Of a DNA stretch of 64,000 nt, positions 1 to 64,000 are shown one piece after another. The translations under genes were made by a program, and so were the position numbers. Position 1 is the first letter of the stretch. Each line of letters starts with the position of its first letter. The DNA is from Aureispira anguillae (GTDB taxonomy: Bacteria > Bacteroidota > Bacteroidia > Chitinophagales > Saprospiraceae): NCBI RefSeq assembly GCF_026000115.1, contig NZ_AP026867.1, positions 3,343,716-3,407,715 of the forward strand, in the 5' to 3' direction. The notes beneath the pieces are model-generated. The model saw nothing but the letters and a program-made list of their open reading frames with translations, searched no databases and had not been told where the DNA came from.

Positions 1-2616
1 ACAGTTGTTGATGTAAAAATGGGAGAAGATCCTGTTGTTTTAGAATTAAACGCTACGGTTTCTGCGGAGCGTATTACCAATACAGAAACGGCTGTTCTTT
101 CTATGAAAAAAGAATCTACGGCTGTATTGGATGGTGTTTCTGCTAAAGAAATTTCTAAAAGTGGCGACAACGATGCCGCTGCGGCCGTAAAACGTATTTC
201 TGGTGTTACGGTAGAAGGTGGCAAATATGTTTATGTTCGTGGATTAGGTGATCGCTACGGAAAAACCACCCTTAATGGAGCAGACATTCCTGGTCTGGAT
301 CCCAATAAAAATACCGTCCAAATGGACTTATTCCCAACTAACTTGTTAGACAACATCTTAGTTTACAAAACATTTACTCCTAACCTACCTGGTGATTTCA
401 CAGGAGGATATATTGATGTTGTAACCAAAAACTTTCCAAGCAGTTTTACAATTAATGCTGGAGCTTCTATGTCTTACAACACACAAACTACTTTTAATAA
501 AAACTTCTTGACTCAACAACGTGGAAGTACTGATTGGTTGGGTTTTGATGATGGAACACGTGCATTGCCTGCTACAATTACTCAATCGGGCGAAATTCCA
601 AATTTACAAAATAATAACGCTGCTAATTTTGATTTTGATGGTGCGCAACGCTTAGTTGACATGACGCATTCATTTAGCAATACTTGGCAACAAATCCGTC
701 AATCTGTTCCTTTTAACCACAGCTTTTCATTTGGTATTGGAAATAAATTTAAATTTGAAAACCAAACAGAATTGGGGGTTATTGGTGCGCTTTCTTACAA
801 TCGTAATTATAGCTTTTACGAAAATGGAACTTATGGTATTTACCAACTAACAGGGATGTATGACAACATCAATACCTTAACTTCTAATCTAGCTCTAAAA
901 GATACCAAAGGTGTGGATGATGTATTGTGGGGAGGAATGGTTAATATTGCATACAAAATTAAGGCTTCTCATACCTTCAATTTTATGGTAATGCACAACC
1001 AAAGTGCTACGACTACTTCAAGATATTTGGAAGGAACAAAAGATGACGATAAAGACGAATTGTTCCAAACTCAATCTTCTCGCTTCTTGCAAAGAGGTTT
1101 AACGACCTTTCAATTGGGTGGAAAACACACTTTCCTAAAATTCAAAAACTTTGAAGTTAACTGGAAAAGTTCTTTTGCTCGTTCTACTCAAAAAGATCCT
1201 GACTTGCGTTACTTTACCAATCGATATGACGAAGAATATGACCTTTATAGAATCAAACCTTCTAGTGATCGTACCCCTTCTCGTTTTTATAGAAATATGG
1301 CTCAAGGTAACTGGTCAAATAAAATCGACTTTGTATTGCCATTAATCCATTGGTCAGATGCTGTTAAAGATAAAATTAAACTTAAAGCAGGTTTTGCACA
1401 TGCTGCAAAAAACAGAACATTCCAAGAAAATAGATACAGCTTTGAAAACCAACAAATCAATTTTAATGGTGATTTAACAACTTATTTTGCTCCTAACAAC
1501 TTAATTTCTATCAGTGAAACAGGAAGTAAATATGCTAATAATGGCAATGGTGTTTATATTGAAAATGCGCTGGATTCTGCCAACATTTACGATGCAAGCC
1601 AAAGTCTTTATGCTGGATATGGAATGATTGAGTTGCCAATTGTTAGTGGCTTAAACTTAATCACAGGTGCAAGAATTGAGTATACTTCTGTTCGACTAAA
1701 AACATACAGTCATAAAGTATTAACTGCTTATCCTGAATTGGATGGTATCCAAAATATTTTGAGCAACCTAGATGTATTGCCTGCTGTTAGTTTAAACTAT
1801 GAACCTACCAAAAAAATGAAGATCCGTGCTGCTTATTCTCGTACCTTGGCTCGTCCATCCTTTAGAGAGTTGGCTCCATTTACTTCTTTTGACGTAGAAG
1901 GTGGTTATGCCTTTGTAGGAAATCCGAGTTTACAACGTACCATTACGGACAATGCTGATTTGCGTTGGGAATTTTATCCAACGAATAAAGAGTTAATTTC
2001 GGTTAGTGCTTTTTACAAAAACTTTACCAATCCTATTGAGCGTACCTTTAACCCTAAAGCACTTAATCCTGAGATTACTTATAGAAATGTTGACAATGCT
2101 TACTTAGCTGGAGTAGAGTTAGAGGTTCGTAAAAACCTTGGTTTTATTAGCCCTGTACTAGAAAACTTGCAAATTGGAGCAAACTTCTCTTATATTTATT
2201 CTCAAACAACGATTGATGCTGAAGAGTTAAAAGCAATTCGTGCAGAACATCCAAACGCTCCTAGTACTCGTGAAATGTATGGACAATCACCTTATTCTGT
2301 AAACGGTCTATTGTCTTACAAAAATGATTCTTTAGGACTTACTGCCAATGTTGTATTTAATGTATCAGGTCCAAAAATTTCATTTATCTCTATTGGTGGT
2401 ACACCAAATACTTATGTACAACCACGCCCTTCTTTAAACATCAACATCAGCAAAAAACTAGTAAAAGGTCTTTCTATCAAAGTTTCTGCTAGCAATATCT
2501 TGATGAGCCCATACCGTGAAAGTATTGAGTTCAAAGGCAAAACCTACGATGTTTCTTATTATGAGCCTGGTATGAATTTCTCTTTGGGAATTAAGTACAA
2601 CTTTGAAAAACAATAG
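1..2616 (+). CDS. TonB-dependent outer membrane receptor, 5' end cut by window
   Basis: The frame is open from base 1 (codons for TVVDVK precede the first ATG at 19), so the gene begins before the window and its signal peptide and probable carboxypeptidase-like N-terminal domain are missing. The first ~150 visible residues form a plug domain (YVYVRGLGDRYGKTTLNG, then a GGYIDVVTKNFPSS segment ending the plug). The rest alternates short aromatic beta-strands typical of a 22-strand barrel and ends in an aromatic strand close to the C-terminus (GIKYNFEKQ). Family role: TonB-powered uptake of a large nutrient such as a glycan, siderophore or peptide across the outer membrane. The substrate cannot be read from sequence; no SusD partner follows. 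A terminator hairpin lies about 100 bp downstream. Confidence 0.92.
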   Translation, partial: TVVDVKMGEDPVVLELNATVSAERITNTETAVLSMKKESTAVLDGVSAKEISKSGDNDAAAAVKRISGVTVEGGKYVYVRGLGDRYGKTTLNGADIPGLDPNKNTVQMDLFPTNLLDNILVYKTFTPNLPGDFTGGYIDVVTKNFPSSFTINAGASMSYNTQTTFNKNFLTQQRGSTDWLGFDDGTRALPATITQSGEIPNLQNNNAANFDFDGAQRLVDMTHSFSNTWQQIRQSVPFNHSFSFGIGNKFKFENQTELGVIGALSYNRNYSFYENGTYGIYQLTGMYDNINTLTSNLALKDTKGVDDVLWGGMVNIAYKIKASHTFNFMVMHNQSATTTSRYLEGTKDDDKDELFQTQSSRFLQRGLTTFQLGGKHTFLKFKNFEVNWKSSFARSTQKDPDLRYFTNRYDEEYDLYRIKPSSDRTPSRFYRNMAQGNWSNKIDFVLPLIHWSDAVKDKIKLKAGFAHAAKNRTFQENRYSFENQQINFNGDLTTYFAPNNLISISETGSKYANNGNGVYIENALDSANIYDASQSLYAGYGMIELPIVSGLNLITGARIEYTSVRLKTYSHKVLTAYPELDGIQNILSNLDVLPAVSLNYEPTKKMKIRAAYSRTLARPSFRELAPFTSFDVEGGYAFVGNPSLQRTITDNADLRWEFYPTNKELISVSAFYKNFTNPIERTFNPKALNPEITYRNVDNAYLAGVELEVRKNLGFISPVLENLQIGANFSYIYSQTTIDAEELKAIRAEHPNAPSTREMYGQSPYSVNGLLSYKNDSLGLTANVVFNVSGPKISFISIGGTPNTYVQPRPSLNINISKKLVKGLSIKVSASNILMSPYRESIEFKGKTYDVSYYEPGMNFSLGIKYNFEKQ

Positions 2617-2712
2617 AATGCTACTATAATTAATATTGTCCTACACTATTTATAGTTTATTTATTTGGCAATAATGATTGTAATTATATACATGGATCTT
2701 TCTAAAGATCAC

Positions 2713-2747
2713 AAGCGCTTGGGATGGGTACCTAAGCGCTTTTTTTG
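2713..2747 (+). terminator. Rho-independent terminator of the TonB receptor gene
   Basis: AAGCGCTT (2713-2720) pairs with a second AAGCGCTT (ending 2741), extended by GG/CC with one bulged A, and is followed by a run of seven T. A smaller GATCTTT/AAAGATC hairpin lies just upstream (2695-2710). Confidence 0.8.
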
Positions 2748-2782
2748 TTTTATGAGGTTAACCTAAAAGCTCAATTGAGCTA

Positions 2783-2836
2783 AAAAATAAAAAAATTGAA
2801 GATATGACAAGAGGATAATAATTGCCATATCTTCAA
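2783..2836 (-). terminator. Terminator of the 864-aa unknown gene
   Basis: Inverted repeat TTGAAGATATG (2796-2806) / CATATCTTCAA (2826-2836). Read on the minus strand the second arm is followed by a long T-rich run (2795 down to 2783). A 14-bp palindrome AGCTCAATTGAGCT (2768-2781) sits between this and the convergent terminator of the receptor. Confidence 0.65.
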
Positions 2837-2863
2837 ACTACATCAACTCTCTTTAATCTAGTA

Positions 2864-5458
2864 CTACTCTCCTCCTTCTTCTCCTTCTTCCTCCTCGTCG
2901 CCCTGAAGAGCATCCATAGCACTCTTTAATTTCAACACCTTTTTTAACCAATCAATCAAGCTTTTCATTTCATCACTATCGTTATCGCTATCTTCTAGTA
3001 GTTTAATTAAATTTGCAAGAACATCTTTAGGAATACTAGAACTATTTTGCCCAAGTGCTGCTTGGGTGATTGCTGCCAAAGAAGAACCTGCTGTTAAGTT
3101 ACTCAAAGCTTGCTGACTCAATAACGCATTTGCAAAATTAAACGGAGTAAGTCCTGCATTTTGGTACTGGCTTAGATTCCCTGTAGTAATTGCAGGAGCA
3201 GAATCAGGACACTGTTTATCTGTCCAATCCCAAAATACAGTATTATCAATTGTTTCACAACTACCACATTGCCCAAGTACTGCTTCGCTAAATACATTGC
3301 CCGTAGGTGCATACAAAATCGTTTCCTCCTGTATAGGAGCAGTAGCAGGACTCAGCGGTGCAATCGTTGCAAAAGCCACCCAATCTCCAATAACTCCTAG
3401 TGGAACATTTTCAATTGCATCCAATAAGGACTGCCCAAGATAGGTATAAGTTGCAAATCGAATAGCTCGTTCGTTTTCATCCTCTAGCATCCAAAATATT
3501 TTATAATAATATAGCTTATTGCAATTTAAATGTTGCAGTAGATTGTTTTCACAGCAAGTCTTAGCAGCCTCCAACTCCTGTATAGCAGTAGGTTGATCGT
3601 CTGTAGGCGGTGCTAAGTCAGGATATTGCGGGCTGATCGCTGTATCTAACATTTTTTCTTCCTTTTTAAGTTCTAAATCGTTAAGTCCTTGGTTAAAGAA
3701 AAAATATTGATTTCCAGGATCTTCTTGGCATTCATAGCTTATAGATAAATTACTTAAAATAATTTTATTACTTCCCCTTAATTCCAAACCTACTTTTGTT
3801 AGATCATCAATACAAGTTGGAGGGATTGGTACTTCTACCGTATAGGTAGTATTTTTTCTATACTTACTATCTCCAGTATGAGGAATATAAAATTTTTGAT
3901 TGGAACCATTAATTTCAAGTATAAAATATAGGCTACCTTCAGACCCTGCCCAAGTTCTATCGGCAGTCCGCACACTTACAAAAAGCTTGGTCACTGTAGC
4001 AGGACAAGTCTCCCCTGAACCTCCCGTGCCCGATGTCCCGTCATCTATTTCCTCAGCACTACAATCGCAAGTATATTCTTCTAGGCAAATACTATCTAGG
4101 CATTCTATTAAAGCTTGATCTAGCAATACCTCTCTTAAAATATGACGTTTTGCTAAAACATCTTTAATGGTAAAACAAGGAGTAGAATACTGTATAAATA
4201 CAGCGTCTCGATGTCCCTGTTCAATCGTTGTCAATTTGATATTTTGAACAATTTCATAATACATCAACGTTAGGGTATGACAGTGATTATGATTTCGCAA
4301 ATGACGAGTTGTAGTATTACGAGATTCGGATTGAGTCGTTTCATAAATGGCAACACTATTATAGCTAGAATATGAATTGGAGAGCTGACGATGCGTTTCA
4401 TTGATTTCTTGTACCATCTCTGTCGTAGATTTCCTGCTTCCCATAGCATAACCTGTTGTTACCCCAAGTGGAATACCTTTGACCTTAAGCGTTGCCGAAA
4501 CTCCTACATTAAATTTGTGCTCTGTGAGTTTTGATTTTATAAATTCCTGCACAGACTTGCTGCGTATTACATCATTTTCTAACGCCTCACTTCGGGTTGT
4601 TGATTCACTTCGAACAGAACGATCTTTTCGGAACCAATTTTCTACAGCAATATTAACGGACTCGCAGGGAGCTAAAGAAACCGAATAATTTAGATCTCCC
4701 AATGAATAACCATAGGGCTCAAAACAAGATTCATAGAGATTAATTGTTCCTGTTTGCAAGCTTAAAGTTTCTGATCCAGCCGTTGAGGTCAATTCTAGTG
4801 TTTGGGTACTATCTTTATCCAATTGATAAACAGTTATACATTCTACAGGTTGTGTATCAGGAAGTAAGGCTTCACAAGTTAAGGCTTGTGGTTCTTTCCC
4901 TTCTGTATAATGAGGATCGTGGCATTTGCAAGGTTTTTTCTCTGTGTCATCAGCATTTCCTGTTGCAGTATTAGCAGGGTCTTGAGTCTGTGTATTTTCT
5001 TCAAAAGTTTGGCAACTACTTCTAAAACCTGTTCGATGAAAAAAAGGAATAAAATCATGATCTAACATATCCGCCTTCTGAATAGAAGGAATATTTTCTC
5101 GCTTAATTGTAGCTGCAACTTCACAACTTATCATTATAGTTTGTACTCCCTCCCCATTTGTTGCGACAACAAAATCGCTCATCGGCATTTTTAGATCTTC
5201 GTATCCTAGTGGGTAAATATAAATTTCTTTATGGCGCTGTAAATGATCTCTTGCAATTTTGAAAGAGACATAGCCATTCGCATTGGTTGCTAGTTTCCCC
5301 TGAATATTCAAAAAGGTGCCATTCTTACCTAAATTTTGCTCTATAGCAATAATAATTGGCAGGTTTGCATAAGGGCGTCTTTTTTCTTTGGATAAAAAGA
5401 TTGCACGCACGCCAAATTTTGGTCCAGAATAACCAGATAATTTTTTTAGTTGTTTCAT
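2864..5458 (-). CDS. Large protein of unknown function with SLGDL and NHNHCH motifs
   Basis: 864 aa with no signal peptide or membrane segment, so probably cytoplasmic or exported by a non-Sec route. Residues 1-120 look like a beta-rich domain. Residues ~165-220 are Cys-rich (PCKCHDPH). Around residue 250 is YGYSLGDLNYSVSLAPCE, then a Ser/Arg/Glu-rich, probably helical stretch, then RHLRNHNHCHTLTLMYYEI near residues 385-403. The tail (about 845-864) is almost all Glu, Gly and Asp. From memory, proteins with the SLGDL...LAPGE...NHxHxLTxxYYE arrangement occur in several phyla as uncharacterised large proteins; I know no function. The gene stands alone, with its own terminator and a 543-bp upstream gap. 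It is convergent with the TonB receptor gene. Confidence 0.8.
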   Translation of the reverse strand: MKQLKKLSGYSGPKFGVRAIFLSKEKRRPYANLPIIIAIEQNLGKNGTFLNIQGKLATNANGYVSFKIARDHLQRHKEIYIYPLGYEDLKMPMSDFVVATNGEGVQTIMISCEVAATIKRENIPSIQKADMLDHDFIPFFHRTGFRSSCQTFEENTQTQDPANTATGNADDTEKKPCKCHDPHYTEGKEPQALTCEALLPDTQPVECITVYQLDKDSTQTLELTSTAGSETLSLQTGTINLYESCFEPYGYSLGDLNYSVSLAPCESVNIAVENWFRKDRSVRSESTTRSEALENDVIRSKSVQEFIKSKLTEHKFNVGVSATLKVKGIPLGVTTGYAMGSRKSTTEMVQEINETHRQLSNSYSSYNSVAIYETTQSESRNTTTRHLRNHNHCHTLTLMYYEIVQNIKLTTIEQGHRDAVFIQYSTPCFTIKDVLAKRHILREVLLDQALIECLDSICLEEYTCDCSAEEIDDGTSGTGGSGETCPATVTKLFVSVRTADRTWAGSEGSLYFILEINGSNQKFYIPHTGDSKYRKNTTYTVEVPIPPTCIDDLTKVGLELRGSNKIILSNLSISYECQEDPGNQYFFFNQGLNDLELKKEEKMLDTAISPQYPDLAPPTDDQPTAIQELEAAKTCCENNLLQHLNCNKLYYYKIFWMLEDENERAIRFATYTYLGQSLLDAIENVPLGVIGDWVAFATIAPLSPATAPIQEETILYAPTGNVFSEAVLGQCGSCETIDNTVFWDWTDKQCPDSAPAITTGNLSQYQNAGLTPFNFANALLSQQALSNLTAGSSLAAITQAALGQNSSSIPKDVLANLIKLLEDSDNDSDEMKSLIDWLKKVLKLKSAMDALQGDEEEEGEEGGE

Positions 5459-5906
5459 GTTTTAATTGAAGGTTAAATTAAAAATTCTGCCTAGTCTTTT
5501 ACGACAAACTACAAAGATGTCTAATACAGGAATTACAAAACCATAAGGTTCTCTAATTAGAATAAAGAACTATAAACAATCACCCCCTTGGTTCTATATA
5601 ATGGTTACTTACAAACAAAACCACACCTGTATAACAAACTAAAGGTCAAGCCAATAAAAAACAGCACAAAACAATAATAAATAATATTTTTTTTAATTAT
5701 TTTATTATAAATCTAGAAAAAAAACACCAATTATTACACTACAAATAAATATATTTAAAATTTACTTACTTATTAATAAACAACCCATTAAGAAAAAACA
5801 TGCTTCAAAAACATCCTTTTTTGTCACTAGAGTAGTGATTAATTTTCTATCCTCTTTTTCTTTTATAAACGGCAGGCTGTACGACAAAGAATACTGGTAA
5901 GATTAT
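5459..5906. other. AT-rich intergenic region, presumed promoter of the 864-aa gene
   Basis: About 450 bp of very AT-rich sequence with long A runs, between the start of the 864-aa gene and the terminator of the SPOR gene. I see no open frame, RNA gene or convincing repeat in it. Confidence 0.5.
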
Positions 5907-5943
5907 AAAAAAAAGGCTGCCTGAAATAAAATCAGACAGCCCT
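5907..5943 (-). terminator. Terminator of the SPOR-domain gene
   Basis: GGCTGCCTGA (5915-5924) pairs with TCAGACAGCC (5932-5941) with one G-T wobble. On the minus strand the hairpin is followed by eight T. It lies about 60 bp after the stop of the SPOR gene. Confidence 0.85.
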
Positions 5944-6001
5944 TAATTCTTAGTGCATAAGGTTATATTTTTTTCGTTCAATCTCTCAAACAGAAGCTTT
6001 A

Positions 6002-7561
6002 CTATTCCGCATAATACGCTTTTAAGTTTTGACCAATAGAAGCCTTTAATATTTTTAATCCTAAAGAACGAGCTTCTATCCCAGGTAATCCCTTGTACAT
6101 AAAATGTGTTTCCAAGGTTTGTAATGCATCATAATAAGAAAACCTCAATAAAGTATACATATTTTGCTGCAATGGACTTTTTTCATTTAGCGATTTCAGA
6201 TTTTTCCAAAGTCTACCATTCCATTTTTCCAATTCTTCAATTTCTTGGTGGGCAACGGGTTGAGGAAAAACATATAATTTATTGATCGCATTGCTATTTT
6301 TTAACGTTGTTTTATGATCCGCAAATTCCTTAGAAACTAACCACAACACACGCATTTCCTCTACCTCCATAAAAGAACCACAATCACTAGATACTGCATA
6401 ATCATCACGGCGATTCTGCCAATAAGGAACAAAAACTTCTTGTGTTATCTTAGGGTGGCGTTCAAACAACCAACAAGGCATATCTGGGCGTTCCTTTAGT
6501 ACTTCATACATTGCTTTTAGGTGACGAATGAGTTGCCCAACCTCTTCATAAGAATATTTCATGCTGAAATCATATCTTGTTTCACCTCTATACCCTTTAA
6601 AAACCGTAGACAAGGCATTATTCATTAAAGCATTGACAGTAGCCGTCTTGTCTTTGATGGCAACATCCCCATTTAAATAAATATAAGCCAAATAAATTTT
6701 TGAAATAGGGTTTTTAAATTGCTTTAACCCTGCTGCTGCTGTTGCAGGGTCATTGGGAATCATATTGATATAATACTGTAAGGTAAATTTTTCGATCTCG
6801 CTAGTTGGTGCTAAATCTTCTGCCATTCTACTATGACGAAGGTAACGCTCATTGGTTTTCTTATATTTAATAAGAGCAGATTTGGTGCTGGAAGTTAAGA
6901 CCCCATTAGATTTAGCAGTATAAAGCTGTTGTTGGATTAAAAGCTCTTGTAAGGCTCGAACAGAATTGCGGACAGCACCAGAGTTTTGTCCATAACTACT
7001 AGATCGTTCAAGGTCAAACTTCCCCACTTTATGCAATACCTTTTCGCTTACTTTCTTGATAAAAACATCTTTGGGACCACGAGTTTGAATGCGTGCTTGC
7101 ACTGCTTCGGCTTCCCTTCTAGTATAATATGGTCCTGCGGCCACACGCACCTTACTATCGCTAAGTTGTGCTACCAATTGAGGAGACAACCGTTGCCAGT
7201 CTGGCCAATAAATGTCTGCTTGTTGGTCATAAGTAGCCAACTGAACAATATAAACAGCTTCATTTTCTTTCAGGCTTTTTTTAACCAAATAAGCATCCTT
7301 AAAGCCTTTCTTTTTGACTAATCCTAATTTATATTGTGCCGTACTCTTCTTAGAGTAGGTTCCCATCATTATTTGATACAAACTATTCTCTTGCTGAACG
7401 GAATAAACGTAACCAATAGAATGTAAGGATTTAAATTTCTTATATTCTGGTGAAGCGTAGATTGCCAATTGTATTTCATACACATCATCCTGTGCTTGAG
7501 CCGATAAGAAGCCCAATAAAAACCAAGGAAGAATAAATAAGTTTAGAAGATTTTTTTTCAT
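6002..7561 (-). CDS. Exported SPOR-domain protein with peptidoglycan-binding-like region
   Basis: The frame opens 54 bp further upstream, but I chose the ATG at 7561 because it starts a clean signal peptide (MKKNLLNLFILPWFLLGFLS, cleaved after AQAQ). Mature residues ~28-93 and ~101-172 are two SPOR repeats (VYEIQLAIYA..., VYIVQLATYD..., each ending in a ...KDAYLV or DVFIKK strand). SPOR domains bind denuded septal peptidoglycan. Residues ~197-240 (VRALQELLIQQQLY...NGVLTSSTKSALIKYKK) resemble PG_binding_1. The C-terminal ~280 residues are helical and unassigned. Probably a periplasmic envelope protein. It is divergent from the glycosidase-like gene at 8073. Confidence 0.8.
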   Translation of the reverse strand: MKKNLLNLFILPWFLLGFLSAQAQDDVYEIQLAIYASPEYKKFKSLHSIGYVYSVQQENSLYQIMMGTYSKKSTAQYKLGLVKKKGFKDAYLVKKSLKENEAVYIVQLATYDQQADIYWPDWQRLSPQLVAQLSDSKVRVAAGPYYTRREAEAVQARIQTRGPKDVFIKKVSEKVLHKVGKFDLERSSSYGQNSGAVRNSVRALQELLIQQQLYTAKSNGVLTSSTKSALIKYKKTNERYLRHSRMAEDLAPTSEIEKFTLQYYINMIPNDPATAAAGLKQFKNPISKIYLAYIYLNGDVAIKDKTATVNALMNNALSTVFKGYRGETRYDFSMKYSYEEVGQLIRHLKAMYEVLKERPDMPCWLFERHPKITQEVFVPYWQNRRDDYAVSSDCGSFMEVEEMRVLWLVSKEFADHKTTLKNSNAINKLYVFPQPVAHQEIEELEKWNGRLWKNLKSLNEKSPLQQNMYTLLRFSYYDALQTLETHFMYKGLPGIEARSLGLKILKASIGQNLKAYYAE

Positions 7562-8072
7562 GTTTATTGGTATAATTTCAAGTTCTATAAAGATGACTAG
7601 GTATATAAAATACATCTAGGGTTTTTAGCTTGGTAAGATACATATTTGATCTGAGGATTAAAAAAAATGAAAATCATTTTTCCACCTCTCCACTATAACA
7701 AATTGACTTACACAAACTTACTAATTCGCAATAAAAACTTAAGCTACAAAAGTTTGAAACAAAAAGCTAGGTATGCCTACATTCTTTCTAAGTTTTCTAT
7801 TTTTGTTATCTTCAAAACTAATCTATCTGTTGTTTTTTAGGTTGCCAACTACCCTATTTACCCAATCACTAAACACTAAGTTAACTCATTCAATAATTAA
7901 GTAACTACGCATAATCAATCCTGCATAGTTATTTAACCTAATAAAAGATACTTTTTTATCTTTTCCACTTTGCTTTGCTCATGAAATTGTTAACAGAAAA
8001 GCAAAACATCTACGGAGTATTATGATTACAAAAAGTACATTAAATTAACACCCTACTACGGATTTTTATTTT
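7562..8072. other. Divergent intergenic region
   Basis: 511 bp between two divergently transcribed exported-protein genes, so it should carry both promoters. It is AT-rich. A small hairpin (AAAAGATA / TATCTTTT, about 7945-7966) is the only local structure I noticed. No coding frame is supported. Confidence 0.5.
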
Positions 8073-10238
8073 ATGAAAAAACAATTATTCTTAATATACT
8101 TAATTTCTATCTTTTTAGTATCTAATTTGTATGGTATTAATGGAATTTCTATTTTAGCAAGTCGAACCTTATTAGAAAATGAGTTGGTACAGAAGTCTGT
8201 TGACGATTGTTTAGTTTTGTTAAAAAAAGCATGCCAATGTGAAGTAAAAATCAACGACCGTTCTCAAGAAATTCTATTATTCCTACCCAATATAGACACC
8301 AATAATTTGATGCTTTCTTCTACTTTGGGGAACAACGCATCTTATCCTTATATCGATTATCCAATTCATCATTATGAATGGACCTCGCAGAGAGTCAACC
8401 AACAAATTCACCTGCAACTCAATACCGCTAATTTTATAGGCATTAGCTTTGGGCTTTATGGGCTTCTTCAAGAGCAACTTTGGTTTGCATTCTATCACCC
8501 TAAAGAGAGCATTATTCCCAATTTAGAATTTTGGCCCCTAACAGAAGATTTTACTTGGAAAGCGACCCCTCGTTTTGAGAAAAAGGGATTCCACCTACAC
8601 ACCATGCACCCTTTAGAATTAACAGAACCATTGCTCAACCCAGATTGCCCTAATGGCATTGCACAAATTAAAGAATATATAGACTGGCTGGTTCGTAATC
8701 AACAAAATTATTTCGAATTCAATCTCTTAGAGTCTGAAGACCTAAATCGTTGGATAGATTACATAAAGCCTGCGGTTGATTATGCACACGCCCGTGGTAT
8801 CTTAATAGGGTTAGATGTTTCTCTCCACATGACCCAACAGAAAGCATTTATGCTTTATCAAAGCTTCCCTGCTTCGCTCAAAAGTGCTAAAAAACAAATC
8901 GCACAAAACTTAGCAATCCTCTTTCAGGCAGATTGGGACATTATTGCCATGGAAACCTCCCAAACAGAGTTTACCAAAGGGAATGAATCCAAAACGCAAG
9001 CATTGCAATTATATATCACGGATCTAATTGTTAATAAATACCACGCTCATCTAGCAGGTCGTCAGCATGTTGTAAAAAATGAAAATTTACTCAATAAGGT
9101 TGCTTCTGCTGACAGCCTAACACAAGCACAACAACACTTAGATGCCAACCGTGCTGTTTATATCCATACCGTTATGTTTTATGGCTTAACAGACAAGAAG
9201 GCTCCTGTATATAAAAATGAAAATCTACTGCATTTGTTAGATTTATTAAAAAAGGAAAAGGAGGTCAGAGAAACCTGGTATTTTCCAGAATCTTCTTACT
9301 GGATAACGTTTGATCATTCCGTTCCCATGCTCTTAATGCCCTATCTACAAACACGTTTAGACGATATTTTGTTAATGGACTCATTGAATGTAAAAGGGCA
9401 TCTAACCTTTAGTTCTGGTTGGGAATGGGGCTATTGGTTAATCGATTGGAGTATTGCAAGGTGGTCTTGGGAACATACATTTAATCACAAAACACAAAAA
9501 CCTAGAGCCACACAATTTTTAGCAGATCTTTTTCAGGATCAATCCATTGTCGATCAGTTTAATAATCTTGGCAAGCTACAACAAAAATACATCAAAGAGG
9601 ACCAACTCATACGATATATGGTCGCTCAAACCGTAACAGATGAACTCCCCGCACCTTTTAATATTGAGTTTCATCCTCGTCCAGAAAAAAGTTATAAATG
9701 GATGCGAAAAAGGGCAAATCAAGACGATATTCAAATCATTACTAAAAATGTGATTCAGCCTCTTTTAGAATTTGCAACCTTGGGAGATGCTAGCATCAAT
9801 GAGCTCTCCACACAAGATTATTCGTTAACTGCTACACAAAATAAAATCTTAAAAGAGCTAACTTGTGCATTATCTGTTACCAATTTAAGAGCCAAACACA
9901 AAGCACATACGCTAGCTTTTTTATTGGGCAAACGAGCAGCATCTTTAAACAAAACTTCAGATTCTAATTGGAAAGAACATTTGGTCAATGCTCAAACTAC
10001 ACGTTTACAAGCTCAAAACTTGGTTACATTACAAGAGCAAAACTACCGCTATCCTATCGATTTAATTGCGAGAAAAATAGAAAATGGTGGAAAAACTGCT
10101 TATGATTTTGGCTATCTCTATCCTGTTAGCAACTTACATTTTTGGAAACGGGAAGAAGAGCAAATTATTCAAGATAAATACGGTCCTTTTTTTATGTCCA
10201 TTTGGGATATCCCTCGTATTCTGGGCATTGTTGATTAG
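8073..10238 (+). CDS. Secreted glycoside-hydrolase-like TIM-barrel protein
   Basis: 721 aa with an N-terminal signal peptide (MKKQLFLIYLISIFLVSNLYG). Residues ~25-160 resemble the small alpha/beta domain that precedes the barrel in GH20, GH67 and GH84 enzymes: a substrate-insensitive domain ending FGLYGLLQEQLWFAFYHP followed by a 'P-x-x-x-x-W' linker. The barrel would begin at PRFEKKGFHLHTMHPLEL (about residues 168-185). Acidic residues are plentiful, but I cannot assign a catalytic pair. The likely role is cleavage of a glycan in the periplasm or outside the cell. It could also be a non-catalytic relative. Monocistronic; no CBM or T9SS tail is visible. Confidence 0.55.
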   Translation: MKKQLFLIYLISIFLVSNLYGINGISILASRTLLENELVQKSVDDCLVLLKKACQCEVKINDRSQEILLFLPNIDTNNLMLSSTLGNNASYPYIDYPIHHYEWTSQRVNQQIHLQLNTANFIGISFGLYGLLQEQLWFAFYHPKESIIPNLEFWPLTEDFTWKATPRFEKKGFHLHTMHPLELTEPLLNPDCPNGIAQIKEYIDWLVRNQQNYFEFNLLESEDLNRWIDYIKPAVDYAHARGILIGLDVSLHMTQQKAFMLYQSFPASLKSAKKQIAQNLAILFQADWDIIAMETSQTEFTKGNESKTQALQLYITDLIVNKYHAHLAGRQHVVKNENLLNKVASADSLTQAQQHLDANRAVYIHTVMFYGLTDKKAPVYKNENLLHLLDLLKKEKEVRETWYFPESSYWITFDHSVPMLLMPYLQTRLDDILLMDSLNVKGHLTFSSGWEWGYWLIDWSIARWSWEHTFNHKTQKPRATQFLADLFQDQSIVDQFNNLGKLQQKYIKEDQLIRYMVAQTVTDELPAPFNIEFHPRPEKSYKWMRKRANQDDIQIITKNVIQPLLEFATLGDASINELSTQDYSLTATQNKILKELTCALSVTNLRAKHKAHTLAFLLGKRAASLNKTSDSNWKEHLVNAQTTRLQAQNLVTLQEQNYRYPIDLIARKIENGGKTAYDFGYLYPVSNLHFWKREEEQIIQDKYGPFFMSIWDIPRILGIVD

Positions 10239-10564
10239 TGAGAATTGAATCATTTTAATTGTTTCCTTTATTTAGAATAAGTTTAAAGATTGACTTACTC
10301 AATGCTCCTAAGCTGAAAACTAAAGTATTTTTCTTATTTTAAGCCTCAATTTAGAAAACAGCCCCTTAGTGTTAAGTTATTTTTTGCACAAAATCATAAG
10401 AATAACACTCCATGGATTAGCTTTGTTATTAATGTGCTACGCTATTATACAAGCTAGCAAACTTAGGGCATCTGTTTTTAAACTTAAATGACCAAAAGCA
10501 CATAAAACTAATCCTATTTTTCACGGAGTAAAGTAGAAATCAATCATCAATTTTAGATACAATC
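10239..10564. other. Intergenic region upstream of the Fe-S gene
   Basis: 326 bp of AT-rich DNA with no supported gene or strong hairpin. It should contain the promoter of the Fe-S protein gene. Confidence 0.4.
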
Positions 10565-11359
10565 ATGGATAATAAAAAACTGAATGTGCCAATTATGGCA
10601 GATTTGCACGCAGAAGGAAAAAAACCTGAAGTTTTGTTTTGGGTTGGTTGCGCAGGAAGCTTTGACCAACGTGCTCAAAAAATTACAGTTGCTTTTTGTA
10701 AAATTTTGAACGAGTTAAATATCAATTATGCCATTTTAGGAAAAGAAGAGTCTTGTACAGGAGATCCTGCTCGCCGTGCGGGTAATGAGTTTGCTTTTCA
10801 AATGAAAGCACAAGAAAATATTATGGTGCTCAATACTTATGAGGTTAGTAGAATTGTCACTACTTGTCCCCATTGTTTTAATATTCTAAAAAACGAATAT
10901 CCTAAAATTGGTATGTATGATGCTCAGGTTATGCATCATTCTCAATACCTACAACAACTCATAGATGATGGACAACTCAAAGTAGATGGAGGTGCTTTTC
11001 AAGGAAAAACCATTACTTACCACGATTCTTGCTATTTGGGACGTGCAAACGAGGTTTATAATGCTCCTAGAAATGTTCTAAAAGAACTTGATACCAATCT
11101 CGCTGAAATGGCGGAAAACAAATCTAGAGGACTCTGTTGTGGTGCTGGTGGTGCTCAGATGTTTAAAGAAGATGAAAAAGGAGATCGACGCATTAACTCG
11201 GCTCGTACCGATCAGGTTTTGGACACTAAGGCTAATATTGTAGCTGCTAATTGTCCTTTTTGTATCACCATGTTACAAGATGGACTAAAGGAACGTGAAA
11301 AACAAGATGTTATGGTTTTAGATTTATCTGAACTCATTGTACAATCCAATAAGCTATAA
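10565..11359 (+). CDS. CCG-domain (Fe-S) binding oxidoreductase subunit
   Basis: 264 aa, soluble. It carries two cysteine-rich CCG-type modules as in heterodisulfide reductase HdrB, LutA and GlpC. Module one is VGCAGSFDQR ... EESCTGDPARRAGNE ... TTCPHCFNILKNEY. Module two is HDSCYLGR ... GLCCGAGGAQMF ... ANCPFCITML. In this family the cysteines bind a [4Fe-4S] or non-cubane cluster and pass electrons. In many Bacteroidota a ferredoxin-type partner gene precedes this one; here none does, since the upstream neighbour is the glycosidase-like gene. The next gene begins 3 bp after the stop, so they are cotranscribed. Electron donor and acceptor unknown. Confidence 0.85.
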   Translation: MDNKKLNVPIMADLHAEGKKPEVLFWVGCAGSFDQRAQKITVAFCKILNELNINYAILGKEESCTGDPARRAGNEFAFQMKAQENIMVLNTYEVSRIVTTCPHCFNILKNEYPKIGMYDAQVMHHSQYLQQLIDDGQLKVDGGAFQGKTITYHDSCYLGRANEVYNAPRNVLKELDTNLAEMAENKSRGLCCGAGGAQMFKEDEKGDRRINSARTDQVLDTKANIVAANCPFCITMLQDGLKEREKQDVMVLDLSELIVQSNKL

Positions 11360-11362
11360 ATA

Positions 11363-11845
11363 ATGATCGATTATAATCAATTTCCCAACGAATCTAGAGT
11401 TTGGATTTATCAAAGTAACACTGCTTTTTCGGAGGAACAAGCCAACTTATTGCGCAAAAAATTACAACATTTTGTTGCTCAATGGCAGAGTCACGGTGCG
11501 CCTGTAAAAGCTTGGGCTGACATCAAATACAACCGCTTTATTGTTCTTATGGTTGATGAGAATCAAGAAGCACCTAGCGGTTGTTCTATTGATTCTTCTG
11601 TTGCTATGATCAAAGAAATTGAAGTCGAAATGAATGTTGACTTATTCGATCGACTCAACTTTGCCTATAAAACCGACTCGTCTACCGTTGAATCTGCTGA
11701 TCGTATTGATTTTTCTAATTTATATGCTTCAAGTATCATTAACGACCAAACTATTGTATTCAACAACTTAGTCAACACAAAAATTGACCTAGAAAATAAA
11801 TGGGAAGTTCCTTTAGCTGACTCTTGGCATGCCAATATGGTTTAA
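11363..11845 (+). CDS. Small conserved Bacteroidota protein (often labelled 'ABC transporter ATPase')
   Basis: 160 aa, starting 3 bp after the Fe-S gene. It begins FPNESRVWIYQSNTAFS and has a core (QWQSHGAPVKAWADIKYNRF, then DGCSID-like SGCSIDSSV). I recognise it as a widespread Bacteroidota protein that databases often call an ABC transporter ATPase. The sequence does not support that name: there is no Walker A, Walker B or signature motif and it is too short. The repeated coupling to CCG-domain genes suggests a redox or accessory role, which is inference. Function unknown. Confidence 0.75.
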   Translation: MIDYNQFPNESRVWIYQSNTAFSEEQANLLRKKLQHFVAQWQSHGAPVKAWADIKYNRFIVLMVDENQEAPSGCSIDSSVAMIKEIEVEMNVDLFDRLNFAYKTDSSTVESADRIDFSNLYASSIINDQTIVFNNLVNTKIDLENKWEVPLADSWHANMV

Positions 11846-11936
11846 AACCAAATACGTCTCAGCTACTATTCTACCCTCTGCCAATAGCGGTGTAACTAAA
11901 AGATCTGTTGAAACAGCTAAGTTTCTAATTTTTTAG

Positions 11937-12270
11937 CACTGCCTTTTTAATAATACTCCGCTGATTAGTTCCCTGTGGTCATGAGCGCTGCGCTTAGTTA
12001 TTCCCTACGGTCATGAGATAGTTTTTTAACAAAAAACATAAAAAAGCAGTGCCTTCGCTTTTATAGCTTTGGCTATAAGCATGCCCAGTTCACTGCGTTC
12101 ATGTATCAATTTGATAATCAGTCTTTTAACACCTTGATCAATAAAAGTCTATTTTACTGATTATCAAGTTGATACGATTTTATAGCGGAGTAGTGTTTTA
12201 AATAAGCTTTAAGTAATAAATCGTATGCAGTCTATAAACAGACAACATGCGTTTTTTTGCTTAAAGCTTA
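11937..12270. repeat. Hairpin-rich noncoding repeat region
   Basis: The 757-bp gap before the 802-aa gene holds several repeats. (1) Two imperfect direct repeats, TTCCCTGTGGTCATGAG (11969-11985) and TTCCCTACGGTCATGAG (12001-12017). (2) A 19-bp inverted repeat with one mismatch, 12104-12122 against 12156-12174. (3) A perfect 11-bp inverted repeat TAAGCTTTAAG (12203-12213) / CTTAAAGCTTA (12260-12270), followed by a T-run. Short ACTCCGCT / AGCGGAGT arms flank the whole. No frame of useful length crosses it. It looks like remains of small mobile or repeat elements. Confidence 0.55.
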
Positions 12271-12602
12271 TGTTTTTTATTCCAATCTATACCATCATTT
12301 ATTATTCTTTTTTGCAAAAACGCTATTAATTAAACGATCAATTGACCTTGATAATGAGGTTTTTAATTAAAAAAATCTATATTTGTTTAGGTTATTAAAA
12401 ATCAGTTTAAGCATCAAACATTATATCTGCTGCTACAAATAATATATATCGGATTTCTGTAACCAGTGAAAATTCCCCCTAATCTCTTATTAAAAATAAA
12501 AAACTCTTTGACTAGTTCTACAAAAAATAACTGATTCGCCAAAAAGAGCCCAAGCAATATTACCAATATTCTCTTTCAAAGAGTTTTGAATCCCAAATTG
12601 AT

Positions 12603-15011
12603 ATGAATACACCATTATTCCTGTTGGTAGGAACAATGCTTCTTAGCTTATTCCTTAACCAACCTTCAATTAATTCCAATATTATGTCCTACAACAAAGA
12701 ACAAATCACTGCCATTAAGGAAGCTTACCTCAAACTCCAACGCCTTAACCAGCATTGTAAAAAACATCAGCTGCAAGTTTCCAACATTTTTTCCAAACAA
12801 GAGCTAAAGGAACTAAAAGAAGGAAAACTATTCTTACAACAAATACTCCAAAACCCTGAGGTGAAAGCAGCTGTTTTAGCTGATCTGCCTTTGACTTTAA
12901 AGGCTTTTGTGGAGAAGATTACGATTTGGATAAGAGATTTTAAAGTCGAACTTGAAACGATAGAGGATCAAGAAACTCTTCTGTCTGTAAAAACAATAAT
13001 AGGGTATTTAAAACCTAGTATTATTTCTGGGAAACTCCCTATCAGCCAACAAATTTGGCAGCCCATAGGCTCTGCTTTAGATGGCTTAGAGGAAAAGGCA
13101 ACTCCCAAAGCCCTTGCTGCTGCTATTATTCAAGGCTTGGATGCTTTTTCCGTAGATCTAAAAACGGAATATAAAACCAATAAAAAGGAGTTTTATTGTA
13201 AAATCAAACAACAGGATTTTGATGCGCTTATTATTCAGCCCAATGATTTTGTGCTTTGGTTGAATGAAGAAACAGCAAAAGAAGCCAAAGAGGCTGCAAA
13301 AGAAGCCAAAGAAGCTACACTAAGAGCAACGGAAAAAGCAGCAGAATCACTTAAAGATTTTGGTAAAGAACTAAAAGAGAGTCAAAAAGATGAAATTGCC
13401 AAATTAGAAGCCTTGGCTACCTATGGTGATACTAGTGATATAGAACTTTCTATATTGGATATTCGATCTTTAAAACAGAACCAAGAAATCATTAGCATGC
13501 CTTTTTATGGTTTAAATTATTGGAAAAACCTACAAAGCAAGGTCTTTTTTGCAATAGAGCAAGAAAAAAATATGATCACTCTTGGGCAAGCTAAAAATAT
13601 TGCAAAAAAAATATTAGAAACTTCTCTTCCCCCTTCTGAAATTGAAGCGCTCTATGAGGCGTATCTGAAAAAAGAAGGTTATGTAGGGCTTATGTATCCC
13701 TCTGGATTTGCAGCATGGTTTAACGATAGTCGCAGTAGATTAGACAGCAGTGCCTTCAAAAAAGAATTGGATACTTGGATTGATAAAATGCGAGGCTGTA
13801 TTGGCAAAAAGAAAGACCGTTTAAGAGAAAACAAACGGCTTTTTATGATTCGCCCCAAAGCCTTTATTGAGGAGTTGAAGCCTTTATTTAGTCAACTCTT
13901 AGATCCTATAGGTTCTAATCCTGGGGAACTGATATATGAAGCTATTGCCCATGAACTAGCGACAATAGAGCATCTACCCAAAGTAAGCATTGACCAAATT
14001 GATGAATTATGGCAAAAAGGACTGTCTAGATGTAGTATTGATGAATTTGCCAAAGATGCTTATACCCGAACGATTTTAAACCATGTAGAATATCAAGAGC
14101 AGGCTTTGGATGCAGCGGCTAATTTATTGCAGGCATTGCCCATTGATACCAATATTGTAGATGCGCTTTATCATGCACGATATATTACCAAGAGCTTACC
14201 CAAACCTGAAACGAATGGCAAAAAGCTCTTGTCAATCTTTAAATTGCAGGCAACCAATGGAAGAGCCCAAAGTTTAGAAATACACTTGGAGAATGGTCTA
14301 AGATTGTTGCCGCAAGAACTGAAAAATGTGGGGGCTTATATGCCAGTGCCTACTCAAGATGTGGAGTTGGCTAATGTCAAAAGTGACAGTTATTTGGTGG
14401 AACTCGAAAATGTGACGATTGGTAAAACAAGACAAGAAACCGAGGCGAATGAAACATTGGTGATTTATACGCCTATTACCTATAAACTAAATGTTCGTGA
14501 TACTTCTCAACAGACTGTTATCCAGGAACAAATGAAGTCAGCACTTAATATGCTTGACCTTAATGTCGGCGATCTTGTTACGGGAGGAGAACTCTCTAAA
14601 AAATTGGGCAAGGATAGTGCCTTGGGTGGGAAATTGTTGAATACAAATATTAGTATCTGTGGCGATGATTATGGTAATATTGAAAAAATTGAAGCCGAAT
14701 TTACACTTATGGGGATAACCTTTGTGGTTGGACATGGACGAAAAGGCTTTATTGCTCAATTTAAGAGTCCCTTTGCTCCAACGCCTGAAAAAAGACAGTT
14801 CACTTATGGAGACAGTCAATTTACGTTATACCTTTCTTGCACTTACAAAGGGGCATTGAGGTTTTTAACAACCAAACAATACGAAGTTGAAACAATTAAC
14901 GGACAACTTGGTATGGCAAAGGGCACTTATTCAACGGATAAGATGGAACTAAAGGAGTTTCATGGTTCGCCTTTCTTTTCTAAAATTAGAGTAGAAAATA
15001 TAGATAAGTAA
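12603..15011 (+). CDS. Unknown 802-aa protein with N-terminal hydrophobic segment and Ala/Lys/Glu coiled coil
   Basis: I do not recognise a family. The first ~25 residues (MNTPLFLLVGTMLLSLFLNQ) are hydrophobic and could be a signal peptide or anchor. An alternative start at Met28 (12684) would give a soluble protein. Residues ~222-275 are an Ala/Lys/Glu heptad-like coiled coil (KEAKEAAKEAKEATLRATEK). The N-terminal half is mostly helical and the last ~250 residues are beta-rich. Two small genes follow on the same strand: a coiled-coil protein 47 bp downstream (probable operon) and a membrane protein further on. The region is gene-poor and repeat-rich, suggesting accessory DNA. Confidence 0.7.
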   Translation: MNTPLFLLVGTMLLSLFLNQPSINSNIMSYNKEQITAIKEAYLKLQRLNQHCKKHQLQVSNIFSKQELKELKEGKLFLQQILQNPEVKAAVLADLPLTLKAFVEKITIWIRDFKVELETIEDQETLLSVKTIIGYLKPSIISGKLPISQQIWQPIGSALDGLEEKATPKALAAAIIQGLDAFSVDLKTEYKTNKKEFYCKIKQQDFDALIIQPNDFVLWLNEETAKEAKEAAKEAKEATLRATEKAAESLKDFGKELKESQKDEIAKLEALATYGDTSDIELSILDIRSLKQNQEIISMPFYGLNYWKNLQSKVFFAIEQEKNMITLGQAKNIAKKILETSLPPSEIEALYEAYLKKEGYVGLMYPSGFAAWFNDSRSRLDSSAFKKELDTWIDKMRGCIGKKKDRLRENKRLFMIRPKAFIEELKPLFSQLLDPIGSNPGELIYEAIAHELATIEHLPKVSIDQIDELWQKGLSRCSIDEFAKDAYTRTILNHVEYQEQALDAAANLLQALPIDTNIVDALYHARYITKSLPKPETNGKKLLSIFKLQATNGRAQSLEIHLENGLRLLPQELKNVGAYMPVPTQDVELANVKSDSYLVELENVTIGKTRQETEANETLVIYTPITYKLNVRDTSQQTVIQEQMKSALNMLDLNVGDLVTGGELSKKLGKDSALGGKLLNTNISICGDDYGNIEKIEAEFTLMGITFVVGHGRKGFIAQFKSPFAPTPEKRQFTYGDSQFTLYLSCTYKGALRFLTTKQYEVETINGQLGMAKGTYSTDKMELKEFHGSPFFSKIRVENIDK

Positions 15012-15058
15012 TAGGATATATATTATTTTTACCCCAACCTTTAAACAACTCATAATAT

Positions 15059-15322
15059 ATGCTAAACCAAAAATTGATAAATTTACAAAAGGCTTGTAAG
15101 GAATGGTTAGATGCTTATGATGGGCTCAAAGACCAGTCTGCTTATCAAGTAGCGTATGGAAAATATAAAGAACTAGAAGAATTCTGTGCAAATGTTTTGG
15201 ATTCCCAATCTAGTGCTATAAATAAAGAGATAGAAGAAATGGCACCAGAAGTTATGGAAGCACAGGATTTATTAAACGATTTTTTATTACAGTTAAAACA
15301 AGTCCAGTTACAGAAGGGATAA
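15059..15322 (+). CDS. Small helical protein, unknown function
   Basis: 87 aa, acidic and almost entirely helical (LQKACKEWLDAYDGLKDQ..., KELEEFCANVLDS, AQDLLNDFLLQLKQVQLQKG). It has no signal peptide or membrane segment. It starts 47 bp after the 802-aa gene and is probably cotranscribed with it, so it may be a partner of that protein's coiled coil; this is inference from position only. The ATG follows an AT-rich leader with no clear ribosome binding site, as is normal in Bacteroidota. Confidence 0.6.
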   Translation: MLNQKLINLQKACKEWLDAYDGLKDQSAYQVAYGKYKELEEFCANVLDSQSSAINKEIEEMAPEVMEAQDLLNDFLLQLKQVQLQKG

Positions 15323-15358
15323 ACTGTAATAGTTTTAGAACATAAGATTTAATTTTAA

Positions 15359-15525
15359 TAACGATTATCACGAATAGATTTTATGAGCAGAGAGATGTTC
15401 TGATTTTTCTCTTTAGCAAAGAAGCAAAAACGTACATCCTTGGAAAGGCTGTGCGTCTTTTGATGATGAAGATAAAGAGAAAAAGGCTACATCTATCCAT
15501 ACAACTTTATTCGTGATAATCGTTA
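15359..15525. mobile_element. MITE-like 167-bp element with perfect 18-bp terminal inverted repeats
   Basis: TAACGATTATCACGAATA (15359-15376) is repeated perfectly inverted at 15508-15525. Inside, further arms pair in nested order: AGATGT with ACATCT, TTTTTCTCTTT (15404-15414) with AAAGAGAAAAA (15475-15485), and CAAAAACG with CGTCTTTTG. The whole can fold into one long interrupted hairpin. It encodes no protein. It could be a miniature transposable element or a structured RNA. Confidence 0.6.
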
Positions 15526-15536
15526 ATACCTAACAA

Positions 15537-15585
15537 AGCTCTTTTTTAGGCTGATAGCAGCGCTATCAAGGCTCAAAAAGCTGCC
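15537..15585. repeat. Hairpin
   Basis: AGCTCTTTTTT...CTGATAGC / GCTATCAAG...CAAAAAGCT forms an imperfect stem directly after the 167-bp inverted-repeat element. It is probably part of the same repeat cluster. It is not positioned as a terminator for the small helical gene because the other element intervenes. Confidence 0.4.
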
Positions 15586-15703
15586 GATAGGGGCAAAATT
15601 CAAACATTTGCAGCTTGAAGATAAAATTTAAAGATGCTCTTAGTTCTTTGGCATCCCCAAATAAATTACCTATAAATTATTTTTCACGATAAAACACTAA
15701 AAC

Positions 15704-15979
15704 ATGAGTCTTTTTTATGCTGTATTAAGCTTGGTTATAAACTTAGTAATAATTTTAGCTTTTATGCTAATTATTAGAAAACTTACTTTATGGTATTGGC
15801 AAATTGATCGACTTGTAAAAGGGATAGAGGATATGAACGAGCTTGCTCTTTTAGTTTTACAAAAAGATCTGGAAGAAAAGAAAGTAACTGTTATTAATAT
15901 ACCAACAAACCGAGAGGTTGAATTAACAATAAAAGAATATTTAAATCATCCTAACAAGAAATCGTATAAACTTAAATAA
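15704..15979 (+). CDS. Small single-pass membrane protein
   Basis: 91 aa. Residues ~4-25 (YAVLSLVINLVIILAFMLII) form one membrane segment, followed by the motif LTLWYWQIDRLVKGIED and a charged helical cytoplasmic tail ending in basic residues. Short proteins with a TM segment followed by YWxI are common and uncharacterised in Bacteroidota. No function can be given. It lies between two inverted-repeat elements. Confidence 0.55.
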   Translation: MSLFYAVLSLVINLVIILAFMLIIRKLTLWYWQIDRLVKGIEDMNELALLVLQKDLEEKKVTVINIPTNREVELTIKEYLNHPNKKSYKLK

Positions 15980-16163
15980 AATCGTCCGAGTACTCGTAGC
16001 CATCGGTTTGTTTACTTTTTAATATGATTTTACCTCTTGGGGTAAAAAATTGATTAGTATTATTCTATAGGTGAAATATAAAACCGTTTTTCAATGGGTG
16101 CGGATGCCAAACAACTTAAGGAATGGACGGCTTTGGTGCATCCTGCTTTTCTTTTATAAAACT

Positions 16164-16322
16164 AAGTAGATGGACAAAATTAGTAGTTTAAAAATTGGAG
16201 TATATTTTTTTCGCTAACGACTTGCAAAACGTAGCTTTAGCGGGCTAAAGCGAGGCTTTTCAAGGAAGCTTAGCGGACAAAAGAGATTCAATTTAATGTT
16301 AATTATTTTTGTCCACCTACTT
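16164..16322. mobile_element. Second MITE-like element, about 159 bp, imperfect terminal inverted repeats
   Basis: AAGTAGATGGACAAAA (16164-16179) pairs with TTTTGTCCACCTACTT (16307-16322) with one mismatch. Nested inside are CGCTAA/TTAGCG, CTTGCAAAA/TTTTCAAG and a perfect GCTTTAGC / GCTAAAGC hairpin. Size and nesting resemble the 167-bp element at 15359, but the terminal arms differ, so it is a second family. Confidence 0.55.
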
Positions 16323-16981
16323 ACTTATTTGGACGACAATCGAGATATTGTGCCTCCTTATCAATATAAGTAAGTACCACAAGTAAATTTTTTTGAAAAG
16401 ACTCTCCCCCCTTCCCTAAAAGGGCAATCTGCTTCTCTAGGAAGCTATGAAAAATATAGAACACTTGGCATCTTTTTAAGCGCTTTGGAATGCTCAAAAT
16501 TAATGAGAAAAATAAATCTATAAAGCCAATATCTTGACAACGATAACAATACAAAAATCACTAAAATATTTTTTGTCACAGCCTAATCAAGCCCAATTTT
16601 AGAATGTATAAACTGCCATCAAACCCACCTAAATTATCCAAATTTAATATTGAAATGACTAATTTATGCATTCATTTTTACGCTAGAAGCCTTTTTTTTC
16701 GTAAAAAAAACGTTATTTTTTTATTAAAATCAAATTAAAATTTTACACAAAAAAAACAATTTTATTCGTAAATAATTGCCACTAAAAACTAAAATTACAG
16801 TTGACTATCAAGCTATTTAGTTCAAAAACCAATTACAAATTAACTTTGCATTTCATGTCACAAAAAGTCCAAAAAAAAGAAAAACCAACGGTAATACTTT
16901 TGTTTTTCTCCCATTAAATGATGTAAATTGAAATTCTAATACACATTCAATTATTTATTTAACACATAGGTAGCAACAGAT
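16323..16981. other. Gene-poor AT-rich region before the CHAT modules
   Basis: About 660 bp. A 77-codon minus-strand frame at 16321-16554 has no recognisable feature and starts inside the repeat arm, so I do not call it. The box TAACTTTG at 16841-16848 fits the Bacteroidota -7 consensus TAnnTTTG and could be the promoter for the first small beta-protein gene, but I see no good -33 TTG at the expected spacing. Confidence 0.4.
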
Positions 16982-17026
16982 ATGGCAGAACACACCAACC
17001 GTCCCGATACCTATACAAATCCCTAA
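16982..17026 (+). CDS. Possible 14-codon leader peptide
   Basis: ATG GCA GAA ... CCC TAA encodes MAEHTNRPDTYTNP and stops 6 bp before the ATG of the first small beta-protein gene. Position and spacing fit a short upstream ORF that could couple or control translation of that gene. No similar frame precedes the second copy of the module. Chance occurrence is quite possible. Confidence 0.25.
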   Translation: MAEHTNRPDTYTNP

Positions 17027-17032
17027 TCGATT

Positions 17033-17707
17033 ATGGCATTTATTCGTCGTGGTAAACTTAAAAAGAAGCAAACTATAGGTTATAAAGTAGTGGTAGTAGT
17101 AGGAGATGATAGCACTGAAAATTTAGTGAATACAGTAGATGTAGCTATCCCCACTGTAGAAGGACAACCCGTTCCCTCTCCCAATAACATGACATTGCCA
17201 CTAAAAGTAGTAAAAGAAAATGGCAACAAACGCTTTGTTTTTAGCGATTTGTCCTTTAGTGAAGATGCGGTTAATTATCCTTACGAGATGATTAGCACCA
17301 TGAAAGACAGCAACAACAAACAAGTTGGAGAGCCCCTTAAAGCCATTGTAGAAGTAGAAGACGATGGAGACAGTAGAGTACGTTCTGTTAGCATTCGTCA
17401 ATTGGACGAAACCAATTTTAGACTAAAAGCAGTTATTGTTGGCGATAGCGAAAATAATGTTGATTCTGTAGACATTATTTGTTCTGATTTCTCTGGACCA
17501 GAACCCATTCCTGTAGAGCTAACCTTAACCAATCCTAAAGTTATTGGTGGCAAAAAGGTATTTAAAAATAACACCTTCACTTTTGACGATCCTGCAGCTG
17601 CTGCCGATGAAGTATATGTAGTTATTGTTGATTTAAAAAACAAAGAAGGAGCTTCTATTGGCTCAACAGAATATACGGTTGTTGTCGAAGGTTTGGAAGA
17701 GGCATAA
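17033..17707 (+). CDS. Small beta-rich protein, two repeats; partner of CHAT protein 1
   Basis: 224 aa, no signal peptide. It consists of two related ~110-residue units. Unit 1 (about 1-112) has VVVVVGDDSTENLVNTVDV, IPTVEGQPVPSPNN and YEMISTMKDSNNKQVGEP. Unit 2 (about 113-224) has AVIVGDSENNVDSVDI, a GPEPIPVELTL segment and VYVVIVDLKNKEGASIGS. The pattern of alternating strands suggests an Ig-like beta-sandwich. The single-unit protein at 21712 is a clear paralogue and also precedes a CHAT gene. A terminator hairpin separates this gene from CHAT1 (319-bp gap), which would make this protein more abundant than the protease. Role unknown; substrate, activator or structural partner are possible. 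I recognise no named family. Confidence 0.75.
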   Translation: MAFIRRGKLKKKQTIGYKVVVVVGDDSTENLVNTVDVAIPTVEGQPVPSPNNMTLPLKVVKENGNKRFVFSDLSFSEDAVNYPYEMISTMKDSNNKQVGEPLKAIVEVEDDGDSRVRSVSIRQLDETNFRLKAVIVGDSENNVDSVDIICSDFSGPEPIPVELTLTNPKVIGGKKVFKNNTFTFDDPAAAADEVYVVIVDLKNKEGASIGSTEYTVVVEGLEEA

Positions 17708-17737
17708 ACAACACCAATCCTCCATTTAAGAAAAAAC

Positions 17738-17773
17738 AAAGCTATCTCCCAACCAATGAGATAGCTTTTTTTA
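17738..17773 (+). terminator. Terminator/attenuator between small beta gene 1 and CHAT1
   Basis: AAAGCTATCTC (17738-17748) pairs with GAGATAGCTTT (17758-17768), followed by seven T. The same stem sequence occurs after the second small beta gene at 22108. Confidence 0.85.
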
Positions 17774-18026
17774 TACTAGTTTAGCTTTTTAACGACACAT
17801 AATTTTTACAACTATAACCTTTGTTTTTTTTTATAAACGCCCCTACCCCACTGCCTTAATTTGATTCATCGATTCATTCATTTATTTTTATTAGTTCCTC
17901 CTTTTAATAAAAATAATATTTAGATTGTTAAAGCATCAAAATACGCCCCCAAAATTTAACATTAGTACAATTTTACGTATTTTCCCCAAGTTAGAACAAC
18001 ATTAAGACACTGCAAACATTCCTTCT

Positions 18027-21000
18027 ATGCGTTCCATTCTAAAAACTGGTCTTTTTTTCTGCATCTTTTTATTATTAATTGGTGGAATTTATGCTTTTCA
18101 AGAAGCTCCCCCAATAAATAATACCCTTCCTGTTGATTTGCAAATTTCAAAAAAAGAAGCAGAAGCCTTGGTTAATGAAGGTGCATGGGAAGAAGCCATC
18201 ACAATCTATAAAGAAGTACAAAAAAAATGCAAGGTACTTGGTTTAGAAGCAATTGCCATTGATTTGTATGAGGAATTATTAGCCATCACTATTCTTAGAG
18301 ATGATTTGGAAATTGTGGATAAAATTGCTGTCATCAACCAATGCAAAAAACAAGAAGAACATCCCAATTTTAAGGGCATTTACTATGGAGCTTTAGCGCA
18401 TTTATTTGCCTTCTATGGTGAAGTTGATTCTTTGAATAAATATTATTCGACTGCTTCTCAAATTTATACTCAAGAGAATCGATTTAAATTAGCAGGAAAT
18501 CTTAATGCTACCCTTGCGCTTGAATTTTATATGTTAGACGATTTGCAAGCTGCTAAAACTTTTTTGGAGCAAGCAGAACAAATCTTAAATGAACAATTAA
18601 AACCTCATCATTTAGATCTACCCAATATTTATAATGTTCAAACTTTAATTTATGGTGATTTAGGGGAATATGATAAAGCTTTAAAAAGTAATTTAATTAG
18701 TATAAAAATATTAGAAGAGGACAAACTAAGTCATGCTTTAGATTTAGCCTATGAATATAATAATTTAGCCACGATATATGGTTCCCTAAAGGATTATAAT
18801 AATTCTTTAAGTTATTATTTAAAAGCCTTACATTTAATTGAAGGTTCTAAAGATTACCCTAAAACTGAGTCTGCAAGCCTTATTTACAATATAGCTGCAA
18901 CATACTCTGAGCAAAATAATTTCAAAGCAGCAAAGCAGGCATCTCTTAAATCCTTATCTTACCTTGATTCCTCTAAAGAAGAAAATAAAGATGTTTTAGC
19001 AGATTACATTAATAATTATCATCAATTAGTTCGTTGCTATAGCCATTTTGGGGATTTAGATTCTGCTGAATTTTATATACAAAAAGCAGAACAAATAAAT
19101 AAAACTTTTCCTTATAGAATATCTAGAACCTATATTAATTATGCTCAAATTTCATTAGAGCAAAAAAAGTTCATTAACGCAAAAGAGTATACACTAAAAG
19201 CCCTTTCTAAGGGTTTAGAAACCTATGGAAACAAAAGTGAATTGGTCTCCAATGCCTATAATTTATTAAGCGATATAGCAACATCACAAAATAAAAATAA
19301 GGAGGCACTAGAATATGTTCAACAAGCTCTAGAAGCCATTAGCATTGATTTTTGTGATCCCAATGGGCTAAGCAATCCCAAGTTAGACAACATACTTTAT
19401 AAGGGAGAACTGCTATCTACATTACAACGCAAATTAGTGGTCTTAAAAAAACTCTATCAGCAAGAAACAACAACTGTAGATGCCAGCGCTATTTATGCCA
19501 GTGCCAAACTAGCAACAGAAACCCTAGAACAAATGAATCGAGGCATGAAAGATGTCAATTCTAAACGTTTTTGGCTGAACACAAAAGTAATCCCTCTATT
19601 TGAAGCAGCAATTTTAACTGCTTTGGAGATTGCTGAAAAAACAGGCGATGACAATTACATCAATGAAGCCTTTATTTTGTCCGAACGAAGCAAATCTATG
19701 CTTATGACGGATGCCATGCAAGAAGCCAATGCTTCTAATTTTGGAGGAGTGCCTGATAGTTTGTTAGAGCGTTTGCATTCGTTGCAAAAATCATTGGCAG
19801 AAGCCGAAAAAAAGCGTTTTGATGCCCATCTCGCTAAAGATTTAGAAACCGAAAAAGTGATGAAAGAGGTTATCTTTGATCATAAACATCATTTGGATCT
19901 ATTAAAACATAAATTTGAAAAGCAATATCCTAAATATTACGCACTAAAATATGAGACCTCTGTTGCTTCCATTGCTGACATTCAAAATGCATTAAGCGAA
20001 AAAACCACTTTTATTGAATTTTTTGAAGGAGAGGATAACATCTATGCCTTTTCAATTAATAAAGAAAGTGCTCATGTAGAAACCATCAAAAAAGAAGCAG
20101 ATTTCCAAATTACAATCTACAGTTTTCAACGTGCATTAATGAATTCCAAAGCATTCCAAAACAAACCTGGTATTGTTTATAATAAATTCATAAAAGAATC
20201 TCATTATTTTTATAACAAATTGCTTAAAAATTGCGTAAACAAACAAGCAGAACGTCTTATTATTGTTCCTGATGGTCTACTGGGGTATTTACCTTTTGAG
20301 GTTTTGCTAACCCACCCCATTACAGCCCTCAAACAAGGAACAGATAAAGGAGCTGATTTTTCGACGCTCCCCTATCTAATTCGTGATTATAAGATTAGCT
20401 ATAATTATTCTGGTAGCCTTTTAATTGCTCAACAAGCCAGCCAAAAAAATATTATTAATGGTAACATATTAGCTTTAGCTCCCTCTTATGCCGCCAAAAA
20501 AACTCCAGAATGGAGAGGCAAACGTGAAGTTGAATTGCGACAAAATTTAATTGAACTACATGGAGCCGAAAAAGAAGTGGCTAGACTAGAAGAGCTTTAT
20601 AATGGTAGTTTTCATATTGGAGAACAAGCCAATGAAGCTACTTTTAAAAATTGTGCTCACAAACATGGAATTTTACATTTGGCCATGCATGGCTTAGTTG
20701 ACAAAAAGAATCCAGAGTTTTCGGGTTTGGCTATGACAGAAGACATGAGTAAAACAGAAGACAACTTTTTATATGCTTACGAAATCAAACAATTAGGATT
20801 ACAAGCAGGGTTGGTTGTTCTTAGTGCTTGTGAAACTGGCATTGGAAAATACCAACGAGGCGAAGGTGTTGTAAGTATTGGTCGTGGTTTTATGTATGCA
20901 GGTGCCCCTGCCCTGTTAATGACACTTTGGAGCCTTAACGACCAATCTGGTGCTGTAATTATCGAGCAATTTTATAAAAATTTGAGCGAAGGCATAGAAA

Positions 21001-21218
21001 AAGATGAAGCAATTCGTCAAGCCAAATTATTTTACTTAAAACACTATCCAGCAGAATATACACATCCTTTTATGTGGGCTGCTTTTATTCAAGTTGGAGA
21101 TTACTCTAGTGTATCAATCAATCATAAAAGTGATTGGGAAATTTACTTAGGAATACTATTAATTGCCATCTTATCTGTTTTTCTAGGTATCAAATTGCGA
21201 AAAAAAGACATAAAGTAA
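18027..21218 (+). CDS. TPR-CHAT caspase-like protein, membrane-anchored (copy 1)
   Basis: 1063 aa. It has an N-terminal signal segment (LKTGLFFCIFLLLIGGIYAF), then tetratricopeptide repeats from ~35 to ~470 (for example AWEEAITIYKEVQKK, GEYDKALKSNLISIKIL, KDYNNSLSYYLKALHLI). A helical linker is followed by a CHAT domain from ~660 to ~1020. The caspase-fold dyad is intact: His888 in LHLAMHGLVD and Cys935 in VLSACETGIG, followed by RGEGVVSIGRGFMYAGAP. Residues ~1037-1055 form a C-terminal membrane segment with a basic tail. CHAT proteins are cysteine proteases, some activated by partner binding to TPRs. Topology suggests TPRs and protease face the periplasm. It is paralogous to the 22216 gene over its full length. 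Confidence 0.9.
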   Translation: MRSILKTGLFFCIFLLLIGGIYAFQEAPPINNTLPVDLQISKKEAEALVNEGAWEEAITIYKEVQKKCKVLGLEAIAIDLYEELLAITILRDDLEIVDKIAVINQCKKQEEHPNFKGIYYGALAHLFAFYGEVDSLNKYYSTASQIYTQENRFKLAGNLNATLALEFYMLDDLQAAKTFLEQAEQILNEQLKPHHLDLPNIYNVQTLIYGDLGEYDKALKSNLISIKILEEDKLSHALDLAYEYNNLATIYGSLKDYNNSLSYYLKALHLIEGSKDYPKTESASLIYNIAATYSEQNNFKAAKQASLKSLSYLDSSKEENKDVLADYINNYHQLVRCYSHFGDLDSAEFYIQKAEQINKTFPYRISRTYINYAQISLEQKKFINAKEYTLKALSKGLETYGNKSELVSNAYNLLSDIATSQNKNKEALEYVQQALEAISIDFCDPNGLSNPKLDNILYKGELLSTLQRKLVVLKKLYQQETTTVDASAIYASAKLATETLEQMNRGMKDVNSKRFWLNTKVIPLFEAAILTALEIAEKTGDDNYINEAFILSERSKSMLMTDAMQEANASNFGGVPDSLLERLHSLQKSLAEAEKKRFDAHLAKDLETEKVMKEVIFDHKHHLDLLKHKFEKQYPKYYALKYETSVASIADIQNALSEKTTFIEFFEGEDNIYAFSINKESAHVETIKKEADFQITIYSFQRALMNSKAFQNKPGIVYNKFIKESHYFYNKLLKNCVNKQAERLIIVPDGLLGYLPFEVLLTHPITALKQGTDKGADFSTLPYLIRDYKISYNYSGSLLIAQQASQKNIINGNILALAPSYAAKKTPEWRGKREVELRQNLIELHGAEKEVARLEELYNGSFHIGEQANEATFKNCAHKHGILHLAMHGLVDKKNPEFSGLAMTEDMSKTEDNFLYAYEIKQLGLQAGLVVLSACETGIGKYQRGEGVVSIGRGFMYAGAPALLMTLWSLNDQSGAVIIEQFYKNLSEGIEKDEAIRQAKLFYLKHYPAEYTHPFMWAAFIQVGDYSSVSINHKSDWEIYLGILLIAILSVFLGIKLRKKDIK

Positions 21219-21277
21219 ATATAACGGATTCTTCCCCTTTAAGAATCTCTATTTAGTAATACAAACTAACCCACTTA

Positions 21278-21562
21278 ATGATCTCTTTTAACAAGGGTAG
21301 CATCATCTATTTGCTATTCATTTACGTCCCGTATGCCGTATTATTGCCTCTACTCGTCCCACAGTACAAAGGCAATAAACAGTTTTTTTATGCCCAAAAA
21401 CAAGGGTTTTCTTTCGTTACTCAACTCTTAAGTAGTCACAATATTACCTCCTACCCTCATTTTGCCAAAGCCTTTCAATCAAACGGTTTTATACCTTCGG
21501 CTATTGCTTATTTTTTATCCGTAAGCATTTATTTTGAATATTTCTCACTTGAATTCATATAA
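21278..21562 (+). CDS. Doubtful small hydrophobic ORF
   Basis: 94 codons beginning 59 bp after CHAT1. It has a hydrophobic N-terminus (IIYLLFIYVPYAVLLPLLV) and no recognisable domain. It may be a real small membrane protein cotranscribed with CHAT1, or the decayed remains of one. The second module has no counterpart after its CHAT gene. The rest of the 493-bp gap to the next small beta gene shows no other feature. Confidence 0.3.
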   Translation: MISFNKGSIIYLLFIYVPYAVLLPLLVPQYKGNKQFFYAQKQGFSFVTQLLSSHNITSYPHFAKAFQSNGFIPSAIAYFLSVSIYFEYFSLEFI

Positions 21563-21711
21563 AGTCATCCTCCAATCTAAGGCAACAGATAACAACAGAT
21601 AAAACATAATTTATAACACAAGTAAACTATCTTTTTCACCAGCCCATTAAACTTATAAACCAAGGGCACCAACAATTAACACAATTTTTAACTTTTAAAT
21701 CCAAACCAAAT

Positions 21712-22056
21712 ATGCCAATTATAAGAAATATCAAAACTAAGCAGAAGAAAAATGGAACTAGTTATCAAGTAACTGTAACAGTAGGTGAAGATACTACCAA
21801 TAGTGTAAAGACCGTTGATGTTTATATTCCTGCTGTTTCGGGGCAACCTGATCCTGAACCTGAGAATGTTACCCTCAATTATTCGGGCACTAGTGGTGAA
21901 GATCGAATTTTTTCCTATGAAGACTTGGGCTTTAGTTCCAATGCAGCTGGATTGACCTATGAAATGACTGCTACGATGAAAAATAACACTGGTGGTACAA
22001 TAGGTACTCCTGTAGCAGAGCCTGTATTGGTTGAGGAATACAACGAAGAAGCATAA
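21712..22056 (+). CDS. Small beta-rich protein, one repeat; partner of CHAT protein 2
   Basis: 114 aa, no signal peptide. It aligns with unit 1 of the 224-aa protein at 17033: VTVTVGEDTTNSVKTVDV, IPAVSGQPDPEPENVTLN, and YEMTATMKNNTGGTIGTP against VVVVVGDDSTENLVNTVDV, IPTVEGQPVPSPNN, and YEMISTMKDSNNKQVGEP. It is thus a one-unit version of the same family. It lies 159 bp before CHAT2 with the same terminator stem between. The C-terminus is acidic (VEEYNEEA), like that of the other copy (VEGLEEA). Function unknown. Confidence 0.75.
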   Translation: MPIIRNIKTKQKKNGTSYQVTVTVGEDTTNSVKTVDVYIPAVSGQPDPEPENVTLNYSGTSGEDRIFSYEDLGFSSNAAGLTYEMTATMKNNTGGTIGTPVAEPVLVEEYNEEA

Positions 22057-22107
22057 AAACATCAAATTAAGCTTCTTTTTTGAAGTTTATTTAAAATAAT
22101 TTTCAAT

Positions 22108-22138
22108 AAGCTATCTCATTTTTTGAGATAGCTTTATA
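22108..22138 (+). terminator. Terminator/attenuator between small beta gene 2 and CHAT2
   Basis: AAGCTATCTCA (22108-22118) pairs with TGAGATAGCTT (22124-22134). The stem matches the hairpin at 17738 base for base over AAGCTATCTC. The trailing T-run is weaker here (TTTATATTT), so read-through into CHAT2 may be greater. Confidence 0.75.
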
Positions 22139-22215
22139 TTTACTACCTATCCCCAAATGTAGACCTAAAACTCCAATGCTTCCCCTTTTCTTTCGAAAAT
22201 AAAAGCACATCCTAT

Positions 22216-25200
22216 ATGAGCAACTTGGCTACCATAGCACTACTTTTTATTTTTTTTTTCTTATCTATTGAAAAAAATCATGCCTATCAAACCAATCCAT
22301 CAATACTTCCCACCTCTTTACAAGTTTTAAAGTCAAAAGCAGAACACCTAAACAATGATGGATTGTGGGATGAATCTATTGCATTGTATCAAAACATTCA
22401 AGAACAATGTTATGCGCTAGAATTGAAAGCGTTAGGAATTGACTTATACGAGTATATTTTTGTTGTTACTGTATTAAGAGAAGATCACGATTTGGAGGAC
22501 AAGCTAAATTTCATTGAACAATGCAGTGCCAAAGAAACACATCCTGATTTCTTAGGGCTTTATTATGGAGCTATTGCTCATGCCTATATTTATTATGGCG
22601 AGATAGATTCTATGAATAAATATTATGATTTAGCTTACGCCCTTTATACCAACAAGCAAAAGCATTTGCAAGCCACCAACTTAAATGTAACTATTGCGAC
22701 CGAATATTACTTTTTAGGTGAGTTGATTGCCGCTAAAGAATATATCCAAAAAGCTGAGAAACTCTTGTATGAAAAGCTAGAACCCCTCCAACTTGATGTT
22801 CCTAGTATTTATACGATACAAACGGCCATCTACACAGAGTTGGGTGAATACAATAAGGCACTAAAAAGCAACTTAAAAAGTATCCAAATTTACGAAGCCG
22901 ATAACACTACTCGAAGTCTCGATTTAGCTTATCAATACAGCAATCTTGCCACTACTTATAGCGCCCTAAAGGATTTTGAAAACTCCCTAAGCTATTATCA
23001 AAAAGCACTGTCTTTAATCAAAGACATAGAAGACGATTCTGAGATAGAAATTGCCAGTTTGATGTATAATATTGGAGCTACTTACCTCAAACAAGGAAAT
23101 CACCATGCTGGGAAAGAGGCTTTCCTAAAATCGTTCTCAATTCTAATAAAATCAAAAGACATGACGGACGATATGAAACAGGACTTTATTAATAATTGCC
23201 ATCTTTTAGAAGATTGTTATCGCTACTTTAATCAACAAGATTCTGCCTTGTATTATCTGAAAAAAGCAGAAGAATTGAATAAAACATTTCCTTATAGAAT
23301 TGCTTTTACTTATGAGTGCTACAGCAATATTTATTTGGGGCAAAATAATTTTGTTAAAGCTAAAATATACAGTGAGAAATCATTAGAAGCTGGACTTGCT
23401 AGCTATGGAGAAAAAAGTGAAATTGTTCGAGATGCCTATCGTTCACTCGCAAAAATAGCAGCAACTCAACGCAATTACAAGGAAGCATTGTTTTACAATC
23501 AAAAAGTATTAGAAAGCTTAAGTTTTAATTTTTCAGACGAAAACGGGCTTTCTAATCCTAAGTTAAACGACGTTTTTAGAAAAGGTGACTTAGTGAAGGA
23601 TTTAAGTTTTAAAATGCAATACTTAGAGCTGCTTTATTTGAGAGATGATGAATTTGTATCGGCAGAAGACTTATATGCAACGGCTAAATTAGCAACCGAA
23701 AATCTAGAATTGCTGAATAAAAGTCTAAAGAATAAAAATTCGCAGCTCTATTGGCTCAACAAAGAGGCAATTCCCCTCTTCGAAAAAGCAATTCAAATTG
23801 CTATTGGTATTTATAACAAAACTAAAAACCCCAAATATCTAAATGAGGCTTTTATGCTCTCTGAACATAGTAAATCCATGTTAATGATGGGGGCTTTACA
23901 AGAAAATAATGCCTCTAGTTTTGGGGGAATTCCCAACAAATTGGTTCATCGAGAAAAAGAGCTTCAAAAACTTTTGGCCGAAGCAGAAAAAAAACGATTT
24001 GATGCCAATCTCATTGGGGACTTAGACATCGTAAAACATCAAGATAGTCTTATATTCAATTATCACCATCAGGTAGATGCTTTAATCTTTCAATTTGAAA
24101 CAGAGTATCCCAAATATTATCAACTAAAATATGCGGCACAAGTTGCAGATATAAATAGCATTCAAACTACCTTAGATGATAGTACAACGTTTATCGAGTA
24201 CTTTGAAGGCAAAGCAAAAATTTATGCATTTACAATAACCAAAAATCAAGCTTTTGTTCACGCTATAGAGAGAACACCATCTTATAATCGAGATATTCAC
24301 GATTTCCAGTCGATGCTTACCAATATTAAAGAAGCTGCCGATAAACCTGTTAATGTTTATAATAAATTTATAGCAGAGGCTCATAACCTCTATAATAAAC
24401 TATTAAAAAACAGCTTAGTTCCTCATAATAATCGACTTATTATAGTCCCTGATGGGCAACTCGGCTACATTCCTTTTGATGTCTTTTTGCCAAAAAAAAT
24501 AGCACCTATTTTTAATCAAGCAGAGAATACAATCAATTTTTCTATCCTTCCTTATCTCATTCGAGATTACAAAATCAGTTATAATTATTCTGCAACACTT
24601 TTAACCAGTTCTCCCATTCGTTCCAAGCAGTATAAAAATGGATACGTACTGGCATTAGCTCCTAGTTATACGAACAAATCGACTCCTAGTTGTCGAAGCC
24701 AATACGAACAAAAGCTGCGTAAGGAACTCGTAGAGTTGCCTGGTGCTACCCGTGAATTGGAATTTCTGAAATGGACCTTTAATGGCTGTTTTCTATCTAG
24801 TGCTGAGGCGAATGAAGCCAATTTTAAGCAAAATGCACCTAATTGTAGCGTATTGCACCTTGCCGTTCATGGTTTGGTTGATAACAACAAACCTGAGCTT
24901 TCTGGTTTAGCACTGGAAGAGGATATGGGCAAGAAAGAAGATAATATTTTGTATGCTTATGAAATCAAACAATTGGATTTACAGGCGGAGTTGGTGGTGC
25001 TATCTGCTTGTGAAACAGGAATTGGAAAATATCAACGAGGCGAAGGAGTGCTTAGTATTGGTCGTGGTTTTATGTATGCAGGTGTTCCTAGCTTGCTCAC
25101 TACTTTATGGAGCTTAAATGACTATTCTAGTGATAAAATTATCAAACAATTTTATACCAATCTAAGTCAGGGAATGAAAAAAGATGAAGCCATACAACAA

Positions 25201-25395
25201 GCCAAACTTCATTATCTAAATGGTCACAATGGTTTATCTGCCTACCCTGCTCTTTGGGCCTGTTTTATACAAGTTGGAGATTATAGCCCCATTCAAATCA
25301 GTAAAAAGCCTTGGCTATTATATGGTATTTTAGGATTCATTTCCTTGCTAATAATAGGTCGTCTATTGTTCAAAAAAATAAAAAGAAAAGATTAA
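22216..25395 (+). CDS. TPR-CHAT caspase-like protein, membrane-anchored (copy 2)
   Basis: 1059 aa with the same plan as the 18027 gene. It has an N-terminal hydrophobic segment (LATIALLFIFFFLSIEKNHA), TPRs from ~35 to ~470 (GEYNKALKSNLKSIQIYEAD, KDFENSLSYYQKALSLI), a helical linker, a CHAT domain from ~655 to ~1015, and a C-terminal membrane segment (WLLYGILGFISLLIIGRLLF) with a basic tail. The dyad is His885 (LHLAVHGLVD) and Cys932 (VLSACETGIG); the 47-residue His-Cys spacing is identical in both copies. The two CHAT proteins look about half identical, so the duplication is not recent. The stop codon overlaps the next start (TAATG), so the pseudouridine synthase is translationally coupled. 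Confidence 0.9.
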   Translation: MSNLATIALLFIFFFLSIEKNHAYQTNPSILPTSLQVLKSKAEHLNNDGLWDESIALYQNIQEQCYALELKALGIDLYEYIFVVTVLREDHDLEDKLNFIEQCSAKETHPDFLGLYYGAIAHAYIYYGEIDSMNKYYDLAYALYTNKQKHLQATNLNVTIATEYYFLGELIAAKEYIQKAEKLLYEKLEPLQLDVPSIYTIQTAIYTELGEYNKALKSNLKSIQIYEADNTTRSLDLAYQYSNLATTYSALKDFENSLSYYQKALSLIKDIEDDSEIEIASLMYNIGATYLKQGNHHAGKEAFLKSFSILIKSKDMTDDMKQDFINNCHLLEDCYRYFNQQDSALYYLKKAEELNKTFPYRIAFTYECYSNIYLGQNNFVKAKIYSEKSLEAGLASYGEKSEIVRDAYRSLAKIAATQRNYKEALFYNQKVLESLSFNFSDENGLSNPKLNDVFRKGDLVKDLSFKMQYLELLYLRDDEFVSAEDLYATAKLATENLELLNKSLKNKNSQLYWLNKEAIPLFEKAIQIAIGIYNKTKNPKYLNEAFMLSEHSKSMLMMGALQENNASSFGGIPNKLVHREKELQKLLAEAEKKRFDANLIGDLDIVKHQDSLIFNYHHQVDALIFQFETEYPKYYQLKYAAQVADINSIQTTLDDSTTFIEYFEGKAKIYAFTITKNQAFVHAIERTPSYNRDIHDFQSMLTNIKEAADKPVNVYNKFIAEAHNLYNKLLKNSLVPHNNRLIIVPDGQLGYIPFDVFLPKKIAPIFNQAENTINFSILPYLIRDYKISYNYSATLLTSSPIRSKQYKNGYVLALAPSYTNKSTPSCRSQYEQKLRKELVELPGATRELEFLKWTFNGCFLSSAEANEANFKQNAPNCSVLHLAVHGLVDNNKPELSGLALEEDMGKKEDNILYAYEIKQLDLQAELVVLSACETGIGKYQRGEGVLSIGRGFMYAGVPSLLTTLWSLNDYSSDKIIKQFYTNLSQGMKKDEAIQQAKLHYLNGHNGLSAYPALWACFIQVGDYSPIQISKKPWLLYGILGFISLLIIGRLLFKKIKRKD

Positions 25396-26000
25396 TGCCC
25401 CTACAATATTACATCATTTACAAACCGTTTGGAATGCTTTCTCAGTTCTCTCAAGAGCATGAAAGCCATGTTACACTTGCCCATCTAGATTTCACCTTTG
25501 ATAAAGATATTTATCCTGTTGGACGTTTAGACAAGGATAGTGAAGGGCTTTTGATTCTGACCAATGATAAAAAGCTTACAGATGCCTTACTAAATCCCAA
25601 AAATAAACATTGGAGAAGTTATTGGGTTCAAGTAGATGACATTCCATCCACTACTGCAATTCAAGCGTTAAAGCAAGGAGTTGACATCAAAGTGGGTAAG
25701 ACGATATATCGAACAAAACCTGCCAAAGCTCAATTATTAGCACAAGCCCCTGAATTGCCCGAAAGAACACCTCCCATTCGTTTTCGTAAAAATATCCCCA
25801 CAGCATGGCTACAAATTGGGCTGATAGAAGGCAAAAACAGGCAAGTGCGCCGAATGACGGCAAGTGTTGGTTATCCAACACTCCGCCTTGTTCGACATCA
25901 AATTGTCAACCTAAAACTTCAAGATATGCAAATTGGAGAAGTTCGAAGCTTAGATCGCACTTCTATTTATCAATTGTTACAACTGCACAAAATCAGATAA
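25395..26000 (+). CDS. rluE: 23S rRNA pseudouridine synthase, RluE type
   Basis: 201 aa from the ATG that overlaps the CHAT2 stop (TAATG). The frame is open further upstream inside CHAT2, but MPLQYYIIYKPFGMLSQFSQ is the typical family N-terminus. The catalytic motif VGRLDKDSEGLLILTND gives Asp46. ...IGLIEGKNRQVRRMTASVGYPTLRLVR is the conserved C-terminal RNA-binding segment. There is no S4 domain, as expected for RluE. It isomerises a uridine in 23S rRNA (U2457 in E. coli). Its 3' end overlaps the convergent MBL gene by 24 bp. Coupling to a CHAT gene is probably incidental. Confidence 0.88.
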   Translation: MPLQYYIIYKPFGMLSQFSQEHESHVTLAHLDFTFDKDIYPVGRLDKDSEGLLILTNDKKLTDALLNPKNKHWRSYWVQVDDIPSTTAIQALKQGVDIKVGKTIYRTKPAKAQLLAQAPELPERTPPIRFRKNIPTAWLQIGLIEGKNRQVRRMTASVGYPTLRLVRHQIVNLKLQDMQIGEVRSLDRTSIYQLLQLHKIR

Positions 26001-26840
26001 TTTGCCCATTTTATCGGCAACAATACGCCCCTTTTCGTTCCGTTTTACAGTACAAGCTTCAATGGTTGGTGCATGTTCAAAAAACAAGATATGCCCCTCA
26101 TTTACAGCCTTGGTCAAAAACCACTCTTTCTCAATCAAAGTTTGTAAAGGGCGAACATCATATCCCATTACATAAGGCATGCTAATATGACTTGGCGATG
26201 GCAGCAAATCGGCACAATAAATAATTGTTTTGCCTTGATACTGAATACGTGGAGTCATTAAGGCTTCAGTATGCCCATAAGCATAACCGATTCCAACATT
26301 GGGCAACCAATCTAAGATTTGATCATAAGGCAAGGCATCTACCATTTTTAAAATCCCCTCTTCCATTAAGGGAACAAAATTCTCCTTTAGAAAAGAAGCT
26401 TTTTCTCGTGCATTGGGTGTAAATGCCCAATCGTAGTGCGCCTGATTAGACCAATAAGTTGCATTAGGAAAAGTAGGCAATGATTTGCCACTACTGTCTT
26501 GTAAAATAGCTCCTCCTACATGATCAAAATGTAGATGGGTTAAAAATACATCTGTAATATCATTGACCGTAAGTCCATTTTTTGCCAAAGAGCTAATTAG
26601 AGTAGCGTCACCGTGTGGGTGAAAATGAGAGAAGAATTTTTCAGATTGCTTATTACCAATTCCAGTATCAATAATAATTTTTCGACCTTCGGTCTCTATT
26701 AACAAACAACGCATGGCCCAAGTACACAGATTTTGCTCATCAGGCGTTTCTAGTTTTGACCACAAAGACTTGGGAACAACACCAAACATAGCTCCCCCAT
26801 CCAACTTAAAATACCCCGTATCAATAACACTTAGTTTCAT
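25977..26840 (-). CDS. MBL-fold metallohydrolase
   Basis: 287 aa, cytoplasmic. The zinc motif HxHxDH is present as LTHLHFDHVGG (His102, His104, Asp106, His107). Further ligands are likely in GYAYGHTEALM and IIYCADLLPS. The overall form (MKLSVIDTGYFKLDGGAMFG start, about 280 aa) resembles the AiiA/quorum-quenching-lactonase-like branch of the superfamily, but the substrate cannot be assigned. It starts 11 bp after ribH and is probably cotranscribed with it. It overlaps the 3' end of the RluE gene. Confidence 0.85.
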   Translation of the reverse strand: MKLSVIDTGYFKLDGGAMFGVVPKSLWSKLETPDEQNLCTWAMRCLLIETEGRKIIIDTGIGNKQSEKFFSHFHPHGDATLISSLAKNGLTVNDITDVFLTHLHFDHVGGAILQDSSGKSLPTFPNATYWSNQAHYDWAFTPNAREKASFLKENFVPLMEEGILKMVDALPYDQILDWLPNVGIGYAYGHTEALMTPRIQYQGKTIIYCADLLPSPSHISMPYVMGYDVRPLQTLIEKEWFLTKAVNEGHILFFEHAPTIEACTVKRNEKGRIVADKMGKLSDFVQL

Positions 26841-26851
26841 TTTTCTATTAT

Positions 26852-27373
26852 TTATTTGCCAAAACCAATCGATGTATTCTCTCCTTCTAGTTGCTCCGAT
26901 AACCCTGCCATTCTCAAAGCAGTTACAGCAGCTTCTACGCCTTTATTTCCATATTTCCCACCTGCTCGATCCTTTGCCTGTTCCATAGTATTAGGAGTCA
27001 AGACCCCAAAAATAAAAGGCTTGCTACTTGCAATAGCCATATTTTGTAACCCTTGTGCTACAGACATGTTAATGTATTCATTGTGGCTTGTTTCTCCTTT
27101 GATAACGCAACCAATACAAATTGTAGCATCTACATTTCTATTCTTATTCAAAATTCTAGCTCCTTGAGGCAATTCAAAGGTACCTGGCACCTGAACCGTA
27201 TGAATATTTTCTACCTGTACTCCATGCTTAATAAGTGTATCGTAACAACCTTCGTATAAGGCATGCGTAATTTCTTCGTTCCAATCTGAAACCACAATAC
27301 CAAATTTCAATTTTTCTGCCGATGGCAAACTCTCTTCATTATAAGAAGATAAATTTTTATTTGCACTACTCAT
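26852..27373 (-). CDS. ribH: 6,7-dimethyl-8-ribityllumazine synthase
   Basis: 173 aa. It condenses 3,4-dihydroxy-2-butanone 4-phosphate with the ribitylamino-uracil in the penultimate step of riboflavin synthesis. Visible family motifs are GIVVSDWNEEIT near the start, QVPGTFELPQGA, CIGCVIKGETSHNEYI and FGVLTPNTMEQAKDRAGG. A ~20-residue N-terminal extension precedes the core. It lies downstream of a YfgM-like TPR gene and 11 bp upstream of the MBL gene. A terminator between the TPR gene and ribH suggests a separate promoter in the 169-bp gap. Confidence 0.95.
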   Translation of the reverse strand: MSSANKNLSSYNEESLPSAEKLKFGIVVSDWNEEITHALYEGCYDTLIKHGVQVENIHTVQVPGTFELPQGARILNKNRNVDATICIGCVIKGETSHNEYINMSVAQGLQNMAIASSKPFIFGVLTPNTMEQAKDRAGGKYGNKGVEAAVTALRMAGLSEQLEGENTSIGFGK

Positions 27374-27471
27374 TCTATCTTATGTTTAACATTCTTTGGC
27401 GACTTAAGCCAAAACCAAAGAATTTTTTTAAATCAAAATAACGTTCTATCCTCTGTAAATAGCTCCAATAA

Positions 27472-27515
27472 AAAAGGTAAGATTAATACTACAAAAATAG
27501 TTAATCTTACCTTTT
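27472..27515 (-). terminator. Terminator of the YfgM-like gene
   Basis: AAAAGGTAAGATTAA (27472-27486) pairs perfectly with TTAATCTTACCTTTT (27501-27515), a 15-bp stem ending in a T-run on the minus strand, directly after the stop codon. Confidence 0.85.
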
Positions 27516-27542
27516 AAAAAACATTAGAAACGCTTTGAGTGA

Positions 27543-28229
27543 TTATTTTAATCGTATCAAATCTTTATCAGCGCCCAATGATTCGCCTATTTGTTTATCG
27601 GTATCCAAAATATCTTGGAAGTATTTTTTAGCCTCTGCGCTTTTACCTTTGTACTCCATCAACTTGCCTGCTTTGTATTTAGCATAAAGTGCTAACGACA
27701 AGTTATCAGTGGCAGCAGCAGCTTTGTTGTAGTAATTTACAGCACCATCAATATCTTCTAATTCAGAAGCAGCATCTCCCATCATTGTGTAAGCTTGTGT
27801 TTGAAGTAACTCTTCTCCACTAAAATTGCTTAAATAATCCAATGCTAAATCAGGTTTGCCAATTTTTAAAGAAGCAACTCCAGCGTAATAATGTGCCAAG
27901 TTACTAGCATCAGTACCACTATATTGATCAATAATACCTACATAACCAATGAAGTTATTCGCTTGTCCAATCACTTCTCTTCCTGTCAAAGCTAATTTAA
28001 AAGAATCACGCTCTAATTCTATATTCGCTTTGTACAATTCAATTTGCCCTTCTGCTTCACGAGGTTTTTTATACATCTGAGAATACCAATAGATTCCCAA
28101 AATTAAAACAACAAGCACAGCACCTACTCCCGTTACGAGATTTTTGTTTTCTTCGAAAACGTTATTTGCTTTTGCTTTTAATTCATCTGCCGAAAGGTCT
28201 TGTATTTCAGTATATTGTTCGTTTGCCAT
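27543..28229 (-). CDS. YfgM-like TPR protein with one membrane segment
   Basis: 228 aa. A cytoplasmic N-terminal helix (EIQDLSADELKAKANNVFEE) is followed by one membrane segment (VTGVGAVLVVLILGIYWYS, about 34-52) and a periplasmic domain of TPR-like helices (LAHYYAGVASLKIGKPDLAL, AYTMMGDAASELEDIDGAV). This is the layout of YfgM/ancillary SecYEG translocon factors. In many Bacteroidota such a gene stands directly before ribH, as here. A -7-like promoter box lies 50 bp upstream. Confidence 0.8.
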   Translation of the reverse strand: MANEQYTEIQDLSADELKAKANNVFEENKNLVTGVGAVLVVLILGIYWYSQMYKKPREAEGQIELYKANIELERDSFKLALTGREVIGQANNFIGYVGIIDQYSGTDASNLAHYYAGVASLKIGKPDLALDYLSNFSGEELLQTQAYTMMGDAASELEDIDGAVNYYNKAAAATDNLSLALYAKYKAGKLMEYKGKSAEAKKYFQDILDTDKQIGESLGADKDLIRLK

Positions 28230-28279
28230 AATAATTTGACTGTATCAGAGTTCTCTTATCGTTAAAATAAATTTGCGTG

Positions 28280-28287
28280 CAAAGATA
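28280..28287 (-). promoter_or_regulatory. Bacteroidota -7 promoter box of the YfgM-like gene
   Basis: On the minus strand the sequence reads TATCTTTGCACG, matching the TAnnTTTG consensus, about 50 bp before the ATG. A -33 TTG at the usual distance is not clear. Confidence 0.45.
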
Positions 28288-28411
28288 AACAAAGTTTTGA
28301 CCTATTAAGATATTTTCTATCAAAATTTAGCTTGTAAGGATTTTTTTTATCTGCTTTCTCCAATTTTTATTCCATCACAACCCATTTTTTTAATCGTTAG
28401 AAAGGCTAAAA

Positions 28412-28456
28412 TAAAAAGCCTATCAGGAATAGTTTATCGACAATCCTAATAGGCTC
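28412..28456 (-). terminator. Terminator of pdhA
   Basis: AGCCTATCAGGA (28417-28428) pairs with TCCTAATAGGCT (28444-28455) with one mismatch. The minus-strand read-out ends in TTTTTATTTT. It lies about 26 bp after the pdhA stop. Confidence 0.8.
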
Positions 28457-28481
28457 TTTGGCAAAATCAAATGAACAAAAA

Positions 28482-29495
28482 TTAATCCATAATAAATGGA
28501 TAATCTTTTTGCTCATAATTATCGGTATAAATTTCCTCTACAGGAGGAAATGGAGAATCCTCTGCAAACTGAACCGCTGCATCAATTTCTTCTTTTACCT
28601 TAGCTTTAATGGCATCAATATCCTCTGCTGTAGCGTGTTTTTTCTTCAACAAAGCAGCTTCAATAATATTGATAGGATCCTTTGCTTTATATTCTTTCTC
28701 TTCGTCTTTAGTTCTGTATTTGGCAGGATCAGACATAGAATGTCCTTTGTAACGGTACGTTCTAATCTCCAAGAACATTGGCCCTTTTCCTGAACGACAA
28801 TGCTCAGCAGCAGCAGCAATTTCATTGTGTACAACCTCTACGTCCATTCCATCAATTTGCTTGCTTGGCATATCGTAGCCCAGACCTAGCTTATAAATAT
28901 CGGTTACGTTAGAAGTACGTTCTACAGAAGTTCCCATTGCATAAAAGTTATTTTCACAAATAAAAACAACAGGAAGTTTCCAGTTCATGGCCATATTGAA
29001 TGTCTCATGCAAGATCCCTTGACGGCAAGCACCATCGCCAAATAGACAAAAAGTTACATTATCATTGTCCTTGTATTTGTCAGCAAAAGCAATACCTGCG
29101 CCCAAGCCAATTTGTCCACCTACAATTCCATGACCACCATAAAAACGATGTTCAGCAGAAAAGAAGTGCATAGAGCCACCTTTTCCTTTTACATTTCCAG
29201 TATACTTACCGTACAATTCGGCCATAGCAGAATTGCTATCTACTCCTTTTGCCATGGCAGCACCATGTTGACGATAAGCTGTGATCCAAGCATCATTAGG
29301 ACGAGTTGCGGTTTTCATTCCAGCATAAACAGCTTCTTGACCAATACATAAATGTAAAAATCCTCTAATTTTCTTTTGGAAATACATCAAATTGGCGCGT
29401 TCCTCAAATTTTCGTATACGCAACATCAACTCATACCACTCTAAATAAGTCTCCTTTGAGAATGCTTTAGACTTTGTTGTTTTTACTTTAGCCAT
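28482..29495 (-). CDS. pdhA: Pyruvate dehydrogenase E1 component, alpha subunit
   Basis: 337 aa. It is the thiamine-diphosphate-binding subunit of the E1 heterotetramer that decarboxylates pyruvate. Visible are the start region YLEWYELMLRIRKFEERA, the substrate-loop FLHLCIGQEAVYAGM, the ThDP motif FCLFGDGACRQGILHETFNM ... VVFICENNFYAMGTS, and the phosphorylation-loop-like RYKGHSMSDPAKYRTKDE. Length is normal. The beta subunit and E2 are not adjacent, so the complex is encoded at scattered loci. It has its own terminator, and a ~200-bp gap separates it from the upstream scoB. Confidence 0.94.
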   Translation of the reverse strand: MAKVKTTKSKAFSKETYLEWYELMLRIRKFEERANLMYFQKKIRGFLHLCIGQEAVYAGMKTATRPNDAWITAYRQHGAAMAKGVDSNSAMAELYGKYTGNVKGKGGSMHFFSAEHRFYGGHGIVGGQIGLGAGIAFADKYKDNDNVTFCLFGDGACRQGILHETFNMAMNWKLPVVFICENNFYAMGTSVERTSNVTDIYKLGLGYDMPSKQIDGMDVEVVHNEIAAAAEHCRSGKGPMFLEIRTYRYKGHSMSDPAKYRTKDEEKEYKAKDPINIIEAALLKKKHATAEDIDAIKAKVKEEIDAAVQFAEDSPFPPVEEIYTDNYEQKDYPFIMD

Positions 29496-29624
29496 AGTTT
29501 AATGACAATTTATCTGATAAGTAGTTTTTTAATAATTTGTGTCGCTAAGATATAGATTCTAATACAAAGACAAAACAACTCGTCTGTTTTTCTGCAATTG
29601 TTTTCTCGATTTTGCAATTTGAAG

Positions 29625-29660
29625 ATGTGCCAACTGAATCTTATGGTTCAATTGGCACAT
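29625..29660 (-). terminator. Hairpin after scoB
   Basis: ATGTGCCAACTGAA (29625-29638) pairs with TTCAATTGGCACAT (29647-29660) with one wobble. It lacks a strong T-run. The arm is related to the AAATGTACCAATT repeat arms around the four-helix-bundle cassette at 30386 and 30977, so it may be a copy of that repeat rather than a dedicated terminator. Confidence 0.45.
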
Positions 29661-29695
29661 TTCTGAATTTACCCAAGCAGTACGACAAAATCTGC

Positions 29696-30358
29696 CTAGT
29701 CAATCACCATTTCAGGAACCCCACCTTCAGGGATTACTAATTTTCCTGCTGTTTTGGCTTGAATCTCTTCTACAGAAACACCAGGAGCACGCTCCAATAA
29801 ATGAAAAGCGCCATCCTTAATTTCTAACATTGCTAAATTAGTGACTACTTTTTTGATACAATTTACCCCTGTAAGTGGCAAGCTACAAGCCTTTAATAAC
29901 TTAGACTCTCCCTTACGGTTGGTATGTTGCATGGCAACAATAATATTTTGAGCAGCAGCTACCAAATCCATAGCCCCTCCCATTCCTTTTACCATTTTGC
30001 CAGGAATTTTCCAATTGGCAATATCTCCATTTTGAGCCACTTCCATTGCGCCCAATACTGTCAAATCAATATGCCCTCCTCGAATCATCTCAAAGCTTTG
30101 AGCAGAACTAAACAAAGCTGCTCCAGGCAATGTAGTAACGGTCTGTTTTCCTGCATTAATCAAATCTGCGTCTACGTCCTCTTCTTCTGGAAATGGTCCC
30201 ATCCCCAAGAGTCCATTTTCAGACTGTAAAAAGACTTGAATTCCTTCAGGAATATAATTGGCTACCAAAGTAGGAATACCGATTCCTAGATTTACATAAT
30301 AACCATCTTTTAATTCTTTTGCAATGCGCTTGGCAATGCCATTTTTATCTAAAGCCAT
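29696..30358 (-). CDS. scoB: Succinyl-CoA:3-ketoacid-CoA transferase, subunit B
   Basis: 220 aa. It is the catalytic half of the enzyme that moves CoA between succinyl-CoA and acetoacetate (ketone-body / short-chain acid use). The active-site glutamate is Glu47 in [13 protein letters not shown]. Family segments [34 protein letters not shown] and [11 protein letters not shown]-like ([16 protein letters not shown]) are present. Subunit A is upstream on the same strand, but 641 bp away instead of nearly touching, because a four-helix-bundle gene with flanking repeats sits between them. Confidence 0.93.
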
Positions 30359-30385
30359 CTTTTTTCAATTTTAATTTCTCCATCT

Positions 30386-30992
30386 TGAAAATGTACCAAT
30401 TTGACAAGGTGTCAATTTGAAGCTTCATCAATTGGTCATTCATTTTCAAATCAATTCATAATTATTTTCTTTTAGCAGTAGAAATTATTTTGGATAACAC
30501 CTTTATAATTATTTTTAAATCTGCTAATAGCTGCTTGCAATTAGGATAACTTTCCAAATTATCACACAGAAACAACCAATAATAAGATTCATCCGCTTCT
30601 TTTGCAGCAATCTTCATTTTATGAATAAAATCCCTTTTGCTTTCTGCATTTTGTGCCTCCATTACATTTGCCCCTACTGAAGTTCCAGAACGAAACAACT
30701 GATTAGACAAATTAAATTTTCGAATACGATCAAGATTTTCTGTATATTTTATAACCTTAAAAGCAAATGCCGTTGTTAAATCAACAACTAAATTGGATCT
30801 ATCATTTCTTATCATCTACTAATTTTATAACCAAAAATAAAAATCTAAAACCAATCAAACGCAATCAGAAATAAATAAGTTACGCCAACAATCAGATTTT
30901 CAATGCTATAGTTTTTCAAGAAGTAGATTTTTCAATTTGAAGCTTCATCAATTGGTCATTCATTTTCAAATTTCCCAATTGGTACATTTTCA
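30386..30992. mobile_element. Repeat-bounded cassette carrying the four-helix-bundle gene
   Basis: A perfect 40-bp direct repeat occurs at 30412-30451 and 30932-30971, 520 bp apart, on either side of the four-helix-bundle gene. Outside these, TGAAAATGTACCAATT (30386-30401) is repeated perfectly inverted at 30977-30992. Removing one repeat plus the gene would leave scoA and scoB about 121 bp apart. The structure suggests that a cassette inserted into, or was duplicated within, a former scoA-scoB operon spacer. Confidence 0.7.
30462..30815 (-). CDS. Four-helix-bundle protein, 23S rRNA IVP family
   Basis: 117 aa. Typical family sequence: LVVDLTTAFAFKVIKYTENL, FNLSNQLFRSGTSVGANVME, AESKRDFIHKMKIAAKEADE and YYWLFLCDN, ending in a basic tail. 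The family was first seen in intervening sequences of 23S rRNA genes and is common as lone genes in Bacteroidota; its function is not known. Here it lies between scoA and scoB on the same strand, inside a repeat-bounded cassette, which fits a mobile passenger. It would be transcribed from the scoA promoter. Confidence 0.9.
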   Translation of the reverse strand: MIRNDRSNLVVDLTTAFAFKVIKYTENLDRIRKFNLSNQLFRSGTSVGANVMEAQNAESKRDFIHKMKIAAKEADESYYWLFLCDNLESYPNCKQLLADLKIIIKVLSKIISTAKRK

Positions 30993-30999
30993 AATTATT

Positions 31000-31692
31000 T
31001 TAGCTACGAACAGTACGTTGTTCAATTCGTTTTTCATAATTCACCCCTTTAAAAATTCGCTGGACATAAACCCCAGGTACATGAATATAATTAGGATGCA
31101 ATTCTCCTGGCTCTACCAACTCCTCTACCTCAACGATTGTAATTTTTCCTGCTCTTGCCATCATAGGATTAAAATTGCGAGCAGTCCCTTTAAAAATTAG
31201 GTTTCCGTGGGTATCTCCTTTCCATGCTTTTACAATTGCAAAATCTGCATGCAAAGCTGTTTCCATAATATATGGACGTCCATCAAAATACTTTACATCT
31301 TTGCCTTCAGCTACCTCTGTTCCATAACCTGTAGCCGTATAAAAAGCAGGAATACCAGCCCCACCAGCACGAATACGTTCTGCCAAAGTTCCTTGCGGAA
31401 TCAAATCCACTTCCAATTCGCCACTCAACAACTGGCGTTCAAATTCTGCATTTTCCCCAACATAAGAAGACATCATTTTTTTGACTTGACGTTGTTGTAA
31501 CATCAAACCAATACCAAAATCGTCTACTCCTGCATTGTTTGAAATACAAGTCAATCCTTTTACGCCAGCCTCAACCAAGGCAGCAATACAATTTTCGGGA
31601 ATCCCACACAAGCCAAAACCACCCAACATCAAGGTCATGTTGTCCTCAATACCTTGAATGGCTTCTTTAGCATTAGCAACTACTTTATTCAT
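31000..31692 (-). CDS. scoA: Succinyl-CoA:3-ketoacid-CoA transferase, subunit A
   Basis: 230 aa. Subunit A binds CoA and forms the heterodimer with ScoB. The glycine-rich segment [18 protein letters not shown] is at the N-terminus, followed by [38 protein letters not shown] and a C-terminal [22 protein letters not shown]. Length is normal. The stop codon is 28 bp from the nearer 40-bp direct repeat of the cassette that separates it from scoB. It is divergent from the GH113-like gene. Confidence 0.93.
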
Positions 31693-32128
31693 CTGTTATC
31701 TTTTTAATAGTTTATGGATAAGTTCTAGTATGATAGGATAACACGGCACCTGATTACAAATTCCATTCTTTTTTGTCAAAAATATTGCAAAAAGGAAGCA
31801 CAATATCACAACTAGTGTACTTAACCGCTAAACTAAAGATTTTTGTAGAAAAAACATAAGGTAATCATATTTATACGTCGGACATTTTTTAAGCCTAGCA
31901 GATTCGTTAATTCAACTGTACATTTTTATCAATTTTCTATCTTTTTTATGGCAATTCAAATGATATTGGTATTAATTATGAGGTAAACCTTAGCAGATAC
32001 ACACACAGTTATACATTATCGTTGATAATAACAAGACCTCCCCCCTTTGACAAAAGTCCCCCGCTTTTGCTTGTCATTATATGCAATAAGAGTTCATCTC
32101 TATTCTAACTAACTATAAAATAGCTGTT
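31693..32128. other. Divergent intergenic region, scoA / GH113-like
   Basis: 436 bp containing both promoters. A hairpin (TGACAAAAG ... CTTTTGCTTGTCA, about 32048-32076) lies 50 bp before the GH113-like gene and could affect its expression. No coding frame is supported. Confidence 0.45.
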
Positions 32129-33184
32129 TTGAAAAACATTAAAGTAGTCTATCTAATTGTATTATTGATTTTACTGGTTCAGTATGAAAATTATTCCTAT
32201 ACTAAAATTTCGGCTGTCAACCCAACAACCAAAATTAAGGGCATGACAGTAGTAGCAGCCCAAAGTCCTATCCGTGATCGTCCCATCTATTCTCTAAAAA
32301 AATTAGGCGTTAATTCTATTGCGCTGCTCCCTTATGGTTTTTATAAAAGCGGACATCCTGAAATTTATTTTGAATCGTTCTGCACGGTTCCCAACTGTCC
32401 TTTTGGAGCCCATACCCAAAATGCTATTGTTGAACTCATTCAAAAAGCAAAAGCTTCTAATGTTCAGGTAATGCTAAAACCTCATATATGGGCTGCTTCG
32501 GAGTGGTGCAGTGAATTGACCTTTGAAACCGAAGCAGACTGGCTGCTCTTTGAAAAAAATTATACAGCCTTTATTATGGAATGGGTACAGATTGCTAATC
32601 GTATGAATGTGGAGCTATTTTGTATTGGTTCTGAACTGTATAGTTTTGTGCAGCAACGTCCCAACTACTGGAGCAAGCTTATTCAAAACATTCGCAACGT
32701 CTATTTTGGGAAAATAACGTACGGAGCCAACTGGAGTGACTATCAAAAAGTTGACATTTGGGACGAATTAGATTATATCGGGCTGAATACCTACTTTCCT
32801 TTGTTGCCTGACACAACTCCCTCTGTACAAAAGTTGGAGACAGCTTGGAAACCCATTGTTGCTAAGTTAGATTCTTTTTCTAAGCAATGGAAAAAGCCTA
32901 TCTTATTTACCGAGTGGGGGTATTTGTGTATGGATGGTTGCGCTTTTGAACATTGGCAAATTGAGCAAAGAAAAGCCAGTACACCCAATAATGAGCAGGC
33001 ACAAGCCAATGCAATTGAAGCACTCCTAAAAACATTTCTTTCGCAAGATTGGTGGGCAGGCGGTTTTCAATGGAAATGGTATGCCGATTCTATTAGCAGT
33101 AGCTGCGAATATGATATTGATAAGGATTACACTCCTGAAGGGAAAATAGCTACTGAGGTATTAAAAAAAATGTATCACGAATAG
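32129..33184 (+). CDS. GH113-like exported glycosidase
   Basis: 351 aa. The start is a TTG that begins a credible signal peptide (MKNIKVVYLIVLLILLVQYE); the first in-frame ATG would remove it. A TIM-barrel glycosidase layout follows: KGMTVVAAQSPI, SLKKLGVNSIALLPYGFY, QVMLKPHIWA, then the two likely catalytic glutamates Glu169 (CIGSELYSF) and Glu262 (LFTEWGY), and a final GGFQWKWYAD strand. This matches GH113 (beta-mannanase-type) proteins; the true substrate is not known. It is convergent with the beta-barrel gene at 33237, sharing a hairpin. Confidence 0.7.
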   Translation: MKNIKVVYLIVLLILLVQYENYSYTKISAVNPTTKIKGMTVVAAQSPIRDRPIYSLKKLGVNSIALLPYGFYKSGHPEIYFESFCTVPNCPFGAHTQNAIVELIQKAKASNVQVMLKPHIWAASEWCSELTFETEADWLLFEKNYTAFIMEWVQIANRMNVELFCIGSELYSFVQQRPNYWSKLIQNIRNVYFGKITYGANWSDYQKVDIWDELDYIGLNTYFPLLPDTTPSVQKLETAWKPIVAKLDSFSKQWKKPILFTEWGYLCMDGCAFEHWQIEQRKASTPNNEQAQANAIEALLKTFLSQDWWAGGFQWKWYADSISSSCEYDIDKDYTPEGKIATEVLKKMYHE

Positions 33185-33186
33185 AT

Positions 33187-33219
33187 AATTTGGAGATGGG
33201 CTAAGTCCATCTCCAAATT
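33187..33219. terminator. Hairpin between convergent genes
   Basis: A perfect 13-bp stem AATTTGGAGATGG (33187-33199) / CCATCTCCAAATT (33207-33219) lies 3 bp after the GH113-like stop and 18 bp from the barrel-gene stop. No strong T-run on either side, so it is probably a transcript end or stability hairpin for both. Confidence 0.55.
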
Positions 33220-33236
33220 ATTACTGTTGAATCAAT

Positions 33237-34208
33237 TTAAAATCGATTATTTCCAGAAAAAGGTTTTATCTTTTTTTCTTGTTCTTTTTTAGATGTTTTT
33301 TTCTTAGCAGTCTTGTTTTTTGCGCCTCCTTTTCCATTGCCTCTACTGTCAAAGTAAAACATCAAATAAACTGTACCGTCCAAATTATCAATTCCAGCAG
33401 AAAAAGAATTGATAGCAGGCGTATAAACGTTCTCGGATATAATTTGCTCTGTTGATGGTTCGTAATATTCTTCTGTAACAGTAACGGCTAGAGTATGGCG
33501 ATACATTACTCCCCATCCAAACTCTGCACCAATACATACTTTGGGTGCAAAAAAGTATTCTGCCCCAACAAAAGCCCTCAGACCAACTCCCAACACATTC
33601 AAACCAGTGTCCATTGTTTTTCTTCTATTACCATTAATATTGTTCCCCCAATTATAAGAAGTGGGAACAATATTAGCCAAAGAATAGCCATTGCCATAAG
33701 AATAACGAAAATCACTATTCTGGTTGTAAGTAAGTCGAATATCTCCCCCAAAAAAGCCTTGAAGGCGACGTTTTCCTTTACGCATTTCATAACCGATTGC
33801 CAAACTGGCTCTGCTCCAATCTAAAGAACGAACGTCTTTTACCATAGCATTAGGAAGGTTAGAAGCATCATCTCGAACGTATTTTTCTTTTTCAGAATGC
33901 CCAAAATTGATCCCCCAAGCCAAACGCAAAGCAGATTTATCGGTAAGCATATATTTGCCAATTATAACAGCGTTTCCAAAAATACTGAAAAACTTATCAT
34001 CAGAAGCATAGGTATTGTTAGACGTTCCATTAAAAGAATTGCCTAACCAATAGAAGAAGGGAATCATATTAATTCCTAAGCCAATATCTCCCTTAGTGGG
34101 TAAAACGGCTTGTCCTTTCTTCCCTGTTAGAGGGGCATTGTCATCGTCTTGAGCCTGTGTAGACAACACAGAGAGAACAAGTAATGCAAGTAGAATTTTT
34201 TTTTTCAT
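33237..34208 (-). CDS. Outer-membrane beta-barrel protein with Lys-rich tail (paralogue 1)
   Basis: 323 aa with signal peptide (MKKKILLALLVLSVLSTQAQ). It begins LTGKKGQAVLPTKGDIGLGI, then about eight to ten amphipathic strands (FGNAVIIGKYMLTDKSALRL, LGVGLRAFVGAEYFFAPK, CIGAEFGWGVMYRHTLAV). The barrel should end at YLMFYF. About 38 extra residues rich in Lys, Gly and Asn follow (KNKTAKKKTSKKEQEKKIK), absent from the paralogue at 34370. Function unknown. A -7-like promoter box lies just before it, directly after the paralogue's terminator, so the two genes are separately transcribed. Confidence 0.75.
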   Translation of the reverse strand: MKKKILLALLVLSVLSTQAQDDDNAPLTGKKGQAVLPTKGDIGLGINMIPFFYWLGNSFNGTSNNTYASDDKFFSIFGNAVIIGKYMLTDKSALRLAWGINFGHSEKEKYVRDDASNLPNAMVKDVRSLDWSRASLAIGYEMRKGKRRLQGFFGGDIRLTYNQNSDFRYSYGNGYSLANIVPTSYNWGNNINGNRRKTMDTGLNVLGVGLRAFVGAEYFFAPKVCIGAEFGWGVMYRHTLAVTVTEEYYEPSTEQIISENVYTPAINSFSAGIDNLDGTVYLMFYFDSRGNGKGGAKNKTAKKKTSKKEQEKKIKPFSGNNRF

Positions 34209-34297
34209 TTTAATTATTGGGGATTTACAGTCATCAATACTCTATTGATTTTTAGAGCATTAACTGTTATTAAACAACGATTATTGCAACAAGATTG

Positions 34298-34305
34298 CAA
34301 ATATA
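34298..34305 (-). promoter_or_regulatory. -7 promoter box for the 33237 barrel gene
   Basis: On the minus strand TATATTTG matches TAnnTTTG and directly follows the T-run of the upstream gene's terminator. A TTTG lies 15 bases further upstream, within the terminator stem, slightly closer than the usual -33 spacing. Confidence 0.4.
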
Positions 34306-34335
34306 CAAAAAAGAGGTTGCCAAATGGCAACCTCT
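34305..34335 (-). terminator. Terminator of the 34370 barrel gene
   Basis: GAGGTTGCC (34313-34321), loop AAAT, GGCAACCTC (34326-34334), followed on the minus strand by six T. A compact, strong intrinsic terminator about 35 bp after the stop. Confidence 0.9.
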
Positions 34336-34369
34336 CTCCTATGTTATTATAGTGCGGGTATATTTATGC

Positions 34370-35221
34370 TTAGAAATAAAAGAACATAAATACAGCTCCA
34401 TTCATGTTGTCAACACCAGCAGAAAAAGCTGTTGTAGCTCCAGTAACTGTATTTTCGATCATTACTTCACCAGTTGTTGCTTCATAGTACTCAGAAGAGG
34501 AAGTTGATTCGAAAGTAGAGTTCAATCTAACTCCCCAACCAAATTCAGCACCCAAAGAAAGTTTTGGTGCAACAAAGTATTCAACTCCAACAAAAGCTCT
34601 TAAACCTACGCCAAAAGTTGTGCTTCCACCATCCATTACAACTCTTTGGTTGCCATTAAGGTTGTTTCCCCAATCAAATGAAGTAGGAACAATGTTAGCA
34701 TTAGAATAACCATTGCCATAAGAATATTCAAATCCACTATTTTGGTCTAAGTTAAAGATAATATCTGCGCCATAGTAGCCTTGGATACGTCCTTTTCCTC
34801 TTCTCATTTCATAACCAAGTGCCAAAGTATAGTGACCATTGTCTGCTTTTCTAGCATCCAAAACCATATCCATTGGATTGTTAGAAGAATTGTCTCTAAC
34901 GTATTTCTTTTCAGAAATAGAAGTTAGATTAAAACCAAAATGTACACGTACAGCTGTTTTTTCGCTCAACATGTATTTTCCCATCAAAACAGAGTTTCCA
35001 AAAACATTGAAAAACTTGTTAGAAGAGGCATATAGGTTATTTGAGTTGTTGTTAAATGAATTCCCGAACCAGTTAAAGAATGGAATCATATTAACTCCTA
35101 ATCCTATATCTCCAGATTCTGGAAGAATCAATTGTCCTTTTTTGCCTGTTAATGGTTCATCTTGAGCATTTGCACTAAAGATACAAAAAGAACATACCAA
35201 TAATAATAATACTTTTTTCAT
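34370..35221 (-). CDS. Outer-membrane beta-barrel protein (paralogue 2)
   Basis: 283 aa with signal peptide (MKKVLLLLVCSFCIFSANAQ). It is clearly paralogous to the neighbour at 33237: LTGKKGQLILPESGDIGLGV, NMIPFFNWFGNSF, GNSVLMGKYMLSEKTAVRV, SYGNGYSNANIVPTSFDWGN, LRAFVGVEYFVAPKLSLGAE. It ends in the aromatic strand FMFFYF expected of a BAM-inserted barrel, without the Lys-rich extension. Tandem duplication is evident. The upstream lipoprotein gene (137-bp gap) is on the same strand and may belong to the group. Function unknown. Confidence 0.75.
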   Translation of the reverse strand: MKKVLLLLVCSFCIFSANAQDEPLTGKKGQLILPESGDIGLGVNMIPFFNWFGNSFNNNSNNLYASSNKFFNVFGNSVLMGKYMLSEKTAVRVHFGFNLTSISEKKYVRDNSSNNPMDMVLDARKADNGHYTLALGYEMRRGKGRIQGYYGADIIFNLDQNSGFEYSYGNGYSNANIVPTSFDWGNNLNGNQRVVMDGGSTTFGVGLRAFVGVEYFVAPKLSLGAEFGWGVRLNSTFESTSSSEYYEATTGEVMIENTVTGATTAFSAGVDNMNGAVFMFFYF

Positions 35222-35358
35222 TATTTAAGTTTTTAAATCGTTTTGCACTGTTATTTTTAAGCAAAAAATTACTATTTTAATAATATATCAAACACAGATA
35301 TTATTAAAAATCAAGTCACCTATAACTTCTCAAACAGATTCAAACGAAAAGGTTCTTT

Positions 35359-35868
35359 TTAATAGTTATGCTCTTGGATAATTGTAGCACCATCCCAGAT
35401 AGAAATATCTTCTTTTCCTTTAGTGAAAATTTTAGTTTCTGTAATCACTTCGTTTTGGCTCGTTACGGTATTGTATCTTTCTTTTTTCTCGTCTAGTTCC
35501 AAGTCAGGGAATTTAACCTCAACATTTAAAGGAGTAGCAATTGCAGGCAATTCAACACTTACATTACCAGATCCATCAACAGTAGCGGTAGAAGTTAGTT
35601 TGTCATAAGCATATCCACTAACAGGATTTTCTTGCAAATCTTCAGAATCAATAACAAACTGAATTACAGTACCAGATGGTACATTTTCGTATTGAATTTG
35701 AGAACCACCATTGTAAGTAGTATCGTTGGTTAGATCTGTGTTGATTCCTAAATGGAGCGTTACCATAGCTTTTCCTGGTTCAGCTGGAGTAGTTTGGGTC
35801 TTTGTACATGAAGTACCTAATACAGCTATTGCCATTGAAGCAAGAGCAGCGAAAGTCATTTTCTTCAT
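35359..35868 (-). CDS. Small lipoprotein, beta-rich
   Basis: 169 aa. The signal sequence with lipobox (ALASMAIAVLGTSCTKTQ) gives lipidation at Cys21. The mature part has short strands (MVTLHLGINTDLTNDTTYN, VIQFVIDSEDL, NVEVKFPDLELDEKKERYNT), suggesting one beta-sandwich domain. No family recognised. It is the first gene of a run with two paralogous outer-membrane barrels and may act with them at the envelope, which is inference from position. A good -7 box lies about 85 bp upstream. Confidence 0.7.
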   Translation of the reverse strand: MKKMTFAALASMAIAVLGTSCTKTQTTPAEPGKAMVTLHLGINTDLTNDTTYNGGSQIQYENVPSGTVIQFVIDSEDLQENPVSGYAYDKLTSTATVDGSGNVSVELPAIATPLNVEVKFPDLELDEKKERYNTVTSQNEVITETKIFTKGKEDISIWDGATIIQEHNY

Positions 35869-35951
35869 AATTTTTAGAAGTTTGTTGGTTTAATAAATGA
35901 AGTTGTGGTTGCTTAACATTTTGTTATAAAAACTTTAATGTTAAGGCAGCG

Positions 35952-35959
35952 CAAAAGTA
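35952..35959 (-). promoter_or_regulatory. -7 promoter box of the lipoprotein gene
   Basis: On the minus strand TACTTTTGCGC matches TAnnTTTG closely. It would give a 5' leader of about 75-80 nt. A T/A-rich stretch lies upstream; the -33 element is not a clean TTG. The rest of the divergent gap (35869-36271) shows no other feature. Confidence 0.5.
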
Positions 35960-36271
35960 CGTTTTTTTTTATAGATAATCCAGTTAATTTAAAATATGGA
36001 TATAGAATTTAACTTATGAATTTTATAACATATTTTCATTTAATTTTTACACTAAATTGCATTCACTTCAATAACAAATAGATAGATAATTTGAGTTAAC
36101 TAAACGATTAAAACTTTAAGTTTTTCTTAAGATTTAGTGACAGAGTTAAACTTGTAGATAGCTTCATTCACTTAGGGCAATTCTTCCTAAAAGTATCTTC
36201 TATTTTTTTTGTACCTTTAAACTATTGTTCTAATGAAGTTGTTAAAAATTTAATCCATCATAGACTTTATT

Positions 36272-37168
36272 ATGTCTTCTTTTCGATCTCAAACTATCCA
36301 ACTAAAAGACCACCGAATACTTGCCTATTGTGAGTATGGAGCAACTGAAGGCACGCCTATTTTTTATGCACATGGTGGACCTGGCTCTAGATTGGAGGGG
36401 CTGTTCTTCCATAAAGAAGCCCAAAAACAAGGGTTTAGACTCATCTGTATGGATAGACCAGGAATGGGGTGTTCAACATTTCAGAAGAACAGAACACTGC
36501 TAGATTACCCCAAAGATGTTATTGCCTTGGCAGATCACTTACAAATCGATCAATTTGGCGTATTGGGGTTCTCGGGAGGAGGCGCTCATGCCACAGTATG
36601 TGCTTATGCCATCCCCCACCGATTACTGTTTAATATTAGTTGTGCTGGATATACCAATTTTGCAGAACTCCCCCAAGCAGCAGATTTGCTTCATTCTAAA
36701 GCAGATCGTTTGGCTGTTCGATTGGCACAAAAAAAATCGCCTTTTTTTATCTTTTTTTTCTATCTGCTCTATTTATCCATTCGGTATTTTCCAACGTATT
36801 TCTTTTCCACCTTTCAAAAGAGCATTTCGCCTGTTGACCAAAAAGCTGTAACCAATCCTTCTATTCAAAAACAATTTTTAGAAAACCAAAAGGAAGCCAT
36901 GCGTCAAAAAGCAAAAGGGGTGGCGCTAGATGCCGCTATTCACTATCAAGATTGGGGGTTTCGATTAGAAGAGATTAGCATGGAGGTTATTATTTTTCAT
37001 GGTTCTGAAGATCGATTGGTGCCGCTAGAATATGCTAAACATTTAAAACAAAATATTCCGAATGCTACCTTACATATTTTAGAAAACCAAGGGCATCTGT
37101 TCCCCCTTCAATTACAAGCTTTAATTTTTGAAACCGCTCGAAAAAAAATCAAACAACCGCCTAAGTAG
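36272..37168 (+). CDS. Alpha/beta hydrolase
   Basis: 298 aa, cytoplasmic. Oxyanion-hole motif IFYAHGGPGSRLEG, nucleophile elbow LGFSGGGAHA (Ser101), acid in FHGSEDRLVPLEYA and catalytic His in LENQGHLFPLQ give a complete triad. Residues ~150-185 form a lid-like insertion with an unusually hydrophobic stretch (SPFFIFFFYLLYLSIRYF). HGGPG near the N-terminus is the form seen in proline-iminopeptidase-like and related esterases; substrate not assignable. It is followed by a 255-bp gap with a hairpin. Confidence 0.85.
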   Translation: MSSFRSQTIQLKDHRILAYCEYGATEGTPIFYAHGGPGSRLEGLFFHKEAQKQGFRLICMDRPGMGCSTFQKNRTLLDYPKDVIALADHLQIDQFGVLGFSGGGAHATVCAYAIPHRLLFNISCAGYTNFAELPQAADLLHSKADRLAVRLAQKKSPFFIFFFYLLYLSIRYFPTYFFSTFQKSISPVDQKAVTNPSIQKQFLENQKEAMRQKAKGVALDAAIHYQDWGFRLEEISMEVIIFHGSEDRLVPLEYAKHLKQNIPNATLHILENQGHLFPLQLQALIFETARKKIKQPPK

Positions 37169-37295
37169 TTTGTATTAAATCGAGTTCTGCTTTGTTACTT
37201 CTATGTACAAGACAAAACAAACAGATAAAGAATACTTGTAAAATAGCGTTTAAGCTAAAACCTATATTCCGATCTTAGATACTAAACCGCTTTGC

Positions 37296-37330
37296 TTTTA
37301 GACCCTATAACAGCTTAGTAGGGTCTAAAA
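37296..37330. repeat. Hairpin between hydrolase and Crp-like gene
   Basis: TTTTAGACCCT (37296-37306) / AGGGTCTAAAA (37320-37330), a perfect 11-bp inverted repeat with a 13-nt loop and no T-run. It lies ~95 bp before the Crp-like gene, so it could be a regulator site or transcript end. Confidence 0.4.
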
Positions 37331-37423
37331 TCTAAAAATAGCTCGACTAAACCCTTATTTCATTTAAAAAAATTGTTTTGCCCTGTACTCAATTGTTACT
37401 TAATTATTTAAATACGCTCTTTT

Positions 37424-38011
37424 ATGTCAACCGCCTTTGAACAGTTATGGACTTTTATGGATCAATATGTCCTTTTCTCTAAGCAAGAAAAAGCCATTAT
37501 TCAGCCCTATTTTATCCAAAAAAAATTCAACAAACAAAACCGATTAGTAGATTTAGGGAGCATCTCCAAAGAGGTATTTTTTATTGTTGAGGGTTGTTTG
37601 CGTTATTATTATATAACTGAAGATGGTCGAGAGATTACGGGGTTTATTTTTCAAGAAAATATGTTTGCAGGTAGCCACAATAGTTTTTTCAATCAAGTCC
37701 CCAGTTCACAAGTACTTGAAACCATTGAAGCCAGTACTGTTTTGAGTCTCAATTATACCGCTCTAATGGAACTCTATCAAAAAGTACCTAAAATGAATGA
37801 ATTGGTGCGCAAAATATTAGAACACCGTTTTGCTTTTGCTCAATCTGTCATTGCCTCTTTAATTACAAACAAGCCAGAAGAACGTTATCGGCAATTGATA
37901 CAGCAACAACCAAACTTAGTTCATCGAGTTCCGCTACATATCTTGGCAACTTACCTCGGCATTACCCCTGTTTCTTTGAGTAGAATTCGGGCACGGAAAG
38001 CTAAAAAGTAA
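37424..38011 (+). CDS. Crp/Fnr-family transcriptional regulator
   Basis: 195 aa. Residues ~20-115 form a cyclic-nucleotide-binding-type beta-roll (VDLGSISKEVFFIVEGCLRY, TGFIFQENMFAGS). A long dimer helix and a C-terminal winged helix follow (LHILATYLGITPVSLSRIRA). It heads a same-strand run of five genes (SRPBCC, AraC regulator, NAD(P)-binding, DUF1772) and probably controls them. The effector is unknown; no Cys cluster for Fe-S is present, so it is not FNR-like. Confidence 0.85.
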   Translation: MSTAFEQLWTFMDQYVLFSKQEKAIIQPYFIQKKFNKQNRLVDLGSISKEVFFIVEGCLRYYYITEDGREITGFIFQENMFAGSHNSFFNQVPSSQVLETIEASTVLSLNYTALMELYQKVPKMNELVRKILEHRFAFAQSVIASLITNKPEERYRQLIQQQPNLVHRVPLHILATYLGITPVSLSRIRARKAKK

Positions 38012-38101
38012 TTTGTTCCAGAAATTAACAATTGTAAAGGAAATTGGTGTTTTCTGTGCCGATATTTGTGGTATGAATTAATTATTAAATCTTTAGTCCT
38101 T

Positions 38102-38527
38102 ATGCAATCTATTAGAACAGAAATTATCATCCACGCCCCCATCCAATCCGTTTGGGACATCCTTACTAATTTTGAGGCTTATCCTTCTTGGAATCCGTTT
38201 ATTATTCGTATTAAAGGAGATTTAAATTTAGGTGCAGTATTAGCAACTACTTTAATTAATAATGGAAAAGAAAATCATTTCACGCCTCAAATTACAGCAC
38301 TACAAAAAGAACAACAATTTGAGTGGCTGGGCAAATTACCGTTGGGTATGTTTAATGGCAATCACTATTTTCATTTAGAAAAAATAGACGCTCAAAACAC
38401 TCGCTTGATACATGGTGAACGTTTTAGTGGTTGGTTATCGGGGCTTATTCTTTATCTAATCAAAGAGGAGACCATTCGAGGTTTTGAAGCCATGAATAAA
38501 GCCTTAAAAAACAAAGCTGAACAATAA
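38102..38527 (+). CDS. SRPBCC (START-like) domain protein
   Basis: 141 aa. A TTG start 36 bp upstream is possible, but the ATG at 38102 starts the normal domain edge (MQSIRTEIIIHAPIQSVWDI). The sequence LTNFEAYPSWNPFI is a hallmark of SRPBCC/polyketide-cyclase-like proteins, followed by curved beta-strands (HYFHLEKIDAQNTRLIHGER) and a C-terminal helix. These fold around hydrophobic ligands; many small members have no known ligand. It is 13 bp before the AraC gene, so cotranscribed. Confidence 0.8.
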   Translation: MQSIRTEIIIHAPIQSVWDILTNFEAYPSWNPFIIRIKGDLNLGAVLATTLINNGKENHFTPQITALQKEQQFEWLGKLPLGMFNGNHYFHLEKIDAQNTRLIHGERFSGWLSGLILYLIKEETIRGFEAMNKALKNKAEQ

Positions 38528-38540
38528 AAATCGATCAATC

Positions 38541-39332
38541 TTGGAAAAAGTAGAATTTATTGTAAAAAAAGATCTAGAGCCTTTTGTCAATTGTATTATG
38601 ATTGGGGAAAGTCAGGCGACTAATTCGCATACCAATATCCCATTGTACCCAGATGGTTATCCTGGAATTATGTTTCAGCAAACCAACAATGGTTTTTATT
38701 TATTGCCTAAACAGAAGAAACTCTCTGAGCTTTTCCTCTATGGTCAAACCCTACAGCCTATTTCGTTAGATGTCCAAGGTCCTTATAGATATATTGTATT
38801 TCAGCTCTATCCTTTTGCCTCTAAGTACCTACTTAATATTGATCCCAAAGTTCTAAATACAGACTGTTATGATTTACTAACAATAGACAGTATTCCTGTT
38901 AACGCCTATAAGGAACAACTGCTTCACGCTAATAATTTGGAAGAACAGGTAGCCATTATTTCGGACTTAATGTTAGCACTAATTGCCGCTAACAAAGTTT
39001 CCGTAAATGACAAAATCCAGCAAGCCATTGCCATTATACTTGACCATAATGGGCAAATAAAAATCCGAGAAGTATTGGATCAAATTTATATGACAGAGCG
39101 AACCTTTGAGCGTCATTTTAATGCTCAGATTGGTCTAAATCCGAAACAATTTGCCAAAATCATTCAATTCCAATCGTCCTTGCACCAATTGAGTGCAGCT
39201 AATTTTAATAAATTGATTGAAGTAGGGTTAGACAGTGGTTTTACAGATCAATCTCATTTTATTAGAACGTTTAAAAAATACACTGGGCAAACGCCCTCCT
39301 ATTATCTCAAGCAATTAACCGCTCGTTCCTAG
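38541..39332 (+). CDS. AraC-family transcriptional regulator
   Basis: 263 aa. The start is TTG (MEKVEFIVKKDLEPFVNCIM) 13 bp after the SRPBCC gene; the next in-frame Met is at residue 20. An N-terminal cupin-like sensing domain is followed by a two-HTH AraC DNA-binding domain at ~165-258 (IREVLDQIYMTERTFERHF, then GLDSGFTDQSHFIRTFKKYT). A second regulator in the same cluster as the Crp-like gene suggests tight, inducible control. The ligand is unknown. Confidence 0.85.
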   Translation: MEKVEFIVKKDLEPFVNCIMIGESQATNSHTNIPLYPDGYPGIMFQQTNNGFYLLPKQKKLSELFLYGQTLQPISLDVQGPYRYIVFQLYPFASKYLLNIDPKVLNTDCYDLLTIDSIPVNAYKEQLLHANNLEEQVAIISDLMLALIAANKVSVNDKIQQAIAIILDHNGQIKIREVLDQIYMTERTFERHFNAQIGLNPKQFAKIIQFQSSLHQLSAANFNKLIEVGLDSGFTDQSHFIRTFKKYTGQTPSYYLKQLTARS

Positions 39333-39409
39333 CTTTTGTCGGTTTTGTTCTATTTTGCTAGACTCCCTTCCAATATCTTTGCTTCATTATTTAACATCAA
39401 CGATGAACT

Positions 39410-40036
39410 ATGAATGTAATTATATTTGGTGCTACTGGAAGCATTGGAAAACACCTAATAGAACAAAGCCTAAAAAAAGGGCATCAAGTAACTGCTTTTG
39501 GGAGGAGTATCGACCAATTGGCAAGCCATCAACAACTAAAAAAAATAAAAGGGAATGTCTTTGACCTTAATGCTGTTCAGGAGGCTGTCAAAGGTCAAGA
39601 GGCTGTCATTGTAGTATTGGGAGCAGGAATAAGCAGTGGCAGCAACGTTCGTTCCCAAGGCACACTCAATATTATCAAGGCCATGCAAAACAATGGCGTT
39701 AAGCGACTAATTTGTCAAACTACCTTGGGAGCTGGCGACAGCAGGGGGAATCTAAATTTCTTCTGGAAATACATCATGTTTGGGGGATTACTAAAACGAA
39801 TGTTCTTAGATCACGAATTGCAAGAAAAACATGTCCGAAATAGCTCCTTGAATTGGACTATTGTACGACCTGGGAGTTTTACAGATGGCCCCAAAACTGG
39901 TCATTACAAGCATGGTTTTAGCCCAACAGATCGATCGGTTAATTTAAAAATAGCTAGAGCTGATGTTGCTGATTTTATCGTACAACAATTGGACGCTACC
40001 CATTATCTTTTTAAATCTCCAGGTCTATCTTATTAA
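39410..40036 (+). CDS. NAD(P)-binding Rossmann protein (NmrA/SDR-like)
   Basis: 208 aa. It starts with the dinucleotide motif MNVIIFGATGSIGKHLIEQS. VKGQEAVIVVLGAG, GVKRLICQTTLGAGDS and NWTIVRPGSFTDGP match the atypical-SDR / 'NAD(P)H-binding' family that acts as sensor or reductase. No Tyr-xxx-Lys catalytic pair of classical SDRs is evident. It is followed after 11 bp by a DUF1772 membrane gene, a pairing common in Bacteroidota and Proteobacteria stress clusters. Confidence 0.85.
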   Translation: MNVIIFGATGSIGKHLIEQSLKKGHQVTAFGRSIDQLASHQQLKKIKGNVFDLNAVQEAVKGQEAVIVVLGAGISSGSNVRSQGTLNIIKAMQNNGVKRLICQTTLGAGDSRGNLNFFWKYIMFGGLLKRMFLDHELQEKHVRNSSLNWTIVRPGSFTDGPKTGHYKHGFSPTDRSVNLKIARADVADFIVQQLDATHYLFKSPGLSY

Positions 40037-40047
40037 ACTATTTCGCC

Positions 40048-40557
40048 ATGAAACTACAATTCATTCTCTTGTTTTTAGCGCTGCTGACAACAGGACTTAT
40101 GTCAGGTATCTTTTTTACTTGGACCAATGCCGTGACGCCAGGAATTGGCAAATTACATGATTTAGCCTACCTAAATGCATTGCAATCTATGAATCGGGTT
40201 ATTTTAAATATACCCTTCTATATTGTTTTCACCATTCCTGTTATAAGTCTAACGCTTGTTACTTTCTTTTTTTATTCGTCTAATCCTCCCCTAGCATTCA
40301 AACTAATCCTGATAGCAACCCTCATTTATTTGCTGGGTGCTTTTTTAGTGACCATCTCAGGAAATATTCCGTTAAATAATCTCTTGGATCAAACCAACTT
40401 AACTTCCTTAAATTTAGAAGAAGCCAAACAATTAAGAGACCAAATAGAGCTAAAATGGAACTATTTTAATTTAATTCGAACGGTTAGTGCAGCCATTTCT
40501 TTTGGGCTATTGCTCCTAGCTGCCTTTTTGTTAGAAACACCTATTCTTAAACTCTAA
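40048..40557 (+). CDS. DUF1772 (anthrone-oxygenase-like) membrane protein
   Basis: 169 aa with four membrane segments (about 5-25, 55-77, 84-104, 141-162). Family marks are GIFFTWTNAVTPGIGKL near the first helix, AYLNALQSMNRVILN, and TISGNIPLNNLLD before the last loop, then LRDQIELKWNYFNLIRT. This matches DUF1772, related to anthrone oxygenases. It is the last gene of the five-gene cluster. Probable role: small-molecule oxidation or detoxification in the membrane; inference only. Confidence 0.85.
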   Translation: MKLQFILLFLALLTTGLMSGIFFTWTNAVTPGIGKLHDLAYLNALQSMNRVILNIPFYIVFTIPVISLTLVTFFFYSSNPPLAFKLILIATLIYLLGAFLVTISGNIPLNNLLDQTNLTSLNLEEAKQLRDQIELKWNYFNLIRTVSAAISFGLLLLAAFLLETPILKL

Positions 40558-40697
40558 AAAAATTACAAGGCATATCAAGTTAATTTTTCATATTTTTAGT
40601 ATATTCGCAGGTCAAAGCTGATTCCTCAATTTTCATTGACCATCATGCTTGACGATCAATTACTATATATTTAAAAGCAATAAAATAAAATCATACC

Positions 40698-42035
40698 ATG
40701 TTTGACAGTTTATCAGAACGTTTAGAAGGTGCCTTTAAGTCGTTGACAGGAGACGGTAAACTGACGGAAATTAACGTCGCCACTTCTATCAAAGAGATTC
40801 GTCGTGCACTAGTTGGTGCCGATGTTAACTATAAAATCGCTAAAGAATTTACCGATAAAATCAAAGTTCAAGCACTCGGTACCAAAAATGTACTTGCTTC
40901 TGTTCGTCCTGGTGAGTTAATGACCAAAATTGTTCACGATGAACTCGTAGAACTAATGGGCGGTCAAGCTGCTGGAATCAACATTAAAGGTAAGCCTGGA
41001 ATTATTTTGATTGCGGGATTGCAAGGTTCTGGTAAAACAACGTTTACTGGTAAATTGGCAAAATTCCTAAAAACAAAAAAAGGAAAACGTGTTTTGCTTT
41101 CTGCTTGTGATGTTTATCGTCCTGCGGCAATCACTCAATTGGGTGTTTTGGGAGAACAAGTTGGAGTAGAAGTTTACAAAGAACTAGAAAATAAAAATCC
41201 TGTAGAGATTGCTCAAAATGCCGTAGCACACGCTGCAAAAATGGGCTTTGATGTAGTGATTGTGGATACTGCGGGTCGTTTGGCAGTAGATGAAGAAATG
41301 ATGAACGAGATTGAGGCCATCAAAAATGCCATTAATCCTTCAGAAGCTTTGTTTGTCGTGGATGCAATGACTGGACAGGATGCTGTTAATACTGCTAAGG
41401 CCTTTAACGAGCGCATTGACTACAATGGTGTTGTATTAACCAAAATGGATGGTGATACACGTGGTGGTGCTGCACTTTCTATCAAATATACAGTTGGTAA
41501 GCCGATCAAGTTTGTGTCTAGAGGGGAAAAAATGGAAGAACTAGATGTTTTCCACCCTGATCGTATGGCACAACGTATTTTGGGAATGGGAGATATTGTT
41601 TCTTTGGTAGAAAAAGCTCAAGAGCAGTTTGACGAAAAAGAAGCCAAACGTTTGGAAAGCAAAATCAAAAAGAACAAATTTGATTTTGATGATTTCAAAA
41701 CGCAATTGAACCACATCCGCAAAATGGGTAATCTTAAGAATTTAATTAGTATGATTCCTGGGATGGGTAAAATTGCCAAAAACCTTGATATTGATGACAA
41801 TGCCTTTAGCAAAATTGAGGCCATCATCAATTCTATGACACCAGAAGAGCGCAAAAACCCTGGCGTTATCAATGGTAGTCGCAAAAAGCGTATTGCTCGT
41901 GGTTCTGGAAATAAATTGGAAGAGGTGAACCAATTTATGCGTCAATTTGATCAAATGCGTAAGATGATGCATCAAATGAGTAAAATGCAAGGAAAAGGCG
42001 GTGGAATGAGCATGCCTAATTTCCCTAATCGTTAG
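40698..42035 (+). CDS. ffh: Signal recognition particle protein Ffh (SRP54)
   Basis: 445 aa. An N domain is followed by the GTPase G domain with IAGLQGSGKTTFTGKLA (P-loop), VDTAGRLAVDEE, and TKMDGDTRGGAALSI, then the methionine-rich M domain (MGKIAKNLDIDD..., FMRQFDQMRKMMHQMSKMQG) that binds 4.5S RNA and signal peptides. Length is normal. It delivers nascent membrane proteins to FtsY and SecYEG. Own promoter in the 140-bp gap; I see no 4.5S RNA gene nearby. It ends at a strong bidirectional terminator. Confidence 0.97.
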   Translation: MFDSLSERLEGAFKSLTGDGKLTEINVATSIKEIRRALVGADVNYKIAKEFTDKIKVQALGTKNVLASVRPGELMTKIVHDELVELMGGQAAGINIKGKPGIILIAGLQGSGKTTFTGKLAKFLKTKKGKRVLLSACDVYRPAAITQLGVLGEQVGVEVYKELENKNPVEIAQNAVAHAAKMGFDVVIVDTAGRLAVDEEMMNEIEAIKNAINPSEALFVVDAMTGQDAVNTAKAFNERIDYNGVVLTKMDGDTRGGAALSIKYTVGKPIKFVSRGEKMEELDVFHPDRMAQRILGMGDIVSLVEKAQEQFDEKEAKRLESKIKKNKFDFDDFKTQLNHIRKMGNLKNLISMIPGMGKIAKNLDIDDNAFSKIEAIINSMTPEERKNPGVINGSRKKRIARGSGNKLEEVNQFMRQFDQMRKMMHQMSKMQGKGGGMSMPNFPNR

Positions 42036-42055
42036 AAATTAACTACTGAATAAAT

Positions 42056-42094
42056 AAAAAAGCCTTAAAATCACAGTGATTTTAAGGCTTTTTC
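42056..42094. terminator. Bidirectional terminator, ffh / DUF4476 gene
   Basis: AGCCTTAAAATCAC (42061-42074) and GTGATTTTAAGGCT (42076-42089) form a perfect 14-bp stem (the single intervening base implies the innermost pairs open), flanked by A-run and T-run. It serves the convergent genes on both sides. Confidence 0.9.
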
Positions 42095-42110
42095 CTTTTT
42101 GATCCTAACA

Positions 42111-42665
42111 CTAAAGCGTATTGATGTAATTGTCTAATAAGCCTTTGCTTTCCTGAAAAGAAAACGCATCCTTTACTCGGTTATAATTGGTTCTATCGTT
42201 GACATGCCCATAGGCAAACTTGGCAAAATCCAAGCGATACTTATCCATCGTAAACAAAGCTAGTAGATCCCGCACCTGATTGGAGGTCAAGCACCAATCA
42301 TTAATGGCAATCTTGGCTATCAATACTCTATTTTTATCCAAAAAAGCCCTACTAATTGCGGTTTTGAGTCGCTCAACATCTTGGTCATTTAAGGTTTGAG
42401 TACAACTTATTTTAGGGTTCAAATTAGGTATTTCTTCTGCTGTAATCGTGGTATCGCCGTTTCCGATTACAAGATTAAAATCGGACTCAAATGCGCCACC
42501 AGAATGGGTATTGGATTGAATTTCTTTGACCGTTTTACCATTTACTTTTTCGGTATAAGTGTAGGACTTGTTGGTCTCGTATTTTCCGCCAATTTCCCCT
42601 GAAACATTTCCTTCGCAGGAACTTAAGAGCAGAGCAATGATTAAATAAGCAATAAAGTGCGTCAT
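42111..42665 (-). CDS. DUF4476 lipoprotein
   Basis: 184 aa. A signal sequence with lipobox (IIALLLSSCEG) predicts lipidation at Cys16. Residues ~100-180 (LKTAISRAFLDKNRVLIAKI ... VRDLLALFTMDKYRLDFAKF) are a DUF4476 domain, a helical module of unknown function common in Bacteroidota surface proteins. The segment between is low-complexity. It follows fbaB on the same strand, but a terminator lies between them. Confidence 0.8.
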   Translation of the reverse strand: MTHFIAYLIIALLLSSCEGNVSGEIGGKYETNKSYTYTEKVNGKTVKEIQSNTHSGGAFESDFNLVIGNGDTTITAEEIPNLNPKISCTQTLNDQDVERLKTAISRAFLDKNRVLIAKIAINDWCLTSNQVRDLLALFTMDKYRLDFAKFAYGHVNDRTNYNRVKDAFSFQESKGLLDNYINTL

Positions 42666-42691
42666 TTGTTGTTAGATGGATGGTTAAAAAA

Positions 42692-42728
42692 CAAAAAAGT
42701 AGCGCCCAAACCTTTGTTGACCGCTACT
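42692..42728 (-). terminator. Terminator of fbaB
   Basis: AGTAGCG (42698-42704) pairs with CGCTACT (42722-42728); the minus-strand product ends in TTTTTTGTTTTTT. It lies 25 bp after the fbaB stop. Confidence 0.75.
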
Positions 42729-42753
42729 CCTTTATATTTCTTATATTCTTTTC

Positions 42754-43812
42754 TTATGCTAAGTCAATCTCATTGCAAAGATAAACATCTTGTACAGCAT
42801 TGATAATTTCAACACCTTCCTTAACTGGTTTTTGGAATGCTTTACGCCCCAAAATCAAGCCCATTCCACCAGCACGTTTGTTGATTACAGCAGTTTCTAC
42901 TGCATCCTGAAGATCGTTTCCTCCAGAAGCACCACCAGAATTAATCAAGCCAATACGTCCCATATAGCCATTTGCTACTTGGTAACGACACAAATCAATT
43001 GGATGATCGGTAGACAACTCACTATACATTTTGTCATGAGTTTTGGCAAAACCAATATTGGTAAAACCACCGTTATTAACAGGTAATTTTTGTTTAACAA
43101 TATCCGCTTGAATCGTAGCACCAATATGATTTGCTTGTCCTGTTAAATCCGCAGCAGCATGATAATCTGTACCATCTTTTTTGAAAGCACCATTACGAGT
43201 ATAACACCATAAGATTGTTGCCATGCCCAATTCGTGTGCATAATCAAAGGCTTCTGCTACTTCTATAATTTGGCGATTAGAATTTTCAGAGCCAAAATAG
43301 ATGGTTGCTCCTACTGCAACAGCACCCATATCCCAAGCATTCTTGATGTTACCAAACATGATTTGATCATATTTGTTGGGGTAAGTCATCAATTCATTGT
43401 GGTTAATCTTTACAACCAAAGGAATTTTGTGTGCATATTTGCGTGCCACTGAAGCCAAAACACCATAAGTACTTGCCACTGCATTACAACCAGCTTCTAC
43501 AGCTAGTTTAACAATATTTTCTGAATCAAAATATGCTGGATTAGGAGCAAAAGAAGCTCCAGCAGTATGTTCCAAACCTTGATCTACTGGCAAAATAGAT
43601 ACATAACCTGTCCCTCCTAATCTACCGTGGTTATACAACGCACTTAGGCTTCTAAGCGTTTGAACATTACGATTAGAATCGCTCCATACCTCATCTATAA
43701 AATTGGGGCTTGGTGCATATAAGCTGCTTTTTTCAAAAGTTTTACATTCATGCTCCAAGTGAAGCTTGGATTTCTCTTCTCCCAATATGCCAGTAATCTT
43801 ATCCAAGGACAT
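42754..43812 (-). CDS. fbaB: Class I fructose-bisphosphate aldolase, DhnA/FbaB type
   Basis: 352 aa. It cleaves fructose-1,6-bisphosphate via a lysine Schiff base. Visible are [19 protein letters not shown] near the N-terminus, [13 protein letters not shown] with the probable Schiff-base Lys in [35 protein letters not shown] for phosphate binding, and [14 protein letters not shown]. Length matches the bacterial FbaB group. Monocistronic, with its own terminator. Confidence 0.93.
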
Positions 43813-43912
43813 AGTTTGCTGTTTTTATTCGTTAAACTTGTAATTATAAATTTCGGCGTAAAAATAGTAATTTTTAAGAGACTAAGAATAAAAAAGGTAT
43901 AAATATATATTC

Positions 43913-45091
43913 CTATTCTTGCCACAAAACAATAAGTCCTTTTTTATTTAAATATCCCCATTTAGAATTTTGCTGTACTTTTGCTAATCCTTGAACAAAA
44001 TTTTCGGCATTATCATAGACAAAAGGGATGACTAAGGCACCCGACAAATCTATATAGCCCCACTTGCCTTCTTTTTCGACAGCCATCAAATTTTCAGAAA
44101 AGACCGTACTGGCACTATTGGTATAAATTAAGGGAATTATTTCCTTTCCGTTGGTATTAATGAAACCAATTTTTCCAGCTTTTTGTACTTGGGCAATTCC
44201 TTGGTCAAAGGTCCCCAATTGGTCATAACTTTTTGTGAGTAAGTTATTTCCTGTTTTATTAATTAATTTCCATTTTCCTTCTTGCAAAACTACAGCTACC
44301 CCATCCTTAAAAGGTCTTGCCTCCTCATATTGATAATCGAGGAGTTCTTTTCCTTTTTTATCAATATAACCCCATTTTCTATTCATTTGAACTGCTGCTA
44401 CTCCCTCCGAAAAAGGGCTAGTAGCCTGATAAATCATTTGAATCTCTAGTTTGCCGTCTTGGTTCATATAGCCCCCTTGCTTATTCCTAGCAACAGCAAT
44501 CAAACCTTCTGAAAATTCCCCAACTCGATCGCAAAAAATAGGCATTATTATTTTCCCTTCAGTATTAACCAATCCAATTTTACTCCCCTTTCCTACTCCT
44601 GCCAAAGAACCTGTAAATCCTTGTACAAAATCATAAATCAGAGGCACAACAACTTTTCCTTCCTTGTTGATGAAGCCCCATTTGCCCGCTTGTTGAACAT
44701 AAGCCAAGCCATTCGACAAAAAATGCCAGCCATAGTTATAAATAAAGGGAATGCTAATTGCTCCTTCTGTATTCAAAAAGCCATAATGTTGATCTTTCTT
44801 AACCAGTGCCCGTCCATCATAAAAGGCAAAAGCGTTATCGTATTCCATTGGAATCACCACAAGCCCCTTGCTGTTGATGTATCCAAACTTGCCTTCTTTT
44901 TGGACAGCGGCTAGCCCCTCTCTAAATTCCCCGACTTCATCATAAATAGGCGCTACAACTAACTCCCCTTCTGTTGTTGAGAACCCCCATTTGCCCTTGA
45001 CACTTACCTTGCATAGTTTTGATGCTTCTAATTCGGTATGTTGTCCATATAAAGTGCTAACCGTTAACAATAGCAATACTAAAAATTTCAT
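43913..45091 (-). CDS. Exported WG-repeat protein
   Basis: 392 aa with a short signal peptide (MKFLVLLLLTVSTLYG). The rest is about nine tandem WG repeats of ~45 residues, each of the form G-K-W/F-G-[FYL]-[IVL]-[ND]-x-x-G-x-x-[IV]-[IV]-P-x-x-Y-D (for example GKWGFINKEGKVVVPLIYDF, GKWGYIDLSGALVIPFVYDN). The repeats form a beta-propeller-like or solenoid surface; such proteins are thought to mediate binding, but no ligand is known. It runs to the C-terminus with no sorting signal. Monocistronic. Confidence 0.88.
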   Translation of the reverse strand: MKFLVLLLLTVSTLYGQHTELEASKLCKVSVKGKWGFSTTEGELVVAPIYDEVGEFREGLAAVQKEGKFGYINSKGLVVIPMEYDNAFAFYDGRALVKKDQHYGFLNTEGAISIPFIYNYGWHFLSNGLAYVQQAGKWGFINKEGKVVVPLIYDFVQGFTGSLAGVGKGSKIGLVNTEGKIIMPIFCDRVGEFSEGLIAVARNKQGGYMNQDGKLEIQMIYQATSPFSEGVAAVQMNRKWGYIDKKGKELLDYQYEEARPFKDGVAVVLQEGKWKLINKTGNNLLTKSYDQLGTFDQGIAQVQKAGKIGFINTNGKEIIPLIYTNSASTVFSENLMAVEKEGKWGYIDLSGALVIPFVYDNAENFVQGLAKVQQNSKWGYLNKKGLIVLWQE

Positions 45092-45538
45092 CTTTTAATT
45101 TTTCAAATCTGATCAACAATTTCACTAAAGTTCATATAGTAAGTTTTAATCTCAGCAATAGGGACAAAAACAAAGCCATAAATTGCGCATAAAACATCCA
45201 TTTTGCACCATAGATCATCAAAATTATACTCAAAGAAAAATATTTAAGGTTCATTTATAGAGGACAGCCTAAATATGTAATTTATACTTATCAATATATC
45301 TAGCAACTTTTGCCATAGACAAACTATCCATTGACAATGCCTTTTAATTTTGAGCTTTATGGTAACCTATTATTTATCCCCCTATTCTGAGGACTCTGAA
45401 AGTTACTTATTTATTCCTATAACAGAGGAATTGAGTACAAAACACGAACCATTATTTGGTAAGAAAAAAAGTGGTAAATAACTTTTTGGCATAAAAAATG
45501 CATTTTACACTAAAAAAACAAAATCTCCAAAAAAAATA
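45092..45538. other. Intergenic, upstream part of 822-bp gap
   Basis: 447 bp of AT-rich sequence between the divergent WG-repeat and barrel genes, before a large inverted-repeat element. It presumably holds the WG-gene promoter. No gene seen. Confidence 0.4.
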
Positions 45539-45739
45539 GTTCTTTGACAAATTGTGTGGAATCGTAAACTACCTTGCCTGTTTATTACTGCTTTTGTTAT
45601 AAGTTATAGATCCTAAGTCGTATGCTTAGTTCCTGTAAATACAGGACATACGACCTGTAACTTTCTACTAAACCACGTAGCTAAAAGTAGTTAAAAGCTT
45701 ACCCTTTTTTAGTGTTTACCACACGATTGATCAAAGAAC
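45539..45739. repeat. About 200-bp inverted-repeat element with boxA-like arms
   Basis: The outer arms 45539-45569 (GTTCTTTGACAAATTGTGTG...) and 45714-45739 (GTTTACCACACGATTGATCAAAGAAC) pair over ~25 bases with small bulges. An inner hairpin GTCGTATG (45617-45624) / CATACGAC (45647-45654) encloses a second perfect TCCTGTA / TACAGGA hairpin. The arm GTTCTTTGACA resembles the boxA antitermination sequence found in rRNA leaders. No protein is encoded. It is a structured RNA or a small palindromic element. Confidence 0.55.
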
Positions 45740-45913
45740 CAAAAAAAATTAATGGTATAAGGCTCTACATTTACACTTTTTATCAAAATCAACTACCACG
45801 CTTTATTTTCTAAAGCTACTTTATTTTTATAAGCCTAGAGTATAATAGATATTCGGTGTTCTTTCTACCAAAGAAAGCTTGCCTAAGCTATTGACTCTCC
45901 AAAACAAAGTATT

Positions 45914-46495
45914 ATGGGTATTCGAAAATTGTTTGTAAGTTTTGTTGTCGGTACTATTATTTTATTGGGAAGCCACCAAACCCAAGCGCAATTCTTTAGT
46001 ATGGGAATAAAAGGGGGCGTAACGACCTCCAATCTATTCAGTCAAGGAACCCCTACCATGGGTATGACAGCAGGATTAATAGGAGAATTAAAATTTGTTA
46101 AGTGGATGCGTCTACGGGCAGAAGCTAATGTTTTGTGGCATGGAACAGATAAACACTTTTGGGAACAAGACGACATTGACTATTTTGCGGTAGGGCTACC
46201 TGCTATTTTAGAAATTATGCCCATCAAAAATTTCTTTATTGGCGCAGGCGCAGAGTTAGACTATTTAGTACATGCCCAAGGAGCTGAAATGCCTGATAAT
46301 AGGTTTAATTTTGGGCTAGTAGGGCATCTCGAATATCGTTTTTTTAGCCGTTTAGGGCTAGGCTTACGTTATGTTCATAACCTAGGAAACTTTAATAAGA
46401 TAGGTCAGATTGGCGATTCTATTAATAGTGGAAATAAACCAACCGCTGCTTTTCCTAGTTCTTCATTGCAAATGACACTTTCTTATAATTTCTAA
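45914..46495 (+). CDS. Outer-membrane beta-barrel protein, OmpA/PorT-like barrel
   Basis: 193 aa with signal peptide (LFVSFVVGTIILLGSHQTQA). It begins FFSMGIKGGVTTSNLF, then eight probable strands (LIGELKFVKWMRLRAEANVL, YFAVGLPAILEIMPIKNFF, LVGHLEYRFFSRLGLGLRYV), ending SLQMTLSYNF with the terminal Phe needed for barrel insertion. Typical of the outer-membrane beta-barrel (OMP_b-brl) family. Function unknown. It lies 174 bp after the inverted-repeat element. Confidence 0.82.
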   Translation: MGIRKLFVSFVVGTIILLGSHQTQAQFFSMGIKGGVTTSNLFSQGTPTMGMTAGLIGELKFVKWMRLRAEANVLWHGTDKHFWEQDDIDYFAVGLPAILEIMPIKNFFIGAGAELDYLVHAQGAEMPDNRFNFGLVGHLEYRFFSRLGLGLRYVHNLGNFNKIGQIGDSINSGNKPTAAFPSSSLQMTLSYNF

Positions 46496-46629
46496 AATCG
46501 TTAACTAGTTCATCCCATCTATATAATTGACTGAAGTTATGAATTCTAACAGAACATACTCAATCAAGCTTTGTGTTCTGTGTTAGCCTCTAACTCCAGC
46601 AATTATTGTAAGTAAGTAAGTTTTTAATA

Positions 46630-46657
46630 AATGCTCAGCAAAAAATTGCTGAGCATT
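46630..46657. terminator. Bidirectional terminator, barrel / LamG gene
   Basis: AATGCTCAGCAA (46630-46641), loop AAAA, TTGCTGAGCATT (46646-46657): a perfect 12-bp stem between convergent genes. AT-rich flanks serve as moderate U-tracts. Confidence 0.8.
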
Positions 46658-46680
46658 ATTTATATACATGGTAACTAACT

Positions 46681-48552
46681 CTAGTTCTTGATCAATTCGT
46701 AAATGCTATGCTTTTCTTTGCTTGAAAAATCCATAAAATAAAGCCCTTCTTCTAAATCTGTAATATCAATTTGGACTTGTTGAGTATTGGCAGGTATAAC
46801 AATAGACTTTACTGTTTGTCCCACTGCGTTTATTATTTTTAGCGTCAGGTCTACTTGTTCCAAAGCATCCATTTCAATTACAACAGTACTGCTGGCAGGA
46901 TTGGGATATACTTGAATATTTTCTATAACACTAGTTTGAGTTACCCCTAAGCATACCACAACTTTGATTGAAGTTGAATCCACTCCTATACAATTATTGG
47001 CATCCGTAAAAGAATACAAAACATAATGCATTCCTATCCCACTAACAGCTGGATCAAAAGTAGTTCCACTCACTCCAGTTCCCGAATAAGTTCCACCAAC
47101 AGGCGTTCCAACAGGTAAAGCTATAGCAGCTTCATCATGGCAAAGTGTATCTGGTGTAAATCCAGCCAATGAAACATTAGGTAGTGGGTTTACCGTCAAT
47201 ACTGTTGATATAATGCTATCACAACCATTAACTGTTTGTAAAGAATCGGAATAAGTGCCTGTGGTAGTTTGATAAACCCCATATAATAAAACGCTATCTC
47301 CTTGACATATATCCATATTAGTGGTACTGGAATAGCTTGGTAATACCGTCAATACCGTTGATATAATACTATCACAACCGCTATTTGTCTGTAAATGATC
47401 CGTATAGGTGCCTGCCGTAGTTTGATAGGCTCCTCCTAACAAAACACTATCCCCTTGACATATCGTTAGGGTCGTTGAACTAGAATAGGTTGGCAATATC
47501 GTCAATACGGTTCTTATAACACTATCACAGCCTGCTATCGTTTGCAAAGAGTCTGTATACGTCCCTGCTGTATCTTGATAAGCTCCTGCTAACAAAACAC
47601 TATCCCCTTGACAAATACTTAAAGTATTTGAACTAAAGTAAGCTGGGGCAATCGTCAAGGTAGTTATAACAAGACTATCACAACCTGTTGTTGTTTGCAA
47701 AGAATCGGTATACGTCCCTGCCATTGTCTGATAACTTCCCCCCAACATAACACTGTCCCCTTGACAAATACTTAAGGCAGTGTTTGTGATCGATGGGGGT
47801 ATTTTTCCATCCACCCAGTTGGAAGTTGTACCACTCAACGCACTGCTAATTAAAACACCATTAGCGGTACCTATTTCGTCAATTACAGTGGTCAGACCTG
47901 CATTATTTCCATTGGCAACACCTTGATTAAATCTGTAATAAGCAATCAAATTAGGAAATGGAACACCGCATACACTGTTGTTCATATCTTCTACAATTTC
48001 AGTAGCAGACCTTGTGCTATTCCATATTTTAACCTCATCAATTTTACCAGGAAAAAATCGCCCACTAAATTGAGGATCTTGCCCCAAATATAAATCATAA
48101 GATGCCAGACCTATATTTTGAGAAAGTGCTCCAATTGCTACCTGTACTCCATCTACATACAAACGCATATTGGTGCCATCATAGGTTCCTGCAATGTGAT
48201 GCCATGTATTTAGGCTCACCGTTCCTGTAGGAGAATTAATTTCATTCCAAGAACCAGTCCCTATATTAAAATTAACTTGTCCGTTGTTCCCCACTCTCAA
48301 CATGTATCCTCTATCTCCAACACCGCTTTTGTTGATGACATTTCCCTCCCATACATTGGTTGTAAAAGCCGTTGGATAAACCCATGCTTCTAAAGTTATT
48401 GCTGTACCTGTAATGTCTAAAGATGGATCTGTTCCACAGTCTACATAATCATTTACTCCATCTAAGTGTATTGCATTTTCTTGAGCAAAGGAGTAAGACG
48501 TTATTAGCATTAGGAAACTGCTAATAATTAGGGTAATTTTTAATCGTTTCAT
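46681..48552 (-). CDS. T9SS-secreted LamG-domain protein with four Cys-containing repeats
   Basis: 623 aa. Signal peptide (LIISSFLMLITSYSFAQ), then a LamG/concanavalin-like domain at ~25-205 (ITLEAWVYPTAFTTNVWEGN, LRLYVDG-type NMRLYVDGVQVAIG, GKIDEVKIWNSTRS). Next are four ~54-residue repeats (~255-470), each ICQGDSVLLxGxYQTTxGTY ... GCDSIISTVLTV, then one PKD-like stretch. The last ~75 residues (IQVYPNPASSTVVIEMDALE ... GLYFMDFSS) are a type A T9SS sorting domain, so the protein is exported across the outer membrane and attached or released. Two operator-like palindromes lie upstream. Confidence 0.88.
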   Translation of the reverse strand: MKRLKITLIISSFLMLITSYSFAQENAIHLDGVNDYVDCGTDPSLDITGTAITLEAWVYPTAFTTNVWEGNVINKSGVGDRGYMLRVGNNGQVNFNIGTGSWNEINSPTGTVSLNTWHHIAGTYDGTNMRLYVDGVQVAIGALSQNIGLASYDLYLGQDPQFSGRFFPGKIDEVKIWNSTRSATEIVEDMNNSVCGVPFPNLIAYYRFNQGVANGNNAGLTTVIDEIGTANGVLISSALSGTTSNWVDGKIPPSITNTALSICQGDSVMLGGSYQTMAGTYTDSLQTTTGCDSLVITTLTIAPAYFSSNTLSICQGDSVLLAGAYQDTAGTYTDSLQTIAGCDSVIRTVLTILPTYSSSTTLTICQGDSVLLGGAYQTTAGTYTDHLQTNSGCDSIISTVLTVLPSYSSTTNMDICQGDSVLLYGVYQTTTGTYSDSLQTVNGCDSIISTVLTVNPLPNVSLAGFTPDTLCHDEAAIALPVGTPVGGTYSGTGVSGTTFDPAVSGIGMHYVLYSFTDANNCIGVDSTSIKVVVCLGVTQTSVIENIQVYPNPASSTVVIEMDALEQVDLTLKIINAVGQTVKSIVIPANTQQVQIDITDLEEGLYFMDFSSKEKHSIYELIKN

Positions 48553-48582
48553 TTTTTAAAAAGTATAATGGTTTGTAAATAT

Positions 48583-48596
48583 CTAAAACGTTTTAG
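48583..48596. promoter_or_regulatory. Operator-like palindrome 1
   Basis: CTAAAACGTTTTAG, a perfect 14-bp palindrome with a central CG, as in LacI/GalR-family operators. It lies 30 bp upstream of the LamG gene start. The second copy is centred 87 bp further upstream. Confidence 0.55.
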
Positions 48597-48666
48597 TAAG
48601 TGGTAAAAAAAACAGTTAGTTCTATTAGCACCTTCTTAAAAAGAAGTACCTATCCCCCAATAGGCA

Positions 48667-48686
48667 TTACTAAAACGTTTTAGTAA
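48667..48686. promoter_or_regulatory. Operator-like palindrome 2
   Basis: TTACTAAAACGTTTTAGTAA, a perfect 20-bp palindrome sharing the CTAAAACGTTTTAG core with the first site. Between the two lies a CTTCTT/AAGAAG hairpin. A TACCTTTA box on the minus strand near 48822-48829 could be the -7 element. The rest of the gap up to 48901 holds nothing else. Confidence 0.6.
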
Positions 48687-48901
48687 ATGTTTTAAAAAAA
48701 ATGATTAATGAAATCATTTCTTATACAACGCTATAATTTTGTAATTGCTGCTTTTGTCTTCTATTAAATGCTAATAAATAACAATAAACTTATCTTGTTA
48801 ATTGTCAAATCATTAAACAACATAAAGGTACTTTTTTTTCTAAAAAGATAAGAAAGGAAGAAAACATATTTTTCTTTACCATTTATTGAAGAAGAAAAAA
48901 T

Positions 48902-50005
48902 TTAATGCAAAACCGTAATTTTTTTAACCACGTTAAGCATCTTCCCCCCTTGTTCTAAAACTAGCCTATACATATAAATCCCGTTAGGTAAACTAGAACA
49001 TTGAAGATTTTCCTGATATAATCCTGCCGTTTGCTCTTTTTTTGGCACAACGTGCAAAACTTGTCCAGTTGTATTATATAAAATCAAGGTCACCTTCGTT
49101 GTTCGTGCTAACTCATACTGAATCAGGGTCTCTATATTGGCAGGATTGGGGTAATTTTGGTATAATTCTACTCCAAAATCTGCTAAAGTTAAATTTCCTG
49201 TAAAACAACTGTTCTGGGGTAAGTGAGGACAATAGGTTCGATAAGGCAAACTACAATCTAAAATAAAAGGATTGACTTTATTTTCTTGGTAAGTTGCAAT
49301 AATCAGATTTCTCTCCCACTCCAAACTATCTACAGGGTCATCTAGATGCCATTGGCAAAGTGTAGCGACCTGTTTTGCAAAAAAAGTTGGATCGGCAGCA
49401 TCTGCTTCTGACTTATACATCGTATAAAAATAAAACATAGCCCTTGCAGCATTTCCTTTATGTGTATTTCTTGGCTCAAAGGCAGGTTCATACAAATCTA
49501 ACTTACTATAATTTTCAAGATCATAAGTCGGGTTAGATTCGGAAAGTGTCAAATAATACCAAGTTGTTACATCATTATCATCAATTGCGCCATAGGGGAA
49601 ATTATTACGTGCGGAATTGGCAGCTGCTCGAACGGGAAAAAGGTGATGCATGTCGCTTCTAGCATTGCCTATGCTAGCTCCTTTACTTTGAGGATAGGTA
49701 TGCTCGGTATTAATCCCATTCCCAATGCCTCCGCTATACAATGCTGTAGATGGATCAACAGAGGGATTTAAATAGAGTTGATGTCCAGTATAAACGCAGC
49801 GAACACTGTCTTGAAATGTATATACTTTTGAAAATAATGTATCTCTAGCTTCATCATAACCTAATATAACATCAGGCTTGTAACTAAAAACCAAACTATC
49901 TATTAAATTTTGACCACTTTGACCAATTAAAATTTGATTTTGATTATATTGGGCTTGTACAATTGGAGCGATAAAAATCAGCAAATACAGTAATTTTTTT
50001 CGCAT
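48902..50005 (-). CDS. T9SS-secreted endonuclease I family nuclease
   Basis: 367 aa. Signal peptide (KKLLYLLIFIAPIVQAQ), then an endonuclease I (EndA/NucM, PF04231-type) domain at ~30-265. Key segments are INTEHTYPQSKGAS and RSDMHHLFPVRAAANSARNN with metal/active-site His, and THKGNAARAMFYFYTMY. The last ~80 residues (VELYQNYPNPANIETLIQYE ... GIYMYRLVL) are a type A T9SS sorting domain. The role is extracellular DNA/RNA degradation for nutrients or biofilm turnover. Monocistronic, with a 761-bp upstream gap. Confidence 0.92.
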   Translation of the reverse strand: MRKKLLYLLIFIAPIVQAQYNQNQILIGQSGQNLIDSLVFSYKPDVILGYDEARDTLFSKVYTFQDSVRCVYTGHQLYLNPSVDPSTALYSGGIGNGINTEHTYPQSKGASIGNARSDMHHLFPVRAAANSARNNFPYGAIDDNDVTTWYYLTLSESNPTYDLENYSKLDLYEPAFEPRNTHKGNAARAMFYFYTMYKSEADAADPTFFAKQVATLCQWHLDDPVDSLEWERNLIIATYQENKVNPFILDCSLPYRTYCPHLPQNSCFTGNLTLADFGVELYQNYPNPANIETLIQYELARTTKVTLILYNTTGQVLHVVPKKEQTAGLYQENLQCSSLPNGIYMYRLVLEQGGKMLNVVKKITVLH

Positions 50006-50766
50006 AAAACTTTAATTTTGTGCCACTAGTAGTACATAACTATAATGCGCATATTAAAAAATTGAGGGGCTACAAAATAGGCTTTTTTTTACGTTTTTTC
50101 AAGTAGAAATTAAACTGATTTAAAAGTATATGATCTAACTTTGCAACATCTAGTCTCTATTCAATAAGTAAATTTTGGTGTTTAAAAATCCCCCCCAAAA
50201 AGCATCATACCAATAAAAGAACAATATACTTAGAGCCAATCAACCCTGATTCCCAATTGATTATTTAGTCCTAAAATAGCTCATTTTATACAATAGATTT
50301 AACAATAACAAGGTTTTAGCTGTTGTATGATTTAGCCTTGGAAATTACTTTTGTAACAAAAAATGTTCTTTGGTATCAATTTTGAAAACAGTAAAATCCA
50401 TACTTAATCTTACTTCTTGAAAGAAGCAAGCAGTAGTTATTGATCGTTTAATAAAGAAAAAAGGAAAAACAGTGCAACAAATCAACATTAGCACACAAAA
50501 AATTGATTACCAAAACAATACACAAAAAACTAAGGTAATCGAGTGTATTAAAATGCGATACTTACTTTCTTAGAAAGTTTAAAATAGAATTTCTAAAGTT
50601 TAAAAAAATCTTTTTTTTTTTGTTACTTTTATAAGTATAACTTAAAAACCCCACTTCTTTTTTGAGTTGTATTTAAAGTTTATCAAAAAGAATTAACTTT
50701 TAATGACAAGTATTAATTATACTAAAAGTTATCTTTTATAATTGTTTACTTGAATTCAAACTCCCT
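50006..50766. other. Long AT-rich divergent intergenic region
   Basis: 761 bp between the endonuclease and TlpA-like genes. Small hairpins occur (CTTCTTGAAAGAAG near 50413; ACTTTCTTAGAAAGT near 50562). No open frame or clear RNA gene is seen. It contains both promoters. Confidence 0.45.
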
Positions 50767-51480
50767 ATGAAATACTTCAACTGGCTTATCTTTGTTTTTT
50801 TGGGTATTATAATTAGCAGTGTCAATGCTTGTCAGGAGCATACCACTAGAAAAATTACATTTGAGGACATTAAAGATTCGAGCAATCGAGCAATACCTAC
50901 CAAAATTGAAGAAAACATTATATTCTATAATACAGAAAATCAGGTCATTTCCACCGAAAAATTCAACCAACTATTAGCAGAGGGGCTTTATCTTTCTGAA
51001 CAAAAGTTAAATGTAGATGGTAGCGAAGAGGTTCATTTGATTAGCATTAAAGAATATGCACAAAAATTAGAAAGGCAGTCAATTCCCGATTTTGAGATCG
51101 TTGATTTAATGGGAAATATTTATACCAAAGAAAATCTCTTAGGGAAAATTACTGTTCTGAGTTTTTGGTTTACAAGCTCCCATTTGTGCACCAAAGATAT
51201 TCAAGACCTTAGCCCCATTGCTCAAAAATATACCAATAACAAAAATTTCTTGTGGTTAGCCCCTGCGCTAGATAAGTCTGCTGATTTATCTCGTTTTTTG
51301 CGTGGCAAGAATTGGAAGTTTTCCTTTGCAGCCAACCAAGAACACCTAAGCTCACAATTAGGAATCTTAACCTTCCCTACTCATTTAATCATCAACAAAA
51401 AAGGGAAAATACACAAAGCTGTTACTCGCCACCCTAACAGTCATGAAATTATTGACAAAGCCATTCAACAATTATTATAA
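50767..51480 (+). CDS. TlpA/thioredoxin-like lipoprotein lacking the first active-site Cys
   Basis: 237 aa. A signal sequence with lipobox-like end (IIISSVNACQEH) suggests lipidation at Cys22. Residues ~110-235 form a TlpA/AhpC-type thioredoxin fold (IPDFEIVDLMGNIYTKENLL, GKITVLSFWFTSSHLCTKDI, FPTHLIINKKGKI with cis-Pro). Where a CxxC is expected it reads Ser138-His-Leu-Cys141, so only the second Cys remains and normal disulfide exchange is unlikely. It may be a peroxiredoxin-like, binding or structural variant. A strong terminator follows. Confidence 0.82.
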   Translation: MKYFNWLIFVFLGIIISSVNACQEHTTRKITFEDIKDSSNRAIPTKIEENIIFYNTENQVISTEKFNQLLAEGLYLSEQKLNVDGSEEVHLISIKEYAQKLERQSIPDFEIVDLMGNIYTKENLLGKITVLSFWFTSSHLCTKDIQDLSPIAQKYTNNKNFLWLAPALDKSADLSRFLRGKNWKFSFAANQEHLSSQLGILTFPTHLIINKKGKIHKAVTRHPNSHEIIDKAIQQLL

Positions 51481-51529
51481 TAAAACGAAAAATCATCCTG
51501 ACTATTTTTTAGCCCCAACTGGGTAAAAA

Positions 51530-51567
51530 AGCGCCGAAGATAAAAATATCTTCGGCGCTTTTTTTTT
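51530..51567 (+). terminator. Terminator of the TlpA-like gene
   Basis: AGCGCCGAAGATA (51530-51542), loop AAAA, TATCTTCGGCGCT (51547-51559), then nine T: a very strong intrinsic terminator, with an A-run in front so it could also work on the minus strand. Confidence 0.93.
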
Positions 51568-51684
51568 GCTGACACACCCTTCTCCAAAACTCCTGCATCT
51601 CTATAGAGTATAAGACCAACTAAGTACATTGTATGCTTAATTCTCATTGAGCAATCAATTATTGACTCTGTAAATTATAAATAT

Positions 51685-53970
51685 ATGAAATCTAATATCA
51701 TTCTTGTCCTCTTGTCTGCCCTGTTTCTACATACAACCGCAGCTTACGCAGGAGGTTTTATAATTGTAATGCCAGACAAACATGCCAATCCTAATTCTAT
51801 TGTTCCTGGACAACCTAACCCCGCACTTTTCCCTTTAGAATCTCGCTCCACTCAAGTTAATACCAATATAACTGAGTTGACAGCAACAACAACCATCAAG
51901 CAAGTTTTTTTTAATCCGACTCATCGCCAACTAGAAGGCTATTTTTTGTTTCCTGTTCCCAAAGATGTCATCATTTCTAAATTTACGATGGATATAAATG
52001 GGGTAACCCATGAGGCAGAATTGCTAGATGCAACTAAAGCTCGAAAAATTTATGAAGAAATTGTTCGCCGTTCTAAAGATCCTGCCTTGTTAGAATATTA
52101 TGGGAAGGGGATGTTTAGAGTTCGAATTTTTCCCATTCTCCCCCAAAAGGAACAGAAGATTGAACTTACCTATACGGAAACCCTTGCCCCCAACAATGGC
52201 ACCATAGAATACAGTTTCCCAATGAATACGGAAAAATATTCTGCCAAACCGATTCAACAGGTTAGTTTTAAAATTAACATCAATGAAAAAGAAAAAATTA
52301 AAACAATCTATTGCCCTACTCACCAAGTAGAAATTATCCGCAAAAATGATCAAAACGCAATCGTTGGTTTTGAGGCAAGCAATGTAAAATCTGATCGTGA
52401 TTTTAAATTATATTTTAATCTTGATAAAAAGAAGTTAGGCTTGTCCTTTCTCAATTACAAAGCTCCAAAGGAAGATGGATATTTTTTTATTAATCTAAGT
52501 CCTGGTTTGGGAACAAAACAAGAGGTCGTTGCCAAAGATATTGTTTTTGTCATGGATAAATCGGGTTCTATGGCAGGCGAAAAATTGGAACAAGCCAAAA
52601 AGGCGCTTCGCTTTTGTGTAGAAAACCTAAACCCTAACGATCGTTTTGAAATTATTCCTTTTTCTACCGAAGCCAGCGCTCTTTTTGGACAAGTAGAAAA
52701 TTTCTCAGCAGAAAATAAAAAGAAAGCAATTGACTTTATTGAAGATATTAACCCCATTGGAGGAACCAATATAGAGGAAGCGCTCGATTTGGCTCTTTCG
52801 GCACAACAAAGCAATAGTAAACGCCCTTTCTTTGTCATCTTCATGACCGATGGAAAACCTACTATTGGCGAAACTCAAGAAGATCCCTTGCTCAAAAAGG
52901 TAATGGCTATGAACAAAGAAAATGTGCGCATCTTTACCTTTGGCATTGGAACCAATCTCAATACGCATTTATTAGATAAAATCACAGCAAGTACAAACGC
53001 TTACCGAACCTATGTACTCCCAGATGAAGATATTGAAATCAAGGTGTCTGATTTTTACACCAAAGCCTCCTCTCCCGTTCTAACAGATATTAAGGTAGAA
53101 TTCGACAAAAATGTACGCATCTCTGATGTTTACGACAAAAAATTGCCCGATTTATTCAAAGGAGGATCAATTAGTTTAATGGGACGTTACAAAGGCACTG
53201 GCAAATCTACCATTACGGTCAGTGGCAACATCAATGGGGAAAGAAAAAGCTTTAAGTATGAAATTCAACTCTCTGACAACCATACAGAATTAGAATTTAT
53301 TCCCAATCTTTGGGCTTCTAGGGCTGTTGGATACTTATTGGATCAAATACGCCTACATGGTGAAAATGAAGAATTGGTAAAAGAAGTTACTCGTCTGGCA
53401 AAAAAACATGGCATCATTACTCCTTATACTTCTTATTTGATTCTTGAAGACGAGGCAGTAGCAGCAAGAAGAAATCCCTCGATACAACAAAATAATCAAA
53501 TCCTTCGACCACGTGCTTTAAATGCTCCCTCTATTGCTGAAGATATTGACTTTGAAGAAGAGGTGGTTACTATTTCGGGACTCAAAGGAAAAGCTAGTGA
53601 GCGAAAAAAATCAGGCTCTTCTTCTGTCCGTGCTAGCAAAGAGAGCCAAGCCATGAACAAAGCCTCTAACGTAGCAGATGTCAAACAAGGCATTGATCGA
53701 ATGACCTATAAAGATCAACAGGGAACTACTCGCAATCTAACAGATGGTATCGTCAATATTCAAGGACGTGCCATGTACAACAACAACAATACTTGGTTGG
53801 ATGCAAACTTGTCTCTAAATCAAGATAAAAACATAAAAACCAATCGCATTCAGTTTAATTCTAAAGATTACTATAAACTAATGGAAAATAAGGATGCGAT
53901 AGCCTTTTTGGCACTTGGCACAAATGTTCGTTTTATTCTAAATAATGAAATTTATGAAGTCTACGAATAA
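51685..53970 (+). CDS. VIT and VWA domain protein, exported
   Basis: 761 aa with signal peptide (IILVLLSALFLHTTAAYAGG). A VIT domain at ~40-170 (ATTTIKQVFFNPTHRQLEGY, FLFPVPKDVIISKFTMDING) is followed by a VWA domain at ~285-460 with a complete MIDAS: Asp291-x-Ser293-x-Ser295 in VFVMDKSGSMAGE, a Thr in GGTNIEEAL and Asp in FMTDGKPT. The pair is the inter-alpha-trypsin-inhibitor heavy-chain-like arrangement. Residues ~590-680 are low complexity. There is no sortase signal, membrane tail or T9SS domain, so it is probably periplasmic. Metal-dependent protein binding is the likely role. Confidence 0.9.
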   Translation: MKSNIILVLLSALFLHTTAAYAGGFIIVMPDKHANPNSIVPGQPNPALFPLESRSTQVNTNITELTATTTIKQVFFNPTHRQLEGYFLFPVPKDVIISKFTMDINGVTHEAELLDATKARKIYEEIVRRSKDPALLEYYGKGMFRVRIFPILPQKEQKIELTYTETLAPNNGTIEYSFPMNTEKYSAKPIQQVSFKININEKEKIKTIYCPTHQVEIIRKNDQNAIVGFEASNVKSDRDFKLYFNLDKKKLGLSFLNYKAPKEDGYFFINLSPGLGTKQEVVAKDIVFVMDKSGSMAGEKLEQAKKALRFCVENLNPNDRFEIIPFSTEASALFGQVENFSAENKKKAIDFIEDINPIGGTNIEEALDLALSAQQSNSKRPFFVIFMTDGKPTIGETQEDPLLKKVMAMNKENVRIFTFGIGTNLNTHLLDKITASTNAYRTYVLPDEDIEIKVSDFYTKASSPVLTDIKVEFDKNVRISDVYDKKLPDLFKGGSISLMGRYKGTGKSTITVSGNINGERKSFKYEIQLSDNHTELEFIPNLWASRAVGYLLDQIRLHGENEELVKEVTRLAKKHGIITPYTSYLILEDEAVAARRNPSIQQNNQILRPRALNAPSIAEDIDFEEEVVTISGLKGKASERKKSGSSSVRASKESQAMNKASNVADVKQGIDRMTYKDQQGTTRNLTDGIVNIQGRAMYNNNNTWLDANLSLNQDKNIKTNRIQFNSKDYYKLMENKDAIAFLALGTNVRFILNNEIYEVYE

Positions 53971-54035
53971 TGAAACGACTCATTTATAAAAAGTATTTGC
54001 TCTGTCTCGTGGTGGAGGCAGATTAAATGGTGTGT

Positions 54036-54073
54036 GACCAAAGTAGCGTGGTGGCTACTTTGGTCCTTTTTTT
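54036..54073 (+). terminator. Terminator of the VIT-VWA gene
   Basis: GACCAAAGTAGC (54036-54047) pairs perfectly with GCTACTTTGGTC (54054-54065), followed by a T-run on the plus strand. Confidence 0.88.
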
Positions 54074-54087
54074 ATCCTTAACTCTGC

Positions 54088-55254
54088 TTAAATATCTTCC
54101 ATTTTTCGGACAAATATAGGTCTTGACCATAAGCTATCTAATCTTTGTGTTTGATACCCCACTAGTGGAGCAAATCCCACAAAACGAATTCCTAAGGTAG
54201 AATGTTTTTGATCCCAAACCCAGTCCTGAATCAAACGAAGTCCTTTTACAGCATCACCTTTTAGTTTACTTTGGTTAATTTTTATCCACTCCTTTTCTTT
54301 GTGCAGTCCTTCCCCCATAAACACGGTATCTGCAAAAATGCCCAAATTTTCTAGGTCATCTTCATTATAATAACTAGTGCCATCAAGATCAAGAGGCAAT
54401 GCTACTTTGATGCTTTCTGCATTGTGATGAATATCGGTTATCATCTGATCCATAATAACACTAATTTCTTTTTCTTGTTTGATTACTTTTATTTTTTCTA
54501 AATTTAAATTTCGGTAAGTTCGCTTTGCCCAATTAATGGAAGAAGAAGATAAATCGAGCGCATCTACCAATACGTCAGGTTTCAACCAAAAAAGCACCTT
54601 TAATTCTTTTTCATAGTTTGTGCTTTTATCTTGTATACAATGCAAGGGAGCAACCGCTAAAGCAATTGATTTAAAAGCGACATCTTTTTTGCTATAATAA
54701 ACAAGTTGTTTTACTCTAAATAACTTAACAATATCTAGGTTGAGTTGATTAGCCGCTGTCATCTTTTTTTCTTCTCTAGTGTCCAGATCAAAGGTTATAA
54801 AAGTATCGACTCTATTCACTATATGTTCCAACTCTTCCGCTAAATAGCGCTCGGTCAAAAATTCATTTTTGTAAAACTCCATCTTTTTTCGATTGGCTAG
54901 AATCTCATAAAGCAGATTCCGATCCATATTGTCAGAATTATTCAATTCATTAATCTGATATTTTAATAGTTTAAAGCTATTCTTGTCCTTTATTCCAACT
55001 TCTTTCACCCATCTTGTAAAAGCAATATTGGGATAAGGAGACCAACAATCATAATCCAAGGCATAATCAAGCATTAACTCTCCCATCCAAAGCACATCAG
55101 GATCATTTTGTAACTCATCCAGTATGCTTATATTTTTTTGACTCAATGCATCTTTTGCGTTTTTTTCTTCTGTAGTTTTAATCGTTAAAGGCGTGCATCC
55201 TACCATTAAAAGTCCTGATAAGATTAGACTAAAAATAAAATTATTGTGTTTCAT
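54088..55254 (-). CDS. GldN/PorN-like lipoprotein with two related segments
   Basis: 388 aa. Lipobox LILSGLLMVGCTPLT gives lipidation at Cys20. Two halves share a motif. First: LFRVKQLVYYSKKDVAFKSI then ALAVAPLHCIQDKS and LFWLKPD (about 185-235). Second: LRLIQDWVWDQKHSTLGIRF then VGFAPLVGYQTQRL and LWSRPIF (about 340-382). The second closely resembles the C-terminal core of GldN/PorN, a T9SS periplasmic ring component (KEDW-FDKxRS-RIxGxAP-LFW in memory of the family). GldN itself is not a two-unit lipoprotein, and no gldKLM genes are here, so this is a divergent orphan. Assignment is moderate. Confidence 0.6.
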   Translation of the reverse strand: MKHNNFIFSLILSGLLMVGCTPLTIKTTEEKNAKDALSQKNISILDELQNDPDVLWMGELMLDYALDYDCWSPYPNIAFTRWVKEVGIKDKNSFKLLKYQINELNNSDNMDRNLLYEILANRKKMEFYKNEFLTERYLAEELEHIVNRVDTFITFDLDTREEKKMTAANQLNLDIVKLFRVKQLVYYSKKDVAFKSIALAVAPLHCIQDKSTNYEKELKVLFWLKPDVLVDALDLSSSSINWAKRTYRNLNLEKIKVIKQEKEISVIMDQMITDIHHNAESIKVALPLDLDGTSYYNEDDLENLGIFADTVFMGEGLHKEKEWIKINQSKLKGDAVKGLRLIQDWVWDQKHSTLGIRFVGFAPLVGYQTQRLDSLWSRPIFVRKMEDI

Positions 55255-55597
55255 AATTGGGGTGGTTTTAATATTTACAATTAGCAGTGTTGTTGATTTC
55301 TAACATTACGAACTCAAACACATAACCCACTAAAAGTCAACGACACTACACATTAACATTATAACTCCAAATTAAACAAAAAGTTACAAAATAAAATTTA
55401 ATATTTATGGGAACTTTTTTAGGTTTAAAGCTGTTGTGTTGTTTGTACTTTTTTTGGTTAACCTTCTAGATTTTTTTGTTGTTATGAAAGTTTAATACTT
55501 TTTCCTACACTTTCTATTCGCCTTTTATTTGGATGTTTTCATCCTGTGAATGCTCATTCACAACAAAAGGCTATTCATAACACCAACATTTTAATCA
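55255..55597. other. Divergent intergenic region
   Basis: 343 bp between the GldN-like and LRR genes; AT-rich, no supported feature beyond the expected promoters. Confidence 0.4.
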
Positions 55598-56437
55598 ATG
55601 ACATCGATAGAAAATTTAGATTCTAATAGTGTAAAAGCACTATTAAGGAGCCCCCTTGAAGCCAATCAACAAATAGGCTTAGCATTAATCAAAAGCATGG
55701 AGATTATTAAAGACGACGAATTGATAAGCCTAATGGCTGACAATTCCAACAAATTAATTTGGTGCCAAGAATATGGCTTGACCAATGCCGTTTCTATCAT
55801 CAAGCTAGATAGAACATTTTATGGTAGCGGAATAGACCTTAGCCCCTTTGTTAATTTGGAAAAACTATACTTCAATCAACAGCTTTTCCAATCGAACCAA
55901 ATCTTATTTAAGGCATTCCCTAAGTTAAAAACACTTAGTTTTACAGGGCAACGATTGAGAAAATTCCCTAAAGCTATTCGGAGATTACAAAAATTAGAAA
56001 CGCTTTACTTAGGAAATAACCGCCTAACAGAATTGCCTAGCGAACTTGGTCAAATAAAAAATTTACGGGTGCTTATTTTATCTAAAAACAAGTTGCAATC
56101 GCTGCCCGCAGCACTTCTAAAATTAGCGCACTTAAAGAATCTTAACCTAGCGAATAATCGCTTCAGTAAGATCACACCTAAGCTTGAACAGCTCCAAAAT
56201 CTTGAAGTTTTAAATTTATCTCATAATCTGTTAGAAAGGATACCTTCTGAGATGGCAGCACTCAGCAACTTGCGTATTTTAAATTTGACGGGAAATAACA
56301 TAAGTAGCTTGCCTATTACGTTTTGGAAGCTATCGCAATTAGAGCGTTTGCATTTGACCAACAATCCTATTGCCAAAGACAATTTTTTAATTAATCGTCT
56401 AAAAACAATGCTGCCACATACTCAAATCAAACATTAA
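55598..56437 (+). CDS. Leucine-rich-repeat protein
   Basis: 279 aa, no signal peptide. The N-terminal ~75 residues are helical. From ~80 to ~270 about eight 22-23-residue leucine-rich repeats follow (LQKLETLYLGNNRLTELPSE, IKNLRVLILSKNKLQSLPAA, LAHLKNLNLANNRFSKITPK, LQNLEVLNLSHNLLERIPSE). These are of the typical bacterial/plant-intracellular type and form a curved binding surface. The partner is unknown. It is probably cytoplasmic. A terminator hairpin follows. Confidence 0.88.
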   Translation: MTSIENLDSNSVKALLRSPLEANQQIGLALIKSMEIIKDDELISLMADNSNKLIWCQEYGLTNAVSIIKLDRTFYGSGIDLSPFVNLEKLYFNQQLFQSNQILFKAFPKLKTLSFTGQRLRKFPKAIRRLQKLETLYLGNNRLTELPSELGQIKNLRVLILSKNKLQSLPAALLKLAHLKNLNLANNRFSKITPKLEQLQNLEVLNLSHNLLERIPSEMAALSNLRILNLTGNNISSLPITFWKLSQLERLHLTNNPIAKDNFLINRLKTMLPHTQIKH

Positions 56438-56572
56438 ACACATCAATAAAAAACTGATTATCAACAGAAAATAGCATTAAAACAATTTACATAAATAAAT
56501 ATATCAAAAAATGGGCATTTCAGTGAACCTTTTATAGGCATTTGCTGTTATAGTAAGCACACAATCATTTTT

Positions 56573-56599
56573 AAGAAGGACCAAAATCCTTCTTTTTTT
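56573..56599 (+). terminator. Terminator of the LRR gene
   Basis: AAGAAGGA (56573-56580), loop CCAAAA, TCCTTCTT (56587-56594), then a T-run. It lies 136 bp after the LRR stop, in the gap with the convergent DUF4291 gene. Confidence 0.75.
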
Positions 56600-56617
56600 A
56601 TGCCCATCTATGAACAA

Positions 56618-57265
56618 CTAATAAATACTCAAACCAATTGTTTTCCTTGCGAGTTGACTCTCTACTTGATAAACCATTTCGTCCAAGACCAATAATTCAT
56701 CTAGTTGTTTAGCTTTTACCCGTTTCCCTTGTTCTAGGACAAAAGGAGTTATATCCTGAATAGATAGAATCCAATTGGTTGCAAATTCCTGCAAAACCGC
56801 TCCCCGAAGTCCAAGTTGAATGGCACGCCGATCCAGTTTATCGCCATAAGGATTATGATCAGGGTCCCACTGTAACCGAACGGAAGAAGTAGCCAACGCT
56901 GTTTTCCAATTTTCTTTTGTCTGATAAAGGGGAGCATTGTAAGAAGACCAGACAGCTGCTTCTAGGATTTTTTCAAAATTAACTTTAGTAATTTCAATGG
57001 CTAGCACCCGTTTTTGAGCTTCTTTGGTTGCCCAACCACAACGATACATCATCCATAAGAAATTGGGCTTAATCCAACTCATTCTGGTAAAACGATAATG
57101 TGCCCCACCAAAGCGTTGATGTTCTACTGCGTAAGCTGCTATTTTGGGATTAAACGCCTGATAAACAATAATCGTATCAGCTGTAGTTTGCGCTAAAATA
57201 TGGTAGCCTTTTTGGGGTAATTTATTTTCATAGTGGGGGTATAGGATTGTTTTTAGTTTCATCAT
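56618..57265 (-). CDS. DUF4291 family protein
   Basis: 215 aa from the ATG at 57265 (MMKLKTILYP); seven more in-frame codons lie upstream but add nothing. The family signature is unmistakable: TIIVYQAFNPKIAAYAVEHQ, RFGGAHYRFTRMSWIKPNFL, WMMYRCGWATKEAQKRVLAI and SVRLQWDPDHNPYGDKLDRR. DUF4291 proteins occur in bacteria and fungi; some have been proposed to be ADP-ribosyltransferase-like, but I cannot confirm a reaction. Monocistronic. Confidence 0.88.
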   Translation of the reverse strand: MMKLKTILYPHYENKLPQKGYHILAQTTADTIIVYQAFNPKIAAYAVEHQRFGGAHYRFTRMSWIKPNFLWMMYRCGWATKEAQKRVLAIEITKVNFEKILEAAVWSSYNAPLYQTKENWKTALATSSVRLQWDPDHNPYGDKLDRRAIQLGLRGAVLQEFATNWILSIQDITPFVLEQGKRVKAKQLDELLVLDEMVYQVESQLARKTIGLSIY

Positions 57266-57510
57266 AAAATTATTATAACAATACACAATAGCAACAAGAT
57301 AAGGTATTTATACGTACTGTTATGGGTTATAAAATGGTAAGGTTATCAATTGCTGAGTTTCTTTAGTTAGTACTAAAATTCTCTGTAAAAAATAACATGG
57401 CTTAAATTATACTGTACTTAATAACCATTAATATCAAAAAAAAATTCACTAAAAACATAAAATATTCCTAAGCCATGCCTTAATCAATAATATGTTTGCT
57501 TCTATTAATA

Positions 57511-57682
57511 AAAACGTTTTTTTGACAACCCCTAAGCTCACTCTGTTTAGCTGCGCTGCTAGGTTAGCTAGTGCGCTAGTGCTTATGAGCCCCCTGAGGT
57601 CGGTTCGTTATCACTCGTGAGCCAGCAAGCTGGGTTCGTGAGGTCGCAAGCGCTGTTCGATTTGTCAAAGAACGATAAAAAC
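57511..57682. repeat. About 170-bp inverted-repeat element, related to the 45.5-kb element
   Basis: Arm CGTTTTTTTGACAA (57515-57528) pairs with TTGTCAAAGAACG (57662-57674) with one bulge and one mismatch. Read on the minus strand the right arm contains CGTTCTTTGACAAAT, the same core as the left arm of the 45539 element. The interior is unusually GC-rich, with CTAGTGCGCTAG and GAGGTCG direct repeats. No coding frame. It lies directly before the TraB/GumN gene. Confidence 0.5.
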
Positions 57683-57738
57683 TTACCTTTGCTATTCATC
57701 CATTTAAAATCAGAAACGGGGTTTCCCCTCCTCTGCCT

Positions 57739-60700
57739 ATGAGAACAACTAAAACAAACCTCTTTCTATTTTTACTCCTTTTTCCTTGGGTTTTATTTGC
57801 CCAAGATAGCGTACAATACAACTTGCTGTGGAAGATCGAGGGGAATGGGTTAAAAAATCCGTCCTATTTATTTGGCACCATGCACGTTAATGATGCGAGG
57901 GCCTTTAATTTTAGTGATTCGGTTATGTTAGCTTTAGAAAGTTGCGAGTCATTTGCCTTAGAAGTTCATCCTGATAGTATGATGCAAACAATGTTTCAAA
58001 AATTGTTTAATGCTAAAAAAAATAACAATTTGATGCAGGTTTTGTCTGATGAGGAGTATCTCCAATTAAAAGAAAAGTTTGAAAAAAACAGCCAATTAGA
58101 TCTGGATCAAATCAACCTTGATAATCCCTCTATTCTCAGCACAATAATAGAAGCAGATGAAGCTCGACTGGATGACAAAGAAACCTTTGTTGATGCCTAC
58201 TTATTTGGAATTGCCCGCACCCTAAATAAACCCGTTTATGGCTTAGAAAGTATCCATGGTCACTTAACCAGTTTTTCGGATTATAGCCCAGAACAGCAAC
58301 GAGCATTTTTGTTAAATCTAATACAAGAAGATTATCAAAAAGACTATAAAGAAATGCTCAATCAATTTGTAGAGGTTTATAAACGGGGCAATATTGCAGA
58401 AATTGGTCGCATGGCAAATATTTTTACACAGACCGATTCTGCCTTGATTAAACGCAATGTTGTGATGGTTGACAATATGATAACAATCATGCAACAACGT
58501 TCCTTGTTTGCAGCAGTTGGCACAGCTCATTTGCCAGGCAACAATGGCATTATAGACCTTTTGGTAAAAAAAGGCTATTTGGTGCGTCCTGTTACAGCAA
58601 ATTTTACAGGAGTCGCAGCACATTATACCATTGACCACGACAAAATGAATTGGCATACCCACATTGATAGCAGCTTGGGCTTTGCCATGGATTTGCCAGG
58701 ACAACCAACTCCTATTACAATTTATAAGGACATGAACACGCTTATCTATGTCGATTTGACCAATGAAGTCTTTTTTGCCTCTTATAGCATTGACTTGCGG
58801 CAAGGAAGTCCCCAAAACAAAAAACAACTAATAGAAGCCACCCTCAACAATTACACCTCTAAATTGAACAGCACCATTTTAGAGCGCAAAACATCCATTA
58901 TCAATGGCACTGAACGAACCAATGTTATTGTTCAGCAGGACTCCTCTACTTATTTTCGCTTACAATTTATTTACCAAAATGACATTCTTTATTATTTCAT
59001 GATTGGCAATACCTTAGAGCAAATCCGAGCAGTTTACGCTGAACGTTATTACCAATCCCTTCGTTTTTTTGCTCCTTCCCCCCTAAAAACGCAACCTTGG
59101 GTTGTTACAAAGCCTAATTTGGGGGCATTTTCTGTAAAATTCCCTACCGCTTCAAGTTACGTGAATCAAAAAATACCGTCAGGGATAAATGGCTACCCTT
59201 ATGCCTATCATAATTACAGTGCCAATAATTATAGTGAAATGAAATCCTATTTGGTTCGCTATTACGATCAACCAACAGGCTATGTTCGTTCTGGAAACAA
59301 AAATTCATCCTTTCGTTATATCGCCAATAATTTTGAACAACAAGGTACTAAAATTATAAAAACAGATACCATTCAACTCGATAGTATACAGGGTAGGTCT
59401 TATGACTTATTGGTTGACAAACAATATTATGTTCGTTGCAAAGTTTATATTAGAGGGTTTAGGACTTACTATTTATTTCACCAAAATCTAAACGCAGGAG
59501 ATAGTATTCTTATAGAAGACGATTTTTTAAAGTCATTCCAATTTGAATCCTACCCCAATCCTGATTTTGCTGCCTTTGTTGCAGAAGACAGCAGTTTTTC
59601 TATTGATGTTTTATCTCGTCCTAGAATTCGCAAAGATACTTTTAACAGTTATTACATCGATCAAGTTCGTTATCATACCGTTAATCCCAATTCAGGGATG
59701 TTATATATTTTCGAAACTTCTTTGATGAACCCCTATTTTAAAATAGCTGCCTTAGATAGCTTTTATCAGCAATTTTTGACCCATAATCTAAGTTATGGCG
59801 ATTCATTAATTAGCAAAAAAAAGGTTACAATTGGCAATATTGGGGGACAGGAAATTGTCTACAGAGAATACGGCAAAGATCGAATGATTCGCAAGCGATT
59901 TTGGTTAGACAACCAGCGTTTTTATGTCGCCAAAGCTTTTATTGACGACGATGCTATTTACAGCAGCTATACCAATCATTTTTTTGACTCTTTTCGTTCA
60001 AAAAACACACTCCCCACCTTCGATTTTTTAGCCTCCAAATCTTCTCAACTACTAAAGGATTTAAGCACAACAGACTCTATTGTTCAGTTACAGGCCTACC
60101 GAGTATTAGAATATTATCGCTTTGATGCCTCTGATGCTCCTGCTATTTTGCAAGTTGCCCAGCAACATTACACAAATCCCAATTTAATAAAAGGTACCAT
60201 CGTGCATTTAATTCATCATCTAAAAGAAATAGCCGATAGTAGTTATACCACTGATTTAGTTCATTTATACCAAGCTCCTACCAGCACTCCTGCAATCAAG
60301 ATAGCCCTTTTACAAGCCATTTTAAGCATTGACAGCTTGCGAGGTTTTTCTATTTATTTAGAGTTGTTACAAAATAGTCCGATTGCAGAAAATTCATCGA
60401 ATCACCTATACCCTGTTTTTAATGCCTTAAATAACATTCCTAATCAAGCGATTCAGCATTATCAGCATCTTTTAGCCTTGGCTAAAAACCAAGATTATCG
60501 ACCTTATATTTTATCCTTAAGTATTTCATTAGCAGAAAACAATGCACACTTTGCGCAGTACCTAGAAAAGTACATTCCTATTTGGCTTCCCTATTTTAAT
60601 GTAGATTTAGAATATTACGATAGAACTTTAACTCGTCATTCTTTTACCGATAACTTTATTTTATCCCGATATTTTCACCTTTTTTCGGTTATAACCAACA

Positions 60701-61218
60701 AAAATATTATTGACAGTTTAACCCAAGATGTCCTTAATTCTGCCCATTCTTCTTCTGTTTATGTCCAAACTATTGTAGCACGTTTAAGAGTCGGCTTAGC
60801 CCCTTATATTGCTACCCCAAAACTTCGCCAACTCATCCACAATCATAAATTTAGACCCTATTTATTAGGCGTTCTTTTTCGATATGGGCAACGTTCATTG
60901 ATTCCTCAACAATACAGGTATGCCCCTAAAGTAGCCAAAACTATGTTTTATGACTATATAAGGGATGAAGATAGCATTGACTTTGTTAAAGAATTGGGAA
61001 AAGTTAAACGTGGAAAATCCAATTACTATATTTATGAATACCGTTTTTTAGATGAATCTACGTCTTATATTGGAGTAGCAGGTCCTTTCTATAAAGGCAA
61101 AGCCATCCAACAATACGATTACAGAGGCTTGACCTATTCAAAAGATGATCCACTGACAAACAACTGGCAACAGCAAGCAATTGAATTGATAGAAATTTTG
61201 GAAAGACTCCACAATTAA
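57739..61218 (+). CDS. TraB/GumN family protein with very long C-terminal extension
   Basis: 1159 aa with signal peptide (TNLFLFLLLFPWVLFAQ). Residues ~25-290 are a TraB/GumN (Tiki-like) domain: LWKIEGNGLKNPSYLFGTMH, VNDARAFNFSDSVMLALESC, ALEVHPDSM, KPVYGLESIHGHL and FAAVGTAHLPGNNGII. In Tiki-type proteins the GTxH and GxxH residues bind a metal for proteolysis; both are present. Normal family length is about 300 aa. The remaining ~870 residues hold repeated beta-rich segments (~305-450, 460-610, 630-765) and a helical, HEAT-like region (~780-1060). Probably a periplasmic protein; function of the extension unknown. Confidence 0.85.
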   Translation: MRTTKTNLFLFLLLFPWVLFAQDSVQYNLLWKIEGNGLKNPSYLFGTMHVNDARAFNFSDSVMLALESCESFALEVHPDSMMQTMFQKLFNAKKNNNLMQVLSDEEYLQLKEKFEKNSQLDLDQINLDNPSILSTIIEADEARLDDKETFVDAYLFGIARTLNKPVYGLESIHGHLTSFSDYSPEQQRAFLLNLIQEDYQKDYKEMLNQFVEVYKRGNIAEIGRMANIFTQTDSALIKRNVVMVDNMITIMQQRSLFAAVGTAHLPGNNGIIDLLVKKGYLVRPVTANFTGVAAHYTIDHDKMNWHTHIDSSLGFAMDLPGQPTPITIYKDMNTLIYVDLTNEVFFASYSIDLRQGSPQNKKQLIEATLNNYTSKLNSTILERKTSIINGTERTNVIVQQDSSTYFRLQFIYQNDILYYFMIGNTLEQIRAVYAERYYQSLRFFAPSPLKTQPWVVTKPNLGAFSVKFPTASSYVNQKIPSGINGYPYAYHNYSANNYSEMKSYLVRYYDQPTGYVRSGNKNSSFRYIANNFEQQGTKIIKTDTIQLDSIQGRSYDLLVDKQYYVRCKVYIRGFRTYYLFHQNLNAGDSILIEDDFLKSFQFESYPNPDFAAFVAEDSSFSIDVLSRPRIRKDTFNSYYIDQVRYHTVNPNSGMLYIFETSLMNPYFKIAALDSFYQQFLTHNLSYGDSLISKKKVTIGNIGGQEIVYREYGKDRMIRKRFWLDNQRFYVAKAFIDDDAIYSSYTNHFFDSFRSKNTLPTFDFLASKSSQLLKDLSTTDSIVQLQAYRVLEYYRFDASDAPAILQVAQQHYTNPNLIKGTIVHLIHHLKEIADSSYTTDLVHLYQAPTSTPAIKIALLQAILSIDSLRGFSIYLELLQNSPIAENSSNHLYPVFNALNNIPNQAIQHYQHLLALAKNQDYRPYILSLSISLAENNAHFAQYLEKYIPIWLPYFNVDLEYYDRTLTRHSFTDNFILSRYFHLFSVITNKNIIDSLTQDVLNSAHSSSVYVQTIVARLRVGLAPYIATPKLRQLIHNHKFRPYLLGVLFRYGQRSLIPQQYRYAPKVAKTMFYDYIRDEDSIDFVKELGKVKRGKSNYYIYEYRFLDESTSYIGVAGPFYKGKAIQQYDYRGLTYSKDDPLTNNWQQQAIELIEILERLHN

Positions 61219-61236
61219 CGGAATATTCAAAAATAA

Positions 61237-61872
61237 CTATTTCAACAATTTTACAATTTCAACAAATTCGCTCAACATCATAGCCGTAGCCCCCCAAACG
61301 ATCTTTTGATTTAAGCTAAAATAAGGCACATCTTTTAAAATTAAGCCGCTTGAAGTTTTGATTTTAGTTAACTTTTGTAAGTTAGGATTGAGCAAATCAT
61401 CAATTTGAACCTCTATAATTTCAGCTACTTCATTAGGGTCAGGCGTATAAGTTGGCGCTGTTTTTAAATAGCCTATAAAAGGATAAACCAAATAATTACT
61501 GACAGGGATATAGAGCTGACTCAAACGTCCAATTATGGTTATATTTTGATTGGGGATTCCAAATTCTTCCTCTGTTTCTCTTAGTGCTGCTGCTGCTAAA
61601 TCAGCATCAAACTCTTCTAAACCACCTCCAGGAAAGCTTACTTGTTTACTGTGCGCATAAGGTGATTCGGGGCGCTCCATCAAAACCGTATACCACTTAT
61701 TTTCCTTTTGAAACAGCAACAACATCACACAGGCTTTCTTGGCTTGATCAGATGCTTTGAAATACATATCAGGATTGTTTTTTTTCAATCCACTACTCAT
61801 CATTTTTAACTGAGCATCCAGCCCAGGCAAAGGTTCTTTTAAACGTTCTTTGAGTTGTTCTATCAATTCCAT
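61237..61872 (-). CDS. NUDIX hydrolase, CoA-pyrophosphatase (NudL) type
   Basis: 211 aa. The NUDIX box is at ~82-106 (PGGGLEEFDADLAAAALRET then EEEFGI), preceded by the CoA-pyrophosphatase-type segment VLMERPESPYAHSKQVSFPG. It hydrolyses a nucleoside-diphosphate-linked compound, probably CoA or a derivative, with Mg2+. It is convergent with the TraB gene (18-bp gap, no clear terminator) and downstream of cdaA on the same strand. Confidence 0.88.
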   Translation of the reverse strand: MELIEQLKERLKEPLPGLDAQLKMMSSGLKKNNPDMYFKASDQAKKACVMLLLFQKENKWYTVLMERPESPYAHSKQVSFPGGGLEEFDADLAAAALRETEEEFGIPNQNITIIGRLSQLYIPVSNYLVYPFIGYLKTAPTYTPDPNEVAEIIEVQIDDLLNPNLQKLTKIKTSSGLILKDVPYFSLNQKIVWGATAMMLSEFVEIVKLLK

Positions 61873-62019
61873 ACAAAGGATTTTATAATTGCAATTAAGT
61901 AATGCATCTAAATTACTCCGCTTATCTTCTTTACAACAAACAAAACTATAAATCGTTGCGTTTTTTAACCCAGCACCCGATTGTTTAGGCTTGCTGTATT
62001 TGGGGGCAATAAAAATAGG

Positions 62020-62832
62020 TTAGGTAACAAAAAGGATTTTTTCTAGCAATTGTCGCATTTTACCAATGGCGATGTCCTCTAGTATTTCCCCTCCCCTAGC
62101 ATAAGCAATTTTTTTAGTTTCTTCCGAAATCACAAAAACCATAATATTGGTATTTTCACTAATTCCAACTGCTGCTCGGTGTCGCAAGCCCAAACGCTGA
62201 GGAATATCAGGACGATCTGAAACGGGCAACACACAACTTGCTGCAACAATTTTTCCATCTTTAATAATAAGCGCACCATCGTGCAAAGGGCTATCCTTAT
62301 TAAAAATACTTAAGATCAACTGAGCTGAAACATCTCCATTGACCATCACACCTGAGCTGTACAAACCTTCTAAATTAGGGGAACTAGTAAAAACCATTAA
62401 CGCCCCTGTTTGGCTCTCTACCATTGCTTCCGTTGCCGTAATAATTGCTTGAATAGCTTGCTCTCTCAATAAATTATGATTCTCCAGAGATTGATTTTGT
62501 TTAAAAAATCGTTGCAAGAACTTAAAACGAGTTTGCAAAGACCCTTGACCGACAAAAAGCAAAAAGCGGCGAACTTCTGGCTGGAAAAGTACCAATAAAG
62601 CAATCATTCCAACACTCACAAATTGTCCCAAAATAGAGGACAACAAGGGCATCTCTAGAACCGAAACAATTCTCCAAGCAATATAAACCAATACTAAACC
62701 AATAAAGATATTAAAGCCTAAACTACCTTTAAGCAATTTGTAAATTTGGAATAGCAAAAAACCTACAATAATGATATCTAGAATATCCCAAAATGTAATG
62801 GTAAAAAAGCCTATTTGTATTAAGTATAACAT
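62020..62832 (-). CDS. cdaA: Diadenylate cyclase CdaA
   Basis: 270 aa. Three N-terminal membrane segments (about 8-30, 40-58, 66-84) precede the DAC domain at ~120-270 with the catalytic motifs DGALII (Asp185-Gly-Ala) and RHRAA (Arg218-His-Arg). It makes cyclic di-AMP from two ATP, controlling potassium and cell-wall balance. Length and layout match single-gene CdaA of Bacteroidota. No cdaR/YbbR partner gene is adjacent. The 148-bp upstream gap contains the terminator of the redoxin gene. Confidence 0.94.
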   Translation of the reverse strand: MLYLIQIGFFTITFWDILDIIIVGFLLFQIYKLLKGSLGFNIFIGLVLVYIAWRIVSVLEMPLLSSILGQFVSVGMIALLVLFQPEVRRFLLFVGQGSLQTRFKFLQRFFKQNQSLENHNLLREQAIQAIITATEAMVESQTGALMVFTSSPNLEGLYSSGVMVNGDVSAQLILSIFNKDSPLHDGALIIKDGKIVAASCVLPVSDRPDIPQRLGLRHRAAVGISENTNIMVFVISEETKKIAYARGGEILEDIAIGKMRQLLEKILFVT

Positions 62833-62907
62833 TGGTTCATTTTAGTACGGCTGTCAAAATACTATTTTTAAGATGGAGAACAAAACAGATCGCATCATCC
62901 CTTCAAT

Positions 62908-62946
62908 AAAAAGTTGATCTAACCCACTCTGTTAGATCAACTTTTT
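62908..62946 (-). terminator. Terminator of the redoxin gene
   Basis: AAAAAGTTGATCTAAC (62908-62923) pairs perfectly with GTTAGATCAACTTTTT (62931-62946), a 16-bp stem with a T-run on the minus strand, 35 bp after the redoxin stop. Confidence 0.92.
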
Positions 62947-62980
62947 GAAATTTGACGCACTAGAAATAGCCTTCTACACA

Positions 62981-64000
62981 CTAAAACCGATTTCTAATTT
63001 CGTGCCCACTAGATGAGCCTGCTCCCTCTAACAATTCCTTTACAGGTAAATGATCCCCAATATATTCACCATAATAAACCGTTTCCAAGGTTCTATCTTT
63101 ATTGATTATAAAATCTGCTGGAATGATCGAAGATTTTTCCTCGCCTTTTTCTTTGGCATATTGTCTGTCACCAAACAATTCCATGCCCTTTTTATAATGG
63201 GTAAGCATTTTGGTATTCGTTCTACTTTTAAGCATTTTTTCGGAAGAAAACTCAACCTTAAACGCCTTGTAAAGCTCACGCTGAGGATCTGCGATTACAA
63301 AATAAGGTAAATCGTGATCTTCAACATAAGGCAATAAGCTTTTTTTGCTGGATTCATAAACAACCACAACCTCATATCCCGCTTCTTTCAACGCATTATA
63401 ATTGCCAATTAACTCATGGGTGCGATAATTACAAACAGGGCACCAAGCATGCCGCAAAAATACAAGCAATACCTTGTTCTTTTTTAAAATTTTTCTCAAA
63501 GAAATTGTATTACCCAAAACATCTTCTACAACAAATGCCTCAGGCTTATCCCCCCTTTTTAGCCGTCCATCATCTGTTGCTTGCTCTTGCTTTTTTTCCT
63601 CCAAATTATTCGACTTAACAGGAGTAGTTTTACGCATTAACATTGGGGTATTCAGATAATGAAATAATACTTTTCCAGCTTTATAATTTTTATCATAAAT
63701 ATCCATCTTTTGTCCTGTTGGATCAAATATAAAATGAAAAAACAAACCATCAAAAGGAGCCATTGGGTTGTTAAAAGCACAAACTTGATCTTTTAATGTT
63801 TTTAATTCATACCCTCCAGAACTATTTTTAACAACATAATTTTGGCAACCATCATTTGTTAAATGCTCTAATTTTTTCTTTTTGTAAGGGTGCTTTTCTT
63901 TCCATTGCAACAAGTAACTAGAATTACTGGGATCAGTCCAAGAATAGCAATCTAATTCAAAGGTATCTTTACGAATGGACTTGATATGAAAGATTTTTTC
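62981..64000 (-). CDS. AhpC/TSA-type redoxin, 5' end beyond the window
   Basis: The frame is open to position 64000: 29 sense codons (EKIFHIKSIRKDTFELDCYS...) lie upstream of the first TTG, so the start is outside the window. 339 visible residues. The first ~130 are an unassigned domain (SSGGYELKTLKDQVCAFNNP). A thioredoxin-like redoxin follows (GDKPEAFVVEDVLGNTISLR, LLVFLRHAWCPVCNYRTHEL) with an intact CPVC pair. This matches the AhpC/TSA family: thiol-based peroxide reduction or disulfide exchange. Its N-terminal domain is unusual. It ends at a strong terminator. Confidence 0.82.
   Translation of the reverse strand, partial: EKIFHIKSIRKDTFELDCYSWTDPSNSSYLLQWKEKHPYKKKKLEHLTNDGCQNYVVKNSSGGYELKTLKDQVCAFNNPMAPFDGLFFHFIFDPTGQKMDIYDKNYKAGKVLFHYLNTPMLMRKTTPVKSNNLEEKKQEQATDDGRLKRGDKPEAFVVEDVLGNTISLRKILKKNKVLLVFLRHAWCPVCNYRTHELIGNYNALKEAGYEVVVVYESSKKSLLPYVEDHDLPYFVIADPQRELYKAFKVEFSSEKMLKSRTNTKMLTHYKKGMELFGDRQYAKEKGEEKSSIIPADFIINKDRTLETVYYGEYIGDHLPVKELLEGAGSSSGHEIRNRF

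Follow-up and report, generated by a model that had tools for sequence, protein, structure and literature searches.

The small genes that precede certain TPR-CHAT protease genes of Aureispira encode proteins with a predicted Ig-like fold and are co-inherited with the proteases, and one such gene has diverged jointly with its neighbour's TPR half. Between two sister genomes (G003 and G008), which are about 99% identical where compared, a divergent block runs from the start codon of the small gene, beta1, to codon 367 of the protease gene, CHAT-A, whereas the protease half is constant; this block divergence is the observation that is new here. Judged by sequence, the small protein appears to pair with the TPR half as its specificity partner and probably regulates or inhibits the protease, a role as substrate being less likely.

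The window, the whole stretch of 64,000 nucleotides analysed, comes from a group of marine filamentous, multicellular bacteria. It contains the unit of small beta gene, hairpin and TPR-CHAT gene twice in succession, and the coordinates of both modules confirm the tandem order described in the earlier note:

17033..17707, + strand: beta1, 224 aa, signal-less, with two tandem predicted Ig-like domains
about 17033-17374 and 17375-17704, + strand: the beta1 Ig-like domains, where the domain profile matches twice
17739..17767, + strand: hairpin 1, terminator-like, between beta1 and CHAT-A, AAGCTATCTC...GAGATAGCTT, then a T run
18027..21218, + strand: CHAT-A, 1063 aa, TPR-CHAT
18027..19127, + strand: CHAT-A codons 1-367, by homology the equivalent of the segment that diverges between G003 and G008
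21712..22056, + strand: beta2, 114 aa, single-domain member
22108..22134, + strand: hairpin 2, terminator-like, between beta2 and CHAT-B, with a weak T run
22216..25395, + strand: CHAT-B, 1059 aa, architecture as CHAT-A

A third CHAT gene, CHAT-C, follows CHAT-B and has no beta gene of its own. A 94-aa open reading frame lies between the modules (21278-21562), and by eye no similar protein is present at the equivalent place in G008. The locus has a conserved position, flanked by ordinary genes, in the relatives read. CHAT matches number 30 in each of three Aureispira genomes examined, including that of the window, which carries two members of the beta family, each directly upstream of a CHAT gene.

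Both CHAT-A and CHAT-B combine N-terminal TPRs (TPR_12, E 2.7e-25 and 1.1e-21, respectively) with a CHAT domain above the curated cut-off of 24 (PF12770, 174.9 bits and E 3.2e-51; 183.9 bits and E 5.8e-54), and are classified as TPR-CHAT proteases. CHAT-A comprises a signal-like N-terminus, a TPR solenoid (residues ~36-437), the CHAT domain (residues 737-1025) with His888 and Cys935, both invariant in 12 aligned members, and a membrane segment (residues ~1039-1057) followed by a basic tail. In its structure model the TPR part is confident, and residues 792-974 fall below pLDDT 50. In CHAT-B, the CHAT domain spans residues 722-1022 with His885 and Cys932, and hydrophobic segments are present at both termini, together with the basic tail. 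From hydropathy, the two proteins are apparently exported, membrane-anchored and periplasmic. The dyad, its 47-residue spacing and the export and membrane segments, to which the earlier note had drawn attention, are present in both proteins, but the spacing and the segments are not special to them. Among 27 other CHAT open reading frames of the window genome (a table in which one truncated duplicate entry is uncounted and outside which lies a 30th, weak match), the spacing recurs in 16 by regular expression, and 24 reach a hydrophobic peak of 1.2 or more at the C-terminus. Being common to other paralogues, the spacing and membrane tail were rejected as evidence for a pair.

The ~112-residue domain of beta2 is confidently predicted to form a compact, seven-strand Ig-like sandwich (pLDDT 94.7) that lacks a long disordered linker, and two matches of the domain profile identify beta1 as a tandem double of it. 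The beta proteins reach no curated cut-off in Pfam or NCBIfam, give only weak scores against PHROGs (none at E below 0.02) and match no PDB sequence at better than E 0.19; Foldseek with the beta2 model returned generic Ig-like and sandwich matches, none at E <= 0.001. PADLOC models matched none of six locus proteins scanned. A known inhibitor, phage or defence family was rejected on these Pfam, NCBIfam, PHROGs, PADLOC and Foldseek results, as was a gasdermin, given the lack of a Pfam gasdermin match and the single seven-strand Ig-like domain of 114 aa. No export signal is present in the Aureispira beta proteins. Two distant homologues carry lipoprotein-like signals, so the domain can work outside the inner membrane; this partly eases the puzzle, raised previously, of signal-less proteins paired with periplasmic-looking proteases, although the Aureispira forms remain signal-less.

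Fourteen beta genes were found. Ten of them immediately precede a TPR-CHAT gene, two are cut by contig ends and two, the lipoprotein-like forms from distant genomes, have no CHAT gene nearby; two weak hits within reading frames longer than 2500 aa (G046 and G010; E 5e-4 and 3e-3) were excluded from all counts. Where a downstream neighbour is visible, it is a TPR-CHAT gene in 10 of 12 cases, in Aureispira and one other genus, and beta homologues are therefore usually found beside CHAT genes, the opposite of the outcome that the earlier note named as refuting its idea. A third genus is suggested by a genome (G106) in which a beta gene ends one contig and a closely related CHAT (48% identity, 842 bits) starts at the edge of another. 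Across 298 genomes of the family, beta is present in all six whose CHAT relative is close (at least 723 bits), with the best two candidates per genome scored and an E limit of 1e-140 that was set after the scores had been seen. Scores in the next group of paralogues are 462-478 bits (G005 and G004), and G004, at E 2.1e-143, would have passed that limit had it been drawn.

The linked CHATs and CHAT-C form one clade (support 99/92) in a tree of 41 rows, which leaves out an N-terminal fragment from G317, the divergent CHATs of L054 and L065 and a truncated duplicate entry, and is midpoint-rooted for drawing only. Distances between beta proteins correlate with those between their CHATs (r 0.83, Mantel p 0.0002); shared ancestry alone would produce such a correlation, and it was not used as evidence of binding. 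Linkage, the single clade and joint divergence indicate that the small protein and the CHAT protein belong together, and of the roles proposed for it in the earlier note, substrate, activator or anchor, the first is less supported.

Within the divergent block, nucleotide identity between G003 and G008 is 52-85% and dS is 1.1-1.6; after it, dS drops to 0.012-0.019. Amino-acid identities are 54% for beta1, 61% for CHAT-A codons 1-370 and 1.00 (to two decimals) from codon 371 to the end; the protease half is 99.9% identical. The 108 bp upstream of beta1 are 99% identical. The corresponding segment of the window genome was assigned by homology from this pair. In CHAT-B and CHAT-C, most of the variation falls in the TPR region, at codons 151-480 (dS 0.43 and 0.38, compared with 0.014 and 0.017 past codon 480). 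Since beta2 is 95% identical as a protein (dS 0.24) although the CHAT-B TPR region differs, the case for joint change rests mainly on CHAT-A, and it is carried by one genome pair. In 27 other CHAT pairs, taken as the longest open reading frame of each 6-kb stretch, the N-terminal 370 residues are 97.6-100% identical and the lowest 100-residue window is 91%; TPR-region divergence is thus confined to the three neighbouring CHATs, with 0 of 27 among the controls. In this comparison the pair L204/L205 has an upstream identity of 0.74, which reflects an indel rather than divergence.

Strongly divergent alleles therefore occupy a fixed locus in near-identical genomes, as seen in this one pair. In the beta1 tree, G008 groups with another species, G006 (100/100), and a tree that keeps G003 and G008 together is rejected (p-AU 4.5e-5); the tree of the TPR half does not clearly reproduce this topology (p-AU 0.05). 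Beta1 alleles thus cross species, and the TPR half is marginal in this respect. All regions measured have dN/dS below 1, and changes are not enriched on one face of the TPR helices (p 0.21). Gene conversion among the three CHATs was rejected as the source of the patches, because the nearest match of each CHAT-B or CHAT-C segment is its own orthologue. Foreign DNA imported once over both adjoining gene parts would give the same picture for CHAT-A, but not for the separate patches in CHAT-B and CHAT-C. The arrangement also resembles targets of diversity-generating retroelements in multicellular bacteria, in which a diversified sensor part lies beside a constant effector part. Those elements direct mutations to adenines at first and second codon positions, whereas the Aureispira block shows saturated synonymous change over its whole length (pS 0.58-0.66, with 132 synonymous differences in CHAT-A codons 31-370), which does not fit that pattern.

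The explanation that we favour, at about even chances, is a co-inherited recognition pair, in which the Ig-like protein, with one or two domains, binds the TPR half at the N-terminus of its cognate CHAT and thereby sets the activity of an exported, membrane-anchored cysteine protease. Beta1 varies in step with the TPR half while the protease half stays constant, which suggests that it partners the sensor half. The matched protein would most likely restrain or license the protease, restraint being favoured, and may be made in excess over CHAT, as the terminator-like stem between the two genes suggests. Specificity would reside in beta and the TPR half, exchangeable as a unit over a constant protease half, with diversity selected for recognition through diversifying exchange. 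Duplication of the module plausibly gives separate specificities, as the earlier note had supposed.

A closely related precedent is the type III-E CRISPR protease Csx29 (Craspase), likewise a TPR and CHAT protein with a His/Cys catalytic pair and a gene linked to that of its protein partner, Csx30, which it cuts (PMC10028731). By this precedent an activated CHAT would cut its small neighbour, which may be in excess, its gene lying in front with the stem between. We consider this unlikely: in the same account Csx30 binds only the CHAT2 domain, whereas beta1 changes with the TPR half and not the catalytic half, the predicted beta2 domain offers no long linker, and two beta homologues have no CHAT neighbour. 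Csx29 works in complex with Cas7-11, while the Aureispira CHATs have a signal-like N-terminus and a membrane tail, their partners are Ig-like proteins of 112-227 aa, and the six locus proteins scanned match no PADLOC model. That Csx29 belongs to a CRISPR system, and that putative sensors are diversified in multicellular bacteria (PMC10907252), would suit a phage-defence role with the TPR half as the sensor of an invader, beta as a guard or decoy and an arms race that drives allele exchange. Such a role is improbable given the absence of PADLOC matches among six locus proteins, the conserved position between ordinary genes and the seemingly periplasmic location of the protease.

Small proteins are also encoded beside exported cysteine proteases in the staphostatin and Spi systems, where their site of action is thought to be the cytosol, and as lipoprotein forms (Bti/Bfi) beside Bacteroides C10 proteases (PMC3462683). 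The Aureispira locus shares this arrangement, with export deduced from hydropathy, and has both signal-less and lipoprotein-like forms; its proteins are a CHAT protease and an Ig-like protein with no sequence family match, rather than a papain-fold protease and its inhibitor. Beta might accordingly have a simple housekeeping role, as an inhibitor or chaperone that prevents harm by the protease until it is exported, the divergence being neutral import of foreign DNA. Action in the cytosol would account for the absent export signal. This explanation is nonetheless doubtful, as it would by itself leave unexplained why the TPR region varies in three neighbouring CHATs and in none of the 27 other pairs, and beta matches no inhibitor family in Pfam or NCBIfam.

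With the recognition pair as the favoured reading, one CHAT subgroup of Aureispira gains a defined small partner and a map of the parts that may determine specificity. A more specific version, which we regard as a tentative and rather doubtful extension, is bacterial kind-recognition: a strain-matched Ig-like tag and TPR half, kept diverse by allele exchange, with contact with or material transfer from an unlike strain freeing the protease. If true, it would link a caspase-like protease to the way in which multicellular bacteria distinguish their own kind from others, and would be a bacterial equivalent of the fungal incompatibility loci that involve CHAT and gasdermin proteins. At hetB of Aspergillus fumigatus, a heterokaryon incompatibility locus, a CHAT protease and a short protein are alternative alleles, and alleles cross species at several het loci of the study that describes it. 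Both loci combine a CHAT protease with strongly divergent alleles; hetB is fungal and tied to an incompatibility phenotype, whereas the Aureispira locus is known from genes alone, in two sister genomes compared.

A stem with a T-rich flank is present in all 10 beta-CHAT gaps, and in each gap 0 of 20 shuffles were as good. The hairpin pattern occurs twice in the window (0 of 100 shuffles), and its strict 10-letter motif at four places genome-wide, one of them the beta1 gap. As every gap read has a terminator-like stem, the hairpin was rejected as a special regulatory element; its letters look inherited with the module by descent, and its structure looks general. The beta2 gaps of the window, G003 and G008 have a weak T run, and in the G001 gap the best-scoring stem is longer and without a clean T run, with a second stem of the common motif also visible.

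The locus consists of two successive modules, each with a gene for a small Ig-like protein (beta), a hairpin and a gene for a TPR-CHAT protein, in which an N-terminal TPR half is joined to a C-terminal caspase-like protease half. This order had been described in the earlier note, and sequence reading confirmed that it occurs twice in the window (contig C1, 3343716–3407715, of the 7.79-Mb genome):

17033–17707, (+), beta1
18027–21218, (+), CHAT-A
21712–22056, (+), beta2
22216–25395, (+), CHAT-B

The window genome has 30 CHAT matches, as have G003 and G008, two genomes of the same genus that are sisters of each other, and most of its CHATs combine TPRs with a signal-like start and, at the C-terminus, a membrane segment by hydropathy. 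It has only two beta genes; the domain profile found no beta relatives among the ORFs in stretches around its other CHAT matches.

A single-protein search of 60 genomes (its own included) and profile searches over overlapping sets of 298 family, 395 phylum and 396 order genomes yielded 14 beta genes, two weak matches inside giant frames being excluded from this count. The expectation that beta homologues mostly lie beside CHAT genes was borne out: 10 of the 14 immediately precede a TPR-CHAT gene. The window genome, G003 and G008 each contain two of these, and G001, G002, G007 and G317 contain one each; G317 belongs to another genus, and its CHAT gene is cut by the contig end past the TPR part. 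Two more (G006 and G106) are cut by contig ends; in G106, from another genus, the closest CHAT relative starts at the first bases of a different contig, which agrees with adjacency and is not proof of it. The remaining two, in the distant genomes G063 and G629, start with a lipoprotein-type signal (translations, by eye) and have no relative of the linked CHATs in the sequence read (19.0 and 17.0 kb, respectively). Within the genus, beta is present in seven of nine genomes; G004 and G005, from which it is absent, are also without a close CHAT relative (best 478 and 462 bits, 33% identity), compared with 723 bits or more in four other beta-bearing genus genomes in the same search. Among the 298 family genomes, a CHAT scoring 723 bits or more is present in six, all of which have beta; beta also occurs in two others, G317, whose CHAT is fragmented, and G063, where it takes the lipoprotein form.

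A tree built from the C-terminal 430 residues of 41 CHATs, with four entries excluded, has one clade (support 99/92) that unites 11 beta-linked or probably linked CHAT rows with three of type C, the CHAT gene after CHAT-B. In G003 and G008, type C follows CHAT-B after 38 bp, and no separate beta gene accompanies it; the G006 row was assigned to it because the upstream sequence ends in a B-type protein tail.

The beta1 protein (224 aa) comprises two copies of a domain present once in the beta2 protein (114 aa). The structure predicted from a 15-row alignment (114 residues, pLDDT 94.7) has seven strands. A Foldseek search of the PDB with this model found only Ig-like and sandwich domains of a generic kind (best E 1.9e-3), the beta profile had no match among solved chains (best E 0.19), and no family in the libraries searched fitted. 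The CHAT domain was modelled poorly.

Full-length linked CHATs start with a signal-like segment and end in a hydrophobic segment followed by a basic tail, the C-terminal segment being weaker in the G007 protein. Membrane segments are oriented by the positive-inside rule, which, together with this hydropathy pattern, places the TPR and CHAT parts at a predicted position outside the inner membrane. No signal-like or hydrophobic segment was seen by eye in the Aureispira beta proteins; the two lipoprotein-like homologues suggest that the beta domain can function outside. These homologues, from distant genomes and without a CHAT relative close by, have two domains and are found at L115:4881–5765 and L101:7452–8414 (stretches read from relatives' genomes). 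All 10 beta–CHAT gaps contain a stem flanked by a T-rich stretch (as good in 0 of 20 shuffles for each gap), and beta is therefore probably produced in excess over CHAT.

G003 (an assembly of two contigs) and G008 are nearly identical in the regions compared: identity is 99% over the 4 kb upstream of the locus, ending a few bases from the beta1 start codon, and 99.6% (nucleotide) in one aligned pair of 6-kb stretches. It drops to 52–73% in a block formed by beta1, the gap that follows and the larger part of the CHAT-A TPR half, and is 85% in the last 150-nt window of this block and 98–100% past CHAT-A codon 367. The dS is 1.1–1.6 within the block and 0.012–0.019 after it, with one replacement in the 691 codons past codon 370. 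In CHAT-B and CHAT-C, the main variable part is codons 151–480 (dS 0.43 and 0.38, respectively); values are 0.13 and 0.07 over codons 1–150, and 0.014 and 0.017 past codon 480, with one and two replacements. The 27 other CHAT genes of these genomes are 97.6–100% identical over the N-terminal 370 residues (lowest 100-residue window 91%) and 98.6–100% over the last 430; TPR-region variation thus marks all three CHATs of the locus and none of the 27 controls. The block divergence and synonymous distances indicate that old alleles have been exchanged at the locus, an argument carried by one sister pair. In module B the raised divergence likewise starts at beta2 (window identity 0.90, dS 0.24); because the beta2 protein is 95% identical, the case for beta and TPR changing together comes mainly from module A.

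The G008 beta1 is nearest to that of G006 (77% amino acid identity), about the same level as fast flanking proteins between these species (77–82%), and the G003 beta1 is 54% identical to that of G008 and 63% to that of the window. Forcing G003 and G008 together, chosen as sister genomes, was rejected for the beta1 tree (p-AU 4.5e-5) and marginal for the TPR half (0.05).

A beta protein that partners the sensor half would be predicted to diverge jointly with the TPR half but not with the catalytic half, and beta1 shows this pattern; such binding is putative. A rival explanation holds that beta is a CHAT substrate. Since Csx30 is described as bound by the CHAT2 domain of Csx29 (PMC10028731), a substrate should by analogy vary together with the catalytic half; beta1 follows the TPR half instead. 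Among known systems, small inhibitor-like proteins, some of them lipoproteins, are described beside exported cysteine proteases in Bacteroides (PMC3462683), and a gasdermin is activated by a TPR-bearing CHAT protease in Podospora, according to a review (PMC12881547). At the incompatibility locus hetB of Aspergillus fumigatus, one allele is reported to encode a CHAT protease and the other a short protein (PMC11138114). The sensors described as diversified by retroelements in multicellular bacteria (PMC10907252) differ in pattern from this locus. In the open-licence literature, no publication on a beta/TPR-CHAT pair, or joining 'CHAT domain' with 'Saprospir', was found.

The locus is syntenic among the relatives read, flanked on the left by a cysteine-rich iron-sulphur-type gene (PF02754) and a 160-aa gene and on the right by a pseudouridine synthase. 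Compared with these relatives, the window carries approximately 5 kb extra from the 160-aa gene (end 11842) to beta1, where 802-, 87- and 91-aa genes with no family above cut-off intervene (12603–15979); the distance is within about 0.5 kb in the four relatives with the interval on one contig (G002, G003, G006 and G007). Two imperfect inverted repeats in gene-poor surroundings (15356–15528 and 16140–16346; arms of 26 and 43 nt, 121 nt between arms in both) are possibly small non-autonomous elements. The CHAT fragment of the linked clade is followed, in both G106 and G317, by a gene for a serine beta-lactamase-like protein of approximately 510 aa (PF00144; L147:2739–4259 and L148:4895–6448) with a lipoprotein-like start. 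The G008 assembly breaks approximately 100 bp upstream of beta1 (contigs C11 and C49; L048:1–87 and L210:1–90), at a site unbroken in G003; both sides of the break carry the 8-bp target repeat AATTACAA, and their inverted ends are alike, resembling an insertion element.
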